A stretch of DNA of 64,000 nt, from the NCBI GenBank assembly GCA_017643495.1, contig JAEPNK010000002.1:186001-250000 (forward strand), given 5' to 3'. The notes beneath the pieces were generated by a model. It was not told the origin of the DNA. It worked only from the letters and a program-made list of their open reading frames with translations, and made no database searches. A program made the position numbers and the translations under genes. This document shows, piece by piece, positions 1 through 64,000 of the stretch. How positions within the stretch are numbered: position 1 is the first letter of the stretch; each line of letters opens with the position of its first letter. The DNA comes from Rhizobiaceae bacterium (GTDB lineage: Bacteria > Pseudomonadota > Alphaproteobacteria > Rhizobiales > Rhizobiaceae).

Positions 1-887
1 TGGTACAGGACAATACTGTCCGCATAGGCAAGAACGAGCGCCAAAGCAGGCAAGATCGTTGTCAGGTAGGTAATCGGTACCCCTGCAATCGAAAACAGAC
101 CGATTGACCAGACCGCAGTGAGCAGAGGCGGCAGGAAACAAACGAACGCGGCAACGAGACTGCGAAAGAAAATCATGGCGATGAAAGCGCCTATGGCCAG
201 CCCGACAATCGTCAGTCGCAACTGGTCACTGACAAGTGTTTCCAGAATGGTCAGTCCGATTGGCGTGAGACCGGAATAGTAGAGCTTGAAATCATCAGGG
301 GCCACATCTTCCACCGCCGCCCTGATTTTGCTGAAAGCCTCATATGACCTGCGGTCATTACCGACTTCGGGCGCAAGATCGAGCGCCACAATTAGCAATG
401 CTGCATTCTCTTCTGCAGAAATCAGGCTTTTTGCTTGAGGATATTGGGCCTCCAGCCGGTCCAGCAACAGGGCTGCCTGTTCATCATTCTCGATGGTATT
501 GGGAAAAAACTGCCTCAGTTCGCCGCTCTGCGGATCAGGGTCGGGAATGGAAAACAGGGATACAGCGCTTGCCACACCGTCCGTTATTGCCAGTTCCAGC
601 TGCATGAACCGCAAATCTTCAAGTCCGCTTGCCGTCTTGATCCGTGGTGACTTGATAACGACTGCAACATCCCGGCTGAAATTTCTGAAATCCGTCTTCT
701 GGTTTTCAAAATTGATATAGTTTTCAGATGTTTGCGGAATTACGGAAGTGACATTGCCATTGAATTTTACGGCTGGAACATAGACCAGCGCCAGCAAGGT
801 AACGGCAAGTATACAGACAGTGAATACAAGGGGCTGACGCATCGCAAGAATACCGATGCGCTCCAGTCCAAAACCTAATCCTCTCAT
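1..887 (-). CDS. MMPL/RND-family exporter, 5' part (gene runs off the window start)
   Basis: The first 295 codons read on the minus strand from an ATG at 887, and the gene continues beyond base 1. An N-terminal membrane helix (about residues 15-37) is followed by a periplasmic stretch of roughly 180 residues. Closely spaced hydrophobic helices then begin near residue 225, as in the first half of RND/MMPL (SSD-like) exporters. It aligns by eye with the N-terminal half of the complete exporter at 24344-26581, sharing motifs such as the GVPxxxLTxILP region near the break, so the two are paralogues. Such proteins use the proton gradient to move lipids or hydrophobic molecules across the inner membrane; the substrate here is unknown. 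It is divergent from the M48 protease gene, with about 309 bases between. Confidence 0.8.
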   Translation of the reverse strand, partial: MRGLGFGLERIGILAMRQPLVFTVCILAVTLLALVYVPAVKFNGNVTSVIPQTSENYINFENQKTDFRNFSRDVAVVIKSPRIKTASGLEDLRFMQLELAITDGVASAVSLFSIPDPDPQSGELRQFFPNTIENDEQAALLLDRLEAQYPQAKSLISAEENAALLIVALDLAPEVGNDRRSYEAFSKIRAAVEDVAPDDFKLYYSGLTPIGLTILETLVSDQLRLTIVGLAIGAFIAMIFFRSLVAAFVCFLPPLLTAVWSIGLFSIAGVPITYLTTILPALALVLAYADSIVLY

Positions 888-1196
888 TGAAACTGTGCCC
901 CTACAAGCGTTCCTCCGAAAGCCACTCTTAGCCATAGTCCGGCGAAATAGCAAAACAAAGCGCAAGGCTGGTACAGCCTCACATCAGAATCAGTTCTACA
1001 AGGCTTCCGAAACTGTCATGACATCGGGCCAGAAACCAGGTTTGCAAACAATCCGCAAACCGTGATTTGTAAAGCCGCGGAATCAACATTAGTAATGAAC
1101 GTGTCAGCAAGATTGTGCAGGCTTGGCCAAATAATGACCATTTTGGTCAAGCAAGCAGGCACACATCAGACAAGAAGCAGGGAACCCGTATCGGAA
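888..1196. other. Divergent intergenic region
   Basis: These 309 bases separate the exporter start (887, minus) from the chosen M48 protease start (1197, plus). They must hold both promoters. I see no convincing sigma-70 boxes, riboswitch or small gene. The protease frame stays open upstream to 1062, with in-frame ATGs at 1095 and 1134, but those extensions would place 21-34 residues before the signal peptide. Confidence 0.5.
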
Positions 1197-2567
1197 ATGT
1201 ATTCACCCAGTGTATCAGTGTTTTGCAAAACCAGCCGCATTTTCATGCTGTTGGTGGCAATGATTGCCTTTGTCGCACTTCCCTTTGCAAACCAGTCACA
1301 TGCACAAGGTCGCAGCCTGCCATTGGTAAGGGATGCAGAAATTGAAAACCTCCTGAATGATTATACAGCACCTATTTTCAGGGCAGCGGGCCTGCGTAGC
1401 GGGTCAATCGAGATATTTCTTCTCAACCAGCAAGAATTCAACGCCTTTGTTACCGGCACCCGGATGTTCATAAACACCGGTGCCATCATGCAGGCCGACA
1501 CACCGAACGAGATTATCGGCGTGTTTGCCCATGAAACCGGCCACATACTTGGCGGTCACCTTACCCGTCTTCGCGACAGGCTGGAGCAGGCGCAAATCCT
1601 GTCCCTGCTCGGCTTGCTTGCAGGCGCAGGTGCAGCGGTTGCCGGCGGTGGCGGCGATGCTGCTGCCGCCATTGCACTGGGAACCGGATCAGCTGCGCGA
1701 CGGGGCCTGCTCGCCTACCAGCGGGAAGAAGAATCTTCCGCTGACCGTGCAGGTTTGACGCTTCTTGAGAAAACAGGCCAGTCCGGACGCGGCATGTTGA
1801 CTACGTTCAAAAAGCTTGGTCAGAACCCGCTATTCAGTTCCGGCCGGCTCGATCCTTATGCCTTGAGCCACCCTCTCCCCAGGGAGCGGATAGCATTTTT
1901 GCAGGATTCAGCAGCCAGAAGTCCGTTCTTTGACAAGAAAGACCCGGAAGCGCTCCAGCTTCGTCACGATCTTGCCCGGGCAAAAATTGCTGCCTATGCG
2001 GGTGGCTTCAATCTGGTACGCAACCTGTTTGGCAAGGATTTCAACTCCATGCCCGGCCTTTACGGCTCAGCCATTGCTTACCACCTTTCCGGCATTCCCA
2101 GACAAGGTTTGCCGATCATGGACAGGCTGATCAAGCAACAGCCGAAGAACCCCTATTTTCATGAGATGAAAGGGGAAATCCTTTTGAAAGCCGGTCGTCC
2201 GGCAGACGCGGCAAAATCATTCAAGCAGGCAATTGCGCTGGACAGGTCCGAATCCGGACTTCTCCGTGTCCAGTTGGGACATGCATTGCTGGAGACCGGC
2301 AATTCGGCAAACCTGAAAGCAGCCATTCAGACCCTCAAGGGCGCGGTCGGACGTGACAAGTATTCAAGCCGGGCTCACGGCCTGCTTGCCCGCGCCCATG
2401 CTGCATCAGGCGACCAGATCCTTGCCATGGCAGCAACCGCAGAGGAGCGGTTCATTCAGGGGCGCATCCGTGAAGCAAAACAGTTTGCCCTGCGCGCCCA
2501 GCCACACATCAAGACCGGCTCACCCACCTGGTTGCGGCTGGAAGACATCATCAAGTTTTCGAAATAA
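1197..2567 (+). CDS. Periplasmic M48 metalloprotease with TPR region (BepA/YfgC-like)
   Basis: A 456-residue exported zinc protease. The start at 1197 puts a typical signal peptide (basic KTSR, hydrophobic core, cleavage near SHA-Q) at the N-terminus; longer starts would bury it. The zinc motif HETGH begins at H112, and the third ligand is E179 in the ExxxD motif (E179, D183). Between them is a small-residue-rich stretch. The C-terminal half reads as TPR-like helices. The family (BepA in E. coli) degrades or chaperones stalled outer-membrane proteins such as LptD. The DsbA-like gene starts 13 bases downstream, so the two are probably one operon. Confidence 0.85.
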   Translation: MYSPSVSVFCKTSRIFMLLVAMIAFVALPFANQSHAQGRSLPLVRDAEIENLLNDYTAPIFRAAGLRSGSIEIFLLNQQEFNAFVTGTRMFINTGAIMQADTPNEIIGVFAHETGHILGGHLTRLRDRLEQAQILSLLGLLAGAGAAVAGGGGDAAAAIALGTGSAARRGLLAYQREEESSADRAGLTLLEKTGQSGRGMLTTFKKLGQNPLFSSGRLDPYALSHPLPRERIAFLQDSAARSPFFDKKDPEALQLRHDLARAKIAAYAGGFNLVRNLFGKDFNSMPGLYGSAIAYHLSGIPRQGLPIMDRLIKQQPKNPYFHEMKGEILLKAGRPADAAKSFKQAIALDRSESGLLRVQLGHALLETGNSANLKAAIQTLKGAVGRDKYSSRAHGLLARAHAASGDQILAMAATAEERFIQGRIREAKQFALRAQPHIKTGSPTWLRLEDIIKFSK

Positions 2568-2580
2568 CAGGTATTCAATC

Positions 2581-3378
2581 ATGATGCACACGAGCCCGTT
2601 TTCCGGCAGAACCATTGCCAGCCTGGCTTTAACCGGTTTTCTGTCCCTGGCAATCGCACAACAAGGCACTGCCCGGGCGCAGGAGAACGAAGCAACGGCA
2701 GGCAATGCCGATTCTGCAGATCGTCAGCGCATTGAAATGATCATTCGCGAATATTTGCTCGAAAATCCCGAGATCATGATCGAGGTTCAGGAAGCCCTGC
2801 AGAAAAAACAGCAGGCAGAAATTGCCAGCCGGCAACAGGAAACACTGCAATCCTCGCACGAACAAATTTACGCTGCGCCCTATCAGATAGAAATTGGCAG
2901 CGATGCTCCGGACGCAATCCGGATCGTGGAGTTTTTCGACTACAATTGCGGTTATTGCAAACGGGCCATGGATGACATGCACCGTCTTTTGGCTGATGAC
3001 AACAAGCTGAGATTCATCCTCAAGGAATTTCCGGTGCTTGGAGAAGGCTCAATTGAAGCAAGCAGGGTCAGCATGGCTTTTTCACGTGTCATGCCGGAAA
3101 AACACGCTGAATTTCATGTCGAGCTACTCGGCCTTGAAGGCCCCAAAGATGGCGGAAGAGCCATGGAACTTGCCGTTTCCATGGGTGCTGAACGTGAAAA
3201 ACTCGTTGAAGAGATGGATAATCCGGCAATAATCGCAACAATCCAGACAACGTATGAAATTGCCAATTCACTCGGCATCACCGGTACGCCGTCCTATATC
3301 ATCGGCAACGAGGTCGTTTCCGGTGCCGTTGGCTATGATGAACTCATGCAGCAGATCGAGGCAACCAGAACGCAATAA
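2581..3378 (+). CDS. DsbA-family thiol:disulfide oxidoreductase (ScsC-like)
   Basis: A 265-residue periplasmic thioredoxin-fold protein. The ATG at 2581 gives a signal peptide ending near ARA-Q; the frame is open further upstream but only over the protease gene. After the signal a helical segment (IEMIIREYLLENPE and onward) matches the N-terminal domain seen in ScsC-type DsbA proteins, often used for oligomerisation. The active site is C-G-Y-C at residues 123-126. The cis-proline loop is GITGTPSYIIGN. It could be an oxidase or an isomerase. The position directly after the BepA-like protease suggests joint work on outer-membrane protein folding, which is inference. Confidence 0.85.
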   Translation: MMHTSPFSGRTIASLALTGFLSLAIAQQGTARAQENEATAGNADSADRQRIEMIIREYLLENPEIMIEVQEALQKKQQAEIASRQQETLQSSHEQIYAAPYQIEIGSDAPDAIRIVEFFDYNCGYCKRAMDDMHRLLADDNKLRFILKEFPVLGEGSIEASRVSMAFSRVMPEKHAEFHVELLGLEGPKDGGRAMELAVSMGAEREKLVEEMDNPAIIATIQTTYEIANSLGITGTPSYIIGNEVVSGAVGYDELMQQIEATRTQ

Positions 3379-3580
3379 TCTGCAAATATGCGGTCAACTC
3401 CGCCCTGCATGACCGTTTGATTGCGGTTTCTGCACAGACTAGCCACATACACACACAGGCCAGGTGCTTTCAGCGGTTGTAAAGCGGATAAATTGCGTTT
3501 AGGTCTAGCGGCATTGATTTAAGAGACAAAACAGGGCCTTTGCCCGGTTACAAGCACAGAAATCACGCTGGCAGGAACAA

Positions 3581-4054
3581 ATGTCATCAAAGAAAACATC
3601 CATAGACCGGGATCTGATCAGGGACCTGGCAACGCTTCTGACTGAAACCGATCTTTCAGAAATCGAAATCGAACATGAAGACCTCTCCATCAGGTTGTCG
3701 CGGAATGTGACTTCCCAACCGGTACAGGTCCATGCGCCCGTGGCGGCTCCCCAGATACAGGCAGCGCCCGCTCCCGCAGCATCTGCAGCCCCTGCCCCGG
3801 CCCAGGAAACTTCCTCGCAAAACGGAAACGTGCCATCACCCATGGTGGGCACGGCCTATCATGCTCCGGCCCCTGGCGCCGATCCGTTCGTCAAGGTTGG
3901 CGACACGGTAAAGAAGGGTGACACGGTAATGATCGTCGAAGCGATGAAAACCATGAACCAGATACCTTCCCCTGTTTCGGGAAAAGTGGTTGCCATCCTT
4001 GTCGATGATGGCCAACCGGTAGAGTTCGGCGAGCAATTGCTGCACATCGAATAA
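3581..4054 (+). CDS. accB: Biotin carboxyl carrier protein of acetyl-CoA carboxylase
   Basis: 157 residues, the usual BCCP length. A helical N-terminal segment is followed by an Ala/Pro-rich linker (about residues 45-80) and the biotinyl domain. The biotinylated lysine is K123 in EAMKTMN. AGGA stands just before the start. It carries CO2 from AccC to the carboxyltransferase in the first step of fatty-acid synthesis. accC follows after 12 bases. In many Rhizobiales aroQ stands just upstream; here 202 non-coding bases separate it from the DsbA-like gene and no aroQ is present. Confidence 0.97.
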
Positions 4055-4066
4055 GGGGCAGCATCC

Positions 4067-5416
4067 ATGTTCAACAAGGTTCTGATTGCAAACCGTGGTG
4101 AGATTGCACTGCGTATCTTGCGGGCATGCAAGGAGCTTGGCATCCAGACTGTCGCTGTCCATTCCACGGCAGACGCCAATGCAATGCATGTAAAACTGGC
4201 AGACGAAACGGTTTGCATCGGTCCTCCAGCATCGCGGGAAAGCTATCTCAACATTCACGAGATCATGGCAGCCTGCGAGATTACGGGCGCTGATGCCATC
4301 CATCCCGGCTATGGCTTCCTGTCTGAAAACGCCAAGTTTGCCGATGTGCTTGAGGCCCACAACATCACGTTTATCGGCCCCAAAGCCGACCATATCCGCG
4401 TAATGGGCGACAAGATCGAGGCAAAAAAGACGGCCAAGGCACTCGGAATTCCCGTTGTTCCCGGCTCGGATGGTGAAGTCAGGGAAACCGAAGACGCAAA
4501 GCGGATTGCAGCAGAAATCGGCTATCCGGTTATCATCAAGGCTGCCTCTGGCGGTGGCGGACGCGGCATGAAGGTGGTGCGCAGCGAAGCGGAAATGCTG
4601 ACTGCATTGCAAACCACCCGAAGCGAGGCTGGTGCCGCATTCGGCGATGATGCCGTCTACATTGAAAAATTCCTCGGCAAACCACGCCATATCGAAATCC
4701 AGGTTCTGGGCGACGGCAAGGGTGGCGGTATCCATCTTTGGGAACGCGATTGTTCGCTGCAAAGGCGGCACCAGAAAGTCTGGGAAGAAGCTGTTTCACC
4801 GGCTCTTGATGACGAGGCCCGGAAAAAGATCGGTGACATTTGCGCGAAGGCCATTCAGGGCCTGGGCTATTCGGGTGCCGGCACCATTGAATTTCTCTAC
4901 GAGGATGGCGAGTTCTATTTTATCGAGATGAATACCCGTCTTCAGGTCGAGCATCCCGTCACGGAAATGATCACCCGTATTGATCTCGTCAACGAGCAAT
5001 TGCGTGTTGCAGCCGGTACCGGCATGTCAATCCGTCAGGAAGACGTTCCCCTGTCCGGGCATGCAATCGAATGCCGCATCAATGCAGAACATCCGTCGAC
5101 ATTTGTCCCCTCACCCGGTGAAATCACCTTCTATCATCCTCCGGGCGGACTGGGCGTCCGCATCGATTCCGGTGTCTACCAAGGCTACAGGATTCCGCCA
5201 TATTACGACAGCCTGATTGGCAAGCTGATCGTGCACGGACGTACAAGGGAAGAATGCCTTGCCCGTTTGAAGCGCTCGCTTGAGGAGTTCGTGATCGAGG
5301 GTGTGGAAACAACCTTGCCCCTGTTCCGTGACCTCGTTGCTGATCCGGACATGGCAAATGGTGATTACGACATTCATTGGCTGGAACACTATCTGGCCGG
5401 AAAAGCTGCCGAATAG
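4067..5416 (+). CDS. accC: Biotin carboxylase subunit of acetyl-CoA carboxylase
   Basis: 449 residues, full length. It opens with the family motif [13 protein letters not shown], followed by the ATP-grasp domain with the glycine-rich loop [11 protein letters not shown], the metal-binding [10 protein letters not shown] motif and a C-terminal biotin-carboxylase domain. It uses ATP and bicarbonate to carboxylate the biotin on AccB. AAGGGG stands before the ATG. It is co-transcribed with accB (12-base gap) and aat (6-base gap). Confidence 0.98.
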
Positions 5417-5422
5417 AAAACA

Positions 5423-6091
5423 ATGTCCGGGATTGATGACGTCCTGCTGGAAATCACGCCGCAAGTATTGCTGAAAGCATATGCATGCGGCATTTTTCCA
5501 ATGGCCGAATCTGCCGAAGACCCGGGCTTGTTCTGGGTTGAACCGGAACATCGCGGTATCCTGCCCCTGGAGAGTTTTCACATTCCCCGCAGCCTGCGCA
5601 AAACATTGCGCAAGACAACGTTCAGCGTCGAAATTGACCGTGATTTCAAGGCAACGGTTGCAGCATGTGCGCAATCTGCCCCCAGCCGCCAGACGACCTG
5701 GATAAACAAGCGGATCATGGAGCTCTATTCAGATCTGCACGAAATGGGACATGCACACAGTTTTGAAGTCCGCGAAGGCGATGAACTGGTCGGAGGACTT
5801 TATGGCGTAAGGCTTGGGCGGGCGTTTTTCGGCGAAAGCATGTTTTCCCGGAAAACCGACGCGTCCAAGATTGCCCTGGTCCACCTTGTCTATCACATGA
5901 AAAAAGCCGGCTTCATCCTGCTGGACACCCAGTTTCGTACTGAACACCTGGAAAGGTTCGGGGTAATTGAGGTCCCCCGCGAGGAATATCAGGACCTGTT
6001 GGAAGAAGCGCTACACGGAGAAGCCTTTTTCGATCAGGAAGGCGGAGCGACGTCTGATTCCATTTTGCAATTGTTCAGCCAGATATCATAA
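5423..6091 (+). CDS. aat: Leucyl/phenylalanyl-tRNA--protein transferase
   Basis: 222 residues. The family signature is clear: [10 protein letters not shown] near residue 20, [12 protein letters not shown], and the C-terminal [26 protein letters not shown] block. It adds Leu or Phe to proteins with N-terminal Lys/Arg, marking them for ClpAP through ClpS. It follows accC by 6 bases, a common Rhizobiales arrangement. Its 3' end overlaps the convergent DUF2155 gene by 58 bases. Confidence 0.96.
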
Positions 6092-6495
6092 ACCGGATGC
6101 TCCACCGCATTGAGCCCGGGACTGTCTGCAAACATCCAGCCGGTGAATATGCGCCGGATCTTCCTGTCCAGGGTAATTTCGTCCACCTCGATAAAGCTGG
6201 TGGTCTTGGGCTTTTGCGTGATCGGCCTTGAATAGCAGACACGCGGTGTCACCTGCAGCGCACCAAACTGGACGGTCTCATCAATGTAGACATCAAACTT
6301 GATGATCCTGCCGGTAATCTTGTCGATGCCTGAAAATTCGGCGACCTTGTTGGAAATCCGGGTTTCCAATTCCGGCTCGGGCAGTTGCTCACCAGTCACC
6401 TGGCCGCTTGCCGGCAATACTGCGAAAGTTGACAGCACAGCCAGAATTGCCAAACCTGCACGGACTGACCGGTTCCGGAATTTAGAACATTTCAT
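6034..6495 (-). CDS. DUF2155 secreted protein
   Basis: A 153-residue exported protein of unknown function. The ATG at 6495 gives a signal peptide with a core around [13 protein letters not shown] and cleavage near ASG-Q; an upstream in-frame start (6573) would add 26 residues ahead of it. The mature part carries the highly conserved DUF2155 block ([54 protein letters not shown]). Two cysteines lie in the conserved region. In alphaproteobacteria it often neighbours aat and the NDUFA12 gene, as it nearly does here. Confidence 0.9.
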
Positions 6496-6833
6496 GATAG
6501 AATTAAGCCGCTTTCTAACCTCGTCGAAAGCAGATAGCACGGCTTTCCGGCACAGAAAAGGCATGTCACACAACTATCAATTCTGCTGTGAACAGCGATC
6601 CTGATCAAGAATCATTCAACCGGCCCAAACACAGTGAATTTGCTTGTTGTGTTGATGCCCCGCAGTTCGGGCGCTACGGGAAACATTTTGATCCGAACGC
6701 GGCAACCGGAGATATCGAAGTCTGGATACCGGCATCGGCATAAAATATTGGCTGAACCCGGCCAGACCAGTGTCGCACAAGGCATGTTCAGGACGTTCCC
6801 CCAATGGTAGGTGTTGTGACCTGACCAACGGAA
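6496..6833. other. Divergent intergenic region upstream of bluB
   Basis: 338 bases separate the DUF2155 start from bluB. Because bluB genes are sometimes under cobalamin riboswitches, I looked for one. There are only partial resemblances (GGGAA near 6678; a CACTGG-like box on the minus strand near 6770) and no convincing full structure. A minus-strand frame from 6953 to 6612 stays open but looks unlike a real protein. Confidence 0.4.
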
Positions 6834-7463
6834 ATGCCCATGAAATTCACTTCGCACGAGACTGATACCCTGCTGGACATCCTTACCTGGCGACGTGATG
6901 TTCGGCATTTCCGGAACACACCGATACCTGATGAAGCCAGGCAATTGCTTCACCAGGCAATTGAGCTGTCACCTTCCGTTGGCAACAGTCGCCCGTGGAG
7001 GATAATCGAGGTTGAAAGTCCTGAGGCACGTGCCCGGGTGATTGCAAGTCACGAAAAAGCAAATGCCGATGCTGTGACAGACTATTGCGATGAAGAAAAG
7101 CGCAAATACTTCGAACTCAAGCTTGCCGGCCTCAGGGAAGCCCCGCTTCAAATCGCATTCTTCACAGACAACAATCCGGCTGCGGGACGCGGACTTGGAC
7201 GACAGACGATGCAGGAAACCCTTGTTTTTTCCACCGTCACGGCAATACACCAGTTATGGCTGATGGCGAGAACGCTGAATATCGGTGTTGGCTGGGTTTC
7301 AATCCTGGAACCGGAAAAAATGAATGCAACCCTGAACGTCGATCCGGATTGGCAATTCACCGCCTATCTTTGCATCGGATATCCACAGCAGCAGGACGAA
7401 CTTCCCGAACTGCACCGAAAAGGCTGGCAAGAGAACGAAAAAACATCATGGGTAAGCCGCTGA
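6834..7463 (+). CDS. bluB: 5,6-dimethylbenzimidazole synthase, BluB-like flavin-destructase
   Basis: 209 residues of the nitroreductase fold. The BluB hallmarks are visible: RRDVRHFRNTPIP near residue 20, SPSVGNSRPWR, a central GRGLGRQTMQE segment, and IGVGWVSILEP. BluB cleaves FMN to form the lower ligand of vitamin B12. No other cobalamin gene lies in the window, so it stands alone. The start could be the ATG at 6834 or the one at 6840. It sits between DUF2155 and NDUFA12 genes that are often adjacent in relatives. Confidence 0.87.
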   Translation: MPMKFTSHETDTLLDILTWRRDVRHFRNTPIPDEARQLLHQAIELSPSVGNSRPWRIIEVESPEARARVIASHEKANADAVTDYCDEEKRKYFELKLAGLREAPLQIAFFTDNNPAAGRGLGRQTMQETLVFSTVTAIHQLWLMARTLNIGVGWVSILEPEKMNATLNVDPDWQFTAYLCIGYPQQQDELPELHRKGWQENEKTSWVSR

Positions 7464-7487
7464 CCTGCAGTTCAGCCCGGGACCTGG

Positions 7488-8213
7488 TCAGCCCGGTGTC
7501 TGGATGAAGCGCTTTTCGCTCCCTTCAAGAACGACCGCAGTCAGCCTTCCTGTATCATAGCAACGTGTATCCACCTCAATGCGGTTTGAGTGAACCGCAG
7601 GATTGCTGACAGGCGTATGACCGTGAACGATCACTTTCGGGTGCTGCCTTTTGGAAGGAAGAAATTCATCGCGTATCCACATCAGGTCTGACGGCTTCTG
7701 TTTTGCCAGGGGAACGCCGGGCCGAATTCCGGCATGGACAAAGAAATAGTCTCCGACCTCGTGGCTGTATTTCAAGCGCCGCAAAAATGCCTTGTGGGAT
7801 TTTGGAAACTTTCGTTGAAAGCGCTTGGAAACGGCACTGTAGCCCTCGCCATCTTTCATGATGATCCCGTAATCGCGCATGGTGGTGTCTCCACCCCATC
7901 GCAGGAAACCGGCACCAACCTTTTCAGGTTCTGACAGAAAGCGGGCCAGTCTTTCATCATGATTGCCCCGCAGGAATACGGTTTTGCGTTTGCCTGCTTC
8001 TAGCTCAATAAGATAATCGATTACGCCCTTGTTTTTGGGGCCCCGGTCCACGTAATCGCCAAGGAAGACAATCTCCCGGTTTCTGACCGGCCTCTCTCGT
8101 GTATCGGCATCAATCAGGCTGATCAGCGCCTTGAGTTCTTTAAGGCAACCATGCACATCGCCTATCGCGTAAATGCGCAAGCCTTTTGGCAAGCGTGCTC
8201 TGGATGAATTCAT
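7488..8213 (-). CDS. PPP-type metallophosphoesterase (serine/threonine phosphatase or ApaH-like)
   Basis: 241 residues from the ATG at 8213; a longer frame to 8267 would overlap the NDUFA12 gene. All metal-binding motifs are intact: GDVHGC near residue 15, GDYVDRGPKN, RGNHDERL, HAGIRPG and VHGHTP. The fold covers protein phosphatases and diadenosine tetraphosphatases, and the substrate cannot be told from sequence. It lies 19 bases downstream of the NDUFA12 gene on the same strand and is probably co-transcribed with it. Confidence 0.88.
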   Translation of the reverse strand: MNSSRARLPKGLRIYAIGDVHGCLKELKALISLIDADTRERPVRNREIVFLGDYVDRGPKNKGVIDYLIELEAGKRKTVFLRGNHDERLARFLSEPEKVGAGFLRWGGDTTMRDYGIIMKDGEGYSAVSKRFQRKFPKSHKAFLRRLKYSHEVGDYFFVHAGIRPGVPLAKQKPSDLMWIRDEFLPSKRQHPKVIVHGHTPVSNPAVHSNRIEVDTRCYDTGRLTAVVLEGSEKRFIQTPG

Positions 8214-8232
8214 AATGCAGCCGGTAGCAGGA

Positions 8233-8607
8233 TCAGGGTGACCAGGCTTCATAATCCCCGGTAACACGCGGGCGTTCTTCCGGGTTGTTCAGAGAGCCTT
8301 TCGGGTAATAGGCACCAGCCGTACCGGTCAGGTTTGGTTGATGGGCCTTCTCCCAGTCGCGCGCCTTGTAGTTTTCTTCCGAAGGCGGTGTGTCGACACG
8401 ATAATGCATCCAGCCATGCCACCCGGAAGGTATCGCACTGGCTTCAGCCTCGCCTGCATATTGCACATAGCGTTTGCCGGATTTGCTCTCGTAATATGAA
8501 TTGCCAAGTTCATCATCACCAACGTGCCTTGATGTACGCCAGATGTGAAAACGCGTATTCAGGGTCGAGCCATTCCACCAGGTAAAGAACTGAAGAAGTG
8601 ATTTCAT
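8233..8607 (-). CDS. NDUFA12 (B17.2)-like NADH:ubiquinone oxidoreductase accessory subunit
   Basis: 124 residues. It contains the NDUFA12 pattern: FFTWWNGSTLNTRFHIWR at the start, GDDELGNSYYE, RYVQYAGEAEASAIPSGWHGWMHY, and a C-terminal YxPKGSLNNP segment. It is one of the few complex I accessory subunits shared by alphaproteobacteria and mitochondria and binds the peripheral arm. No nuo core genes lie in the window. Confidence 0.93.
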   Translation of the reverse strand: MKSLLQFFTWWNGSTLNTRFHIWRTSRHVGDDELGNSYYESKSGKRYVQYAGEAEASAIPSGWHGWMHYRVDTPPSEENYKARDWEKAHQPNLTGTAGAYYPKGSLNNPEERPRVTGDYEAWSP

Positions 8608-8902
8608 TGCGAGTCGCGCCAGGACTGTCTTGTTTCCATACCCCCTTTTATGGCTATGCGATTGTGACTTGTCCAGTGCAGGCGGTGAAAATGACGGTTG
8701 TCAAAAATTCTGTCTTCAATCATTAAAAAATACATGTAACCAGTTGTTATTTAATAATTATATGACCATGTCAGGTGAATATCAGGCGAACATTTCCCGC
8801 CATATCCGAAGTCACAGGCGAGATTCCGCTTTAATCCGGCTTCCATTTGCGCTTAGGTAAGAATGTAATTTGTTCCTTTTCAAAGAATGCGGGATGGAGA
8901 CC
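8608..8902. other. AT-rich divergent intergenic region
   Basis: 295 bases between the NDUFA12 gene and the DUF2853 gene. The stretch around 8700-8765 is clearly AT-richer than its surroundings and may hold promoters in both directions. I could not assign specific boxes and see no RNA gene. Confidence 0.4.
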
Positions 8903-9244
8903 ATGAGCAAAAGAGACGAACTTATCGCCAAATACGCAGCAGACCTTTCTGAAAAGTGCGGTGTATCAGCAGACATGGATTTGCTGACCAAGGTGACAAT
9001 CGGTTGCGGCCCTGCAATCTACAATGACGACGCCTCAACCGTATCGGGCACGGACGAAGCCGAACTTGAGACAGTGAAGCAAAACTTCCTGGTCAAGAAG
9101 CTCGGTCTCTCCGACAGTCCTGCCCTGGATGCAGGTATTGATGCAGTCATGGAGAAATATGGCAGATCAAACCGTAACAAGTATCGTGCAGTGGTCTACT
9201 ACCTGCTTACGAAACACTTCAACAAGGAAGCTGTTTACGGCTGA
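8903..9244 (+). CDS. DUF2853 family protein
   Basis: 113 residues, cytosolic. The start at 8903 is preceded by GGAG at good spacing; the frame upstream to 8870 lacks such a site. It matches DUF2853, with DLLTKVTIGCGPAIYNDDA and the C-terminal YRAVVYYLLTKHF block. The function of the family is unknown. It stands as a single gene followed by a strong terminator. Confidence 0.9.
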   Translation: MSKRDELIAKYAADLSEKCGVSADMDLLTKVTIGCGPAIYNDDASTVSGTDEAELETVKQNFLVKKLGLSDSPALDAGIDAVMEKYGRSNRNKYRAVVYYLLTKHFNKEAVYG

Positions 9245-9266
9245 TACTGTTGCGGATCAGAAATTG

Positions 9267-9294
9267 AAAAAGGCGGCCAATAAGCCGCCTTTTT
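9267..9294. terminator. Bidirectional rho-independent terminator
   Basis: The stem GGCGGC / GCCGCC with loop CAATAA is flanked by A5 on the left and T5 on the right. It lies between the convergent DUF2853 and glutamate dehydrogenase genes and can serve both. Confidence 0.9.
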
Positions 9295-9323
9295 CATTTG
9301 TGTCACTGTCTTGTAGCAGAACC

Positions 9324-10751
9324 CTAGAGTCCGAGGGACTTGTAGCTGTCTGCAACCCGTTTGATTGCCAGCATGTAGGCAGCAGTCCGCAGGTCCATTG
9401 AAGGATCAGATTCACGATTCAGGTGCCACAGCTTGCGCATGTCCGCATAGGCCCCACGCATTGTATCATCCAGACCGGACCGCACCAGGGTAAGTTCGTC
9501 AGCACCCTGGATATACCGTTTCTTGAATTCCTCGTTGAGGTTCTTGCCGGTTGCTTTCTCGATCTCGTCAATCAGCATCATGTGGCGGGCTTCCTCTTCA
9601 CGTCGCTGCATCCGGCCAAAACGGATGTGAGAGAGGTTCTTCACCCATTCGAAATAGGAAACGGTCACACCGCCTGCGTTTGCATACAGGTCAGGAATGA
9701 TCACAACCCCCTTGTTTCTCAGGATTTCATCAGCATCCGCTGTGACCGGGCCATTGGCGGCCTCGATGATGAGCTTCGCTTTTACCTGATCAGCATTGCC
9801 GCTGTGGATAACACCTTCCAGGGCGGCCGGAATCAGGATTTCACAGTCAGCGCAAAGAACCTTGTCACTGTCTGCTTCAAAGGTGCCGCCTTCAAATCCC
9901 TCAACCCCGTTGTTTTCCGATATGTATGTTCGCATCGCTTCGATATCGAGACCGTTCTCGTTGATCACGGCACCGTCACGCTCCAGAACGGCAATGATCT
10001 TGCAACCGTCTTCTTCAGAGAGAAACTTGGCGGCGTGATAACCCACATTGCCAAGCCCCTGAACGATGACCCGCTGGTCTCCGAGTGAACCGGTCAGACC
10101 GGCAACTGCCACATCCTCGTCATAACGGAAGAAGTCCCGGAGGGCATACTGGACACCCCTGCCCGTTGCCTCGACACGCCCGCGTATGCCACCGGCATTC
10201 AGTGGCTTGCCGGTTACACATGCACGGGAATCAATATCCGTCGTATGCATGCGATGATACTGGTCGGCAATCCATGCCATTTCCTGTTCACCGGTACCCA
10301 TGTCAGGCGCAGGCACATTCTGGGAGGGGTGAATGAGGTCGCGTTTGATGAGCTCATAGGCAAAACGCCGGGTAATCTGTTCCAGCTCCCGGTTGTCCCA
10401 TTCACGCGGATCAATACGCAATCCGCCCTTGGAGCCGCCGAACGGAACTTCAACAAGCGCACATTTATAGGTCATCAGGGCTGCCAGAGCCTCGACTTCA
10501 TCCTGATGTACATTGGGCGCATAACGAATGCCGCCCTTGACCGGTTCGGTATGTTCAGAATGGACAGAGCGATAACCGGTAAATGTGCAGATATCCCCCC
10601 GTAACTTGACCCCAAACCGCACCGTGTAAGTGGAATTGACAATACGGATCTTTTCAACGAGCCCTTCCGACAGGTTCATTTTGCGAACCGCCCGGTCAAA
10701 AAGCCTGTCAACGTTTTCACTAAAACCGGCCTGTTCCTTGTTTTCCGACAT
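9324..10751 (-). CDS. Glutamate dehydrogenase (Glu/Leu/Phe/Val dehydrogenase family)
   Basis: 475 residues from the ATG at 10751, which is preceded by GGAGGA; the open frame extends to 10832 without a site. The catalytic region VKGGIRYAPNV ... MTYKCALVEVPFGGSKGG is intact, as is PAPDMGTGEQEM. A Rossmann domain follows (VIVQGLGNVGYHAAKFL). It interconverts glutamate and 2-oxoglutarate plus ammonia. NAD versus NADP use cannot be decided here. It is a single gene ending at the shared terminator. Confidence 0.92.
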   Translation of the reverse strand: MSENKEQAGFSENVDRLFDRAVRKMNLSEGLVEKIRIVNSTYTVRFGVKLRGDICTFTGYRSVHSEHTEPVKGGIRYAPNVHQDEVEALAALMTYKCALVEVPFGGSKGGLRIDPREWDNRELEQITRRFAYELIKRDLIHPSQNVPAPDMGTGEQEMAWIADQYHRMHTTDIDSRACVTGKPLNAGGIRGRVEATGRGVQYALRDFFRYDEDVAVAGLTGSLGDQRVIVQGLGNVGYHAAKFLSEEDGCKIIAVLERDGAVINENGLDIEAMRTYISENNGVEGFEGGTFEADSDKVLCADCEILIPAALEGVIHSGNADQVKAKLIIEAANGPVTADADEILRNKGVVIIPDLYANAGGVTVSYFEWVKNLSHIRFGRMQRREEEARHMMLIDEIEKATGKNLNEEFKKRYIQGADELTLVRSGLDDTMRGAYADMRKLWHLNRESDPSMDLRTAAYMLAIKRVADSYKSLGL

Positions 10752-10905
10752 CCCTGTCCTCCATTCAGTTTCGCCGTTCGCGGCAAATTGGCTAGGCCAT
10801 GATTCACCGGATGCGTGAACATGATACGACAATTGCAGGAAAATGCACGATGGCCGCAGAAATTATCTCGACAGGACAGTGATTTGGGTGATGACCGGCA
10901 AAAAT

Positions 10906-11406
10906 TCAGTCTTCAGCGTAAAGAACGGGCTTTTCCATTGCAATCATCGCCACACCCGGAAGGTGGTGTGTACCGGAACTGTCGCTAGAGATTTGCGCAA
11001 ACCCGTATTTCTTGAAGAACCCGATGGCCTGTTCACTGTTGGCAGGCACTTCCACCCGCACGGTCTCTGCATCGAGAAACGAATTCTCGATTTCAATCAT
11101 CAGGTGCAGCCCGGTCTTGCCGCCGTGATACAAGGGATGAACGTGCAACTGGTGCAACGTGATCACCTTGCCTGACTGGGTGGCATATGCCATCCCGCCC
11201 ACTACCTCGCCATTGTCGGCGACCAGAAATTCAGAGCTGGGCAAGTCACGCAAGGCAGAAAGTGCAGCAGATGAAAAGTGTTCGGCACAAATCATGTCGA
11301 CAGTTTCGCTGCCAACCAGTTGATCATAGGTTGCGTGATAGGTCACAAGCAGGATTTCACGAACCCGTTCAAGGTCGGTTTCTGCAGCAGTTCGAACAAA
11401 AAACAC
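10906..11406 (-). CDS. GNAT-family N-acetyltransferase
   Basis: 166 residues from a GTG start. The acetyl-CoA binding region reads LHQLHVHPLYHGGKTGLHLM (motif A is slightly unusual), followed by a segment ending in FFKKYGF. It starts 10 bases after gatB on the same strand, so it is probably co-transcribed. The substrate is unknown. Confidence 0.82.
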   Translation of the reverse strand: MFFVRTAAETDLERVREILLVTYHATYDQLVGSETVDMICAEHFSSAALSALRDLPSSEFLVADNGEVVGGMAYATQSGKVITLHQLHVHPLYHGGKTGLHLMIEIENSFLDAETVRVEVPANSEQAIGFFKKYGFAQISSDSSGTHHLPGVAMIAMEKPVLYAED

Positions 11407-11416
11407 GTCGCCCGCG

Positions 11417-12922
11417 CTATTCTTCTATGCCGAGTTTTGTCTTGACCAGTTCCTGAACGGTTTGGGGATTGGCCTTTCCGCCCGAAGCCTTCATCACCTG
11501 GCCAACGAACCAGCCTGCAAGCTTCGGCTTTTCTTTCGCCTTTTCAACCTGGTCGGGATTTGCCGCGATGACTTCATCCACAGCAGCTTCAATGGCTCCG
11601 GTATCGGTAACCTGTTTCATGCCGCGTTGTTCAACCACATCTGCAGGGTCTCCCCCTTCTTCCCAGATGATTTCAAACAGGTCCTTGGCAATCTTGCCGG
11701 AAATCGTTCCGTTGTCGATCAGGTCAATAATGCTGCCAATCTGCGCAGGGCTGACCGGAGAAGCTTCCAGATCGGAGCCGGTTTCATTGAGCTTGCCAAG
11801 CAGGTTGTTGATCACCCAGTTGGCTGCGGTCTTGCCATCGCGTCCTTCTGCAACTTGCTCGAAATAGTCGGCAATCGGTTTGTCGGCAACCAGTACGGCA
11901 GCATCATATGCCGACAGTCCCATCTGGCTGACAAAGCGCTCCTTTTTGGCATCCGGCAATTCGGGCAAATCGCTTTTAAGGCTGTCCACATAAGCCTGGC
12001 TGAACTCCAGCGGCAACAGGTCCGGGTCCGGGAAGTAACGGTAATCATGCGCATCTTCCTTGGAGCGCATGGAACGCGTTTCACCCTTTGCGGGATCGTA
12101 AAGCCGGGTCTCCTGGTCAATTGTCCCTCCAGCTTCTAGAATGGCGATCTGGCGCCTTGCCTCGGCTTCAATTGCCTGCCCGACAAAGCGGATGGAGTTC
12201 ACGTTCTTGATTTCACAACGTGTACCAAACGGCTCACCGGGCCGGCGAACGGAAACATTCACATCAGCCCGCATTGAACCCTTGTCCATGTTGCCGTCAC
12301 AGGTGCCCAGATAGCGCACGATCGTGCGAAGCTTGTTCACATAGGCCTTCGCCTCATCCGCCGAGCGGATATCAGGGCGGGAAACGATTTCCATCAACGC
12401 CACGCCGGTACGGTTCAGGTCGACAAAACTCATCGTCGGATGCTGGTCATGCATGGACTTGCCCGCATCCTGCTCAAGATGAAGGCGCTCAATCCCGATC
12501 TCGATATCCTCGAAATCGCCATTCTTGTCCGGCCCGACAGAAATTGTGATCGCCCCTTCGCCGACAATCGGATCCTTGAACTGGGAAATTTGATAGCCCT
12601 GTGGCAAATCCGGATAAAAATAGTTCTTCCGGTCAAACACGGAACGCAGATTGATTTGGGCGTTCAGGCCAAGTCCGGTACGCACCGCCTGTGCGATGCA
12701 TTCCTCGTTGATGACAGGCAGCATTCCCGGCATGGCAGCATCCACAAGGGAAACATTGTGGTTCGGTTCAGCCCCGAATTCTGTCGAAGCGCCTGAAAAC
12801 AGCTTTGCCCGTGATTTGACCTGCGCGTGGACTTCAAGTCCAATGATCACTTCCCAGTCATCCACACTTCCGGGGATAAGGCGTTTGGGGTCAGTTGTGC
12901 GGGTATCAAGAATCTCTGTCAT
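11417..12922 (-). CDS. gatB: Aspartyl/glutamyl-tRNA amidotransferase subunit B
   Basis: 501 residues from the ATG at 12922, with AGGAAA upstream; the frame extends to 13039 but overlaps the divergent membrane-protein gene. The N-terminal catalytic domain starts [13 protein letters not shown] and includes [15 protein letters not shown]. The C-terminal YqeY-like helical domain ends at VKTKLGIEE. With GatA and GatC it converts Glu-tRNA-Gln (and Asp-tRNA-Asn) to the amidated forms. gatA and gatC are not in this window. Confidence 0.97.
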
Positions 12923-12960
12923 GAGTTGTTTCCTGGAACCTGTATTATGGTTGGTGCGCA

Positions 12961-13368
12961 ATGTACGCAGAGGACAGTTTTTTCCACCTTTCGGTTGCAG
13001 GCAGGGCCGGACTGGCACTGTTGTCGGCAGGATTGGCAACCGTCACGGTGATTTTGTTTCTCAAAGTCTCTAACAGATTTGGCCTTGCAGTAAAGGTCTT
13101 CACGGCACTTGTTTTCACCTGGCTCTTCATGTGGCTCTCACCCCAGGTGTATTACCTCTACTACCGGATCTTGTTCAGCGACCTTCCCTTGCAAACAGTG
13201 ATCGGGCAACCACCTGATATTGAAAGCCTTTTACGCATGGTGAGCTTCACAGCCAACCAGAACCTCTCCGATCACTCGAAAGGGCTCCTGTTCTGGCTGA
13301 TGACAGCCGCAGGAACATGTTCGACAATGCGCAACAGAAACCGCACGCAGCACCGGAAGGATCAGTAA
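12961..13368 (+). CDS. Small inner-membrane protein of unknown function
   Basis: 135 residues. There are two clear membrane segments (about 17-34 and 45-62, the latter ending in a Trp/Tyr-rich [15 protein letters not shown]) and a weaker hydrophobic stretch near residue 110. The region between is polar. It is divergent from gatB with 38 bases between, and its 3' end overlaps the convergent PBP1A gene by 7 bases. I recognise no named family. Confidence 0.7.
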
Positions 13369-15848
13369 AGCCCGCCGGTACCACTGGTGACTGCCTGTAC
13401 GGCGTCAGGAGAGACGCTTTCGGTTCCGCGCAGGAATTCCCCGTCGCCAAAGCCGATAACAGAATAGCGGTCGGGCGGAGATGTTCCGGGCTTGAACGCT
13501 TCCATGATCACACCGGGCTGGCCCGCCTGCGCGAGAAGGCCGGTTTTGCGGTTGATCGGCATGAGCTTGATGCCGCGTGGCACACGGAAATCAACAGGCG
13601 GCTTGCCTTCCAGTGCATCTTTCATGAACTCAAGGAACACAGGTGCTGCAAGGCCGCCACCCGTATTGCCACGGCCCATAGGACGAGGATTGTCGTAACC
13701 AATGTAGACACCGGTCACGAGGTCGGGTGTATAGCCGACAAACCATGCATCTTTTTCATCATTCGTGGTCCCCGTCTTTCCGGCAACAGGAACGCCCAGC
13801 TCATTCACGCTGATTGCTGTTCCACGCTGGACAACACCTTCCATCATGGACGTGATCTGGTATGCGGTCATCGGATCAAGAACCTGCTGGCGGTCATCTT
13901 CCAGAACAGGCTCTTCCTGTCCGGTCCAGCTTTGTGCATTACAGTCCGGACAAATCCGTTCCTCGTGCTTGAATATCGTCTTGCCGTAACGGTCCTGTAT
14001 CCGGTCAATCAGCGAAGGTTTGATGGAGCGACCACCATTGGCCAGAACCGAGTAAGCGGCAACCATTCTCATCACGGTTGTCTCGCCAGAGCCAAGCGAC
14101 ATGGAAAGCACCGGCAACAGCTTGTCATAGATGCCGAAGCGTTCGGAATATTCCGCCACGAGCGGCATGCCCATGTCTTTGGCAAGACGTACCGTCATAA
14201 GGTTGCGCGAGCGCTCAATACCAAGCCGCAAGGTCGACGGGCCGGCAAACTTGCCGCCATAGTTCTTGGGTTCCCAGATACCCAGTGCACCACCCTGGTC
14301 CACCTTGATCGGACCGTCCAGAACGACCGACGATGGCGTATACCCGTTGTCAAGCGCAGCAGCATAGACGAACGGCTTGAACGAAGAACCCGGCTGCCGG
14401 TAGGCCTGTGTTGCCCGGTTGAACTGGGACTCAGAGAACGAGAAGCCACCGGCCATGGCAAGTACCCTGCCCGTATGCGGATCCATGGCGACCAGTGCAC
14501 CGGAAACCTTGGGTATCTGGCGGAGCCGGTAACGCTTTGTCGTTTGTGCGTCCTCACCCTCTCCAGGCATTGCTTCCACAAACACCACATCGCCGGGGCT
14601 CAATACACCATCAACCCCTTTTGCAGTCCGCGTTTCACCGTCAGCATCTACCTTCAACGCCCACTTCATGTCCTCGAGTGCAATGCTCGCAACCTTGCGA
14701 TCCGCTTTCAGGCTGCCTGAAACCTTGCGGCCGGGCTGAATCCCGATTGTCGCGGCCTGTGCTTCCACAGCGAGGACCACAGCCAGTTTCCATTCGGGAA
14801 CATCTGACAATGCATCAACTTCCGCGACGGCCTTGCCCCAGTCATCGCTGATATCGACCGTCTTTACCGGTCCGCGATAACCGCGCTTGGTATCAAACCG
14901 CAGCAAGCCGTGTTGCAAGGCCAGTCTTGCCTCTCTCTGCAATTGGGGATCAAGCGTAGTCCGGATGGAAAGTCCGCCTTCATACAGAGCGTCTTCGCCA
15001 TAGCGGTCAACGACTTCCCGACGCACTTCCTCTGAAAAATACTCAGACGAGGCAAGATAGCTGGAGCCGCGGCGCGGGTTCACATCCAGCCCCTTGGCCT
15101 TGGCTTCCTTGCCCTCTTCCCTTGTGACAAATCCGTTTTCCACCATCCGGTCGATAACCCAGTTGCGGCGCTCGATTGCGCGCTCTGTATCGCGGAAAGG
15201 GTGATAATTGCTTGGCGCCTTGGGCAGTGCCGCCAGATAGGCAGCCTGGTGAAGCTCAACCTCATGGACCGATTTATTGAAATAGGTCAGCGAAGCCCCT
15301 GCCACGCCATAGGAACCGAGCCCAAGGTAAATCTCGTTCAGGTAAAGCTCCAGAATACGGTCCTTGGAATAGGCCCGCTCAATGCGCAGGGAGAGCAGCG
15401 CTTCCTTGATTTTGCGGATATAGGAACGTTCGTTTGAAAGCAGGAAGTTCTTCGCCACCTGCTGGGTGATTGTCGAAGCACCCACAGCACGGCGTCCTGT
15501 GCCGTAATTCTTGACATTGGTGACAACCGCCCGTGCGATCCCTGTAACGTCAACACCCGGATGGGAATAGAAATTCTTGTCCTCAGCCGAAATGAAGGCA
15601 TTTGTTATGGTGGCCGGAACTGCCTGGATCGGCAGATATAGCCGCCGCTCACGGGCATATTCAGCCATCAACTCGCCATCACCGGAATAAATCCGGGTGG
15701 TAACAGGTGGCTCATAGGCGTTCAAAACCTCGTAATCCGGCAAGTCTTTCGAAAGGTCGTTCACAAACCAGGCCACGCCTGCGATTACAAAGATCGCAAT
15801 CAGCATGCCGATTCCGAAAAAATATCCGAATATTCTTACTAGGATCAT
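13362..15848 (-). CDS. mrcA: Penicillin-binding protein 1A, bifunctional transglycosylase/transpeptidase
   Basis: 828 residues. An N-terminal membrane anchor (about 8-30) is followed by the GT51 transglycosylase domain (EDKNFYSHPGVD, GASTITQQVAKN, LYLNEIYLG) and the transpeptidase domain with SSFK, SRN and KTGT motifs in order. The insert between the two resembles the OB-like domain of class A PBPs. It polymerises and cross-links peptidoglycan. The amidase gene lies upstream on the same strand. In many Rhizobiales prfB follows mrcA; here the convergent membrane-protein gene and gatB do. Confidence 0.96.
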   Translation of the reverse strand: MILVRIFGYFFGIGMLIAIFVIAGVAWFVNDLSKDLPDYEVLNAYEPPVTTRIYSGDGELMAEYARERRLYLPIQAVPATITNAFISAEDKNFYSHPGVDVTGIARAVVTNVKNYGTGRRAVGASTITQQVAKNFLLSNERSYIRKIKEALLSLRIERAYSKDRILELYLNEIYLGLGSYGVAGASLTYFNKSVHEVELHQAAYLAALPKAPSNYHPFRDTERAIERRNWVIDRMVENGFVTREEGKEAKAKGLDVNPRRGSSYLASSEYFSEEVRREVVDRYGEDALYEGGLSIRTTLDPQLQREARLALQHGLLRFDTKRGYRGPVKTVDISDDWGKAVAEVDALSDVPEWKLAVVLAVEAQAATIGIQPGRKVSGSLKADRKVASIALEDMKWALKVDADGETRTAKGVDGVLSPGDVVFVEAMPGEGEDAQTTKRYRLRQIPKVSGALVAMDPHTGRVLAMAGGFSFSESQFNRATQAYRQPGSSFKPFVYAAALDNGYTPSSVVLDGPIKVDQGGALGIWEPKNYGGKFAGPSTLRLGIERSRNLMTVRLAKDMGMPLVAEYSERFGIYDKLLPVLSMSLGSGETTVMRMVAAYSVLANGGRSIKPSLIDRIQDRYGKTIFKHEERICPDCNAQSWTGQEEPVLEDDRQQVLDPMTAYQITSMMEGVVQRGTAISVNELGVPVAGKTGTTNDEKDAWFVGYTPDLVTGVYIGYDNPRPMGRGNTGGGLAAPVFLEFMKDALEGKPPVDFRVPRGIKLMPINRKTGLLAQAGQPGVIMEAFKPGTSPPDRYSVIGFGDGEFLRGTESVSPDAVQAVTSGTGGLY

Positions 15849-16106
15849 GGTCTCACTCGAGCCTCAAACGCCGCCGCGTCAATCAAGTCCATTGAAGGTA
15901 TGTTGTTGGAATCACTGTCACACAAACATCAGGTGACACAAACACCCCAACGTTTTACCCGATTTATTCCGGTCTAGCCGAAAATACGTCCATTTGATGG
16001 AGATATAGCAGGTTTGTGACACAACCCTAAGACATTCTTGCCAAACATGCCCCTGCCGCACCCACTGTGTCATTTTTACAACCCCGCCTCTTCCGGCCCA
16101 AACAGG

Positions 16107-17321
16107 TCACTGGTTGATTCGGTAGCTGAAAAACTCAATGGCAGCCTCGGTAATGGCCTGGGCTGTCTTGGCATGCCAGGCATCATCCTGCAGAAGCTTT
16201 TCATCTTCCGCATTTGAAAGATATCCCAGTTCTATCAGGACACCCGGCACCTCGGGGGCCTTGAGAACACCAAACGCAGCAGATCGTTGCGGGTTCTTGA
16301 TCAAACGTATCTTGTCAGAAAGCCTGTCAACGAGAATATCGGAAAAGCGTCGTGAAAAACGGGTTGTTTCGCGCGTTGTCAGATCCACCAGGATATCGGT
16401 CACAATCGCAACTTCTTCTTCAACCGCCAGCCCGGCTACCAGGTCAACACTGTTTTCAGACTCGGCAAGGCGCTCTGAAAGCTTGTCCGATGCCTTTTTG
16501 GAAAGGGTATAGATAGTTGAACCGCGTACATAACGCTGGCGCAGGGAATCTGCATGGATCGAGATAAACAGATCGCTGTTGGAACGGCGGTTGAACGAAA
16601 GCCGCTCCCTCAATGACATGAAAACATCTTCCTCGCGTGTCAGCAAAACATCGAATGGTCCTGCATTTTCAAGCAGTTCGCGCAGTTTGAAGGCAAAATC
16701 GAGAACAATGTCCTTTTCCTGGGTTCCGCCCCGTCCGGTTGCACCGCCGTCAATGCCGCCATGTCCCGGATCAAGAACGATGGTGAAACGGCCCGGTTCC
16801 TTTTTCTCGACCGGTTTAACCCTGTCTCCCTTGTGCGCTTTCAGACCGCTTTCCCCGATGGTTTTTCTTTGCTCTTCCAGCAGGGCTGAATATGTATCCT
16901 CATCGGTGGAATCGATATCCAGCAGGAAACGGTAGGTATCATGGTCAAGCCGTTTGCTCATGGATGCCTTGATAATCTCCGCAGGTTGCAACAGGGTCAG
17001 CACAATTCGTGATCGGCCTTTTGCGATTCTGCCAAACTGCACGTCAGTGATCAGTCCGCGCGGTTCAAGAGCCTTGCCGTTGGCAAACTCAAAATCAGCT
17101 TCCCCGATATCAATAACGATCCGGTTGGGCTGGTCCATGTAAAAGGTCTTGACTGGCAGCTCACTGTCAAAATCAATGAAAAAACGGGTACTTGCACTGT
17201 CACCCGCAATGTTTCCGGCCAGGGCAACGGGCAGGACTTCACCGGCTGCGCGGGCAGAGACCGGTGTCAAACCGGCAAGAACGAACAGGAGAATCGCAAA
17301 CAATCGGTGAATCAGGTGCAT
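16107..17321 (-). CDS. N-acetylmuramoyl-L-alanine amidase with AMIN domain (AmiC-like)
   Basis: 404 residues from the ATG at 17321, which directly precedes a signal peptide (cleavage near ARA-A). The frame runs back to 17615 without signal or sense. An AMIN domain (about 35-135) is followed by a linker and the zinc amidase_3 domain with LDPGHGG, the glutamate in GGTQEKD, SIHAD, and the catalytic glutamate in LIELGYLSN. It splits daughter cells by cutting the peptide from glycan strands. mrcA is 258 bases downstream; rne is divergent upstream. Confidence 0.93.
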   Translation of the reverse strand: MHLIHRLFAILLFVLAGLTPVSARAAGEVLPVALAGNIAGDSASTRFFIDFDSELPVKTFYMDQPNRIVIDIGEADFEFANGKALEPRGLITDVQFGRIAKGRSRIVLTLLQPAEIIKASMSKRLDHDTYRFLLDIDSTDEDTYSALLEEQRKTIGESGLKAHKGDRVKPVEKKEPGRFTIVLDPGHGGIDGGATGRGGTQEKDIVLDFAFKLRELLENAGPFDVLLTREEDVFMSLRERLSFNRRSNSDLFISIHADSLRQRYVRGSTIYTLSKKASDKLSERLAESENSVDLVAGLAVEEEVAIVTDILVDLTTRETTRFSRRFSDILVDRLSDKIRLIKNPQRSAAFGVLKAPEVPGVLIELGYLSNAEDEKLLQDDAWHAKTAQAITEAAIEFFSYRINQ

Positions 17322-17897
17322 ACCGGCTTCTACCAAAGCGGAAGGAAAATTGCATGGCAGCCTTTGCGCTGAAACCCGGCAAAATTGCGGTACAACACAA
17401 ATGGCTTGTACATGCGAATGCTTTTGCATATTTATATGTGAGCCATTGGCAAAGGTTGCTCGCTGATTTTTGAACGCCGGGCAGCTTCCCTTTCCCATGA
17501 TCCATGGGTAGCCTGAAACTGGCTTTAACAGATTCGTGCGGTGACGACCGGTTTTCCGGTACCCCGCAATGATACAGCGTTGGAAGGCGTCCGGCACATA
17601 AGCAGATACGCCCAAGAAACGCTACCACGATCGGATATCCGATCCCGATGAACAGATGCGGAAGTAGATTAGACTTGTTGATTGGAATGGCAGATAGAAA
17701 ACGGGACTCCCGGCAAGGGATGAACCGGACAGCTATGCCTGCACGTCAACCATTGTATTCGCGTCATAATATTGCAGACCACCCTTTCTTGCCTTGGCGG
17801 CTCGCGGATGCGGGCAAAGCGGTTTTTGACGAGCTAGCATGCATGTTGGAACTCCTGGTGCCGAACAGGAACAGGCGGCCTGTGGAGTTAATTTTAC
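17322..17897. promoter_or_regulatory. Long divergent region holding the rne leader
   Basis: 576 bases lie between the amidase start and RNase E. A long leader is expected for rne in bacteria that autoregulate it through 5' UTR cleavage, and the size fits, but I cannot mark the transcription start. Short inverted repeats occur (for example around 17548-17560 and 17632-17640). I see no known RNA family and no credible small gene. Confidence 0.4.
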
Positions 17898-20800
17898 ATG
17901 TCAAACAAGATGCTGATAGACGCATCCCACCCGGAAGAAACCCGGGTAGCGGTGGTGCGCGGTAACCGAATTGAAGAATTCGACTTCGAGTCACAGGAGA
18001 AAAAACAGCTAAGAGGAAACATATATCTCGCGAAAGTCACCAGGGTTGAACCATCCCTTCAGGCTGCTTTCGTTGACTATGGTGGCAATCGCCACGGTTT
18101 CCTGGCTTTCTCTGAAATCCATCCCGACTATTACCAGATCCCGATGGCTGACAGGCAGGCCCTGCTTGAGGCTGAGGCCGAGGAAGCACGCGCCATGCGC
18201 GATGCTGAGGAAGCCGAAGATTCTGACGAAAACGGTGATGAGGAAGATGAAGCCCGCGCCAGCGAGGAAGAAGAGGCCGAAGCTCCGAAAAAGAAGCCGC
18301 GCCGTCGTCGCTCGCGCAAGAAAGCCGATGACAGCAGTGATGGTGATACTGAAAAATCACAGGAAGCTGCTTCAGACGAAGACAAGAACACCGGCAAGAC
18401 TGACGAGGAAGAGGCTTCCGCTCAACCTGAAAAGAATGATGCTGATGCTGCTTCTGATGACCAGTCGGAAGAAAAGGCAGCCAAACCTAAACGCCGGACT
18501 TCCCGCCGCAAGACACCCGCCAAAAAGAAAGCGGAAGATACGGAAGCCGGGGACAGCAAGCCGGAAGATGCCCCAGCAGAACAACAGGCTGCATCTGATC
18601 CAGCGCCTGACACGGGCACGGACAATGCTGACGACAATGGCGATGATGACGGCGACGACCCGAAGACCATGGCCGCAATTGTAGAGACAGATTCCGTTTC
18701 CGAGGACCTGCCCGAAAACGATACTGATACGGGTGAAGAGGAATCCGGCGAAGCCGCTTCCGAACAACCCGAAGAGAAAAAGGAAAAGAAACCGAGAACC
18801 CGTCGCGCCCCTGCCCGGCGAAAGAAAGCCGCCCAAAAGGATGAAGCCGCCGGATCGGAAGATGGCACCAGTGAAAATGGTGAAGCCGGTTCAGACGCTC
18901 CCGAAGATGCGGAAGCCAAGAAACCGGAAAGTACAGACGATGACTCTGCCGACGATTCCGGCAAGGATGGTGACAATGAAGAAAACGGTGAAGAGGAAAC
19001 CGGCAAGTCCCGTCGCCGTGGCTCCCGGCGCCGGTCATCGCGCTCACGCAGGAAATCGTCAGACAACAATGGGGATGATGGCGATGATGATGACAACGGC
19101 AAGGGAAATTCCGAGGTTGAACAGGTAGGCCAGGAAGATGCACTGGAAGAAGTGCCCAACCCGCGCCGCCAGCGTCGCCATTACAAAATCCAGGAAGTTA
19201 TCAAGCGCCGTCAGGTTCTTCTTGTCCAGGTCGTGAAAGAGGAACGTGGCAACAAGGGTGCTGCACTTACCACTTATTTGTCACTGGCCGGACGTTACTC
19301 GGTTCTGATGCCCAACACCGCTCGTGGTGGCGGCATTTCCCGCAAGATCACCAATGCCGCAGACCGCAAGCGCCTCAAAGGCATTGCTTCCAAACTGGAC
19401 GTGCCAAACGGCATGGGCGTAATCCTGCGAACAGCAGGTGCATCGCGCACGGAAGCAGAGATCAATCGTGATTTTGAATACCTGATGCGTCTTTGGGAGC
19501 AGGTTCGCAACCTGACACTTTCATCCTCGGCACCCTGCCTTGTTTACGAGGAAGGCAGCCTGATCAAGCGCTCTATCCGCGATCTTTACGACAAGGATAC
19601 CGGGGAAATTCTGGTCAGTGGTGAAAACGGTTTTGCCGAGGCAAAGGAATTCATGGCAATGCTCATGCCCGAGCATGTCAAGAAAGTGAAACCCCACAAG
19701 GACAACCAGGCAATTTTTGCCAAATATGGCGTTGAATCCCAGCTCGATCGCATGGTTTCACCACAGGTAACCCTGAAATCCGGCGGCTACCTTGTCATAA
19801 ACCAGACAGAAGCACTGGTCGCAGTGGATGTGAACTCCGGTCGTTCGACGCGTGAACATTCGATTGAGGATACGGCCCTCCAGACCAATCTGGAAGCGGC
19901 CGAAGAGGTTGCCCGCCAGCTTCGCCTGCGTGACCTTGCCGGACTGATTGTCATCGACTTCATCGACATGGAGGAAAAACGCAACAATCGCGCTGTGGAA
20001 AAACGCCTGAAAGACTGCCTCAAGAGCGATCGCGCCCGTATCCAGGTCGGCAGGATCTCGCATTTCGGCCTGATGGAAATGTCCCGTCAGCGCATGCGTG
20101 CCAGTGTGCTTGAAAGCACAATGGAAGTTTGTGAGCATTGTGCAGGTCTTGGTTACATTCGCTCGGATTCAGCCATCGCCCTGCATGTGTTCCGAGCGAT
20201 CGAGGAACATGTCGCAAAGCACAATCGCTATGATGCGGTGGTGAAAACTACACGGGCAATTGCATTCCATATCCTCAACCACAAACGGGCAGCGCTTCTG
20301 GAACTCGAAATGAAGCATGGCTTGCGTGTGCTTATCCAGGGTGATGGCTCAATCAACGGGCAGGAATTCTCGATCGAGAAAGGGGAACCTGCTCGCGGAG
20401 AAACCGGCGCCGCCCCGGTTGGCTATCAGAACGAAGCTGCATTTGATGCGATGGAAGCCAGTCAGGATGACAGCGACGACAAGCAAAAATCCGGCAACCG
20501 GCGTTCGCGAAAGCGCCAGGATGACGATGATTCCGGATCAGCTCAGGATGCAGCGCAAGGCAATGACGATTCCGGTGAGGAGTCGGATGATGACCGCTCG
20601 TCACGCAAGCGCCGTCGCGGCAAACGTGGCGGACGCAAGCGCAAAAACAACGAGCGCAATGAAAACGCGTCTGAAGATGAAAATCCGGAAGTCGACAACA
20701 AGGATCATGGTGATGAATCCACCGATCCCGATGTTGACCCGAAACCGAAACGCCGCCGTGCCAGAAAATCTGACAAGCCGGAACCCGCAGATGATGAAAA

Positions 20801-21185
20801 TGCTGCAAGCGCCGACAACAACCAGTCTGGGCAAGACGATGATGAAGCGGCTTCGAAATCGCGCACAACACGCCGCAATCGTGTAACGCAGAAAGCACCC
20901 GTTCAGGAAAAAACTGCTTCAGACGAGACCGAAAAGAAAAGCGAACCGGCAGCAGAGCCTCCACGCCCTGCCCGCCGCCGCACGTCTCGCCGGGACGCAG
21001 GCTCTGCACAGGCACCGGACGAGAATGCCGAAAGCAATTCCGCAGCAGGCAAACTTGTCGCCGAAGCCAGACCGCCGGAAACCGACGTCGACAATGTCGA
21101 TCCAGCGAAAGGCAGTGCAGACAACAAGGAAGCCGACAAGCCAAGGAAAAGTGGCTGGTGGAGCCGTGGTGGCGGATTTTTTTAA
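17898..21185 (+). CDS. rne: Ribonuclease E with large disordered insertion in the S1 domain
   Basis: 1095 residues. The S1 domain begins near residue 37 (IYLAKVTRVEPSLQAAFVDYG) and is broken after about residue 94 by some 340 residues of low-complexity acidic sequence with four basic blocks; it resumes near 426. The DNase I-like domain carries catalytic D644 (VDVNSG) and D687 (VIDFIDM), 43 apart as in E. coli. The zinc-link cysteines are C745 and C748. From about residue 850 the tail is disordered, again with alternating Asp/Glu and Arg/Lys blocks. It ends in GWWSRGGGFF; a GWW motif at this place binds PNPase in Caulobacter. It initiates mRNA decay and organises the degradosome. Confidence 0.97.
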   Translation: MSNKMLIDASHPEETRVAVVRGNRIEEFDFESQEKKQLRGNIYLAKVTRVEPSLQAAFVDYGGNRHGFLAFSEIHPDYYQIPMADRQALLEAEAEEARAMRDAEEAEDSDENGDEEDEARASEEEEAEAPKKKPRRRRSRKKADDSSDGDTEKSQEAASDEDKNTGKTDEEEASAQPEKNDADAASDDQSEEKAAKPKRRTSRRKTPAKKKAEDTEAGDSKPEDAPAEQQAASDPAPDTGTDNADDNGDDDGDDPKTMAAIVETDSVSEDLPENDTDTGEEESGEAASEQPEEKKEKKPRTRRAPARRKKAAQKDEAAGSEDGTSENGEAGSDAPEDAEAKKPESTDDDSADDSGKDGDNEENGEEETGKSRRRGSRRRSSRSRRKSSDNNGDDGDDDDNGKGNSEVEQVGQEDALEEVPNPRRQRRHYKIQEVIKRRQVLLVQVVKEERGNKGAALTTYLSLAGRYSVLMPNTARGGGISRKITNAADRKRLKGIASKLDVPNGMGVILRTAGASRTEAEINRDFEYLMRLWEQVRNLTLSSSAPCLVYEEGSLIKRSIRDLYDKDTGEILVSGENGFAEAKEFMAMLMPEHVKKVKPHKDNQAIFAKYGVESQLDRMVSPQVTLKSGGYLVINQTEALVAVDVNSGRSTREHSIEDTALQTNLEAAEEVARQLRLRDLAGLIVIDFIDMEEKRNNRAVEKRLKDCLKSDRARIQVGRISHFGLMEMSRQRMRASVLESTMEVCEHCAGLGYIRSDSAIALHVFRAIEEHVAKHNRYDAVVKTTRAIAFHILNHKRAALLELEMKHGLRVLIQGDGSINGQEFSIEKGEPARGETGAAPVGYQNEAAFDAMEASQDDSDDKQKSGNRRSRKRQDDDDSGSAQDAAQGNDDSGEESDDDRSSRKRRRGKRGGRKRKNNERNENASEDENPEVDNKDHGDESTDPDVDPKPKRRRARKSDKPEPADDENAASADNNQSGQDDDEAASKSRTTRRNRVTQKAPVQEKTASDETEKKSEPAAEPPRPARRRTSRRDAGSAQAPDENAESNSAAGKLVAEARPPETDVDNVDPAKGSADNKEADKPRKSGWWSRGGGFF

Positions 21186-21194
21186 GTTTCCGCA

Positions 21195-21911
21195 ATGAAG
21201 TTTGATCCGCCGCTCACTGAAGTTCGCCTCGTCCGACGCTACAAGCGGTTTTTGGCTGATGTCGAATTCAGTGACGGTGAGATCATCACGGTCCATTGTG
21301 CAAATCCCGGCTCAATGATGGGATTGACCGACCCCGGCATCAGGGCGTGGATATCGGACAGCCGAAACCCAAAGCGAAAGCTTCGCTATTCCCTGGAAAT
21401 GGTAGAGGCAAACAATACCGTGGTCGGGATCAATACGGCGCATCCCAACAGGCTTGCCATAGAGGCCCTGTCACACGGTGTGATACCCGAACTCTCGACC
21501 TACGATAACCTGTATACCGAGAAGCGGTACGGGGAAAATTCCCGTATCGACATACTTTTGACCCGTGACACCGCGCCGGACATTTACGTTGAGGTGAAGA
21601 ACGTACATTTTGTGCGCACTCCCGGACTGCATGAATTTCCGGACAGTGTGACGGCGCGTGGTGCAAAACACCTTTATGAAATGGCCAGGGAAGTGGAAAA
21701 AGGCAACCGGGCAGCAATGCTGTACGTAATCCAGCGCAATGACGGTGACCGGTTACGGCTTGCAAATGATCTCGACCCCGCTTATGTCGAAGCTTTCCAG
21801 CATGCAACCGCCTGCGGTGTCGAAGCCTATGCCGTAGGCTGCGACGTCTCCCCAAACGGGATTGACCCCGTCAGGCCGGTGACGATAGAGCAACTCAATA
21901 CGGCAACATGA
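21195..21911 (+). CDS. sfsA: SfsA family protein (sugar fermentation stimulation / nucleic-acid binding)
   Basis: 238 residues, full length. An N-terminal OB-like part (VRRYKRFLADVEF, HCANPGSMMGL) is followed by a nuclease-like domain with RIDILL, YVEVKNVHF and FPDSVTARGAKHL. The biochemical role of SfsA is not settled. It starts 9 bases after rne and is followed by map after 20 bases. Confidence 0.94.
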   Translation: MKFDPPLTEVRLVRRYKRFLADVEFSDGEIITVHCANPGSMMGLTDPGIRAWISDSRNPKRKLRYSLEMVEANNTVVGINTAHPNRLAIEALSHGVIPELSTYDNLYTEKRYGENSRIDILLTRDTAPDIYVEVKNVHFVRTPGLHEFPDSVTARGAKHLYEMAREVEKGNRAAMLYVIQRNDGDRLRLANDLDPAYVEAFQHATACGVEAYAVGCDVSPNGIDPVRPVTIEQLNTAT

Positions 21912-21931
21912 GATAAACCGGACAGGCAATT

Positions 21932-22756
21932 ATGACCGCTTATGTGGATGCAACCACCGCGCCAATGAAAAACACAGGCGCAATCAAGTTGTACAATGAG
22001 GCAGACTTTGCCGGAATGCGTGCAGCTTCACAGATAACGGCCGCATGCCTTGATGCCTTGGCAGAACTTATCAAGCCCGGTGTCACCACTCAGGAAATTG
22101 ATGATTTTGTTGTCGAGTTCGGGCGCAAGCACAACGCCATCCCGGCAACGCTCAATTATCGCGGATTTACCAAGTCCTGCTGCACCTCAATCAATCATGT
22201 TGTCTGTCACGGCATCCCCAATGAAAAGCCCCTGCGCGAAGGGGAAATCGTGAATGTCGACGTCACCTACGTGCTGGACGGATGGCACGGGGACTCAAGC
22301 CGCATGTATGCTGTCGGAGCCATCAAACGTGCAGCCGAACGGTTGATCGAAGTGACTTACAAATCCCTTGAACTGGGAATTGAGGCAGTCAAACCCGGCA
22401 ATCACACAGGTGATATCGGGCATGCCATCCAGACCTATGCCGAGGCGGAACGGTGTTCCGTCGTGCGGGAGTTTTGTGGTCACGGCGTTGGCAAACTGTT
22501 TCATGATGCACCCAACATCCTGCATTACGGAAGGCCCGGCGAAGGTGTGGAACTGCGTCCGGGAATGATTTTCACCATCGAACCGATGATCAATCTTGGC
22601 CGCCCAGCCGTTAAGGTGCTTTCTGACGGCTGGACAGCAGTTACAAGGGATCGCAGCCTGACTGCACAATTCGAGCATTCCGTTGGTGTCACCGAAACCG
22701 GATGCGAGATATTTACCTCATCGCCTGCTGGCTATACACTTCCACCCTATGCCTGA
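21932..22756 (+). CDS. map: Methionine aminopeptidase, type I
   Basis: 274 residues. The metal ligands are visible in order: D in NVDVTYVLDGWHGDSSR (two Asp), H in EFCGHGVGKLFH, E in TIEPMINLG and E in QFEHSVGVTETG. It removes the initiator Met from nascent proteins. The order sfsA-map-radC is common in Rhizobiales. Confidence 0.97.
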   Translation: MTAYVDATTAPMKNTGAIKLYNEADFAGMRAASQITAACLDALAELIKPGVTTQEIDDFVVEFGRKHNAIPATLNYRGFTKSCCTSINHVVCHGIPNEKPLREGEIVNVDVTYVLDGWHGDSSRMYAVGAIKRAAERLIEVTYKSLELGIEAVKPGNHTGDIGHAIQTYAEAERCSVVREFCGHGVGKLFHDAPNILHYGRPGEGVELRPGMIFTIEPMINLGRPAVKVLSDGWTAVTRDRSLTAQFEHSVGVTETGCEIFTSSPAGYTLPPYA

Positions 22757-22764
22757 AGGCTGGA

Positions 22765-22787
22765 CCGGTTTCGCTTTGTGAAACCGG
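22765..22787 (+). other. Stem-loop between map and radC
   Basis: CCGGTTTC and GAAACCGG form a perfect 8-bp stem around the loop GCTTTGT. No T-tract follows, so it is more likely an mRNA-processing or stability hairpin than a terminator. Confidence 0.5.
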
Positions 22788-22815
22788 ATAATTGGCTGCA
22801 GTAGTGTGGGGGTCA

Positions 22816-23529
22816 ATGAAGAGCAATCCGGATGGTTTCTCCGATGCCGGGGGAACGGTTAGTCATGTTCACGGTCACCGGGCCCGGCTGAAAAAGCGGT
22901 TTCGGGAAAACGGTGCCAGTGCACTCGCCGAGTATGAGTTGCTGGAATTGTTGCTGTTCCGCTCCATTCCGCGACGTGACACCAAGCCTGTAGCAAAGGA
23001 ATTGTTGAAGGTGTTCGGGTCGTTTTCCGAAGCCTTGAGCGCGCCTGCAGAAAGACTGCGCGAGATCAAGGGCATTGGTGATGCAACCATTACCGACCTG
23101 AGGCTGGTAAAAGCTGCAGCCGAAAAGCTCGTTTCCGGAGAAGTAAGGGTAAAACCGTTGCTGGATTCATGGTCATCGGTCATCGAGTACTGCCGAACCA
23201 GCATGGCTTTTGAAGAGCGCGAGCAATTCAGGATCTTGTTTCTGGACAAGAAAAACAAGCTGATCCGCGATGAAGTCCAGCAAACCGGAACCGTCGATCA
23301 CACACCTGTATACCCACGCGAGGTCGTAAAGCGGGCGCTGGAATTGTCGGCAACAGCCATCATCATGGTTCACAATCACCCGTCAGGGGACCCTACCCCT
23401 TCCCGCGCCGATATCGAAATGACTAAAAAGATCGATGAAATTTCCACATCACTCGGCATAACCTTGCACGATCACATCATTATTGCCAAAGATGGACATG
23501 CAAGCCTCAAGGGATTGCAACTCTTCTGA
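22816..23529 (+). CDS. radC: RadC family JAMM/DUF2466 protein
   Basis: 237 residues from the ATG at 22816, preceded by GGGGG; a TTG at 22792 would add eight residues. A helix-hairpin-helix-like N-terminal part ([19 protein letters not shown]) precedes the JAMM metal site [14 protein letters not shown]. The name comes from an old radiation-sensitivity assignment; the true role is unclear. It follows map by 59 bases across a stem-loop. Confidence 0.93.
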
Positions 23530-23553
23530 AGCAACAGCCACGGATAATTCCTC

Positions 23554-24246
23554 GTGATCGATTTCTATTATTCTCCCACTCCGAACGGATGGAAGGTCGC
23601 CATCATGCTTGAAGAGTGCGGCCTTGAATACAAGACGCATCTCATGCGGCTCACGGAAGGCGACCAGTTTACACCCCGGTTTCTCGAAATCAGCCCGAAT
23701 GCAAAAATGCCAGCCATTGTTGACAATGATACCGGGGGAGACCCGGTCAGCGTTTTTGAAAGCGGGGCAATTCTGCTTTATCTGGCTGAAAAGACCGGCC
23801 GGTTCGCGCCAACTACCGCGCTTGGGCGAAAGGAACTGAATGAATGGCTGTTCTGGCAGGTAGGCAATCTCGGTCCGATGGCAGGCCAGTACAGTCACTT
23901 CAGAAACTACGCACCAAAGGGTGAGAGTTACGGACTGAAACGATACAAGGGTGAGTATCAACGCGCTATGGCCGTTCTTGAAGGACGGCTTGAAGGCCGG
24001 GAATACATACTCGGCGAGTATTCAATCGCAGACATGATTTCCTTTCCCTGGATACTGATTGCCAAGGCGGTTGATTGCCCGCTTGATGGTTTTCCGAATC
24101 TTGTCCGATGGCGGGCAGCCATCAAGGACCGGCCCGCAGTTCGCAAGGCGGTCGATCTTTGCCGCGAAAACCGCAATCACGGGCAAACTGCTGAAACCAA
24201 CAATGTGCTTTTCAACCAGGATGCCGGTCATTTCAGGAAAGGCTAG
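23554..24246 (+). CDS. Glutathione S-transferase, YfcG/YghU-like
   Basis: 230 residues from a GTG start. The thioredoxin-like N-domain begins IDFYYSPTPNGWKVAIMLEECGLEY and has the cis-Pro segment NAKMPAIVD and the glutathione-binding FESGAILLYLAEKTG. The C-domain has the N-capping motif YSIADMISFPW. The NGWK start is typical of YfcG-like enzymes with disulfide-reductase activity. It follows radC by 24 bases. Confidence 0.9.
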   Translation: MIDFYYSPTPNGWKVAIMLEECGLEYKTHLMRLTEGDQFTPRFLEISPNAKMPAIVDNDTGGDPVSVFESGAILLYLAEKTGRFAPTTALGRKELNEWLFWQVGNLGPMAGQYSHFRNYAPKGESYGLKRYKGEYQRAMAVLEGRLEGREYILGEYSIADMISFPWILIAKAVDCPLDGFPNLVRWRAAIKDRPAVRKAVDLCRENRNHGQTAETNNVLFNQDAGHFRKG

Positions 24247-24343
24247 CTCGTTTGACTAGGTTCGCAACAGCAAACAAGGGTCGAATTATGTGTGAGGGTC
24301 AGCTAGTTTGAACTGAAGGGGCAGAGGGGATTCGAAAACTGAA

Positions 24344-26581
24344 ATGTTGAATGGCTTTGGACTTCAAAAACTGGGTATTGCTGCTATCCGTTTTCCCCTG
24401 GCTTCGACGCTTCTTGTCGCCCTGGTCACACTTGCAGCAGTGTTTGGCCTCACCCGGATCCAGTTTTCAGGCGAAAACATCGAGATTCTTCGCGACGGTT
24501 CGCAGGAGTTGAAAGATTATGACGAATTGCTCTCCAGCTTTCGTGATTTCAACAACGATGCCGTTCTGCTCATGCGTATCGACAATCTGGCAACAGTTGA
24601 AGGAATAGAAACCTTTCGGGACCTGAATTTCGAGTTCCAGCTTGATCCGCGTGTCCAGAGCGTACTCTCCATCTTCTCGCTGGTCCGTCTTGATCCGGTT
24701 CAGGGATGGCAATCGGCAATACCAGCACAATTTGACAATGACGCAGAAGTCCTGGCGGCATTGCAAAAACTTGCAAACGAAATACCAAGTTCCACAGGCC
24801 TGTTCAGCCAGTCATACGATTCTGCAGTCATTGTGGTTTATACAAAACCGGAGGCTGTGCAGGATTCCAATGTTCGTGAGACCATGCATGACTTCGCGGA
24901 CATAGCGAGCAGCTTTGATACAGACACGATAAAAGTCTCGATTGCAGGGCAACCCGCCATTCGCTCCGACCTGATCGATTCAATCGTGTCAGACCTGATC
25001 GTACTTGCCCCGATCGCATTCCTGTTCTGCGCCATCCTTGCCTTTGCCTTGTTCCGGCAGCCGGTTGCAATGGTGTTGTGTGCCCTGCCCTCCCTGCTAT
25101 CTACCCTGTGGTTTCTGGGCGGCACTGGCCTGGCCGGTGTCCCGCTCAATTTCCTGACCAACATTCTCCCGGTCCTGATCATTGTGGTCGTGTTTGCCGA
25201 CACGCTGCACCTGTACCTGAAGTGGCAGAAAATCGCCCGGCGGGAAAGCGACGGATACGTTTCCCTCAAACTGGCAATCGAAGAAATAGGCCCGGCCTGC
25301 GCACTATCCTCGATGACCACTGCAGTGGCACTTCTTTCGCTCTGTGCCAGTGGCAATAACGGCCTGTTTCAGCTTGGCATCATTGGTGCAATCGCCATCC
25401 TTGCCGGTTTCCTGAGTGTCATCATTGCCATGCCGGTGGCCGCACTGTGGTTCACAAGGGCGGGTTTTGTGCCGCAGCAACCGGCAGCGACAAAACTCTC
25501 GGCGTTCACCAGACTGGCAATGGCGCAGCTGAAATACAGGAAAACGGTAATCATTGCCGGGCTTGTGCTGTGCGGCGCAGGCCTGTTCGCACACATGCAG
25601 ATCGACAGCCGGTTTCGCCTGATAGACTATCTCGGCGACCAGTCTCTGGTAAGCCGGAGTGAAGGCTATATTGACCAGACCTATTCAGGCACGACACCGC
25701 TCTTTGCAATCGTCGAGACAGATGCAAACTTCCCGCTTGATCACGAAGCAAACCGGCAACGTCTCTACAAGACGATTGAAGGGATCGAGCAGGTATTCCC
25801 CACCGGTTCGTTCTATTCCCTTGCCGATTTCGCCAAGGAAATAGAAAAAGCAGGTGGCAAACTCGATGAGGCACTGATCGACGAAATACCTGAAGAGCTT
25901 TCAAGCCGCTTCATTTCCGCCGATCGCAACAAGGTACTGGTGACCATGTTTGCATCGGCCAATCTGGCAGCCAGCGAAACCCAGGAGCAACTTGCCCTGC
26001 TCAAGCAGGGGCTTGAAGCACAGGGTGTTTCCGGTTTCGTGAAAATCAGCGGTTATCCCGTTCTGTCCGGTGTCGTTGCCCCCCGCCTGATGGACAATCT
26101 ACGCATATCGTTGCTCTTGGCTGTGCTGTTTTCCATCATTATTGTCGCGATTGCCGCGCGCTCAATCCGTCTTGGCCTGAGTTGCCTTGTTCCCAACCTG
26201 CTGCCGATCGTCTGTGTTGAACTGATCCTTTATCTGGCAGGTGTGCCACTCAACATGTCAATCACGGTTGCATTGACGGTCGCCTTCGGCATTGCGGTTG
26301 ATGATTCAATACACATGCTCAACCAGTATCTGATCAACCGGCAACATCATGACAATGTGCCAGCCGTTGCCGGTGCCATAAAGGAAGTTACCCCTGCCTT
26401 TTTCTCAACAACCCTCATCCTTTCCGGTGGTTTGTTGATCATGGGGTTCAGCTCATTACCGGCCATGTCCGTTTTTGCAGTCGTGATGATTCTGACCCTT
26501 GTCTTTGCATTTCTGGCCGATATCCTTCAGCTGCCTGCCTATCTCGCAGTCCTGAAGAGTGACAACAAGGCGGCCGTCTGA
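24344..26581 (+). CDS. MMPL/RND-family exporter
   Basis: 745 residues with the two-fold RND layout: one helix near 15-37, a periplasmic loop of about 170 residues, a block of five or six helices (about 215-360), a second lone helix near 405, a second loop, and a final helix block from about 590. Candidate proton-relay acids lie in VFADTLHLYLK (first half) and AFGIAVDDSIHMLNQY (second half). It is a paralogue of the partial gene at the window start. The small secreted-protein gene follows after 11 bases with its ribosome site at the stop codon, so the two are one operon. The substrate is unknown; lipids or sterol-like molecules are usual for this group. Confidence 0.88.
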   Translation: MLNGFGLQKLGIAAIRFPLASTLLVALVTLAAVFGLTRIQFSGENIEILRDGSQELKDYDELLSSFRDFNNDAVLLMRIDNLATVEGIETFRDLNFEFQLDPRVQSVLSIFSLVRLDPVQGWQSAIPAQFDNDAEVLAALQKLANEIPSSTGLFSQSYDSAVIVVYTKPEAVQDSNVRETMHDFADIASSFDTDTIKVSIAGQPAIRSDLIDSIVSDLIVLAPIAFLFCAILAFALFRQPVAMVLCALPSLLSTLWFLGGTGLAGVPLNFLTNILPVLIIVVVFADTLHLYLKWQKIARRESDGYVSLKLAIEEIGPACALSSMTTAVALLSLCASGNNGLFQLGIIGAIAILAGFLSVIIAMPVAALWFTRAGFVPQQPAATKLSAFTRLAMAQLKYRKTVIIAGLVLCGAGLFAHMQIDSRFRLIDYLGDQSLVSRSEGYIDQTYSGTTPLFAIVETDANFPLDHEANRQRLYKTIEGIEQVFPTGSFYSLADFAKEIEKAGGKLDEALIDEIPEELSSRFISADRNKVLVTMFASANLAASETQEQLALLKQGLEAQGVSGFVKISGYPVLSGVVAPRLMDNLRISLLLAVLFSIIIVAIAARSIRLGLSCLVPNLLPIVCVELILYLAGVPLNMSITVALTVAFGIAVDDSIHMLNQYLINRQHHDNVPAVAGAIKEVTPAFFSTTLILSGGLLIMGFSSLPAMSVFAVVMILTLVFAFLADILQLPAYLAVLKSDNKAAV

Positions 26582-26592
26582 GGAGGAACAAA

Positions 26593-27126
26593 ATGCTGAA
26601 ACGAGTTCTGCTGGCTGGAGCAATAGCCCTGGTAGTGCCCCAAACCGGATTTGCCCCGCAGCAAGCCGAGGCCTCACCCGAGATATTTGGCAAAATGGAG
26701 GGCCGCTGGAGGGGAAAAGGCCTCGTCCGTTCCAATGCCAAAGGCAAGAAGGAGTCAATTCGCTGCCGCATGAGCAACAAGATGATCGATGACGGCAAGA
26801 AACTCGACATCGGTGGAAGTTGCGCAGTAAGCGGCTTCGTATTCAGCCTGAATGGCTATATCGAGCAAACCGGCGGCAATCGCTACCGGGCCTCGATGTT
26901 TCGCTCCCTTGCCAGCATCAAACAGGAATCCTTTGGCGGCAAGCGCAGTGGCAACAGGATCAATTTCTCCTTCAATGCGACCGACCGCACATCAAAGAAA
27001 CCCATTCGCGCGCTGATCCGAATGAACGTGAAAAGTGCATCTGCCTACGAGATACAGATCAGCCGCACAGATACGGAAAGCGGAAAAATCTTCGATGTCG
27101 GCACGTTGAAGTTTGCGAAACGCTAG
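26593..27126 (+). CDS. Small secreted protein, translationally linked to the exporter
   Basis: 177 residues with a signal peptide ending near AEA-S. A strong GAGGAGG stands before the ATG. The mature part alternates short hydrophobic and polar stretches (IFGKMEGRWRGKGLVR, INFSFNATDR, IFDVGTLKFAKR) and could be a lipocalin-like beta-barrel, which is inference. Two cysteines may form a disulfide. I recognise no family. A periplasmic partner of the exporter is the simplest reading. Confidence 0.75.
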   Translation: MLKRVLLAGAIALVVPQTGFAPQQAEASPEIFGKMEGRWRGKGLVRSNAKGKKESIRCRMSNKMIDDGKKLDIGGSCAVSGFVFSLNGYIEQTGGNRYRASMFRSLASIKQESFGGKRSGNRINFSFNATDRTSKKPIRALIRMNVKSASAYEIQISRTDTESGKIFDVGTLKFAKR

Positions 27127-27157
27127 GTCCGGCGTCTTTCTGAAAACCCGGAAAAAC

Positions 27158-27187
27158 AAAAGGCAGTCTGATGAGACTGCCTTTTTA
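27158..27187 (+). terminator. Rho-independent terminator of the exporter operon
   Basis: AGGCAGTCT and AGACTGCCT pair around the loop GATG, followed by TTTTT. Runs of A lie on the other side, so it may also end the convergent L,D-transpeptidase transcript. Confidence 0.9.
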
Positions 27188-27212
27188 TATGCCTTGCATG
27201 AGACCGAATTGA

Positions 27213-29123
27213 TCAGGAATTGACCCCTTTGATACGGGCCTTTCTGGTCGCATCAATTGCTTTCATCAGATGCGTATCACGCCCATACATGTCGGCGAAA
27301 TATTTCACGGAACCGTCAGCCTGCGGCCATGCGGTAAAATACGAAACATAGACCGGCACCTTTACCGGCAGCTTCTCGGTCAGGTTCTTGCCTTGGGCCA
27401 CCTGGTTGGCGATATGCTTGCGGCTGCTGCCCATGACGGCTGCCGCCATTGCCCGTGGGTCATGCAGGCGGATACAGCCGTGGCTGAATGCCCGGTTATC
27501 CTTTTTGAACAGGCGCTTGGCAGGCGTGTCATGCATGTAGATAGAATGCTTGTTGGGGAACATGATCTTGAGTTCACCAAGTGCATTGCGCGGCCCAGGA
27601 GGCTGGCGTACGGCAAACTTCGGGTTCCGGCCAACCTCATACCAGTTAACCGAACTGGATGACATTGCCTGCCCTCCCCAGGTCCTGACCTCATAACCGC
27701 TCTGGTCCAGATAGCCCGGATTGCCAAGTGATTTTGGCAGGAATTCATTGACGATGATCGAACGCGGCACATTCCAGTATGGATTGTATTCAATGTGCTC
27801 GATTTCGTCGTAAAAGAAGTTCGTCTGGTTTGATTTCTTGCCGACCACGACCCTCATCGAGAGTTTTTCATTTCCTCCCTCGATATAACGGGCACGGTAT
27901 TCCGGCTGGTTAATGAATACATGGCGATTGCCCAACTGGTGCGGAAGCCAGCGCAGGCGTTCCATCGCCAACTGAACCCGTTCAATCTTGGAAGCTGATG
28001 AAATACCTGCCAGCCGTGAAATCGTGTTCTTGCCGATAATGCCGTCAGCGCCAAGCCCGGCCTCTTTCTGGTATCCCTTGACCAGTGCAGAAAGTTCCTT
28101 CGAATAGAGTTCGTCACCCAGGTAAGCGGCCAGTGTTTCAGCATGCGTTTCAAGCAAGTCTTCTGATGCGCGCTGTTTTATGGCTGCAACAATCTTCGGA
28201 AGTTCCGGATGGCTTTTGCCGGGACGCAGAAGAATGTTCCGTTCCAGCTCGATAACGTCGTCATTGTCACTGTTCAGCGCCACAAGCTCCTGCTTGAGAG
28301 CAAGGAACTTTTCATTGTCCGGATGGAATGTCTCCAGCGTGTTTGCCGGCAATGCCTTCGAAAAAATCTTCGCCAACATGGCTGCGGCACGATCATTTCG
28401 CTCCGGAAAGTCATGATATCCGCTCAACAGGTTCGGATTGATGGAACCAAAGGAAGCGTCCATTGCATAACGCAAGGCTGCATTGGTAAGCGAAATTTCC
28501 CTGACAATGCGTGCAGAAGCCTTGGCTTCATCACTTGCAGCTTCTTCAACCGAGACTGTTTCAACTTCGTAATCGGAAGGATGCAGTCCGTATTCATCAG
28601 CCCTGGCGAGAACTTTCATTACCGAGCGGGCCTTGGCATTCCACTGTCCGTCTTCGGTAACCCAGATATAATCCTGGTTTTTGTTGTAATGATCGGAGAT
28701 CACACTTGCCAGATGGCTTTCTGTGGCAAGCTCAAGCTCGCGGGCAACCGACAGGTCCTTTGTGAGTGCCGTAACATTCGGCTGCTCAATGGTTGTTGAG
28801 AGCCCCTGCTCTGCAGGAGACCCTTCATTGATCTCGATCTCGGCGGATGCAAGCTCTACTGCAAGCGGCTTCAGCGTGATGGCGGATCGCTTGGCGACCT
28901 TGTACGCATAATTCTTGCTTGTGCTGACCTTTGGCAGGCTCTTCAGTGCTGCGGCACGGCGCTCCTGCTCCCGCAATTCCCGGGCACGACGCTGCTCTAT
29001 AACACGCTCTTTGTATGCCCTTGGAAACAGGATATCCAGCAATGTCTTGCGCTGCTCGGCAATTGCCGGGGTTGCCAGCACTGAACCGGCAAGCAACGCG
29101 CTTAGAAGAATACGCATCTTCAT
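27213..29123 (-). CDS. L,D-transpeptidase (YcbB/LdtD-like)
   Basis: 636 residues from the ATG at 29123, with GGAAGG upstream and a signal peptide ending near AIA-E. An Arg/Glu-rich helical stretch follows the signal (about 25-55). A long middle region resembles the scaffold domain of YcbB proteins. A peptidoglycan-binding segment (GYQKEAGLGADGIIGKNTISRL) precedes the YkuD catalytic domain with HDTPAK and the nucleophile motif SHGCIRL. It makes 3-3 cross-links, abundant in Rhizobiales that grow from the pole. Confidence 0.92.
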   Translation of the reverse strand: MKMRILLSALLAGSVLATPAIAEQRKTLLDILFPRAYKERVIEQRRARELREQERRAAALKSLPKVSTSKNYAYKVAKRSAITLKPLAVELASAEIEINEGSPAEQGLSTTIEQPNVTALTKDLSVARELELATESHLASVISDHYNKNQDYIWVTEDGQWNAKARSVMKVLARADEYGLHPSDYEVETVSVEEAASDEAKASARIVREISLTNAALRYAMDASFGSINPNLLSGYHDFPERNDRAAAMLAKIFSKALPANTLETFHPDNEKFLALKQELVALNSDNDDVIELERNILLRPGKSHPELPKIVAAIKQRASEDLLETHAETLAAYLGDELYSKELSALVKGYQKEAGLGADGIIGKNTISRLAGISSASKIERVQLAMERLRWLPHQLGNRHVFINQPEYRARYIEGGNEKLSMRVVVGKKSNQTNFFYDEIEHIEYNPYWNVPRSIIVNEFLPKSLGNPGYLDQSGYEVRTWGGQAMSSSSVNWYEVGRNPKFAVRQPPGPRNALGELKIMFPNKHSIYMHDTPAKRLFKKDNRAFSHGCIRLHDPRAMAAAVMGSSRKHIANQVAQGKNLTEKLPVKVPVYVSYFTAWPQADGSVKYFADMYGRDTHLMKAIDATRKARIKGVNS

Positions 29124-29284
29124 ATTGAAACCTTCCGCCACATCATTCGGATTTTGCGCATCATACGCGAAACCGTATGGAAATCACAGATTCCACAAGG
29201 CCTCCCGGTCGGATTGTCATCAGATGTGATCGAAATCGCACACCCGGCGGAACCTACCGGAATAACAGGCAAATTCTCCAGTCC

Positions 29285-29317
29285 ATAAAAAAACCGGCAG
29301 GCTGGACACCTGCCGGT
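29285..29317 (-). terminator. Rho-independent terminator of rpsD
   Basis: Read on the minus strand, ACCGGCAGG and CCTGCCGGT form a 9-bp stem around a 7-base loop, followed by a run of seven T. It starts about 28 bases after the rpsD stop. Confidence 0.93.
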
Positions 29318-29344
29318 CTGAATAACAATTTGTTGCGTGAGCGA

Positions 29345-29962
29345 TTATCGGGAATAAAACTCGACCACGAGATTCGGTTCCATATGAACCGGATACGGTA
29401 CATCTGCAAACGCAGGCTTGCGCACATAGGTAACAGTCATTTTGCTGTGATCGGCTTCGATGTATTCAGGAACATCGCGCTCGGCAAGCTGAACAGCTTC
29501 CAGCACGATAGCAAGCTGCTTGGAGCGGTCACGAACTTCGATCACATCACCCGGATTACAACGATAAGACGGAATATCAACCTTCTGGCCGTTCACCTTG
29601 ACATGGCCGTGATTGATGAACTGGCGTGCTGCGAAGACAGTTGGCACCAGCTTGGCACGATAAACAATCGCATCGAGCCGGCTTTCGAGCAGGCCGATCA
29701 GGTTTTCAGAAGTATCGCCCTTTTGGCGAGTAGCTTCATTATAGACCTTGCGGAACTGTTTTTCTGAAATATTGCCGTAATAGCCTTTCAGCTTCTGTTT
29801 TGCACGAAGCTGGATACCGAAGTCGGAAGGCTTGCTGCGGCGACGCTGGCCGTGTTCACCCGGGCCGTATTCGCGGCGATTTACAGGAGACTTGGGACGG
29901 CCCCAGATGTTTTCGCCAAGACGGCGGTCAATCTTGTATTTGGTAGAAGTACGCTTGCTCAT
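29345..29962 (-). CDS. rpsD: 30S ribosomal protein S4
   Basis: 205 residues, the normal length. It has the S4 hallmarks: [20 protein letters not shown] at the N-terminus and the S4 RNA-binding domain [42 protein letters not shown]. It nucleates assembly of the 30S body. Here it is a single gene, as in other Rhizobiales, and not in a ribosomal operon. Confidence 0.98.
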
Positions 29963-30110
29963 TACATTTCCTTGTCATGTACAATGCATGTTCAACATCA
30001 CCCTTCCCGCAACATTGCGAAAAGGCAGGAAACGTACCCTCCTCTGCAGTTCATTGATAACTGCCGACAGAACAGGCTGCGCACGTTTTGCAACCGGTTC
30101 ACGGGATACG

Positions 30111-30143
30111 TTAAAAACCGCGCAAGCCGAAATGGCTGCGCGG
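30111..30143 (-). terminator. Probable terminator of murI
   Basis: On the minus strand CCGCGC-AGCC pairs with GGCT-T-GCGCGG around ATTTC with one bulged base, followed by TTTTTAAC. It lies about 85 bases after the murI stop. Confidence 0.75.
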
Positions 30144-30228
30144 CAGGTGCTGGATAAGCAAAAACCGGACGCAAGTCAAGCAAGTACAGGCACACATGCA
30201 AATGAAACAGGAGTGACTGCCGGCAGGC

Positions 30229-31032
30229 TTATTCAACTGGACGCAAACCAAAACCGGCAATCAACTGGCGACTGGCCGGATCAATTGTGCCGCTGGTAAA
30301 CTGCGCATAGCTGCGCCCTGTGAAGGGTTCCATTGCCGCAATGTCCAGATCTCCCTGCTCGAGAAGGTTGAGTGCCCTTCTTGCAATCGCTTCGGATGTA
30401 TCAATCCAGTCCACAGGCCAGGGCGCCATTTTACGCATCCTGTTTGCAAGAAACGGGTAATGGGTACACGCAAGAACCACAATATCCGTACGCTTTCCCT
30501 CGCGTTCGACAAAACAGGGAGCTATTTCCGCTGCAACGGCTGCTTCATCGGTAAACCCGCCCCGCATGTAACGCTCGGCAAGGGCAGCAAGTCCGGTACT
30601 GCCAACAAGGTTCACCTCGCATTTGGAAGCATATGAAGTAATCAGGTCACGGGTATATTGCCGTTTGACCGTTCCGGGAGTAGCCAGCACGGATACGAGG
30701 CCCGAGCGGGTTCGCTCGGCGGCCGGCTTGATAGCAGGAACCGTTCCGACAAAACCGGTTGAGGGAAATGCCTCACGCAACGCGCCTATGCCTATCGTTG
30801 ATGCGGTATTGCAGGCAATGACAACCAGTTCCGGTTCCCATTTGGCAATAAGGTCACCAAACAGCGCCACCATCCTGGCCGTAAGCTCGTTTTCGTCCCA
30901 CGCACCATAGGGAAAGGCCGCATCGTCGGCCACGTATACAAACTGCATCTGGGGAAGCAGCACGCGCGCTTCACGCAACACGGTCAGCCCGCCAATGCCG
31001 GAATCGAATATCAGTATTCGCAAAGGGGTCAC
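30229..31032 (-). CDS. murI: Glutamate racemase
   Basis: 267 residues. The family motif [14 protein letters not shown] is near residue 8. The two catalytic cysteines are C74 in ACNTAST and the one in LACTHYPFL. It makes D-glutamate for peptidoglycan. It follows the PAP2 gene by 9 bases and is probably co-transcribed with it. Confidence 0.96.
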
Positions 31033-31041
31033 GTCTTCCCG

Positions 31042-31941
31042 TCAGGCGCGACTGGAAAAGCGGTTGGCAAACAGGGCTGCATAGGCAGGTTTTCCTGAAG
31101 CCATCGCCCGCCGGCGCGCTTTCCTGCGGGCACGCTTGCTGGCCAGGTTGCGCAGGCGCAAGGACCCGGTTTCGGAAAATTCAAACAGCAAACGCTTGCG
31201 CGCAAATGCACGCGCATAAAGCCATGTAAAGAGAATGCCCACAGCAAGTCCGGCAATGACGTCACTCGGGTAATGGGCTCCAACGCCAACCCTGCTTGCA
31301 CCAACCCAAAGGGCCAGGACAAAAACCGCTACCCTGAATCTGGGCAACAGCAGATAGATTATCGCCGCGAGTGCACCGATTGTTGTTGAGTGCCCGGAAG
31401 GGAAGCTCGCAAATGTATAGGAATCTCCGAAAGGCACGGACATCCAGTAGGAACTGCCGTCAAACAGTGCCGGACGAGCCCGCCCGATCAGGTTTTTGAG
31501 GACGATTGCGATCAGTCCGCTGAAAACGATTGTCGTCAAGGCAAAGTAGAAATGTAGGAAAACATGATGCCACTGAACCATGTGGGGTACGCTCAGCCGG
31601 TCATCACGATATGCAGACATGAACAGAACGATGCTACCTGTACCGATAATCAGCCAGTGTGACTTTCCGATATCTGTCGTAAGAGTGAACCACCTGTTCA
31701 GAATGCCGGTTTCGCCATAGTAGAAATCATCAAACCTGGGATCAAGAACCAGATAGGCGAACGAGATCGCCACGGCTATGGTAAGCAAAACAGCAGCAAA
31801 AAGCTTTGCATCCGGAAGCACTCCGTGTGCCTTCGTCACCTTTCGGCGGTCTACAAAACGGTAATAGTCCCGCATGGACCGTATCCAGGAATTTAGAAGC
31901 ATGATTCCCCTGAGTGCGTATTCCGGAATTCGTATACCCAT
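31042..31941 (-). CDS. PAP2-family membrane phosphatase
   Basis: About 299 residues from the ATG at 31941; the frame is open to 32043 and a shorter start at 31902 is also possible. The three PAP2 motifs are intact: KNLIGRARP, FPSGHS and SRVGVGAHYPSD. Five or six membrane helices surround them, and the C-terminal 45 residues are very basic. The group dephosphorylates lipid phosphates such as undecaprenyl or phosphatidylglycerol phosphate. Placement just before murI suggests undecaprenyl pyrophosphate recycling, but LpxE-like lipid A phosphatases look similar. Confidence 0.85.
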   Translation of the reverse strand: MGIRIPEYALRGIMLLNSWIRSMRDYYRFVDRRKVTKAHGVLPDAKLFAAVLLTIAVAISFAYLVLDPRFDDFYYGETGILNRWFTLTTDIGKSHWLIIGTGSIVLFMSAYRDDRLSVPHMVQWHHVFLHFYFALTTIVFSGLIAIVLKNLIGRARPALFDGSSYWMSVPFGDSYTFASFPSGHSTTIGALAAIIYLLLPRFRVAVFVLALWVGASRVGVGAHYPSDVIAGLAVGILFTWLYARAFARKRLLFEFSETGSLRLRNLASKRARRKARRRAMASGKPAYAALFANRFSSRA

Positions 31942-32089
31942 AGACGTTCTGCCGGATGGTGTCGTGAAAAGCAAGTCTGTGAGCCGGATAGCAGCAGATG
32001 CATTCAGATATGTGACAATTTTGTTCCACAGGAAAAACAACAAGAATATCCCCGGGTTTCTGGCAGTTCTTGTTTGAAACCCGATGCTT

Positions 32090-32884
32090 TTACTTGTCCT
32101 TTTGGGTGTCAGCCCCGCTTCTGCCCTTCATCCATCGGCGCTCAAGGGCCGCAATCACTCCCCTTAGTGTCTGGATCGCCGGTTCATTCAGTTGCGCGTG
32201 GGTAAATATGTTGCGGATATTAAGAACCAGGGTTTCCTTCATTTCCGGAGGATAAAAATAATGGGCATCATCCAGGGCGCTCTCCAGATGGTCTGTCAGC
32301 CGAATCAGTGACTCCCTGCTGGCAGGAGTAACGTCCGGGCTTTGGAATACGGTTTCCCCCTTCTCAATGGATGTTCGCATCCATTCATATGACATCAGCA
32401 AAACAGCCTGGGCTATGTTGAGAGAGGCAAATGCCGGATTGACCGGAAAGGTCACAATTTCGTCTGCAAGGGCAACTTCCTCGTTGTTCAATCCCCAGCG
32501 CTCCCTGCCGAAAAGAATGCCGACGCTTTGCCCGGTCCCAATCAGCCCCTTTGCGTGCTCACAGGCGGTATCGGGCGCAAGAACGGGCTTTACCATCTCC
32601 CGTTGCCGGGCTGTTGTAGCCATCACATGGTTGAGGTCGCCAACAGCTTCCTGGATCGTTTCGTAAACCCGGGTCTGGTCGATCACGTGATCAGCCCGGC
32701 TGGCGGCAGCCTTTGCCTTCTCACTGGGCCATCCGTCCCGCGGGTTTACCAGCCGCAGTTCGCTCAAACCGAAATTGGCCATTGCCCGGGCAACCATGCC
32801 GATGTTTTCACCCAGTTGCGGCTCAACCAGTATGATGACCGGCCCGCCCGTAAGCATCTCTTTTGTTTTGTCAGTTCCCGACAT
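32090..32884 (-). CDS. SpoU-family RNA 2'-O-methyltransferase (TrmJ-like)
   Basis: 264 residues. The SpoU motifs are clear: VEPQLGENIGMVARAMANFGL (motif 1), ILFGRERWGLNNEEVALAD (motif 2) and NPAFASLNIAQAVLLMSYE (motif 3). TrmJ methylates ribose 32 of some tRNAs; rRNA-acting relatives exist. The C-terminal part is helical. PAP2 and murI follow on the same strand. Confidence 0.9.
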   Translation of the reverse strand: MSGTDKTKEMLTGGPVIILVEPQLGENIGMVARAMANFGLSELRLVNPRDGWPSEKAKAAASRADHVIDQTRVYETIQEAVGDLNHVMATTARQREMVKPVLAPDTACEHAKGLIGTGQSVGILFGRERWGLNNEEVALADEIVTFPVNPAFASLNIAQAVLLMSYEWMRTSIEKGETVFQSPDVTPASRESLIRLTDHLESALDDAHYFYPPEMKETLVLNIRNIFTHAQLNEPAIQTLRGVIAALERRWMKGRSGADTQKDK

Positions 32885-32944
32885 TGATGAAACCGTTCCG
32901 TTGACGCATTCTAAACGCGTGTCTCCTAGCAGGGGTTTATCAAG

Positions 32945-33862
32945 GTGGAAACAGCAAGTTTGGGCTCAATGCACACCCATCGGCTTTCAAGGGCATTCGT
33001 GTTTGGCGGAACCTATGGCAACCTGCAGGCAACCAGGGCGATGCTTGAGCAGGCGTATCATTTGGGGTTCAGCCCGCAGGAGATTATTTTCACAGGAGAC
33101 AGCGCTGCATATTGTGCAGACCCCGAAGCCACTGCCCGGTTGATCATCGATGCCGGAATCCCGGCAATCATGGGCAATTGTGAAGAAGCTCTGGCCAATG
33201 ACAGCGCGGATTGCGGATGCGGGTTTGAAGAGGGGTCAGCTTGCGACCTGCTCTCCGTGCAATGGTTCGGGTATTGCAGGGCCCACATTTCTGCTTACGT
33301 CAGGCAATGGATGGCCTCCCTGCCCCGCTCGCTCGTGGTGGAGATTGGAAAATTCCGCCTGCTTTGCACCCATGCCACGCCGGACAGTATCAACCGGTTC
33401 GTTTTCGCCTCTGATTTCGCAACCGGAAAGTTCAGTCCGCTCGACGGACCGTATGACGGCTATGTCACCGGCCATTCCGGCATCCCGTTCGCCACCGGCA
33501 CCAACGGGAAATGCTGGATCAACACGGGCGCAGCCGGAATGCCTGCCAATGACGGTACATCGCGCGTCTGGTACGGCATTATCGAACAACAGGAAGACGA
33601 GTTGGTAACGAGGCTCATGCCTTTGTCATATGACTATCCCGCGGCTATCAGCTCGATGGAGAAAAATGGCTTGCCAACCGGCTACGCGCAATGCCTGGCT
33701 GATGGCCTTTGGCCAAGCCATGACATTTTGCCAGAAGTTGAAAAGAATGCTGGCGGGCGGGCGCTGGAAGAAACGACATTCAGGTTTTGCCGTAAAACCG
33801 GACATGCACCGGCAGAACCGGCATCACCCCCTGATGTAAGCAGTTCTTCTGCAGCAGAATGA
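32945..33862 (+). CDS. Metallophosphoesterase-fold protein with altered metal motifs
   Basis: 305 residues from a GTG; an ATG at 32969 is an alternative. The layout follows YfcE/MJ0936-type phosphoesterases, but motif 1, normally DxHGN, reads GGTYGN, and GNHD reads GNCEE. GD (FTGDSAAYC), THATPD and GHSGIPF remain at the other positions. A cysteine-rich piece DCGCGFEEGSACD lies near residue 96. It belongs to a recognisable alphaproteobacterial subgroup, and whether it binds two metals is doubtful. It is divergent from the methyltransferase (60 bases), and its stop abuts the stop of the next convergent gene. Confidence 0.75.
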   Translation: METASLGSMHTHRLSRAFVFGGTYGNLQATRAMLEQAYHLGFSPQEIIFTGDSAAYCADPEATARLIIDAGIPAIMGNCEEALANDSADCGCGFEEGSACDLLSVQWFGYCRAHISAYVRQWMASLPRSLVVEIGKFRLLCTHATPDSINRFVFASDFATGKFSPLDGPYDGYVTGHSGIPFATGTNGKCWINTGAAGMPANDGTSRVWYGIIEQQEDELVTRLMPLSYDYPAAISSMEKNGLPTGYAQCLADGLWPSHDILPEVEKNAGGRALEETTFRFCRKTGHAPAEPASPPDVSSSSAAE

Positions 33863-34111
33863 TCAGTCCAGATCACCCGGATAAGGTTGCTCGTATTCCT
33901 GGCATCCGTCACAAATCCTGTTGACCTTGTGGCGCTTTTCCCAACCTTCAATATGATCCTGTGACACGGTTGTCCCGACAATCATCCGGTCAATGCCCTG
34001 ACCATTCGATGCTTCAGCCATTTCGTCTGCTGAACCGGGGTCACCTGCAGACTTGACTTGCCAGGCCACTGCCACACCCATTGCCAGGATCGAATACCCG
34101 ATAATCCGCAT
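33863..34111 (-). CDS. Small exported or membrane-anchored protein with CxxC
   Basis: 82 residues from the ATG at 34111, preceded by AGGGGGAG, the strongest ribosome site nearby. It has an N-terminal hydrophobic segment (IIGYSILAMGVAVAWQV) and then a polar acidic tail containing CDGC and ending QPYPGDLD. The cysteine pair could bind metal or heme-like ligands or form a disulfide; a single CxxC without following His argues against c-type heme. No family recognised. Confidence 0.6.
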   Translation of the reverse strand: MRIIGYSILAMGVAVAWQVKSAGDPGSADEMAEASNGQGIDRMIVGTTVSQDHIEGWEKRHKVNRICDGCQEYEQPYPGDLD

Positions 34112-34305
34112 GTTTACTCCCCCTAAATTCTGAACATTTTCAGTAACAATGCCCAAAAAAAATTAACCGGACTTTAAGATTGATCAAATTTTGGGGAAGC
34201 CTGCATTTGCCGCTCCCCATAAAACGGATTTGCCGGTTTTCCACCCCTCTGGAATGGTATTCATAAACATTCTGGAAACGCTTTTTCTGTATCAATTACC
34301 CGGTC

Positions 34306-36678
34306 ATGCCACGGGAAAACGCAGTGTCCAGTTTGTCAGCCCTAAGAACACGCTCATTGGAGCGCTATTCCGCCATCAAGACGGGTGTAGTGCAAAGACG
34401 GCGTGAACTGCATCATTACGAAGACCACACGGCCTTTTTCTTCAGCAAGGTCAGCGCAGCGTCGGCCGCGCTGATTACATTTTTCCTGACGCTTGAACCG
34501 GCCCTGCTGGCTGCCGCCATTGTTATGGGAGCGGTCCTTCTCCTTGATATATGGAACATCCGGGCACACAAGAAACTGGTTGACGGCCTGTCGCACAACT
34601 ACAGAAGATGGCAATTCGGATACAGTTCGCTTTCAACCATATTCATGTTTTCAACCGGCCTGTGGTGTTTCCTGTGCCTCTATCTGACCACAGATCCCTT
34701 CGTGCACCTGCTTTGCATATCCATCACAATGGGCAACCTTCTCAGCCTGATATGCAGAAACTTCACCAATGACAAGATCCTGACAATACAGGTTGCAGCG
34801 GTCGGCATTCCGGTAATGATCGGGATTTTCTCCTATGGAGATTTCCGCAGCATCATATTGAGCGCATTCTTTTTGCCGTTGTTCTCCAGTATTCGTGACA
34901 TGTCCGCGCGGTTGCGGAAATTCTTCAAGGATGTTGAAAGCCACTATATCGAGAAGGAAGAGTTTGGCATTCAGCTCAACGAGGCACTGGAAAGCATGTC
35001 CCACGGCCTCATCATGTTTGATGAAGACATGAAATTGAGGATTATCAACCAGACTGCACGCGACATTCTCAACATCGCCCCCGAGATCAACTGTTACAGC
35101 AAGGGACTGGAAGAGATTGCCCGCCTGGTGGACGCTCACAAACCTTCTTCCAACCGGGTCCGGATTCTTGAGCACACGCTTCTGAAACGCTTACGGCATC
35201 GCAGCCAGGACAAGGTTTTCAAGATTTCAGGTGACCTTTACATCGAGTTGTCGATCAAGCTGCGGGATGAAGGCGGCTGCGTTCTGGTCTTCGAGGATGT
35301 CAGCCAGCGTATCCAGTACGAGTCACGCATCAACGAACTGGCACGGTTTGACGAACTCACAGGCCTTTGCAACCGAAGCTACTTCATGCAGCAGGCAAAG
35401 CGTGTACTGAACAATACCGGTGACAACGAAACCGGTGCGGTACTCTTCTTTGATCTCGATGATTTCAAGCGCGTCAACGATACATTCGGACACGAGGCGG
35501 GAGATTTTATCCTCTCTTCTGTTGCCGAACGTCTAAAACAGCTTCTTCCCAATGGAGCAATTGGCGCCAGATACGGTGGAGACGAGTTCGTCGTAATTGT
35601 GAAAGGTGCTGACCTGCCTGGCGGCGTTGAGGACCTTGCAGAGAACATCGTCAGGGAAGTTGCCAGGGATCTGGTTTACAACAACCAGATCCTGCGCTTT
35701 GGTGCCAGCTTGGGTTTTGCACGCTTCCCGAAAGACGGAACTTCCGTCGAGCGCTTGCTGAAACTTGCAGACCTTGCACTTTACGAAGCCAAGTCGGCAG
35801 GCAAAAACAGCTATCGTAACTTCACACCGGAAATGGAAAACTCGTTGCAGGAAAGGCTGCAGCTTGAAAATGACCTCTCCCACGCGATCAAGAACAATCT
35901 GCTGGAACTTCACTTCCAGCCGATTGTGTGTGCCGATACCGGAAAGACCAGGGTTTTTGAATCTCTCACACGCTGGACAAGAAACGGACAACCGGTCAGC
36001 CCCGCACGGTTTATTCCCATAGCTGAAGATCTGGGCCTGATCACCGAAATCGGCAGTTGGACATTGCTGGAAGCGTGCCGCAATTGCGTGACCTGGCCGG
36101 AAGATGTCTCTGTCGCAGTGAACGTCTCCGCGGTTCAGTTCCAGGTTGGTTCGATTATTGCAGCCGTTAAAAAGGCACTTGATGAAAGCGGCCTCGAACC
36201 GTCCCGGCTTGAAATAGAAATCACCGAAACTGCGGTGCTGAATGACCTCTCCCATGCAACAGCTGTTCTTGAAGAACTGAGCAAGCTGGGCGTACGCATT
36301 TCGCTTGATGATTTCGGCACGGGTTATTCCAGCCTTTCCTATCTGCACAAACTGCCACTCAACAAGGTCAAGATAGACAAGTCCTTTGTTGATGACATTG
36401 AAACCAACAAGCGCTCCCGCACCCTGCTCAAGGGTATCACTGCGCTGGGCCGTGCGTTGGGCCTGAAGATCGTTGTGGAGGGCATAGAGACCCAGGACCA
36501 GTGCAACCTTCTGGCCGAGCTTTATGAAGTCGATTTCATGCAGGGCTACTATTTCGCCAAGGCTGTACCGGCAGAAGAAGCTGGTCGGTTCCTCAACAGG
36601 CCGGACCATGAGATCGACAAGGAAATCACACCGGACGAAGAAACGCTCAACCTTGCAACCCGGGAGATGGTCGCCTGA
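34306..36678 (+). CDS. Membrane GGDEF-EAL protein (cyclic-di-GMP turnover)
   Basis: 790 residues. Five or six membrane helices (about 45-200) precede a PAS-like segment (about 220-335), a GGDEF domain with intact GGDEF at 424-428, and an EAL domain. The EAL signature reads E-S-L (E552-S-L) and the loop DDFGTGYSSL is intact, as are EITET and VVEGIET. The inhibitory RxxD site before GGDEF is absent. Both activities are therefore possible. It is a single gene, convergent with the lyase gene 12 bases away. Confidence 0.93.
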   Translation: MPRENAVSSLSALRTRSLERYSAIKTGVVQRRRELHHYEDHTAFFFSKVSAASAALITFFLTLEPALLAAAIVMGAVLLLDIWNIRAHKKLVDGLSHNYRRWQFGYSSLSTIFMFSTGLWCFLCLYLTTDPFVHLLCISITMGNLLSLICRNFTNDKILTIQVAAVGIPVMIGIFSYGDFRSIILSAFFLPLFSSIRDMSARLRKFFKDVESHYIEKEEFGIQLNEALESMSHGLIMFDEDMKLRIINQTARDILNIAPEINCYSKGLEEIARLVDAHKPSSNRVRILEHTLLKRLRHRSQDKVFKISGDLYIELSIKLRDEGGCVLVFEDVSQRIQYESRINELARFDELTGLCNRSYFMQQAKRVLNNTGDNETGAVLFFDLDDFKRVNDTFGHEAGDFILSSVAERLKQLLPNGAIGARYGGDEFVVIVKGADLPGGVEDLAENIVREVARDLVYNNQILRFGASLGFARFPKDGTSVERLLKLADLALYEAKSAGKNSYRNFTPEMENSLQERLQLENDLSHAIKNNLLELHFQPIVCADTGKTRVFESLTRWTRNGQPVSPARFIPIAEDLGLITEIGSWTLLEACRNCVTWPEDVSVAVNVSAVQFQVGSIIAAVKKALDESGLEPSRLEIEITETAVLNDLSHATAVLEELSKLGVRISLDDFGTGYSSLSYLHKLPLNKVKIDKSFVDDIETNKRSRTLLKGITALGRALGLKIVVEGIETQDQCNLLAELYEVDFMQGYYFAKAVPAEEAGRFLNRPDHEIDKEITPDEETLNLATREMVA

Positions 36679-36690
36679 CCATACCTGCTG

Positions 36691-37620
36691 CTAGGCCAAA
36701 CCGGCCAGTCTCGCCTTCTCAACCAGCATTTCCGCCTGTCTGACTGAAGCATAGTCAACCATCCGGCCATTCAGCGTCACAGCCCCCTTCCCCGAGGCTT
36801 CCGCTTCTTTCATCGCCTTGAGGATGTTCAATGCATCATCAATCTGGTTGCTGTCTAGCCCCATGATTTCGTTGGCCATTTCAATCTGGGAAGGATGGAT
36901 CACCCACTTTCCCTCAAACCCGAGTGTGGCAGCCCGTTTCGCAGCCATCCGAAACGCCTCCGGATTGTTGAAGTCTGAGTATGGCCCGTCTACCGGTCGC
37001 AATCCGTTGGCACGCGCTGCCACAACAATCCGGGAGAGCACGTAGTGCCACATGTCTCCTTCATAATCAGCGCTCTGGCCACCGATATCCGTGACGCGCG
37101 CGTGTATGGAAGCAGCATAATCGCCTGGCCCGAAATGAAGGCTTTCGGTACGCCGGCTTGCCGCAGCGATTTCCTCGATGTTTTGCAGTCCCTTTGCAGA
37201 CTCGATCTGCAATTCCAGACCGGTTGTGCTTGTGATGCCCATCGCTGATTCAATTTGTTGCAGAAGTGTATCGATCATGAAGACCGTTGCGGCGTTCTCC
37301 ACCTTCGGAACCATGACCAGATCGACATGTTCCCCCGCTTTTTCCATGACATCGACAAGATCACGATACATGAATTGCGTGTCGGCGGCATTGATGCGCA
37401 CAGAAACCGTCTTTGCCGACCAGTCTTCGGCCAGAAGCACATCGGCGATGTTCTGTCGTGCCTTCGCCTTGTCAGCGGGCGCTACGGAATCCTCGATATC
37501 CAGCATCACGATATCAGCATCCGAAATCCGGGCTTTTTCGAGAAATCTCGGGTTGCTTCCCGGCACAGCCAACTGGCTCCTGTTGAGCCGGACAGGTCGT
37601 TCAGCTGTATTCGGTATCAT
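36691..37620 (-). CDS. HpcH/HpaI (CitE/malyl-CoA lyase-like) C-C lyase
   Basis: 309 residues of the TIM-barrel CitE/Mcl fold: RSQLAVPGSNPRFLEKA, VMLDIEDSVAPADK, MVPKVENA, and FGPGDYAASIHARV. The last segment is typical of malyl-CoA/beta-methylmalyl-CoA lyases rather than citrate lyase. These enzymes split CoA esters such as malyl-CoA into acetyl-CoA and glyoxylate. Its ATG overlaps the stop of the racemase-like gene by 4 bases, so the two are translationally coupled. The real substrate here is unknown. Confidence 0.85.
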   Translation of the reverse strand: MIPNTAERPVRLNRSQLAVPGSNPRFLEKARISDADIVMLDIEDSVAPADKAKARQNIADVLLAEDWSAKTVSVRINAADTQFMYRDLVDVMEKAGEHVDLVMVPKVENAATVFMIDTLLQQIESAMGITSTTGLELQIESAKGLQNIEEIAAASRRTESLHFGPGDYAASIHARVTDIGGQSADYEGDMWHYVLSRIVVAARANGLRPVDGPYSDFNNPEAFRMAAKRAATLGFEGKWVIHPSQIEMANEIMGLDSNQIDDALNILKAMKEAEASGKGAVTLNGRMVDYASVRQAEMLVEKARLAGLA

Positions 37621-38384
37621 GAAGCCAATCCTTTGGTAAAAAGACGTCCCAGTTCGGGCCTGTCACTCTGGTCCCCGGCAAGCCTCAGCGCATGCCAGGC
37701 CATCGCATGGTTGGAAGATGTCACTGGCACCCCCGTACTCTTCTCAATACCGGCAACAGCGTTCATCAGTCTGACATTCGTGCAGGAAACAAATACCATG
37801 TCGACGGAACTGGCCTTCAGAATTTCGCTGACACCTGTTTCAAGACTGGCCGCATCAATGCGGGCAACCACGGGATCACGCTCTTCCTCGAAAGAGGCAA
37901 ATATCGGAACCTCGAAACCGGCACTTTCGATAGACGAACGGACAATGTTGTTCACATCCTCGCGGTATGGCGTCAAAACGCCGATCCGCTTGGCACCAAA
38001 TGCCTTGAATGCGGAAAAGGCTGCGGCGGAAGGGGTTGTGCATTTCGCATCCGGCTGGACTTCCCGAATACGCTCGAATACCCGTTCATTGCCCAGAACC
38101 ATGGATGCCGAGGTGCAACCATAGGCAACCACATCAAGCCGTTCTCCGGGAAGTATGGTTGCCACCGTCTGCGATATTCTTGGTTCCATTGCCGCCAGTG
38201 TCTCTGGTGTGATTGCGGTTTCATTCGCAATGCGCGACGAAAACAGGGAGATTTCTTCCCCGGGAAAGACGGTACGGAATTCCTGTTCGACGGTATAATC
38301 CGTTGCCAGAACGACCAGACCTACCCGGGCTTTCGAACCAATCCCCCCATCAGTGGCAAAGGGCAGTTTCAGGTAATCGGTCAT
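37617..38384 (-). CDS. Asp/Glu racemase-superfamily protein, maleate isomerase / EutA-like
   Basis: 255 residues. Two candidate catalytic cysteines lie in YGCTSAS and SCTNVR, followed by SSNHAMAWHALRLAG, the pattern of maleate cis-trans isomerases, EutA and arylmalonate decarboxylases. The family shuffles protons at carbons next to carboxylates. It begins 2 bases after the RidA gene and overlaps the lyase gene by 4, so the three form one operon. Confidence 0.85.
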   Translation of the reverse strand: MTDYLKLPFATDGGIGSKARVGLVVLATDYTVEQEFRTVFPGEEISLFSSRIANETAITPETLAAMEPRISQTVATILPGERLDVVAYGCTSASMVLGNERVFERIREVQPDAKCTTPSAAAFSAFKAFGAKRIGVLTPYREDVNNIVRSSIESAGFEVPIFASFEEERDPVVARIDAASLETGVSEILKASSVDMVFVSCTNVRLMNAVAGIEKSTGVPVTSSNHAMAWHALRLAGDQSDRPELGRLFTKGLAS

Positions 38385-38386
38385 GC

Positions 38387-38731
38387 TCAGTCTACGGCTG
38401 CAATGACGCCGATTTCGACCAGCAGATCAGGCCTTGCGAGTTTCGATTCGACACAGGCACGGGCCGGAGCATTCCCTTCCGGAACCCAGGCATCCCAGAC
38501 CGCATTCATTTCCGCGAAATTGGCCATGTCGGTAATCCAGATGGTCGCTGACAGCACTTTCGTCTTGTCTGTCCCCGCTTCTGAAAGCAGTGCTTCTATC
38601 TTGCCGAGAATCGCCTTTGTCTGCTCGGTCACGCTGTCACCTTCCGCAACCTGTCCGGCAGTATAAACGGTGTTCCCGTGAACGACAGCCTGGCTCATCC
38701 GGGTTGCAGTCTTGATTCTCTTGATGCTCAT
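38387..38731 (-). CDS. RidA/YjgF-family enamine/imine deaminase
   Basis: 114 residues from the ATG at 38731, with AAGG upstream; a longer frame to 38800 has no good site. The conserved C-terminal segment reads RACVESKLARPDLLVEIGVIA. Most active RidA proteins carry Arg in this segment (R in ARACVE). They hydrolyse reactive enamines and imines produced by amino-acid enzymes, or serve in specific catabolic steps. It is the first gene of the minus-strand operon of the catabolic locus. Confidence 0.9.
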   Translation of the reverse strand: MSIKRIKTATRMSQAVVHGNTVYTAGQVAEGDSVTEQTKAILGKIEALLSEAGTDKTKVLSATIWITDMANFAEMNAVWDAWVPEGNAPARACVESKLARPDLLVEIGVIAAVD

Positions 38732-39050
38732 TACACGCCTTTCAAATGCGGTTGTCGGATAATATTCGCGACAATAGGCAGACCGCCATTCACTTGGCAA
38801 CCACCCTGTTCGACATCACTTTTACAGCCCGCATTATTGCCTGAGAAGAAAATCATTATTGCCTTATCGGAAACCGGCAAGCGGTTTTTGCGGGCCGAAA
38901 CAACCGTCTCACCCCGATTTGGCGATTTTAATCAAGGGACTATTTGGTGCTGGATGCTTGCCGCACAACGGGTTTGGTGATTTAAAGTTCATCTGCATCT
39001 TACGGTGCGGAACTAAAAAGCATGTGTATTCATGCAGTGGAGGAGAAGAA
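38732..39050. promoter_or_regulatory. Divergent promoter region of the catabolic locus
   Basis: 319 bases separate the RidA operon from the TRAP operon. Both must start here. The last 60 bases before the receptor gene end in a strong GGAGGAG ribosome site. I find no clear operator palindrome, and no regulator gene is nearby. Confidence 0.5.
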
Positions 39051-40154
39051 ATGACTGACAAACTTAATCGTAGAAAGTTTCTGAAAGGAAGCGCTGTCGC
39101 ATCGACTGTTGCAGCAGGCAGCCTGGCAGCTCCAGCAGTTGCCCGCGCCGAACCTACCGTCCTTAAAGTTCAGGCTGCCTGGGGTGGTGGTATCTTCCTA
39201 GAAAATGCCAAATCCTATGTCGAGCGTGTTCACGCAATGGCCGGCAAGGATTTGAAAATCGACCTTCTGGCAGTGGACTCGGTTGTTAAGACCGGCCAGA
39301 TGCAAAACGCGGTACACAAGGGACTGCTTGATGGCTGTCATTACGTACCGGCCTACTGGTATTCCAAGTCGAAAACAGCATCGCTCTTCGGTACAGGCCC
39401 CTGCCTTGGCTGGTCATCCAACGAAGTGCTTGGCTGGGTGCATTATGGCGGCGGACAGGAACTGTTTGACGAACTGATGGAAACCCTGGGCCTGAATATC
39501 GTGTCGTTCTTCAACTCGCCAATGCCGGCCCAGCCGCTTGGATGGTTCAAGGAAGAAATCACGGATGCTTCACAGATGGACGGCCTGAAGTACCGGACCG
39601 TTGGTCTGGCCGCCGACGTTCTGCTCGAAATGGGCATGTCCGTGGTGCAGCTGCCAGGCGGTGAAATCCAGCCTGCCATGAAGTCCGGCCTGATTGATGC
39701 AGCCGAGTTCAACAACCCGACTTCTGACCGTGATTTCGGCATGCAGGATGTTTCCAAACATTACCATCTGGCATCATTCCACCAGTCACAGGAGTTCTTC
39801 GAAGTGTCCTTCAACAAGGACAAGTTCAACTCCCTCCCGGCTGAACACCAGGCTATCCTGAAACATGCTTCGGAAGCTGAAAGTGCCAACTTCTACTGGC
39901 ACAATACCAAGCGCTACGCAGACGACCTTCAGAAGCTGAAGGATGAAAACGGTGTAAACGTTTACCGCACACCGGACTCTGTGATGGCTGCCCAGCTTGA
40001 AGCCTGGGATATTGTGGTTGACCGGATTTCCGGTGAAGATCCGTTCTTCGCGAAAGTCATCGAGTCTCAGCGCGCCTATGCCGAGAACGTGATGAACTAT
40101 CTCAACCTGAACCAGCCGGACTACAAGCTTGCTTACGAGCACTACTTTGGTTGA
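39051..40154 (+). CDS. TRAP transporter substrate-binding protein, TakP-like
   Basis: 367 residues from the ATG at 39051 after GGAGGAG. A Tat signal (RRKFLKG, then an Ala-rich core, cleavage near ARA-E) is used, so it is exported folded. The binding-protein body has YRTVGLAADVL, whose Arg usually grips the ligand carboxylate, then QLPGGEIQPAMKSGLIDAAEFNNP. This subgroup binds 2-oxo or related carboxylates in known members. The two permeases follow after a GC-rich hairpin. Confidence 0.93.
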   Translation: MTDKLNRRKFLKGSAVASTVAAGSLAAPAVARAEPTVLKVQAAWGGGIFLENAKSYVERVHAMAGKDLKIDLLAVDSVVKTGQMQNAVHKGLLDGCHYVPAYWYSKSKTASLFGTGPCLGWSSNEVLGWVHYGGGQELFDELMETLGLNIVSFFNSPMPAQPLGWFKEEITDASQMDGLKYRTVGLAADVLLEMGMSVVQLPGGEIQPAMKSGLIDAAEFNNPTSDRDFGMQDVSKHYHLASFHQSQEFFEVSFNKDKFNSLPAEHQAILKHASEAESANFYWHNTKRYADDLQKLKDENGVNVYRTPDSVMAAQLEAWDIVVDRISGEDPFFAKVIESQRAYAENVMNYLNLNQPDYKLAYEHYFG

Positions 40155-40178
40155 TCAGGTCTGATAAGGACCGCAAGC

Positions 40179-40206
40179 CCCGGGGCGGCCCCAAATCCGC
40201 CCCGGG
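40179..40206 (+). other. GC-rich stem-loop after the TRAP receptor gene
   Basis: CCCGGGGCGG and CCGCCCCGGG form a perfect 10-bp stem around CCCCAAAT, 25 bases after the receptor stop. No T-tract follows. It probably protects the receptor mRNA or partly attenuates the downstream genes. Confidence 0.75.
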
Positions 40207-40266
40207 CACCAAAACAAGACTTCCAGCCCCGCCTGAACGTACCGGCATTGCCGGGGAGAAACACGC

Positions 40267-40881
40267 ATGGAAAGAATTATCTATTCGATTGAAGGCCTGA
40301 ATCTGTGGATCGGCCGGGCTTTTGGCTGGTGCATACTCATTCTTACACTCGCTGTCGCCTACGAGGTGTTTGTCCGCTACGTTCTCAACGCACCGACCGT
40401 CTGGTCTCTCGACATGCAGATCCAGATGTATGGCGCCCTGTTCCTGATGACGGGTCCGTATGCCCTGGCGCAGGGAGCACATGTGCGCGGCGATTTCCTG
40501 TACCGGCTTTATCCGGTAAAATGGCAGGCAACTTCCGATTTCATCCTGTATGTCATCTTTTTCGTGCCCGGAATGTTCGCACTTGTTTACGCCGGATATA
40601 CGGCTGCTTCGGAAAGCTGGCGCTTTCAGGAGGTCAGCCTCAACAGCCCCGCCGGCATACAAATCTACTACCTCAAGTCACTTATTCCGGTAGTCGGCTT
40701 CCTCATGCTTCTGCAGGGCTTTTCAGAAATGCTTCGCTGCTGGAAGGCAATGCGCACCGGCGTGTGGATGCCCCGTCTCAACGATGTGAAGGAAACCGAG
40801 GATCTGCTGGCTGATACAGATCCCGATCTTCTGCTTCACAAGAACGAGAAAATCGGCGAACCCGGCCCCGCCCAACCCTGA
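40267..40881 (+). CDS. TRAP transporter small permease (DctQ-like)
   Basis: 204 residues with four membrane helices, the DctQ layout, and the conserved RYVLNAPTVWSLDMQIQMYG region near residue 38. The C-terminal 40 residues are polar. It pairs with the large permease 47 bases downstream to move the ligand inward with sodium. Confidence 0.93.
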   Translation: MERIIYSIEGLNLWIGRAFGWCILILTLAVAYEVFVRYVLNAPTVWSLDMQIQMYGALFLMTGPYALAQGAHVRGDFLYRLYPVKWQATSDFILYVIFFVPGMFALVYAGYTAASESWRFQEVSLNSPAGIQIYYLKSLIPVVGFLMLLQGFSEMLRCWKAMRTGVWMPRLNDVKETEDLLADTDPDLLLHKNEKIGEPGPAQP

Positions 40882-40928
40882 TGCCTGAAGCAATACCGGC
40901 TGTAACCGCAACATTCGAGTAAACGAGC

Positions 40929-42287
40929 ATGGAAAATCAAGAAGTCGCAATTGTAATGCTGGTAAGCTTCATCTTTCTGGTGTTGCTTGGCTTTCCCGTC
41001 GCCTTCACGCTGATGGCAATGGGGATCGGCTTTGGCTTTTATTATTATACGACCCAGGGCGACACGATACTCCAGTTCGCCGATGTGCTGAACAACCGCA
41101 TTTTTGACCTGTTTGCCCAGCGCACATTCGAGGTCATGGACAACGCCACCCTGGTCGCCATCCCGCTTTTCCTGTTCATGGGCTACATTGTCGAACGGGC
41201 AAACATTATCGACAAGCTGTTCTTCTCGATTTATCTCTCGGCCCGGAAACTGCCCGGTTCCATGGCAATTGCCGCCCTCGTGACCTGTACCGTTTTCTCA
41301 ACCGCTTCGGGCATTGTTGGCGCTGTCGTAACCCTGATGGGCCTCCTTGCCTTCCCGGCAATGGCGAATGCCAACTACAACCGGGAATTTGCATCCGGTG
41401 TGATCTGTGCCGGCGGTACGCTCGGCATCCTCATACCACCATCCATCATGCTCATCGTTTATTCGGTGATTGCGGAACTGTCCCCCTTGCGCCTTTATGC
41501 TGCTGCGGTATTTCCGGGCCTTCTCCTGGCCGGTTCCTACATGGTCTACGTTGTGGTGAGGGCCTGGCTCAACCCGCAGCTTGCTCCTCCCCCGCGTGAT
41601 GAAGATGTTCCCCCGCCCGCAGAAATCTTCAAGGACCTGCTTGTATCGTTCTTCCCGCTGACCATTCTCATCATGCTTGTTCTCGGTTCCATTCTCGGCG
41701 GCCTTGCCACGCCCGCAGAAGCGGCTGCCATGGGCGCTGCAGGTGGCATAGTGCTGGCTGCCGCCTACCGGTCGCTGACATGGCAAAAGCTGAAGGAAAG
41801 CGTGTTCCTGACAGCCAAGGCAACCTCAATGGTCTGCTGGCTGTTCATCGGCTCGTTCATATTCTCGGCAGTATTTTCCCTTTTAGGCGGTGAGCATCTC
41901 ATCAAGGACTGGGTGCTCAGCCTTGATCTGGAACCGTGGATGTTCCTCATCATCGTCCAGTTGATCATCTTCTTCCTCGGCTGGCCGCTGGAATGGTCGG
42001 AAATCCTCATCATTTTCGTACCGATCTTCCTGCCCATGCTTTCGGCATTCGATGTGAACCCGTATTTCTTTGCGATGCTGGTTGCTCTCAACCTGCAGAC
42101 GTCATTCCTTACCCCGCCCATGGCCATGTCTGCCTATTATCTGAAAGGCGTTCTCAAGTCGCAGATTGAGCTCGTGGAGATTTTCAAGGGCATCCTGCCT
42201 TATCTTGCCATCGTGATCGGCTGCATGGTCATCATGTACCAGTTCCCCGGCCTTGCCCTTTGGCTGCCGGACTACCTCTTCCCGTAA
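40929..42287 (+). CDS. TRAP transporter large permease (DctM-like)
   Basis: 452 residues, about 12 membrane helices. DctM motifs include PLFLFMGYIVERA, CAGGTLGILIPPSIMLIVY and QTSFLTPPMAMSAYYLKG. It is the ion-coupled channel of the system. The amidase gene follows after 15 bases. Confidence 0.96.
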   Translation: MENQEVAIVMLVSFIFLVLLGFPVAFTLMAMGIGFGFYYYTTQGDTILQFADVLNNRIFDLFAQRTFEVMDNATLVAIPLFLFMGYIVERANIIDKLFFSIYLSARKLPGSMAIAALVTCTVFSTASGIVGAVVTLMGLLAFPAMANANYNREFASGVICAGGTLGILIPPSIMLIVYSVIAELSPLRLYAAAVFPGLLLAGSYMVYVVVRAWLNPQLAPPPRDEDVPPPAEIFKDLLVSFFPLTILIMLVLGSILGGLATPAEAAAMGAAGGIVLAAAYRSLTWQKLKESVFLTAKATSMVCWLFIGSFIFSAVFSLLGGEHLIKDWVLSLDLEPWMFLIIVQLIIFFLGWPLEWSEILIIFVPIFLPMLSAFDVNPYFFAMLVALNLQTSFLTPPMAMSAYYLKGVLKSQIELVEIFKGILPYLAIVIGCMVIMYQFPGLALWLPDYLFP

Positions 42288-42302
42288 GCCGCAAGTATTG
42301 AA

Positions 42303-43655
42303 ATGTCAGATATTCCACCAAACGGACTCACAGCAGTCGAAGCTTCGGAAAAAATACGCGAAGGCTGGCTCACATCTGTCGAACTGACGGAAGCGTGCCT
42401 GAAGCGCATTGAGGAAACCGATCCGCAAATCGGTGCCTGGGCCCATATCGATCGTGAAAAGGCACTGGCACGCGCCCGGCAATGCGATGATATGCGCACG
42501 CATGGCAGACCGTTAGGCGCATTGCACGGCATTCCGGTTGGCCTGAAAGACATAATCGACACCAGGGATTTCCCGACAGAACGCGGCACACCTGTCTTCA
42601 AGGACCGGCTGCCCGAAACCGATGCCCGTATTGTAGAACGGCTGCATGAGGAAGGGGCTGTCATTCTCGGCAAGACCGTCACCACGGAACTGGCTTTTCT
42701 GCATCCTGCCGGAACCCGCAATCCCCACAATCCGGAACACAGCCCCGGAGGGTCGTCGAGCGGTTCTGCTGCTGCAATTGCCGCCTTTCACGTGCCGCTT
42801 GCAATCGGCACCCAGACAAACGGATCAGTTATAAGACCCGCTGCCTATTGTGGCATTACCGGCTTCAAGCCAACACGCGGCGTCATTCCCCGTACAGGCA
42901 TCCTGCAAACCTCGAAATCACTCGACCAGGTCGGTGTCTTTGCCCGTTCCATCGAGGATGCAGCACTGCTGACAGATGCCATTTCCGGTTACGATCCCCG
43001 TGACGCGGGCTCCTATGCTCGCGCAAGGCCTGCAATGCTCGCTGGCGCACGTCAGGAAGTCCCGGTCGAACCGTCTTTTGCATGGTTCGACCTGCCCTTT
43101 GCCGACAGGCTTTCAAGTGATGCTGCCGCCGGCCTGAACGAGGTCGTGCAAGCCATGGGGGGTACCGTTACCCGCCTGCAGGCTCCGGATACATTCGAAG
43201 GGCTGCTGGAAACCCAGCGGATCATTCACGAATATGAAATCTGCCAGCATCTCGAGACAGTATTTGCAGATCACTGGGAGCAGATCAGCACGTCGCTTCA
43301 GCCGGTTGTTGAACGCGGCCGCGAAATCGGACGGGACGAATATGAACACGCCCTGGGGGTCATGGCCCAGCTGGAAAGTTTTGCCGAAGAATTCTTTCAC
43401 GACTACGATGCGATCATCACACCGTCCTGCACCGGCGAAGCACCGCTTGCAAGTGAGGGAACCGGTGATCCGGTGTTCTGCACCCTGTGGACGCTTGCAG
43501 GATTGCCCTGCCTGAACCTGCCACTCCTGGTAGGCGAAAACGGCCTGCCCATTGGTGTTCAACTGGTGGGTGCCTGTGAGAAGGACGACCGGCTGCTGAG
43601 AACAGCGAACTGGCTTGTTTCCGAACTTTCCGGCGACAACGACAAGGAGGAATAA
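42303..43655 (+). CDS. Amidase-signature-family hydrolase
   Basis: 450 residues. The Ser-cisSer-Lys triad is visible as K82 (VGLKD), S151 (PGGSSSGSAAA) and S175 (GTQTNGSVIRPA), with spacings as in malonamidase-type enzymes. It hydrolyses carboxamides to acid plus ammonia. Members look alike whatever their substrate, so the specificity is open. It sits between the TRAP permease (15 bases) and the small membrane-protein gene (2 bases). Confidence 0.93.
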   Translation: MSDIPPNGLTAVEASEKIREGWLTSVELTEACLKRIEETDPQIGAWAHIDREKALARARQCDDMRTHGRPLGALHGIPVGLKDIIDTRDFPTERGTPVFKDRLPETDARIVERLHEEGAVILGKTVTTELAFLHPAGTRNPHNPEHSPGGSSSGSAAAIAAFHVPLAIGTQTNGSVIRPAAYCGITGFKPTRGVIPRTGILQTSKSLDQVGVFARSIEDAALLTDAISGYDPRDAGSYARARPAMLAGARQEVPVEPSFAWFDLPFADRLSSDAAAGLNEVVQAMGGTVTRLQAPDTFEGLLETQRIIHEYEICQHLETVFADHWEQISTSLQPVVERGREIGRDEYEHALGVMAQLESFAEEFFHDYDAIITPSCTGEAPLASEGTGDPVFCTLWTLAGLPCLNLPLLVGENGLPIGVQLVGACEKDDRLLRTANWLVSELSGDNDKEE

Positions 43656-43657
43656 CC

Positions 43658-44113
43658 ATGCAGACCGCACCGTTGAATTCCATATCGGCATTTCTGGGAA
43701 CAGCAATACTGACAATTTTCGTTGTCGCCCTGGCAGAAAGCATATCGGCAGGTTTTGCCGGCTTCTGGGGAGGCCTGCCTTTCTGGCTGATCATCCTTTT
43801 CATCATTTATCTGGCCGCATACAATTTTCTGGAAGAATGCATCGGCCTTCCGAAAGCCCTTGCCTTCTTCCTGCAAATGCTCGGCATTGTATATGCAGGT
43901 GCTACCCTTGCTTTCGGTTGCTGGCAGGCTTCCAGATTTGTCACAAAATTCGGAACTTCCAGCTTCAGTCTCCCGTTCTCGGACACAGAACACATGCTTG
44001 CCAACGGATGGTTGCAGGGCTTCTGGATTTTCATTGGTATCTGCATCATCTTCACCGCTGCCTATTGGGGCATGAAGACCTATCGCGAATACAAAAACCC
44101 AACCACCACCTGA
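43658..44113 (+). CDS. Four-helix membrane protein of unknown function
   Basis: 151 residues with four membrane segments (about 12-33, 40-58, 65-88 and 118-140), arranged as a small integral protein. The start lies 2 bases after the amidase stop with AAGGAGG inside the amidase end, and the dehydrogenase follows after 10 bases. I recognise no family. Its place inside the operon suggests a role in the same pathway, perhaps in transport. Confidence 0.7.
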   Translation: MQTAPLNSISAFLGTAILTIFVVALAESISAGFAGFWGGLPFWLIILFIIYLAAYNFLEECIGLPKALAFFLQMLGIVYAGATLAFGCWQASRFVTKFGTSSFSLPFSDTEHMLANGWLQGFWIFIGICIIFTAAYWGMKTYREYKNPTTT

Positions 44114-44123
44114 TCGAGGTATT

Positions 44124-45083
44124 ATGTCGAAACCGGTTCTCTGGATCACCCGTCGCCTTTCCGACCGCACCCTGGAACGTGCGCAACAGGATTACGACTG
44201 CATTATCAATCACGAAGATGGCGAACATTCTGCCGCAGAAATCATTGAAATGAGTGCCAAGGTGGATGCCATCCTTCCCTGCCATTCGGAGGTTTTCAGG
44301 GGCGAGACCGTGGACCGGCTGGATGATCGCGTAAAAATCATTGCCAACCACTCTGTCGGAACCGACCATTGCGACATTCCTGCACTCAATGCCCGCGGCA
44401 TTACCGTAACCAACACACCGGACGTGCTGTCTGATGCAACTGCGGAAATTGCCTTTCTGTTGATGCTTGGCGCGGCCAGACGGGCTGTTGAAGGCGACAC
44501 CCTGGTGCGACAGGGCAAATGGGATTTCTGGTCTCCTGCCTTCATGGTCGGCAAGCAGGTGTCCGGCGCACGAATTGGCATTATCGGCATGGGTCGTGTC
44601 GGCCAGGTAATGGCTGATCGCGCCCGCGGTTTTGACATGGAAGTTCATTATCACAACCGCTCACGCCTTCCTGCCGACAAGGAAAAAGGCGCAACCTATC
44701 ACGACACTGTCGAAAGCCTCTTGGGTGTTGCGGACTTCCTTTCCCTCCATTGCCCTGCAACCGAGGATACCAAAGGCATGATGAATGCGGAGCGGTTTGC
44801 CTTGATGCCGGATGGAGCCGTGTTTGTGAATACCGCAAGGGGAGCACTGGTTGATGAGGATGCCCTGCTCTCGGCACTTGATAGTGGCAAACTGTCCGCG
44901 GCCGGTCTAGACTGCTTCGTCAAGGAACCTGGCGGAAATCCTGCATTTGCAGCCCATGACAATGTCTTCATGCTGCCCCATATAGGTAGTGCAACAGTTG
45001 CAACGCGTGATGCCATGGGCTTTCGTGCGCTTGACAATCTGGATGCATTCTTCTCAGGAAAGACACCAAAAGACAAGTTGTAA
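44124..45083 (+). CDS. D-2-hydroxyacid dehydrogenase (glyoxylate/hydroxypyruvate reductase-like)
   Basis: 319 residues. The NAD(P)-binding motif GIIGMGRVGQVMADRA is followed by HNRSR; the Arg after the second strand favours NADPH. Catalytic Arg lies in NTARGALVDE, Glu in KEPGGNP and His in PHIGSAT. It reduces 2-oxoacids or oxidises D-2-hydroxyacids. If the malyl-CoA-lyase-like enzyme of this locus releases glyoxylate, this could reduce it, which is inference. phrB starts 2 bases after its stop. Confidence 0.93.
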   Translation: MSKPVLWITRRLSDRTLERAQQDYDCIINHEDGEHSAAEIIEMSAKVDAILPCHSEVFRGETVDRLDDRVKIIANHSVGTDHCDIPALNARGITVTNTPDVLSDATAEIAFLLMLGAARRAVEGDTLVRQGKWDFWSPAFMVGKQVSGARIGIIGMGRVGQVMADRARGFDMEVHYHNRSRLPADKEKGATYHDTVESLLGVADFLSLHCPATEDTKGMMNAERFALMPDGAVFVNTARGALVDEDALLSALDSGKLSAAGLDCFVKEPGGNPAFAAHDNVFMLPHIGSATVATRDAMGFRALDNLDAFFSGKTPKDKL

Positions 45084-45085
45084 CA

Positions 45086-46498
45086 ATGACTTCCATCATG
45101 TGGTTCAGACAGGATTTGAGACTTTCCGACAATCCTGCGCTTCTGCACGCCTGCAGCCACGGCAAGATAATACCTCTCTTCGTTCTTGATACTTCAGACC
45201 GAAAGCTGGGCGGTGCCTCCAAATGGTGGCTGCATCACAGTCTCAAATCACTTGAAGAGGATTTTGGAGGGCTTGTTGTTCGACAGGGAGATCCTCTCAG
45301 TATCATAAGCTCGATGATTGCTGATACCGGTGCCGAAGGCGTTTACTGGAACCGGGGCTATGAGCCCCACATTGTCCGGCGTGATACCGAGATCAAATCT
45401 GTTCTGGGCGAAGATGGACATGATGTGAAGAGTTTCCCGGGAAGTGTTGTGCGTGAACCGTGGGAAGTGGAAACCGGTTCCGGCGATCCCTACAAGGTTT
45501 ACACTCCCTTCTGGAAAGCAGTACTTTCAAAAGGCATCCCCGGGCCTGCCGGAAACGCAAAGCCCGAACTGGCTGACCTGTCGGGATTGGGCGAGAAAAT
45601 CGACGACCTGAAGCTGCTTCCCGAAAAGCCGGATTGGGCAGAAGGTTGGCAAGACTTGTGGTCCCCCGGCGAAAAAGGGGCCATGCAGCAACTGGAACAG
45701 TTTCTGGAGAACGGGCTTGAGGGTTATGGCGAATTACGGAATCGCCCGGACCTGCCCAATGTTTCACGCCTTTCCCCGCACCTGCATTTTGGTGAAATTT
45801 CTCCCAGACAGGTATGTGAAATTGCCTATCGCAAGGCCGGAGACCAGGCCAAATATTCCGGCGATGTCAAAAAATTTGTAGCGGAGATCGGCTGGCGGGA
45901 TTTCGCCAACAACCTGTTGTTCCATTTCCCGGAAATTCCCGAGAAGAACTGGAAACCGGCCTTCGATGCTTTTCCCTGGCGCGAGAATGAAGAAGACTTG
46001 CAGGCCTGGCGGAAGGGGCAGACCGGCTATCCGATGATTGATGCAGGGATGCGTGAACTCTGGCAAACCGGCTACATGCACAACAGGGTGCGCATGCTTG
46101 TTGCAAGCTTTCTCGTCAAACACCTGCGCATTCACTGGAAACATGGCGAGGAATGGTTCTGGGATACGCTTTGTGATGCGGACATGGCAAACAACACGAC
46201 AAGCTGGCAATGGGTAACGGGTTCAGGCGCGGACGCTGCACCCTATTTCCGCATATTCAATCCGATAAGCCAGGGTCCCAAATTCGACCCTGCTGGCGAT
46301 TATGTTCGAAAATGGTGTCCCGAGCTTGCTGAACTCGACACGAAATACATTCATGCCCCCTTTGATGCACCTGACGAAGCTTTGGAAAAGGCAGGGGTTG
46401 AGCTTGGCAAAACCTATCCCCATCCCCTGGTAGACCATGCAGAAGCGCGCGAAGCCGCCCTCAAGGGTTACGAGGACGTCAAGGATGCGGGAAACTGA
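45086..46498 (+). CDS. phrB: Deoxyribodipyrimidine photolyase, class I
   Basis: 470 residues. The N-terminal antenna domain begins IMWFRQDLRLSDNPAL. The FAD domain has RPDLPNVSRLSPHLHFGEISPRQV, the Trp-rich WRDFANNLLFHFPEIP, TGYPMIDAGMRELWQTGYMHNR and NTTSWQWVTGSGADAAPYFRIFNP. It repairs cyclobutane pyrimidine dimers with blue light. Only 2 bases separate it from the dehydrogenase, an unexpected operon partner. Confidence 0.95.
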   Translation: MTSIMWFRQDLRLSDNPALLHACSHGKIIPLFVLDTSDRKLGGASKWWLHHSLKSLEEDFGGLVVRQGDPLSIISSMIADTGAEGVYWNRGYEPHIVRRDTEIKSVLGEDGHDVKSFPGSVVREPWEVETGSGDPYKVYTPFWKAVLSKGIPGPAGNAKPELADLSGLGEKIDDLKLLPEKPDWAEGWQDLWSPGEKGAMQQLEQFLENGLEGYGELRNRPDLPNVSRLSPHLHFGEISPRQVCEIAYRKAGDQAKYSGDVKKFVAEIGWRDFANNLLFHFPEIPEKNWKPAFDAFPWRENEEDLQAWRKGQTGYPMIDAGMRELWQTGYMHNRVRMLVASFLVKHLRIHWKHGEEWFWDTLCDADMANNTTSWQWVTGSGADAAPYFRIFNPISQGPKFDPAGDYVRKWCPELAELDTKYIHAPFDAPDEALEKAGVELGKTYPHPLVDHAEAREAALKGYEDVKDAGN

Positions 46499-46591
46499 GA
46501 CAGGGGTGTGCCGGGTAATATTCGCTGCCTTGGAAGTTTCGCCTTGATTGTTCCCCCCTGCTCCGCTAGCCAGACCTTGTCCATACCGCAG

Positions 46592-46676
46592 GCGACCGTG
46601 GTGGAATTGGTATACACAGCAGACTTAAAATCTGCCGACTTCGGTCATACGGGTTCAAGTCCCGTCGGTCGCACCA
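46592..46676 (+). tRNA. tRNA-Leu (anticodon TAA)
   Basis: 85 bases including the encoded CCA. The acceptor GCGACCG pairs with CGGTCGC, with A as discriminator. The anticodon arm GCAGA-CTTAAAA-TCTGC shows TAA, reading TTA/TTG. A class II variable arm (CGACTTCGGTCAT region) and the T arm ACGGG-TTCAAGT-CCCGT complete the cloverleaf. Confidence 0.97.
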
Positions 46677-46713
46677 TTTCATGTTTGGCTGAAAGGGGTT
46701 AGGATTATTTTCG

Positions 46714-47520
46714 TTGACCGAACAATCAAGTCCCAACCTGTCAGACATGGCCAGAAACCCAATGAACAAAACTCCTGATATTGTAACCGCCGGCATGCTG
46801 GCGATTGGCGACGAACTTCTTTCAGGACGTACGCGCGACAAGAATATCGGGCATTTGGCAAGCGCCCTCACCCTTCAGGGAATTGACCTTCGTGAAGTTC
46901 GTATTGTTGCGGACGAGGAAGATGACATCGTGGCTGCCGTCAATGCCCTGCGCGAACGGTATGACCTGGTGTTCACCTCCGGTGGCATAGGCCCCACCCA
47001 CGACGACATCACGGCTGATGCAATTGCGAAGGCTTTTGGCGTCAAGATCGACCATGATCCGCGCGCAATGAAAATCCTTGGTGAGCATTACGAGGAGCGG
47101 AAAATGGAATTCACCCCCGCCCGCAAGCGCATGGCAAGGATACCTGATGGCGCCAGTCTGATCGATAACCCTGTTTCAAAGGCCCCCGGTTTTGTCATTG
47201 GCAATGTCCACGTCATGGCAGGTGTCCCGTCTGTGTTTCAGGCAATGCTTGAAAACGTTGCCAAAACACTGCCCAGCGGTCAGGCGATGCTGTCGCGGGC
47301 GGTGGAGTGCGGTTTTGGTGAAGGCACGATTGGCGAGCCGCTGGGAAAGATACAGGCAAACCATCCTCTTACCTCCATCGGTTCCTATCCCAAATTTGAT
47401 GGCAGGAACTTTTCCACACAGATTGTTGTTCGCGGCCGTGAGGAAACGGCAATAGAAGCGGCCGCAGAGGCGGTCAAAATCATGCTGGATGAACTGAAGG
47501 AAAAATCCGGAACTGCCTGA
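46714..47520 (+). CDS. CinA N-terminal / molybdopterin-binding-domain protein
   Basis: 268 residues from a TTG with AGGA ten bases upstream; ATGs at 46747 and 46762 would give shorter forms that still contain the whole domain. The MoCF-like fold shows AIGDELLSGRTRDKNIGHLA and FTSGGIGPTHDDITADA. It lacks the C-terminal CinA deamidase domain, as short members in alphaproteobacteria do. Family members hydrolyse ADP-ribose-type compounds or act in competence; the role here is unclear. Confidence 0.88.
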   Translation: MTEQSSPNLSDMARNPMNKTPDIVTAGMLAIGDELLSGRTRDKNIGHLASALTLQGIDLREVRIVADEEDDIVAAVNALRERYDLVFTSGGIGPTHDDITADAIAKAFGVKIDHDPRAMKILGEHYEERKMEFTPARKRMARIPDGASLIDNPVSKAPGFVIGNVHVMAGVPSVFQAMLENVAKTLPSGQAMLSRAVECGFGEGTIGEPLGKIQANHPLTSIGSYPKFDGRNFSTQIVVRGREETAIEAAAEAVKIMLDELKEKSGTA

Positions 47521-47580
47521 GTTTCCGATTACCACGACTGTCTCAGGCGCAGCCCCCAACCTGCACCAGGATCATGAACA

Positions 47581-47910
47581 ATGCTGAACATCCCAATCTA
47601 CATTGGTGCTGCAATTGCTGAAATCGCCGGATGTTTTGCATTCTGGGCATGGTTGCGGCTCGACAAGCCGTTCTGGTGGGTCTTGCCGGGCATTGCCTCA
47701 CTTGGCCTGTTTGCCTATCTGCTCACCCTGATAGACAGCACTGCTGCCGGTCGCGCCTATGCTGCCTATGGCGGTATATACATCGCCAGCTCCCTCGCCT
47801 GGCTCTGGCTGGTCGAGGATGTCCGCCCTGACCGGTGGGATATTCTTGGAACGATGATCTGTCTCTTGGGAGCAGCGATAATACTTGCAGGCCCGCGGGC
47901 AGGAACCTGA
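47581..47910 (+). CDS. YnfA/UPF0060 family membrane protein
   Basis: 109 residues with four membrane helices and the family pattern [25 protein letters not shown] and [27 protein letters not shown]. Related to small multidrug transporters; some members export quaternary compounds. It follows the CinA-like gene by 60 bases. Confidence 0.92.
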
Positions 47911-48017
47911 CTTTTCTTTCCATCGGAAAGATTTCACGCTTTTTTTCCTGGATATCCTGCAAAACCTGCCGAAAACCGGTGGTCTTTCCCATTTCCGGGT
48001 AAGAGATTGTTATCAGA

Positions 48018-48039
48018 ATTGCCTTATTTTGAAGGCAAT
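48018..48039 (+). promoter_or_regulatory. Inverted repeat upstream of the Flp pilin gene
   Basis: ATTGCCTT and AAGGCAAT form a perfect 8-bp inverted repeat around ATTTTG, ending 28 bases before the pilin ATG. It could be an operator or a leader hairpin. Confidence 0.5.
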
Positions 48040-48067
48040 CTGTTGAACTCTTTTGGAAAGACCGACA

Positions 48068-48247
48068 ATGCTGATCAGGTTTCTAGCAGGCAAAAAAGGC
48101 TCTGTTGCCACCGAATACGCGATACTTGTCGGCCTCATGGCTGTTGCCATTATCGGGGCAGTTGCCACACTCGGAGATAAATCCGAAAGCATGATTTCGA
48201 CTACCGCCGACAAGGTAACCACCGCCACCAAAAAAGCGGGAAAATAA
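48068..48247 (+). CDS. Flp/Fap-type type IVb pilin, isolated gene
   Basis: 59 residues from the ATG at 48068. The class III leader LIRFLAGKKG is followed by SVATEYAILVGLMAVAIIGAV, with the Glu5 of type IVb pilins and a Tyr next to it. Prepilin peptidase would cut after the last Gly. The polar tail is Thr/Lys-rich. No tad/cpa assembly gene lies in the window, so it must use a machine encoded elsewhere or be unused. Confidence 0.9.
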   Translation: MLIRFLAGKKGSVATEYAILVGLMAVAIIGAVATLGDKSESMISTTADKVTTATKKAGK

Positions 48248-48261
48248 CCGCTTCACCCACT

Positions 48262-48765
48262 TCAGTCAGGCATGATGAACAGGTCGGTAGCACCGGGCCT
48301 GACACCCGCAGCTGTCAACATCGCATGGATTTGGCCACGGTGATGGGTCTGGTGATTGAACATGTGGGTAACTAGCAGGGCTACCGGCTTGGTCACTTCT
48401 GCCCCCGTCGCCCCTGAAAACCAGGTCAGGTCTTCGTCAATATCCGTTTCCTGCAGGCTTTCTGCCCATTCTGCAATTGCAACATCGGTCGCGTTGCGTT
48501 CCTCCTTGAGGGTTGTCCAGTCCTCAATCATCGAGGCAGATTCGCCAATACTGCCTGCTGACGGCGGCGGATGACCGGCCAGACGGCTCATCCACATGCG
48601 GTCTCCCCACAACAGATGGCTGAACGTCCCGTGTATGGAACCGAAAAACGCCCCCCTGTCCGCTTTTCTGACTGCATCATCCAGTTGATCCGCAGCTTCC
48701 AGCAGACTTTTGTTCTGCCAGATATTGTATCTGGCCATCGTGACCACAAAGGCCGGATTGATCAT
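48262..48765 (-). CDS. DinB-family protein
   Basis: 167 residues from the ATG at 48765 with AAGG upstream; a GTG at 48777 is possible. A four-helix bundle is expected, with metal-binding histidines in [16 protein letters not shown] and [17 protein letters not shown]. Members include metal-dependent thiol transferases; the reaction here is not known. Confidence 0.88.
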
Positions 48766-48827
48766 TCTTGCCTTCACAAGGCTTTTTCCCTATTCACTGG
48801 CTACTTCAAACTCGTCGGATACATAGC

Positions 48828-49343
48828 ATGACAGAAACATCACCCAAAGCCTTCCCTGTATCCTGGGACCAGTTTCACCGCGACTGCAAGGCACTGGCCT
48901 GGCGTCTGGCCGGCATCGCAGATGCCAATGGCGAGTGGGAAACCGTTATTTCCATAACCCGTGGGGGGCTGGTGCCTTCTGCCATTATTGCCCGTGAACT
49001 GGGTGTCAGGAAAATCGAGACCGTTTGCGTCGCCTCCTATCACGAATACAAGGACCAGGGTCAACTTATCGTCCTCAAGGAGATCAGCAGGGAAATTCTT
49101 GAAGGCGAGGGAAACGGGAAGAATGTGCTGGTCATTGATGACCTGACTGACACGGGGGCAACCGCTGCCAAGGTGCGTGAAATGCTGCCACAGGCCCATT
49201 TTGCAACTGTATACGCCAAACCTTCCGGCAAACCGACGGTAGACACCTATGTGACAGAGGTCTCCCAGGATACTTGGATCTACTTCCCCTGGGACTTGGA
49301 CCTTTCCTACGTGGAGCCGATTTCCGGCAAACGCGACGGCTGA
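48828..49343 (+). CDS. gpt: Xanthine-guanine phosphoribosyltransferase
   Basis: 171 residues from the ATG at 48828. Purine phosphoribosyltransferase motifs are [18 protein letters not shown] and the PRPP-binding [17 protein letters not shown]. The C-terminal WIYFPWDLD is typical of Gpt. It salvages guanine and xanthine to nucleotides. It is divergent from the DinB gene. Confidence 0.95.
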
Positions 49344-49387
49344 TACCCCGCTGACCGGTCCGCATCCGGAAAAACAGGAATTCCGTC

Positions 49388-50602
49388 ATGACCCCCGGTT
49401 TTGCAATCGTACTTGTCACGGTGATGATCAACATGATGGGGGTCGGTCTCGTCTGGCCGACGCTGCCCGGACTGGTCGAGGAACTTTCCGGCGGATCGGT
49501 ATCACAGATTGCAATCATCTACGGGGCAACGGCAGTCATATTCTCCGTAATGCAGTTTTTGTTTTCCCCGCTCCTTGGCGCCTTGTCAGACCGCTATGGC
49601 CGGCGGCCGGTAATGCTGATTGCCCTGCTTGCGCTGGGCATGGACAACATACTGCTGGCCTTTGCAACCGACCTGGGCTGGATGTTCATTGCCCGGGCCC
49701 TGGGGGGCGTGTTTGGCGCCACCATGTCAATTGCCAATGCCTATGTGGCAGACACATTCCACCCCGAAGAGCGCGGCGCGGGCTTCGGACTGGTCGGGGC
49801 AGCGTTCGGCATCGGCTTTACACTTGGCCCCCTTCTGGGCGGTGTACTGGGCGCGATGGACCTTCGCTACCCGTTTTACTGTGCAGCGGCCTTTTCCATC
49901 CTGAATGCCATGTTCGGCTTCTTTTTCCTCAAGGAATCCCTTCCCCCTGAAGCCCGGGAAAACCGTGACTTCCTACCCGCCAACCCGTTCAGTTCGATCC
50001 TCTGGATATTCAGGAACCGCGTACTGATGTTGCTTGGCATTGCGCTGATGCTGGTCACGGTCTGTCAGCGTGGTCTGGAATCGATTTGGGTCATTTTTAC
50101 GGGCCATCAATATGGCTGGTCGGTAAGGGACGCGGGTATCTCGCTGGCAATTGTCGGCATTTGCTATGTCTTTACACAGGGATTTCTGGTGCGCCACGTC
50201 CTGCGTATTCTGGGTGAGCGCAAAACCGTTGTGTACGGCTTTGTCACGGCCTCGGTCATGTATCTTTTTCTGGCCTTCAACACGAGCGGCCTGATCGGCT
50301 ATTTCGGCATTGTGCCTTACATTCTGGGTTGGGGATGTGCCCAACCGGCACTCCAGGCAATGGCCTCACGACAAGTTGATTCCCGCCAGCAGGGACGCCT
50401 CCAGGGCGCATTTTCCGGTATTATGGGCCTTTCCGCCATCGCCGGCCCCGGCGTGTCTGCGGCAAGCTTTTCCTATTTCACCTCTGCCGCTGCCCCGTTC
50501 CACTTTCCGGGCGCATTCTTCCTTGCTGGTATGGTTGTTTTGCTGTTTGCGGCATATTTGGGCGCAAACGCAGGAGACATGGAATCAGGCAAAAACAACT
50601 AA
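49388..50602 (+). CDS. MFS drug:proton antiporter, TetA-like
   Basis: 404 residues, 12 predicted helices. Motif A reads LSDRYGRRPV between helices 2 and 3, and the antiporter motif C reads GAAFGIGFTLGPLLGG. Sequence near IANAYVADTF resembles the TetA group, but tetracycline transport cannot be claimed. It starts 44 bases after gpt with AGGAA before the ATG. Confidence 0.88.
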   Translation: MTPGFAIVLVTVMINMMGVGLVWPTLPGLVEELSGGSVSQIAIIYGATAVIFSVMQFLFSPLLGALSDRYGRRPVMLIALLALGMDNILLAFATDLGWMFIARALGGVFGATMSIANAYVADTFHPEERGAGFGLVGAAFGIGFTLGPLLGGVLGAMDLRYPFYCAAAFSILNAMFGFFFLKESLPPEARENRDFLPANPFSSILWIFRNRVLMLLGIALMLVTVCQRGLESIWVIFTGHQYGWSVRDAGISLAIVGICYVFTQGFLVRHVLRILGERKTVVYGFVTASVMYLFLAFNTSGLIGYFGIVPYILGWGCAQPALQAMASRQVDSRQQGRLQGAFSGIMGLSAIAGPGVSAASFSYFTSAAAPFHFPGAFFLAGMVVLLFAAYLGANAGDMESGKNN

Positions 50603-50862
50603 TTGATGTCCGGGCCCTGCGGCGTATTGCATCGGCCCGAAAGAGGAGGATGTAAGCAAAAAGCCGATAAATTTCTGTCAGATCGTTGATAAATGGAATT
50701 GAGGCCTTATGCTTACTTTCATGCAGGCGGGCTGGGTAAACTGCCCTTTCCACTGCGTGAAATATTCCGGTTGCGACAAACGCAACCGACAGGCGGTGTG
50801 AGTAAGCTGCCTGCAGACCAAAGACCGGGTGATCCAGCCCGAACGGGAGAGAGAGAGAGAAC
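50603..50862 (+). promoter_or_regulatory. Leader region of the betaine-type ABC operon
   Basis: 260 bases. It contains a hairpin GGTTGCG-ACAAA-CGCAACC near 50771-50790 and ends in a (GA)n purine tract that serves as the ribosome site for the binding-protein gene. No known riboswitch is recognised. Confidence 0.45.
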
Positions 50863-51891
50863 ATGAAAAAACTACTATTGAGCATGGCTGTGGCCAGTGC
50901 AGCGTTTTCTGCGCCTACACTAGCAACAACCAATGCCGCTTTTGCAGCTTGTGGCAGCGTGTCACTTGCTGAATTCAACTGGGCATCAGGCGAACTGATG
51001 GCAAATGTTGACAAATTCATACTTGAAAACGGGTACGATTGTGATGTCGAACTCATTCAGGGCGGAACAACACAGATTTTCGCATCCATGAATGAAAAAG
51101 GACGCCCGGAAATCGCCCCTGAACTGTGGGTGAACGCCGTTCGCGACCCTCTCGGCAAGGCCATTGAAGAAGGCCGGATGAAAGTCCTCGTTGAAGGACC
51201 GATCACCGATCTTGGTGAAGGATGGTGGGTAACACCGGCATTCGCCAAAAAACATCCGGAACTCGACAGCGTTGAGAAAATCCTTGAGCGGCCAGACCTG
51301 TTCCCGGACGATGAAGACCCATCCAAGGGCGCATTCATCGGTTGTCCTGCAGGCTGGGGCTGCCAGTTGTCAAACGCTAACCTCTTCCGTGCATTCGACA
51401 TGGAGGAAAAAGGCTGGAAACTGGTTGATCCGGGTTCAGCAGCCGGTCTCGACGGCTCCATTGCCAAGGCAGCGGAACGTGACGAGCCTTGGTTTGGCTA
51501 TTACTGGGCACCAACGGCCATTATCGGCAAGTACAATCTGCAACTGCTCAAGTGGGAAACCGAGTGGGCGGGTTCAGAGAACTGGGATGGCTGCATCGTG
51601 AAGCCTGAGCAGGATTGTGCCGACCCGAAAGCTACTTCCTACACAGAATCGGAAGTAAGCACCGTGGTCACCGAATCTTTCATGAACAAAGATTCAGAAG
51701 CCAAGGAATACCTCTCCAAGCGCGTTTTCCCCGGCAAGGTCATGAACGAAATGCTCGTTTACATGGGTGAAGAGCAGGCCTCCGGTGCAGATGCGACTAT
51801 CGAGTTCCTGAAACAGCATGAAAGCGTCTGGACGGAATGGGTATCGCCTGACGTAGCCGAAAAAGTAAAGGCTGCGCTAAAGTCAGCCTAA
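50863..51891 (+). CDS. proX: ABC substrate-binding protein, OpuAC/ProX type
   Basis: 342 residues with a signal peptide ending near AFA-A. The OpuAC fold shows VELIQGGTTQIFASM, LWVNAVRDPL and GYYWAPTAIIGKYNL. Tryptophans in GEGWWVTPAF and YYWAPT could form the aromatic cage for a quaternary ammonium group. Several cysteines (CPAGWGC, DC) may form disulfides. The ligand could be glycine betaine, choline, proline betaine or TMAO. A strong terminator-like hairpin follows before the permease gene. Confidence 0.9.
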   Translation: MKKLLLSMAVASAAFSAPTLATTNAAFAACGSVSLAEFNWASGELMANVDKFILENGYDCDVELIQGGTTQIFASMNEKGRPEIAPELWVNAVRDPLGKAIEEGRMKVLVEGPITDLGEGWWVTPAFAKKHPELDSVEKILERPDLFPDDEDPSKGAFIGCPAGWGCQLSNANLFRAFDMEEKGWKLVDPGSAAGLDGSIAKAAERDEPWFGYYWAPTAIIGKYNLQLLKWETEWAGSENWDGCIVKPEQDCADPKATSYTESEVSTVVTESFMNKDSEAKEYLSKRVFPGKVMNEMLVYMGEEQASGADATIEFLKQHESVWTEWVSPDVAEKVKAALKSA

Positions 51892-51900
51892 GGCACAAGA

Positions 51901-51933
51901 AACCCGCTGAAACACCATCAGCGGGTTTTTTTT
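51901..51933 (+). terminator. Terminator-like hairpin inside the ABC operon
   Basis: AACCCGCTGA and TCAGCGGGTT form a 10-bp stem around AACACCA, followed by a run of T. It lies 9 bases after the proX stop and before proW, so it probably lets only part of transcription continue. Confidence 0.92.
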
Positions 51934-51966
51934 AATCAATAACAATAAATTGCAGGGAGGGGGAAA

Positions 51967-52857
51967 ATGTCATTTCTGACAGAGTTTCCGTCAATGGACC
52001 CGGGCAACCTTCGTGACCTCAAAAAGGCGATCGACGGCACGTTCCGGGATTTCACACGGGCAAACGGTGAATTCATCGAGTCACTATTTGATCCGCTAAA
52101 ATGGTTCCTGCTGTGGTTTGAGCGTCTCTTGCTCGCAACACCATGGCCTTTGATCATCATCATAGTGTGCGCACTTGCCTGGCTGGCATCCCGCAGCTGG
52201 AAACTGGTTGCAGGAACTGCGATCGCGTTTCTCGTCATCGGATATCTGGACATGTGGGAAGACACAATGGTCACCATGGCCATGGTATCAGTAGCCACTT
52301 TGCTATGTATCGGATTTGGCATTCCCATTGGTGTGGCAATGGCCCGCTCTGACCGCGCACAAGCCATTATCACTCCAATTCTCGACATCATGCAGACCAT
52401 TCCGAGCTTTGTGTACCTCATCCCTGTGGTGATGTTGCTTGGCATCGGCAAGGCCCCTGCCCTGATAGCTGTGATGATCTATGCCATCCCGCCGATCGTA
52501 CGCCTGACAAACCTCGGCATACGTCTTGTTCAGGAAGACGTTCTGGAAGCGGCAAACTCCTTTGGTGCCAGCTACAGGCAACGCCTCCTGGGCGTCCAGA
52601 TACCGCTCGCCCTGCCGAACATTTTTGCAGGGGTCAACCAGACTATCATGATGGCGTTGGCCATGGTGGTAATCGCTGCCCTGATTGGCGGCTCCGGACT
52701 GGGCACGCCTGTATTGCGGGCGGTGAACAACCAGTATCTTGCACTTGGCCTGTTCAACGGCATGGCAATCGTGGCACTGGCAATCATCTTCGACCGGGTT
52801 TCGCAAGCCTATGGCAAGCGGCTCCAGAAGCACAGGGAAGGAGGCCATGGTGTCTGA
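51967..52857 (+). CDS. proW: ABC permease, ProW type
   Basis: 296 residues. A cytoplasmic N-terminal stretch of about 55 residues precedes six or seven helices. The inner-membrane permease signature is EAANSFGASYRQRLLGVQIPLALPNIFAGVNQT. AGGGAGGGGG stands before the ATG. It forms the channel with ProV, whose start overlaps its end by 11 bases. Confidence 0.94.
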   Translation: MSFLTEFPSMDPGNLRDLKKAIDGTFRDFTRANGEFIESLFDPLKWFLLWFERLLLATPWPLIIIIVCALAWLASRSWKLVAGTAIAFLVIGYLDMWEDTMVTMAMVSVATLLCIGFGIPIGVAMARSDRAQAIITPILDIMQTIPSFVYLIPVVMLLGIGKAPALIAVMIYAIPPIVRLTNLGIRLVQEDVLEAANSFGASYRQRLLGVQIPLALPNIFAGVNQTIMMALAMVVIAALIGGSGLGTPVLRAVNNQYLALGLFNGMAIVALAIIFDRVSQAYGKRLQKHREGGHGV

Positions 52858-53896
52858 TTACAAGGTACAGATCAAAAACCTCTACAAGATCTTCGGCCCT
52901 GACCCCAAGAGCATGGTTTCCCATGTTCAACAGGGCATGGGAAAAAGCGATCTTCTGGACCAGCACGGACACGTACTTGGCCTGAACGATATCAACCTGG
53001 ATATTCCTGCCAAGAAGGTGCAGGTGGTGATGGGCCTTTCGGGCTCGGGCAAATCCACCCTTATCAGGCATATCAACAGGTTGATCGAGCCAACTGCCGG
53101 GGAAGTGATTGTCGATGGCGAAAACGTTCTGGAAATGAACGAAACGGCATTGCGCAATTTCCGGCAGAAAAAGGCATCGATGGTGTTCCAGAAGTTTGCC
53201 CTGATGCCACACCGCACCATTGCCGAAAATGCGGCTTACGGGTTGACCGTTCAGAACATCCCTGAAGATGAAGCAAAGGAGCGGAGCCAGAGGTGGATTG
53301 ACCGGGTCGGTCTGAGCGGGTTTGAAAACCACTATCCGGCGCAGCTCTCAGGTGGCATGCAGCAGCGGGTCGGTCTGGCAAGGGCATTGGCAACTGACGC
53401 GGAAATCTTGTTGATGGACGAAGCGTTTTCTGCGCTCGACCCGTTGATCCGCACAGACATGCAAAGTGTCATGCTTGACCTTCAGGAAGAGTTGCACAAG
53501 ACGATTATCTTCATCACCCATGATCTTGATGAAGCGCTTCGCATTGGCGACAACATTGCAATCCTGAGGGATGGGCGAATGGTTCAGGCCGGAACGCCAC
53601 AGGAAATCGTGTTGAAGCCAGCCGATGATTATGTTCGCGACTTCATTCAGGACATCAACCGTGCACGCGTGCTGCAAGTCGGTTCGATGGCGCACGGAAA
53701 GCCGCCGGCAAAAGGTCCGAAGATCGAGAAAAATGTTGTTGTCGAGGAGGCTTTGCAGATTATCAGCAGCGCCAAGGCAAAAACGGCAATTGTCACGGAC
53801 AAGGGCAAGCCGGTCGGTTCAGTCACACTGGATGACATGATCGCGGCAATTGCGCGTCCTGAACCCGGCGACAAGGGTATTGAAACCTATCGCTAG
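52847..53896 (+). CDS. proV: ABC ATP-binding protein, ProV type
   Basis: 349 residues from the ATG at 52847 after GGGAAGGAGG. Walker A is GLSGSGKST, the signature LSGGMQQRVGLARAL and Walker B LLMDEAFSALDP. The C-terminus keeps one CBS-like half (VEEALQIISSAKAKTAIVTDKGKPVGSVTLDDM), shorter than the paired CBS domains of E. coli ProV, which sense ionic strength. It drives uptake through ProW. Confidence 0.95.
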   Translation: MVSDYKVQIKNLYKIFGPDPKSMVSHVQQGMGKSDLLDQHGHVLGLNDINLDIPAKKVQVVMGLSGSGKSTLIRHINRLIEPTAGEVIVDGENVLEMNETALRNFRQKKASMVFQKFALMPHRTIAENAAYGLTVQNIPEDEAKERSQRWIDRVGLSGFENHYPAQLSGGMQQRVGLARALATDAEILLMDEAFSALDPLIRTDMQSVMLDLQEELHKTIIFITHDLDEALRIGDNIAILRDGRMVQAGTPQEIVLKPADDYVRDFIQDINRARVLQVGSMAHGKPPAKGPKIEKNVVVEEALQIISSAKAKTAIVTDKGKPVGSVTLDDMIAAIARPEPGDKGIETYR

Positions 53897-53921
53897 GTTT
53901 TGCCACAAACACACAAGCTTG

Positions 53922-53949
53922 ACCCCCGGTGCCATGCACCGGGGGTTTT
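53922..53949 (+). terminator. Terminator of the ABC operon
   Basis: ACCCCCGGTGC and GCACCGGGGGT pair over 11 bp around CAT, followed by TTTT. It lies 26 bases after the proV stop and just before the convergent esterase gene. Confidence 0.9.
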
Positions 53950-53955
53950 ATGTTT

Positions 53956-54810
53956 CTACTGCGGGATAATCCCCAGCTTCACGAATTTCTCCCAGGCCCT
54001 TTTCACAAAGGCGGTCTGCATGCTGTGCCCACCGGGGTGAAGACATAACTCGAGCACTTGTCCGGCCGGGTTTTTCTGTTCCCGGCAAGCAAGGTCGGGA
54101 TCAACCTCCCGGTCTTGTTCCGGTTCCCCGAAGCCCCCGAGTGCTGAATAAAAAGACAAGACCTCGTATACATTGCCCTGCCTTGTGTTTTGTATGGGCC
54201 TGCCCTCCAGGGGCACCACACGGTCGCTGGTGCCATGCGTATGAATGATACTGACCGGAGCGCTGTCGCAGCGCTGTGGCACCGGCTGCCAGAATGTACC
54301 GGCAATCGGCGCATAGGCTGCAAACAGCCCTCCCCGGTCGCAGGCCAGGTTCCAGGTCATCATCCCGCCTGCTGAAAACCCGCTGGCCATCATGCGGGAT
54401 GCATCAATGTTGAAACGCTTTCTGATATCGGCAACCACGGCCTCGAAATATTCGAGCTCTACTGGCTCGTGCCCGCTTGGCGATCCCGGGATCGCCCAGT
54501 CTCCGAAGGCGGATTTTGGCGCTACCAGCGCAAGTCCCAGGTCAGAAACAGCCTTTCCCAGACTGCGATTGCGCATGACCCCGGCGGCACTGCCCCGATA
54601 GCCATGCATGAAAAACACAGCCCCAACCCTGCTGCTACCGTCATGACCTTCCGGCATGCGGATACGGTAAATCCTTTCACCAATCACACAATCGGTATCA
54701 GGGCCGCACGCATTGGCCTTTTGCGGAATCATGGAAAAGAAAAGTAAGAGCGAAGCCAGCAAGCCGAAAACAAGGGGGGTGCTGCTGTTATACAGCTGTA
54801 TGCGACTCAT
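53956..54810 (-). CDS. Secreted alpha/beta-hydrolase, PHB-depolymerase-like esterase
   Basis: 284 residues from the ATG at 54810, which precedes a signal peptide ending near ANA-C; the frame upstream to 54918 runs over a hairpin. The nucleophile motif is GFSAGG, with an oxyanion region FFMHGYRGSAAG and the catalytic His in LHPGGHSMQ. This group (LpqC/PHB depolymerase-like, esterase family CE1) attacks polyesters or feruloyl esters. The Cys after the cleavage site could be a lipoprotein Cys, but the preceding KANA is not a good lipobox. Confidence 0.85.
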   Translation of the reverse strand: MSRIQLYNSSTPLVFGLLASLLLFFSMIPQKANACGPDTDCVIGERIYRIRMPEGHDGSSRVGAVFFMHGYRGSAAGVMRNRSLGKAVSDLGLALVAPKSAFGDWAIPGSPSGHEPVELEYFEAVVADIRKRFNIDASRMMASGFSAGGMMTWNLACDRGGLFAAYAPIAGTFWQPVPQRCDSAPVSIIHTHGTSDRVVPLEGRPIQNTRQGNVYEVLSFYSALGGFGEPEQDREVDPDLACREQKNPAGQVLELCLHPGGHSMQTAFVKRAWEKFVKLGIIPQ

Positions 54811-54851
54811 TCGTGTGTTCCCTGACAGGTGATTATACGAAGAAGCTATCC

Positions 54852-54878
54852 ACGTGGCCTGCGAATGCAACAGGCCAC
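54852..54878. other. Inverted repeat between fumC and the esterase gene
   Basis: CGTGGCCTG and CAGGCCACG form a perfect 9-bp stem around CGAATGCAA. No T-tract follows on the minus strand, so termination is uncertain. Confidence 0.5.
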
Positions 54879-54933
54879 GGCATAAACATTTCGTCAGGAG
54901 ATCCCTCACCCGGAGCACCTGTCAGGAACAATG

Positions 54934-56331
54934 CTAAGCCTTGGGACCAATCATCAGTTCAGGACGAACCACCTTGTCGAACTCTTCCTCTGTGACATAG
55001 CCCAGCCGCAGCGCCTCTTCCTTGAGGGTTGTGCCGTTCTTGTGGGCAGTCTTGGCAATCTCGGTCGCCTTGTCATAGCCGATTGTCGGGGCAAGTGCGG
55101 TGACCAGCATCAAGGAGCGTTCCATCAATTGCCGGATATTGTCCTCGTTTGCGGTGATACCGGAGACGCATTTGTCTGTGAATGTACGACAGGCATCAGA
55201 CAGGATGCGAATGGACTGGAGCATCGCATTCGCCATGACCGGCTTGTACACGTTGAGTTCAAAATGCCCCTGCGTACCCGCCATGGTTATGGCTGTCTGG
55301 TTTCCCGCAACCTGGCAGCAAACCATGGTCATGGCCTCACACTGGGTCGGGTTCACCTTGCCCGGCATGATGGATGACCCCGGCTCGTTTTCAGGCAGGG
55401 ATATTTCGCCCAGTCCCGAGCGGGGACCGGAGCCAAGAAATCTCAGGTCGTTTGCAATCTTGAACAAGGATGCGGCAAGCGTATTGAGCGCACCATGTGC
55501 ATAGACATATGCATCATTGGCAGCCAGTGCCTCGAACTTGTTGGGAGCCGTACGGAAACCAAGACCTGTAATCTTGGCAACTTCGGCAGCAAAGTCTTCG
55601 GCAAATCCTACCTTTGAATTGAGCCCTGTTCCGACTGCAGTTCCCCCCTGTGCCAGTTCGAACAAGCCGTCGCTGGCCTCGGCAATCCGCCGGATGCCGT
55701 TGCGCAACTGGGCAGCATAGCCGCTGAATTCCTGCCCGAGTGTAAGCGGGGTGGCGTCCTGTGTATGGGTCCTGCCGATTTTCACAATATCCTTGAATGC
55801 TTCCGATTTTGCCTCCACGGCTTCCGCCAGATAGGTGATGGCGGGCAGCAATTCATTGTGGATTTCCCGGGCTGCCGCAATATGCATTGCAGTCGGGAAT
55901 GTATCATTCGAGGATTGCCCCATGTTCACATGATCATTGGGATGAACCGGATCCTTCGAACCGATGGTCCCCCCAAGAATTTCGATTGCCCGGTTGGATA
56001 CAACCTCGTTCGTGTTCATGTTGGACTGGGTACCGGAACCCGTCTGCCAGACGGAAAGCGGAAAATTGTCGTTGAACTTGCCGTCGGCGACCTCGCCCGC
56101 CGCCTGTTCGACGGCCGTTCCAAGTTCTTCGGAAAGCACACCCATTTGCATGTTCACACGCGCGGCAGCCTGCTTGATAATGCCCAGCGCTGACACAAGA
56201 GGCAAAGGCATCGTCTCGGTGCCAATCGGAAAATTGATAAGAGAGCGGGCGGTCTGCGCGCCATAGTATTTTTCGTTTGGTACCTCGAGCGGGCCAAAGC
56301 TGTCTGTTTCCGTACGTGTGTTTTTGCTCAT
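54934..56331 (-). CDS. fumC: Fumarate hydratase, class II
   Basis: 465 residues. The fumarase signature [15 protein letters not shown] is intact, with [11 protein letters not shown] and [12 protein letters not shown]. It hydrates fumarate to malate in the TCA cycle without an iron-sulfur cluster. The ATG at 56331 is used; a TTG just before it is less likely. Confidence 0.97.
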
Positions 56332-56432
56332 CAATAGATTTCCTGAACTTGGTATGGTGTCAGTGGTTTACGATTTTTGCCCGGCCATTGCCAGAGGCAG
56401 GCATTCATTATCGGGGGTAACCGGCCAACAAA

Positions 56433-57092
56433 TCAGCCGGTCCAGCGTGACCAGTCTTCAAGCTTGCCGCGCCGCTCTGCCATGCTGCCGGGTTTGACTT
56501 CCGTGTTGGCCGCTTCCGCCGGATACAGGAAGATAGAGCCGATCAGGATTTCCCTGTCAGGAATGCCGAGATGATCGAAAACCGCTTTTCCCCTCAGCCC
56601 TCCACCACTCGACCAGTAGGTCCTGAAACCGCAGGCATCAGCCACCAGCAACAACGACTGCGCGAATGCCGAAGCAGCAGCAATGTGCTCCATGTTGCGA
56701 AGCGTCCCGTCAAAGACAACGGCATGCTTCCCGCCATCACCGGCATGAACTGTTCCCTCATCCGGAAGCCATGTCACCTGCACCAGAAACTGGGCTGTTG
56801 CCAGCAAGGCAGGGACTTTGGTCACATCCCCTTCCCTGACCAGATGGTTCATCAGGTCAAGACACCCCTTGCGGTTCAACTTGTAGGCCCGCCAGGGCAC
56901 CGGTGATGCCATTTTGCCAAGATGAACGCGGTCACATGCATAATGAACCGGTGCATTTCCGGCCTGTTGCAGCATTTCATCAAGAACAGCATCAGGTATT
57001 GCAGACACCGGAGCCGGGTCAGCCGGGTTCCCCAGTATCTTGTAGGTACGCCTTGCAGCCACTTGCTCGCCGGTATTGCTGGTTTCGGTCAT
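56433..57092 (-). CDS. Nitroreductase-family protein
   Basis: 219 residues from the ATG at 57092; the open frame to 57158 lacks a ribosome site. Early residues [12 protein letters not shown] and later [29 protein letters not shown] fit an FMN-binding nitroreductase fold, although the usual RRSxR start is changed to ARRTYK. The substrate is unknown. It is divergent from icd, 140 bases away. Confidence 0.8.
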
Positions 57093-57232
57093 GGATTGCA
57101 GTCCTTCAACGCTTGCTTCAACGGGTATCCACGCGGCTGTCAAAACCGCAGTTTGCATACCCTTCGGAGTTTGCTATAGACCACCCGAACAAACGATCAA
57201 ACACCCACCCCCTAAAATCCAGAGGCATTTCC

Positions 57233-58444
57233 ATGGCGAAAATCAAGGTAGAAAATCCGGTTGTTGAGCTGGACGGAGACGAGATGACACGGATCATCTG
57301 GCAGTTCATCAAGGACAAGCTCATCCATCCGTACCTTGACATTGATCTCAAATATTACGACCTCGGCATCGAGTCCCGGGACGAAACAAACGACCAGATC
57401 ACCGTTGACGCGGCAGAGGCGATCAAGAAATACGGTGTCGGTGTAAAATGTGCCACCATCACACCCGATGAAGACCGTGTGGAGGAATTTGGCCTGAAGA
57501 AAATGTGGCGCTCACCAAACGGCACCATCCGCAACATTCTTGGTGGCGTGATCTTCCGTGAGCCGATCATCTGCAAGAACGTGCCCCGTCTCGTTCCAGG
57601 CTGGACAAAGCCGATCATTGTCGGACGTCATGCATTTGGTGACCAGTACCGCGCAACGGATTTCCGTTTCCCCGGCCCCGGCAAACTGACCGTCAAGTTT
57701 GTCGGCGAGGATGGCAAGGAAATCGAGCATGAAGTCTTTGATGCACCGTCATCCGGTGTGGCAATGGCCATGTACAATCTCGACGACTCGATCCGTGACT
57801 TCGCGCGCGCTTCGATGAACTACGCCCTGTCACGCGGTGTACCTTGCTACCTCTCCACCAAGAACACGATCATGAAAGCCTATGACGGCCAGTTCAAGGA
57901 CCTGTTCCAGGAAGTCTACGAGAACGAGTTCGAAGACCAGTTCAAGGAAGCAGGCATTCATTACGAGCACCGCCTGATTGATGACATGGTCGCATCCGCA
58001 CTGAAATGGTCCGGCGGCTATGTCTGGGCATGTAAAAACTACGATGGTGATGTGCAGTCAGACACGGTAGCCCAGGGCTTTGGTTCGCTTGGCCTCATGA
58101 CATCTGTGCTTCTGAGCCCTGATGGAAAGACGGTTGAAGCGGAAGCTGCCCACGGTACGGTTACCCGTCACTACCGCCAGCACCAGAAAGGCGAGGAAAC
58201 CTCAACCAACTCCATCGCATCAATCTTTGCCTGGACCCGTGGTCTTTCCCATCGCGCCAAGCTGGACGGCAATGAAGAACTGGCCAAGTTTGCCAAGACA
58301 CTTGAAGACGTCTGCGTCAACACGGTTGAATCAGGCTTCATGACCAAGGACCTTGCACTTCTGATCGGTCCGGACCAGCCGTGGCTCTCCACCATCGGCT
58401 TCCTCGACAAGGTTGACGAGCACCTTCAGAAAGCAATGGGGTGA
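57233..58444 (+). CDS. icd: NADP-dependent isocitrate dehydrogenase
   Basis: 403 residues from the ATG at 57233 with AGAGG before it. It is the eukaryotic-like dimeric type: [39 protein letters not shown] and [16 protein letters not shown]. It makes 2-oxoglutarate and NADPH. The GST gene overlaps its stop by 4 bases (GTGA). Confidence 0.97.
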
Positions 58445-59085
58445 CGCCAACGCTCACGCTTTACGGTGCGCCATACAGTGTTTATGTGCGCATCGTAAGG
58501 CTTGTTCTGCTTGAAAAGAACATCGACTACCGGCTTGAAACAGTTGACATTTTCAAGCCTGACAAAGCGGTGGAGACCTACAGGTCGATCCACCCTTTTG
58601 CAAAAATTCCGGCCATCAACGTGGATGGTTTCGTGCTTTACGAGACCGGTGCAATCGTCCGCTACCTGGATGAAATCTTTCCCGAGCCACCCTTGATGCC
58701 TGACACGGCCAGGGAGCGGGCCAATGTTAACCGCATCCTTTCAATAATTGACAATTACGCTTATCCGTCGATGGTTTGGGGCATCTATGTCGCGCTTCGC
58801 GAACAGGGCGAAAGTGCCTGTGAAAGCGATGCTTTCAACAAGCATTGTGAGCGGGCGGAAACAGTATTCTGCGTCCTGGATACCGCGCTTGAAGGCAAGG
58901 CACCGTATCTTGGCGGTCACCGGCTTTCACTGGCAGACCTCCATGCTGTGCCGGTCCTTGATTACTTTCTGCAAACGGCAACCGGCCAGAAGATGGTGGC
59001 GCACCACCCGAACGTGCAGAACTGGTGGGAGCGCATCAAGACTCAACACCGTTTTGACGGCATCCTTTCTGAAGGTGCAGATTAG
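58441..59085 (+). CDS. Glutathione S-transferase family protein
   Basis: 214 residues from a GTG that overlaps the icd stop, so translation is coupled. The N-domain has [34 protein letters not shown] and the glutathione-contacting [12 protein letters not shown]. The C-domain cap is [16 protein letters not shown]. The active-site residue would be the Ser or Tyr near PYSVY. Its 3' end overlaps the convergent alaS gene by 4 bases. Confidence 0.9.
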
Positions 59086-61742
59086 CCTGCAATCGCCGCT
59101 TCAATTGCTTCAAGCGCAGCCTGTGCGTTGTTGCCGTCCGGTCCGCCAGCCTGGGCCATGTCGGGACGTCCGCCACCGCCCTTGCCGCCAACTGCCTGGG
59201 AGCCTGCCCGGACAAGGTCAACAGCATTGAACCGGTCCGTCAGGTCATTCGTAACCCCGACAACGATGCCGGCCTTGCCATCTTCGGAAACGCCGGCAAT
59301 CGCTACTATGCCCGAGCCAACGGCTTGTTTGGCATCATCCACAAGTCCCTTGAGTTCTTTTGCTGCGATGTTCTCCACCACCCTGCCGACAAATTTTGTC
59401 CCGGCAATCTCCCGGACTTCCTGCGCACCACCTGCGCCGCCGCCTCCCATGGCCAGTTGCTTGCGTGCATCGGCAAGTTCCCGTTCAAGTTTCTTGCGTT
59501 CTTCAACCAGTTGGGCAACACGGCTTGCCGCATCCTGCGGAGGCACCTTGAGCGTCGAGGCAATTTCCTTGACGCGCTCCTCCTGGGCCGCCAGATAATC
59601 GAGCGCAGTCTGTCCGGTCAGGGCCTCAATACGGCGAACACCTGCCGAAACGGCACTTTCTCCCAGAAGGTGCACAAGGCCGATCTCGCCCGTGTTGCGG
59701 ACATGGGTTCCTCCACACAGTTCGAGTGAATAGGTTTTGCCTGCCTTCTCGCCATGTCTGGCTGTGCCCATGGAAACAACGCGAACCTCATCCCCGTATT
59801 TTTCACCAAACAGTGCCATTGCACCCAGTTCAATCGCGTCATCAACAGCCATCAGCCGTGTTTCGACCGGCGCTGACTGGCGAACAATCTCGTTTGACAT
59901 TTCCTCGACCCGGGCCAGTTCTTCACCGGACATCGGCTTTTGGTGCGAAAAGTCAAAACGCAGACGGTCGGGCGCTACCAGTGAACCTTTCTGGGCCACA
60001 TGATCGCCAAGCACTTCCCGAAGTGCCTCATGTACAAGGTGGGTAGCCGAATGGTGTGAACGGGATCCGGCACGGGCTTCATGGTCGACTTCAAGTTCGA
60101 CGGCAGCACCGGTTTCCAGCACGCCTTCGACCACTTTGCCGATATGGACAAAAACGCCTTCGCCGCGCTTTTTCACATCTGTTATTTCTGCACGTCCGCC
60201 TTCAAAGCGAACTTCCCCGCGGTCGCCGGCCTGACCGCCACTTTCCCCGTAAAACGGGGTCTGGTTGACAACAAGGGAGATTTCGCTGCCGGTATCCGCA
60301 CGTTTCACCTCATCGCCATTCACAACAATGGCCTGCACCACACCTTCGGCAATCTCCGTGTCATACCCGAGAAACTCGGTTGTTCCGTGCTTTTCCCTGA
60401 GCGTGAACCAGATACGGTCATCGGCAGCTTCACCGGACCCGGCCCAGGCAGCGCGTGCTTCCGCCTTTTGCTGTTCCATCGCATCATTGAACGCGTCCAG
60501 ATCAACACCAATCTTGCGGCGACGCAGCGCATCCTGTGTCAGGTCAAGCGGGAAACCGTATGTATCGTAAAGCTTGAACGCAATCGTCCCGTCCAGTTCA
60601 TCGCCTTCTGACAGATCACTTGTGGCATCATCCAGAAGGCCAAGTCCCCGTTCGAGTGTCTTGCGAAACCGGGTTTCTTCCAGAAGCAGCGTTTCCGAGA
60701 TCAGGGATTCAGCCCTGCCGAGTTCAGGGTAGGCTTCACCCATTTCCTGCCGGAGTGCAGGAAACAGCTTGTGCATCAAGGGTTCCTTTGCACCAAGCAG
60801 ACTGGCGTGACGCATTGCCCGGCGCATGATCCGGCGCAGCACATATCCGCGACCCTCATTCGACGGCAATACCCCGTCAGCTATCAGGAACGAGGAAGCC
60901 CGCAAGTGGTCTGCAATAACCCGGTGGCTTGGCTGCCTTTCACCTTCGGCTTTTGTTCCGGTCAACTCCTCACTGGCTGCAATCAGTGCCTGGAAAAGAT
61001 CAATGTCATAGTTGTCATGCTTGCCCTGCAAAACGGTAGCAATCCGTTCCAGGCCCATGCCCGTATCGATGGAAGGGCTCGGCAGGTCAACACGCTCATC
61101 AGGCGTGACCTGTTCGTACTGCATGAAGACCAGGTTCCATATCTCGATGAACCGGTCACCATCTTCTTCGGCACTGCCGGGAGGCCCGCCCCAGATGTGG
61201 TCGCCGTGATCATAAAAAATTTCCGAACAGGGACCACACGGCCCCGTGTCACCCATTGCCCAGAAATTGTCGCTGGTAGCGATCCGGATGATCCTGTCAT
61301 CGCCCAGACCGGCAATCTTCTTCCAGTATCCGGCTGCTTCATCGTCCGTGTGGTAGACAGTGACCAGCAGCTTTTCTTCCGCAAGGCCAAACTCTTTCGT
61401 CAGCAATGTCCATGCGTGGTGGATTGCCTCTTCCTTGAAGTAGTCGCCAAATGAGAAATTGCCGAGCATTTCAAAGAAGGTATGGTGGCGTGCCGTATAG
61501 CCGACATTGTCGAGATCATTGTGCTTGCCCCCGGCCCTTACGCATTTCTGCGACGTGGTGGCACGCGAATAGTCCCGCTTTTCCAGTCCGGTGAATACAT
61601 TCTTGAACTGGACCATGCCGGAATTGGTGAACATAAGGGTCGGGTCATTGCGCGGGACAAGCGGACTGGACGCAACTTTTTCATGCCCGTTATTGCCAAA
61701 ATAATCCAGAAACGCCGATCTGATTTCGTTTACGCCACTCAT
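59082..61742 (-). CDS. alaS: Alanyl-tRNA synthetase
   Basis: 886 residues, normal length. Class II catalytic domain ([37 protein letters not shown]) is followed by the tRNA-binding region, the editing domain with HHSATHLVH and CGGTHV, and a C-terminal Gly-rich region ([16 protein letters not shown]) of the C-Ala domain. It follows recA on the same strand, the usual order here. Confidence 0.98.
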
Positions 61743-62106
61743 GTCTTCCTGCCCTCATGTGGTTCCACCATCCTGTTCCGGACATGTTGCCCGGCACAAG
61801 GCCGGATACGTCATGCGGGAACGCGGCGGATCACGTTCGTTGAATTCTTCAAACCGTGGTTTACGTTGCAGAGCAACGCCTGTCCAGAAGGCTTTGGGAG
61901 CAAACTCTGCGGAACAACGCAAAAAAGGCCGCAACAGCTCTGTTGCGGCCAGTGAGCACGGTCCTGTCAGGAAATTCCCGGAGGCATGGACCGTGCGGGG
62001 GGACTGTAAAACCTGTCTGCTCCGCCTCGAAGATACCCGCCTGACCGGTCAAATCCGGCCGGAACGGATAAAGCCCTGCAAGCGGTGCAACGGCAAATCC
62101 TGTATC
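61743..62106. other. Intergenic region between recA and alaS
   Basis: 364 bases holding the recA terminator (61921-61950) and presumably the alaS promoter to its left. A short repeat of TTGTTCCG-type sequence is not organised enough to call. I see no small gene or T-box; a T-box is not expected in this phylum. Confidence 0.5.
61921..61950 (-). terminator. Rho-independent terminator of recA
   Basis: On the minus strand GGCCGCAACA and TGTTGCGGCC form a 10-bp stem around a 4-base loop, followed by TTTTTT. It lies about 155 bases after the recA stop. Confidence 0.92.
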
Positions 62107-63222
62107 CTAGTTGCCTGAACCGTCGGTTCCGGTTTCAAGCAGGCCATCCTCTTCCTTGTCACCAGCTTCCGGGGAACCTTCCAGCAGCGTATCGGCAATC
62201 AGGCCGGCATTCTGGCGAAGCGCAAGCTCGATCTCCTCGGCAATGGCCGGGTTCTCGACCAAGAAGGTTTTGGCGTTTTCACGCCCCTGCCCCAGCCGTT
62301 CCGAATTGTAGGAAAACCAGGAGCCGGATTTCTCGACAATGCCCGCCTTGACCCCAAGGTCGATCAGTTCGCCATTCTTGGAAACACCTTCACCATACAT
62401 GATGTCGAACTCAACCTGCTTGAATGGCGGTGCAAGCTTGTTCTTGACGACCTTGATGCGGGTCTGGTTGCCAATTACCTCGTCGCGGTCCTTGACCGAT
62501 CCGATGCGGCGAATGTCGAGACGAACGGATGAATAGAACTTGAGCGCATTTCCGCCTGTCGTGGTCTCCGGCGAACCGAACATCACACCGATCTTCATGC
62601 GGATCTGGTTGATGAAAATGACCATTGTGTTGGAGCGGGAAATGGAAGCCGTAAGCTTGCGCAAGGCCTGGCTCATCAGGCGGGCCTGCAGGCCGGGCAG
62701 CGAATCGCCCATTTCACCCTCGATTTCAGCGCGCGGCGTCAGCGCAGCCACGGAATCAACCACCAATACGTCAACCGCTCCGGAGCGCACCAGTGTGTCG
62801 GCAATCTCGAGCGCCTGCTCACCCGTATCGGGCTGCGAAATCAACAAATCCTCAAGATTGACCCCGAGCTTGCGGGCATAAACCGGATCGAGCGCATGTT
62901 CGGCATCGACAAAGGCGCAAATCCCGCCCTTTTTCTGCGCTTCGGCAATCGTGTGCAGCGTCATCGTCGTCTTGCCCGATGATTCAGGTCCGTAAATCTC
63001 GATCACACGCCCCTTGGGCAATCCGCCAATGCCAAGCGCAATATCAAGCCCAAGCGAACCGGTGGAAACCGTTTCGATTTCTACAACCTGCTCGTTCTTG
63101 CCGAGCTTCATGATCGAGCCTTTGCCGAATGCCCGCTCTATCTGGCCGAGAGCAGCCTCGAGTGCCTTTGATTTGTCCACGTTATTGTTGCCTTCAACGA
63201 GTCTGAGTGAATTTTGCGCCAT
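62107..63222 (-). CDS. recA: Recombinase RecA
   Basis: 371 residues from the ATG at 63222; an ATG at 63231 is also in frame but lies too close to AAGG. The Walker A motif is GPESSGKTT, followed by [17 protein letters not shown] and the DNA-binding loops. The acidic C-terminal tail ends [12 protein letters not shown]. It drives strand exchange and LexA self-cleavage. Two SOS-box-like sites lie upstream. Confidence 0.98.
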
Positions 63223-63318
63223 GTGTATCATCCTTGCAGAACGAGCGGTATCCCCCGGAAAGCGCTGTCCACCAGTCGAAACCACTGACGGCACACGAAC
63301 CATATCCGGCCTTGATTG

Positions 63319-63348
63319 TTTGTACCATCTTTGTTCTGTTTTTGTCAA
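63319..63348 (-). promoter_or_regulatory. Probable recA promoter with overlapping imperfect SOS box
   Basis: On the minus strand TTGACA (63348-63343) and TACAAA (63324-63319) are spaced by 18 bases. A near-match to the SOS box, GTAC-N7-GTTC at 63322-63336 on the plus strand, lies inside the spacer and -10 area, where LexA would block polymerase. Confidence 0.75.
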
Positions 63349-63387
63349 TATCCGTAAATTATTGTAAAAAATGATAAATACAGAATT

Positions 63388-63402
63388 GTTCTCCTGATGT
63401 TC
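63388..63402. promoter_or_regulatory. SOS box GTTC-N7-GTTC (LexA operator)
   Basis: GTTCTCCTGATGTTC is a perfect match to the alphaproteobacterial LexA operator. It lies 40 bases upstream of the recA -35 and 170 bases before ppk2. Confidence 0.85.
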
Positions 63403-63572
63403 CGGAAAATCTGCACTGCAAAACATCTTGCCGCATGTCATGGAACCGTAACAATTGCCGGGCATTGTGCAGGCGAAACCGGCAAGCAGGTCTGCCGGTG
63501 CTTCAACAAGCGCCCGGAGGCCGGAAATCCCGCCAGTCCGGGCCACAGCAACAATATGCGATTGGACAGAGA

Positions 63573-64000
63573 ATGGATGACGAAATCCGCCGCCGTGGCT
63601 GGCTTGAAGCCGATATCGAGGACACACGCGACGAAGAGCTGGAAATGGAAATCGATGATGATTCGTTTCTGCCCGACGAGTTGAAGAAGCTGAAAGATGT
63701 CACACGCGAACCCTCCATTGACCGGCAAACCTATTTTCGGGAACTGCTGCGCCTGCAGGGCGAACTTGTCCGGCTTCAGGACTGGGTATCCATGACCGGC
63801 CAGAAGGTTGTGGTCATTTTCGAAGGTCGTGATGCTGCCGGCAAGGGGGGCGTCATCAAGCGCATAACCCAGCGGCTCAACCCGCGCGTCTGCCGGGTGG
63901 TCGCCCTGCCCGCACCCAATGACCGGGAGAAGACGCAATGGTATTTCCAGCGCTATGTGCCGCATCTGCCTGCCGGTGGTGAAATGGTGCTGTTCGACCG
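63573..64000 (+). CDS. ppk2: Polyphosphate kinase 2, 5' part (gene runs off the window end)
   Basis: The first 142 codons. A charged N-terminal part (about 1-50) precedes the PPK2 core [19 protein letters not shown], the Walker A-like [27 protein letters not shown], and [20 protein letters not shown]. It moves phosphate between polyphosphate and nucleotides. The start has only a weak site (GGACAGAGA). Confidence 0.93.

Follow-up and report, generated by a model that had tools for sequence, protein, structure and literature searches.

The window, that is, the whole stretch of 64,000 nucleotides analysed, contains nine open reading frames arranged in two divergent runs (Table 1). Searches for open reading frames, together with Pfam and NCBIfam profile searches, bear out this gene number, the arrangement and the family names given in an earlier note on this DNA. 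The packing described there, with most genes overlapping or 2-15 bases apart, is found at five of the seven junctions. In the left-hand run, the lyase and racemase-fold genes overlap by 4 bp and the latter lies 2 bp from the RidA gene; in the right-hand run, 15 bp separate DctM from the amidase, 2 bp the amidase from the membrane protein and 10 bp the membrane protein from the dehydrogenase, the gaps DctP-DctQ (112 bp) and DctQ-DctM (47 bp) being wider. A photolyase gene (45086-46498), left out of the earlier note, begins 2 bp past the dehydrogenase gene. The promoters of both runs remain presumptive, since a scan of 36400-45300 returned 4 sites when 4.7 were expected, and a search for RNA families in 33000-47000 yielded nothing besides one tRNA. 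As had been stated, there is no regulator among the nine genes.

Table 1. Features of the locus, with positions in the window.
Feature	Module	Coordinates	Strand	Size	Profile matches and remarks
Malyl-CoA-lyase-like protein (HpcH/HpaI lyase)	C	36691..37620	-	309 aa	PF03328
Asp/Glu-racemase-fold enzyme	B	37617..38384	-	255 aa	PF17645 and PF01177 over cut-off; C90 and C201
RidA-family deaminase	B	38387..38731	-	114 aa	PF01042
Divergent intergenic region, RidA / TRAP receptor gene		38732..39050	.	319 bp	Presumed promoters of both runs
TRAP receptor DctP, TakP-like	A	39051..40154	+	367 aa	PF03480; Tat-type leader by eye
TRAP small permease DctQ	A	40267..40881	+		PF04290
TRAP large permease DctM	A	40929..42287	+		PF06808; TIGR00786 over cut-off
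Amidase-signature hydrolase	A	42303..43655	+	450 aa	PF01425
Membrane protein	A	43658..44113	+	151 aa	No Pfam or NCBIfam match at E 0.001
D-2-hydroxyacid dehydrogenase, glyoxylate/hydroxypyruvate-reductase-like	A	44124..45083	+	319 aa	PF02826, PF00389

The right-hand run (39051-45083, hereafter module A) begins with a receptor that belongs to the DctP family (PF03480, 87 bits against a cut-off of 23.4) and matches the TakP chain 2hzk at 3e-35. In the alignment, the TakP contacts Tyr100, Gln156, Arg177 and Glu214 correspond to Y102, Q161, R182 and E219 of the window receptor; Y102 is present in 44 of the 45 receptors compared, the other one having a gap, and Q161, R182 and E219 in all 45. Four of the five TakP side-chain contacts, the residues for the 2-oxoacid head group, are therefore kept. 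The second cation-binding carboxylate, Glu240, is replaced by Gln245 in 45/45 receptors, while the five solved chains listed have Glu, and Glu248 takes the place of the tail-pocket Pro243, again in 45/45. Thus, TakPQM, which the consulted part of PMC1839085 presents as the TRAP transporter for 2-oxoacids of Rhodobacter sphaeroides, shares with this system the DctP family and the Tyr/Gln/Arg/Glu contacts to carboxylate and cation, but differs in these two replacements and in that the receptor described here is usually followed by an amidase. Since Gln245 stands where TakP has Glu240, the protein is called TakP-like rather than TakP.

The closest solved relative of the amidase is malonamidase E2 (2e-66; PDB 1ock and others), with which it shares the amidase-signature fold and an identical HSPGGSSSGSAAA stretch; unlike malonamidase E2, it is encoded in a TRAP operon, and the likeness is one of sequence only. 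None of the 25 NCBIfam models listed reached its cut-off. Residues K82, S151 and S175, which at least 95% of 44 sequences share and which align to Lys/Ser/Ser of malonamidase E2, are taken by us to be the Lys-Ser-Ser catalytic triad. The membrane protein has a conserved core of about 65 residues with the motif SIxxGFAGFxGGLPF, here in a longer form of 151 residues according to alignments and hydropathy, and occurs in 17 of 297 genomes of the order and 7 of 385 of the class, its own genome counted in both. In the dehydrogenase both Pfam domains are present, and at least 95% of 24 sequences share its R239, E268 and H286, presumably the Arg/Glu/His functional residues of the D-2-hydroxyacid dehydrogenase family; the best NCBIfam model for this enzyme is that of glyoxylate reductase (PRK13243), at 274.7 bits, below the cut-off of 455.

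The right-hand run is found again in other families and is thus not due to chance, and the left-hand run is conserved only in part. Among 44 uncut stretches bearing the receptor, 38 carry the amidase in the same run and 19 have the dehydrogenase; of the 28 among them that come from outside the genus and were selected by the receptor alone, 23 carry the amidase. Module A is therefore a cassette conserved across several families of Alphaproteobacteria, and the grouping of TakP-like receptor, amidase and 2-hydroxyacid dehydrogenase into one set, proposed from a single genome, holds in relatives. A tree of three cassette proteins places the window copy with those of three congeners and of one genome from a different family, and puts two further congeners elsewhere; the module, a self-contained cassette, has probably moved between lineages. 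In the open-licence literature no paper was found that joins a TRAP transporter, an amidase and a hydroxyacid dehydrogenase in an operon, and, as judged from titles and abstracts, no related paper ties malonamidase to TRAP. A link to nitrile hydratase (L339) was discarded: the N-terminal half of the amidase is missing at that locus, which is treated as a broken and rejoined copy, and among the other loci then examined nitrile hydratase appeared only in L338, at the same place.

The RidA and racemase-fold genes (module B) have a different setting. Within 4 kb of the racemase-fold gene, D-amino acid dehydrogenase is found in 26 of 82 stretches and RidA in 30, and the trio RidA-DadA-racemase is intact in the congeners G303 and G305; in the window the 2 bp between racemase and RidA leave the D-amino acid dehydrogenase gene absent. 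Both genes thus look like what remains of a catabolic trio of racemase, D-amino acid dehydrogenase and RidA. Something similar is described for alanine catabolism in Pseudomonas aeruginosa, where, in the portion of PMC9714295 used, dadAXY unites racemase, FAD-dependent D-amino acid dehydrogenase and a Rid protein in one locus, as in relatives of module B; however, DadX is PLP-dependent, the module B enzyme has a two-cysteine Asp/Glu-racemase fold, and the window copy lacks the dehydrogenase gene. The two cysteines attributed to this enzyme, C90 and C201, are invariant in 83/83 sequences, the window included; they match the two active-site cysteines that maleate isomerase has in this fold, but are not diagnostic for it, because racemases share them. 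Arylmalonate decarboxylase, which according to the consulted part of PMC4996985 has Gly74 instead of the first active-site cysteine, was rejected, Cys90 being present in 83/83. The best NCBIfam model is EutA of ectoine utilisation (TIGR02990), at 224 bits against a cut-off of 318; a role in ectoine degradation was set aside, as an ectoine cluster on another contig has its own EutA-like gene (309 bits, also below 318), adjoining eutB, eutC, eutD and eutE, each over its own cut-off. Racemase patterns gave no match in viral contigs. In RidA, for which the profile-search query was 38387-38728, lacking the initiator methionine, R91 (R90 when counted without that methionine) is conserved and is presumed to be the catalytic arginine position.

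Concerning the lyase (module C), the closest solved chains are the malyl-CoA lyases 5ugr (5e-91) and 4l9y (3e-84). In contrast to the serine-cycle enzyme, it has no malate-CoA ligase partner: there is none in the window, and the best match in the genome reaches 454 bits against a cut-off of 604, so that the absence of a CoA ligase reported earlier is confirmed for malate-CoA ligase, in window and genome. Among relatives, the lyase lies apart from A and B in all 17 loci examined and adjoins malate-CoA ligase genes in 8 of them. The congener G303 keeps the order and orientation of the window, GGDEF/EAL+ (assigned by eye), lyase-, racemase-, DadA-, RidA-, with 18 kb between, including malate-CoA ligase and other genes. 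Because of this one congener, on which the model rests, it is proposed that a deletion of the intervening genes probably joined C to B. The ethylmalonyl-CoA pathway was rejected as a context for the lyase, no crotonyl-CoA carboxylase/reductase being found over the cut-off in the genome; isocitrate lyase gave matches over the Pfam cut-off, which are partial. A loop missing from the window's lyase is not a mark of it, since it is also absent in 4 of 17 relatives.

Taking these data together, we rather favour the view that the locus consists of three neighbouring modules with separate histories, a view in which the chemistry proposed below for module A is included. It is based on gene content, conservation, separate linkage and residue changes, to which are added a probable substrate class, putative transport and reaction steps, and a presumed direction of the deletion and mode of movement. 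The earlier proposal that all nine genes form one pathway, in which an amide-bearing dicarboxylate would be taken up, deamidated and isomerised, its CoA ester cleaved and the product reduced, agrees with the tight divergent packing, with the adjacency of A and B in the genus and with the co-occurrence of receptor and racemase in genomes, but appears very improbable. The lyase is found in 0 of 82 racemase-fold stretches and 0 of 55 cassette stretches, and 0 of 17 lyase loci of relatives carry racemase, RidA, receptor or amidase; the TRAP receptor lies within 4 kb in 2 of the 82 stretches and the racemase in 3 of the 55, all from congeners; and the genome has no malate-CoA ligase over the cut-off. 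Thus, of that pathway the linkage of receptor, amidase and dehydrogenase stands, and the lyase and the RidA/racemase pair find no support as steps.

The independence of A and B is less complete. In four genomes of the genus (the window, G297, G299 and G302) they lie side by side in divergent orientation, which would allow co-regulation, and receptor and racemase occur together in 12 of 384 genomes of the class, in 7 families, when 3.4 would be expected (p 2e-5); both facts count against full independence. Among 81 relatives, counted by eye, the receptor at 69% or more is present in 12 genomes, the racemase at 48% or more in 14 and both in 9, of which three (G006, G018 and G020) are outside the genus. 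A lack of co-occurrence in other genomes, named beforehand as what would refute a common pathway, is therefore seen for linkage, but not for receptor and racemase at the genome level. This pattern would suit a joint function of A and B on asparagine-type nitrogen, in which racemase, D-amino acid dehydrogenase and RidA would produce 2-oxosuccinamate, the amidase would cut 2-oxo- or 2-hydroxysuccinamate, the dehydrogenase would reduce the 2-oxo form and the TRAP system would scavenge the same compounds, the lyase being a bystander. 2-Oxosuccinamate, a 2-oxoacid whose tail bears an amide, is of the kind that the altered pocket suggests, and chemistry of mammalian lactate dehydrogenase and omega-amidase on these compounds is reported in the part of PMC5485471 consulted. 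However, in 12/12 class genomes with both, A and B lie on separate contigs or have 350 kb or more between them, and the window locus lacks the trio's dehydrogenase gene, which makes this joint function improbable.

Returning to the three-module view, uptake and deamidation are the natural reading for receptor and amidase, and a small hydroxy- or keto-acid with an amide is the probable substrate of the cassette. A 2-oxo/2-hydroxy head group is suggested because four of the five TakP contacts are kept, and the amide because the amidase triad is intact, malonamidase E2 is the nearest relative and the tail pocket is polar (E248, 45/45). Chemistry of 2-hydroxyacids is indicated since lactate/glycolate-type oxidase genes accompany 6 of the 55 module A stretches and 1 of the 101 controls (Fisher p 0.008), although three of the six come from one family, a fourth stretch of which (L281) lacks the link. 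Thus, the TakP-like TRAP system would import a short 2-oxo- or 2-hydroxycarboxylate bearing an amide (or other C-N) group, from which the amidase, in the cytoplasm, would release ammonia. The dehydrogenase would convert the 2-oxo form of substrate or product into the 2-hydroxy form and back, and the small membrane protein would be an accessory. Counted against this reading, receptors without an adjoining amidase have the same altered site.

It could also be argued that module A is a transporter system for glycolate, lactate or pyruvate, with the amidase in an unrelated side reaction. Two SAR11-like stretches with GlcDEF and LldD-like neighbours, GlcDEF in L119, the binding of keto acids by TakP (in the excerpt of PMC1839085 used) and the name of another solved relative, 7ug8, a ketoacid-binding protein, point in this direction; the part of the glycolate-gene paper PMC9038784 consulted names no TRAP system for glycolate. 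We regard this as unlikely, taking into account that, transport genes aside, nothing accompanies the receptor more constantly than the amidase (38/44) and that the cation and tail-pocket residues are unlike those in the five aligned solved chains.

Genes packed tightly in a single genome can thus look like a pathway that breaks up once relatives are compared. More tentatively, module A might be a new scavenging route for amide-bearing 2-oxo- and 2-hydroxyacids that Rhizobiales and SAR11-like bacteria of the ocean have in common; one sub-group would add a small TRAP-associated membrane protein of a new kind, and the substrate would be an unrecognised part of dissolved organic nitrogen. Candidate substrates are 2-oxosuccinamate, 2-hydroxysuccinamate, ureidoglycolate and oxamate. 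To our knowledge, ligands are known for few TRAP receptors; here, the fixed altered site and the nearly constant enzyme partner should bring the substrate within reach of a short ligand screen. If it proves to be an amide-bearing hydroxy- or keto-acid, and if the small genomes carrying the cassette are SAR11, as we infer, the cassette would supply a nitrogen and carbon source of very abundant ocean bacteria.

The genes of this locus are real, and one half of them, the cassette encoding a TRAP system (DctP receptor, DctQ, DctM), an amidase, a small membrane protein and a D-2-hydroxyacid dehydrogenase, is an interesting conserved unit. A frame check confirmed the nine open frames in two divergent runs described in the earlier note, and the family names proposed there were upheld by Pfam and NCBIfam profile searches, the 151-aa membrane protein giving no match in either at E 0.001. 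Packing is indeed tight, with an overlap or a gap of at most 15 bp at five of seven junctions, the exceptions being dctP-dctQ (112 bp) and dctQ-dctM (47 bp). The idea of a single pathway of nine genes is not supported, since the malyl-CoA-lyase-like gene was absent from all 55 stretches of the cassette sample (window left out), and RidA, racemase, receptor or amidase genes stood beside the lyase in none of 17 lyase loci. The source genome comprises 3.74 Mb, with the window on contig C11; the RidA frame starts at 38731 (-), and the homology query was this protein minus its initiator Met. A photolyase also lies close behind the dehydrogenase in the same-genus genome G297 (3 bp by frames), and in G304 and G306 it adjoins RidA-racemase, the cassette being absent between them.

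Features of the locus and its downstream flank
Feature	Position	Strand	Remarks
Malyl-CoA-lyase-like gene	36691-37620	-	
Asp/Glu-racemase-fold enzyme and RidA	37617-38731	-	
TRAP cassette	39051-45083	+	
Photolyase	45086-46498		frame begins 2 bp past the dehydrogenase; left out of the earlier note
tRNA gene	46592-46673		3' of the photolyase; Rfam RF00005

The closest solved proteins to the lyase are malyl-CoA lyases. It was matched in 75 of 81 relatives, 17 of the best loci being fetched, and genes for malate-CoA ligase adjoin it in 8 of these 17 (congener share 2/10). In the congener G303, a GGDEF/EAL gene (named by eye), lyase, racemase, dehydrogenase and RidA follow the order and orientation of the window, with about 18 kb between lyase and racemase. 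This interval contains ligase genes, one subunit passing the malate-CoA ligase cut-off; the only ligase match in the window's genome, 45% identical to that of G303, falls under this cut-off and is presumably a succinyl-CoA ligase. The simplest account is a deletion, which would have brought lyase and racemase together in the window's lineage, although the 18 kb of G303 could possibly be an insertion instead. In the G303 interval (L223-L224, contig C19), frames resembling, by eye, subunits of a glutamate-synthase-like enzyme (N-methylglutamate synthase) stand besides the malate-CoA ligase genes. The interval suggests a methylotrophy island, missing from the window's lineage.

The racemase was surveyed in 82 stretches (the best 80 of 120 relatives, plus G303 and G305) within a radius of 4 kb. 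RidA and a D-amino acid dehydrogenase, whose query passes its NCBIfam cut-off (NF001933), accompany it in 19, RidA alone in 9, the dehydrogenase alone in 7, and RidA with DctP in 2 (congener stretches L010 and L014); 45 have no such partner, some of the stretches ending near the gene. G303 and G305 encode the dehydrogenase between RidA and racemase at close spacing, whereas RidA and racemase lie 2 bp apart in the window, so that its D-amino acid dehydrogenase gene would have been lost or moved. The trio of the relatives resembles dadAXY, in which, according to the available text of PMC9714295, a racemase, DadA and a Rid protein work sequentially. Judging from these neighbouring genes, the enzyme may be an amino-acid racemase. 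C90 and C201 are invariant in 83/83 sequences, and by the Gly74 criterion, as it appears in the available text of PMC4996985, this rules out arylmalonate decarboxylase. The enzyme is also distinct from EutA of the genome's ectoine cluster. That catabolic cluster (L300, C12:80000-98000) holds eutB, eutC, eutD and eutE genes passing their cut-offs, an EutA-like gene barely under its own, and, alongside, genes of a TRAP system and a frame resembling a regulator.

Given that receptor and racemase co-occur across genomes and are adjacent within the genus, a functional tie between the cassette and the RidA-racemase pair is possible. Both occur in 12 of 384 other class genomes, from 7 families, against 3.4 expected (hypergeometric p 2e-5; receptor in 38 at E <=1e-100, racemase in 34 at E <=1e-55), but in all 12 they lie on separate contigs or, where they share one, 350 kb or more from each other, contig breaks perhaps masking linkage in some. 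Among the 81 relatives, inspected by eye, a receptor of at least 69% identity occurs in 12, a racemase of at least 48% in 14 and both in 9, of which G006, G018 and G020, outside the genus, have them on separate contigs. Within the genus, the two adjoin in the window, G297, G299 and G302; G303 and G305 hold both at a distance from each other, a receptor and no racemase above 33% occur in G301 and G307, and a racemase and no receptor in G304 and G306, several genus genomes being incomplete. Among the 55 cassette stretches, the racemase, and RidA of at least 60% identity, were found only in the congeners L233-L235; distant RidA homologues occur in L235 (27%) and L282 (32%).

The cassette stretches came from several searches. 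The membrane protein matched 17 of 297 order genomes (own counted), L109-L127 being taken around the matches. The receptor matched 28 of 81 relatives (E <=1e-60, own counted; 16 of 27 others inspected), 39 of 385 class genomes (E <=1e-100, own counted; 20 of 38 others inspected, the list top plus some lower entries) and 22 plasmid records (3 inspected). Nine of the 55 stretches lack the receptor and two end too early, leaving 44 usable for partner counts. The receptor's run includes the amidase in 38/44, the dehydrogenase in 19/44 and the membrane protein in 20/44, this last figure being inflated by the part of the sample picked by the membrane protein itself. Among uncut, receptor-picked stretches outside the genus, the amidase is present in 23 of 28 (class 18/19, relatives 4/6, plasmids 1/3). 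Beyond these partners, the run of most cassettes shows no other constant neighbour. In L237 (G020, contig C2; receptor 69%), the frame after the cassette resembles a type II haloacid dehalogenase and, some kilobases away, frames resemble 4-oxalomesaconate-pathway genes, all by eye.

The membrane protein occurs in 7 of 385 class genomes, namely the window's, all 5 others with a receptor at least 75% identical, and G459, which has no receptor at E 1e-100; no copy was detected in the 33 class genomes whose receptor is 47-59% identical. By this distribution, it marks a cassette sub-group. Alignments delimit a conserved core some 65 residues long that carries the motif SIxxGFAGFxGGLPF, and 24 of 30 frames span 64-92 aa, the other six, window copy included, 127-151 aa. 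On a Qingshengfaniella alkalisoli plasmid (L293), a 52-aa hypothetical protein (WP_168201411.1) occupies its place after receptor, permease and amidase. In G459 (L339, contig C88, 6627-11219), the genes for dehydrogenase and membrane protein, with an amidase reduced to its C-terminal half, sit immediately downstream of a nitrile hydratase set (alpha, beta and accessory genes).

For TakP, the 2-oxoacid receptor of Rhodobacter sphaeroides, the available text of PMC1839085 gives Arg177 and Tyr100 as pyruvate contacts, Gln156, Glu214, the Trp215 carbonyl and Glu240 as cation ligands, and a hydrophobic tail pocket including Pro243. In an alignment free of gaps near these positions, Arg177, Tyr100, Gln156, Glu214, Trp215, Glu240 and Pro243 correspond to R182, Y102, Q161, E219, F220, Q245 and E248 of the window receptor, all seven being invariant over 45 sequences (window included), bar two F220Y and one N-terminus missing at Y102. 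Glu occupies the Glu240 position in 5/5 solved chains aligned, of which 4yzz and 4yic look like a single protein. Compared with TakP, the head-group logic is retained, but one cation ligand is neutral and a carboxylate is gained in the tail pocket. Such a site would suit a 2-oxo- or 2-hydroxyacid with a polar, perhaps amide, tail. Receptors without an adjoining amidase (L240, L241, L288, L292) carry identical residues, and thus the altered site is not confined to receptors linked to an amidase. The amidase, whose nearest solved relative is malonamidase E2, keeps K82, S151 and S175 in the alignment, which we take to be the Lys-cisSer-Ser triad. The dehydrogenase likewise keeps R239, E268 and H286, its top NCBIfam model being glyoxylate reductase, with a score under cut-off.

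Two 1.2-Mb single-contig genomes (L278, L279), presumably SAR11-like to judge by their size, encode on one strand an FMN 2-hydroxyacid dehydrogenase, an aminotransferase, GlcD, GlcE, GlcF, the dehydrogenase, DctPQM and the amidase, the L278 run also holding a small GFA-like frame (named by eye). Family searches in L279 back these names; GlcF passes its NCBIfam cut-off, unlike the dehydrogenase and the proteins resembling LldD, GlcD and GlcE, which score under theirs. GlcDEF lies immediately upstream of the cassette in L119, and an LldD-like gene occurs in L242. Distant homologues of GlcD are present in L240, 6 kb off, and in L280 together with two LldD-like matches, neither type being matched in L281 of the same family. 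Glycolate/lactate-type oxidase genes thus appear in 6/55 cassette stretches against 1/101 partly overlapping controls (80 racemase plus 21 lyase or congener stretches; Fisher p 0.008), an association of about four lineages, since three of the six belong to one family. The GlcDEF-like genes of the window's genome lie on a different contig.

In a tree built from the receptor, large-permease and amidase sequences, read irrespective of support values, the window copy groups with G297, G302 and G307 of its genus and with G148 of another family, and the G303 and G305 cassettes, of the same genus, stand apart. The distribution of the cassette fits both transfer and repeated loss. The composite reading, including an amide-bearing 2-oxo- or 2-hydroxyacid as the class of substrate handled by the cassette, seems to us rather probable.
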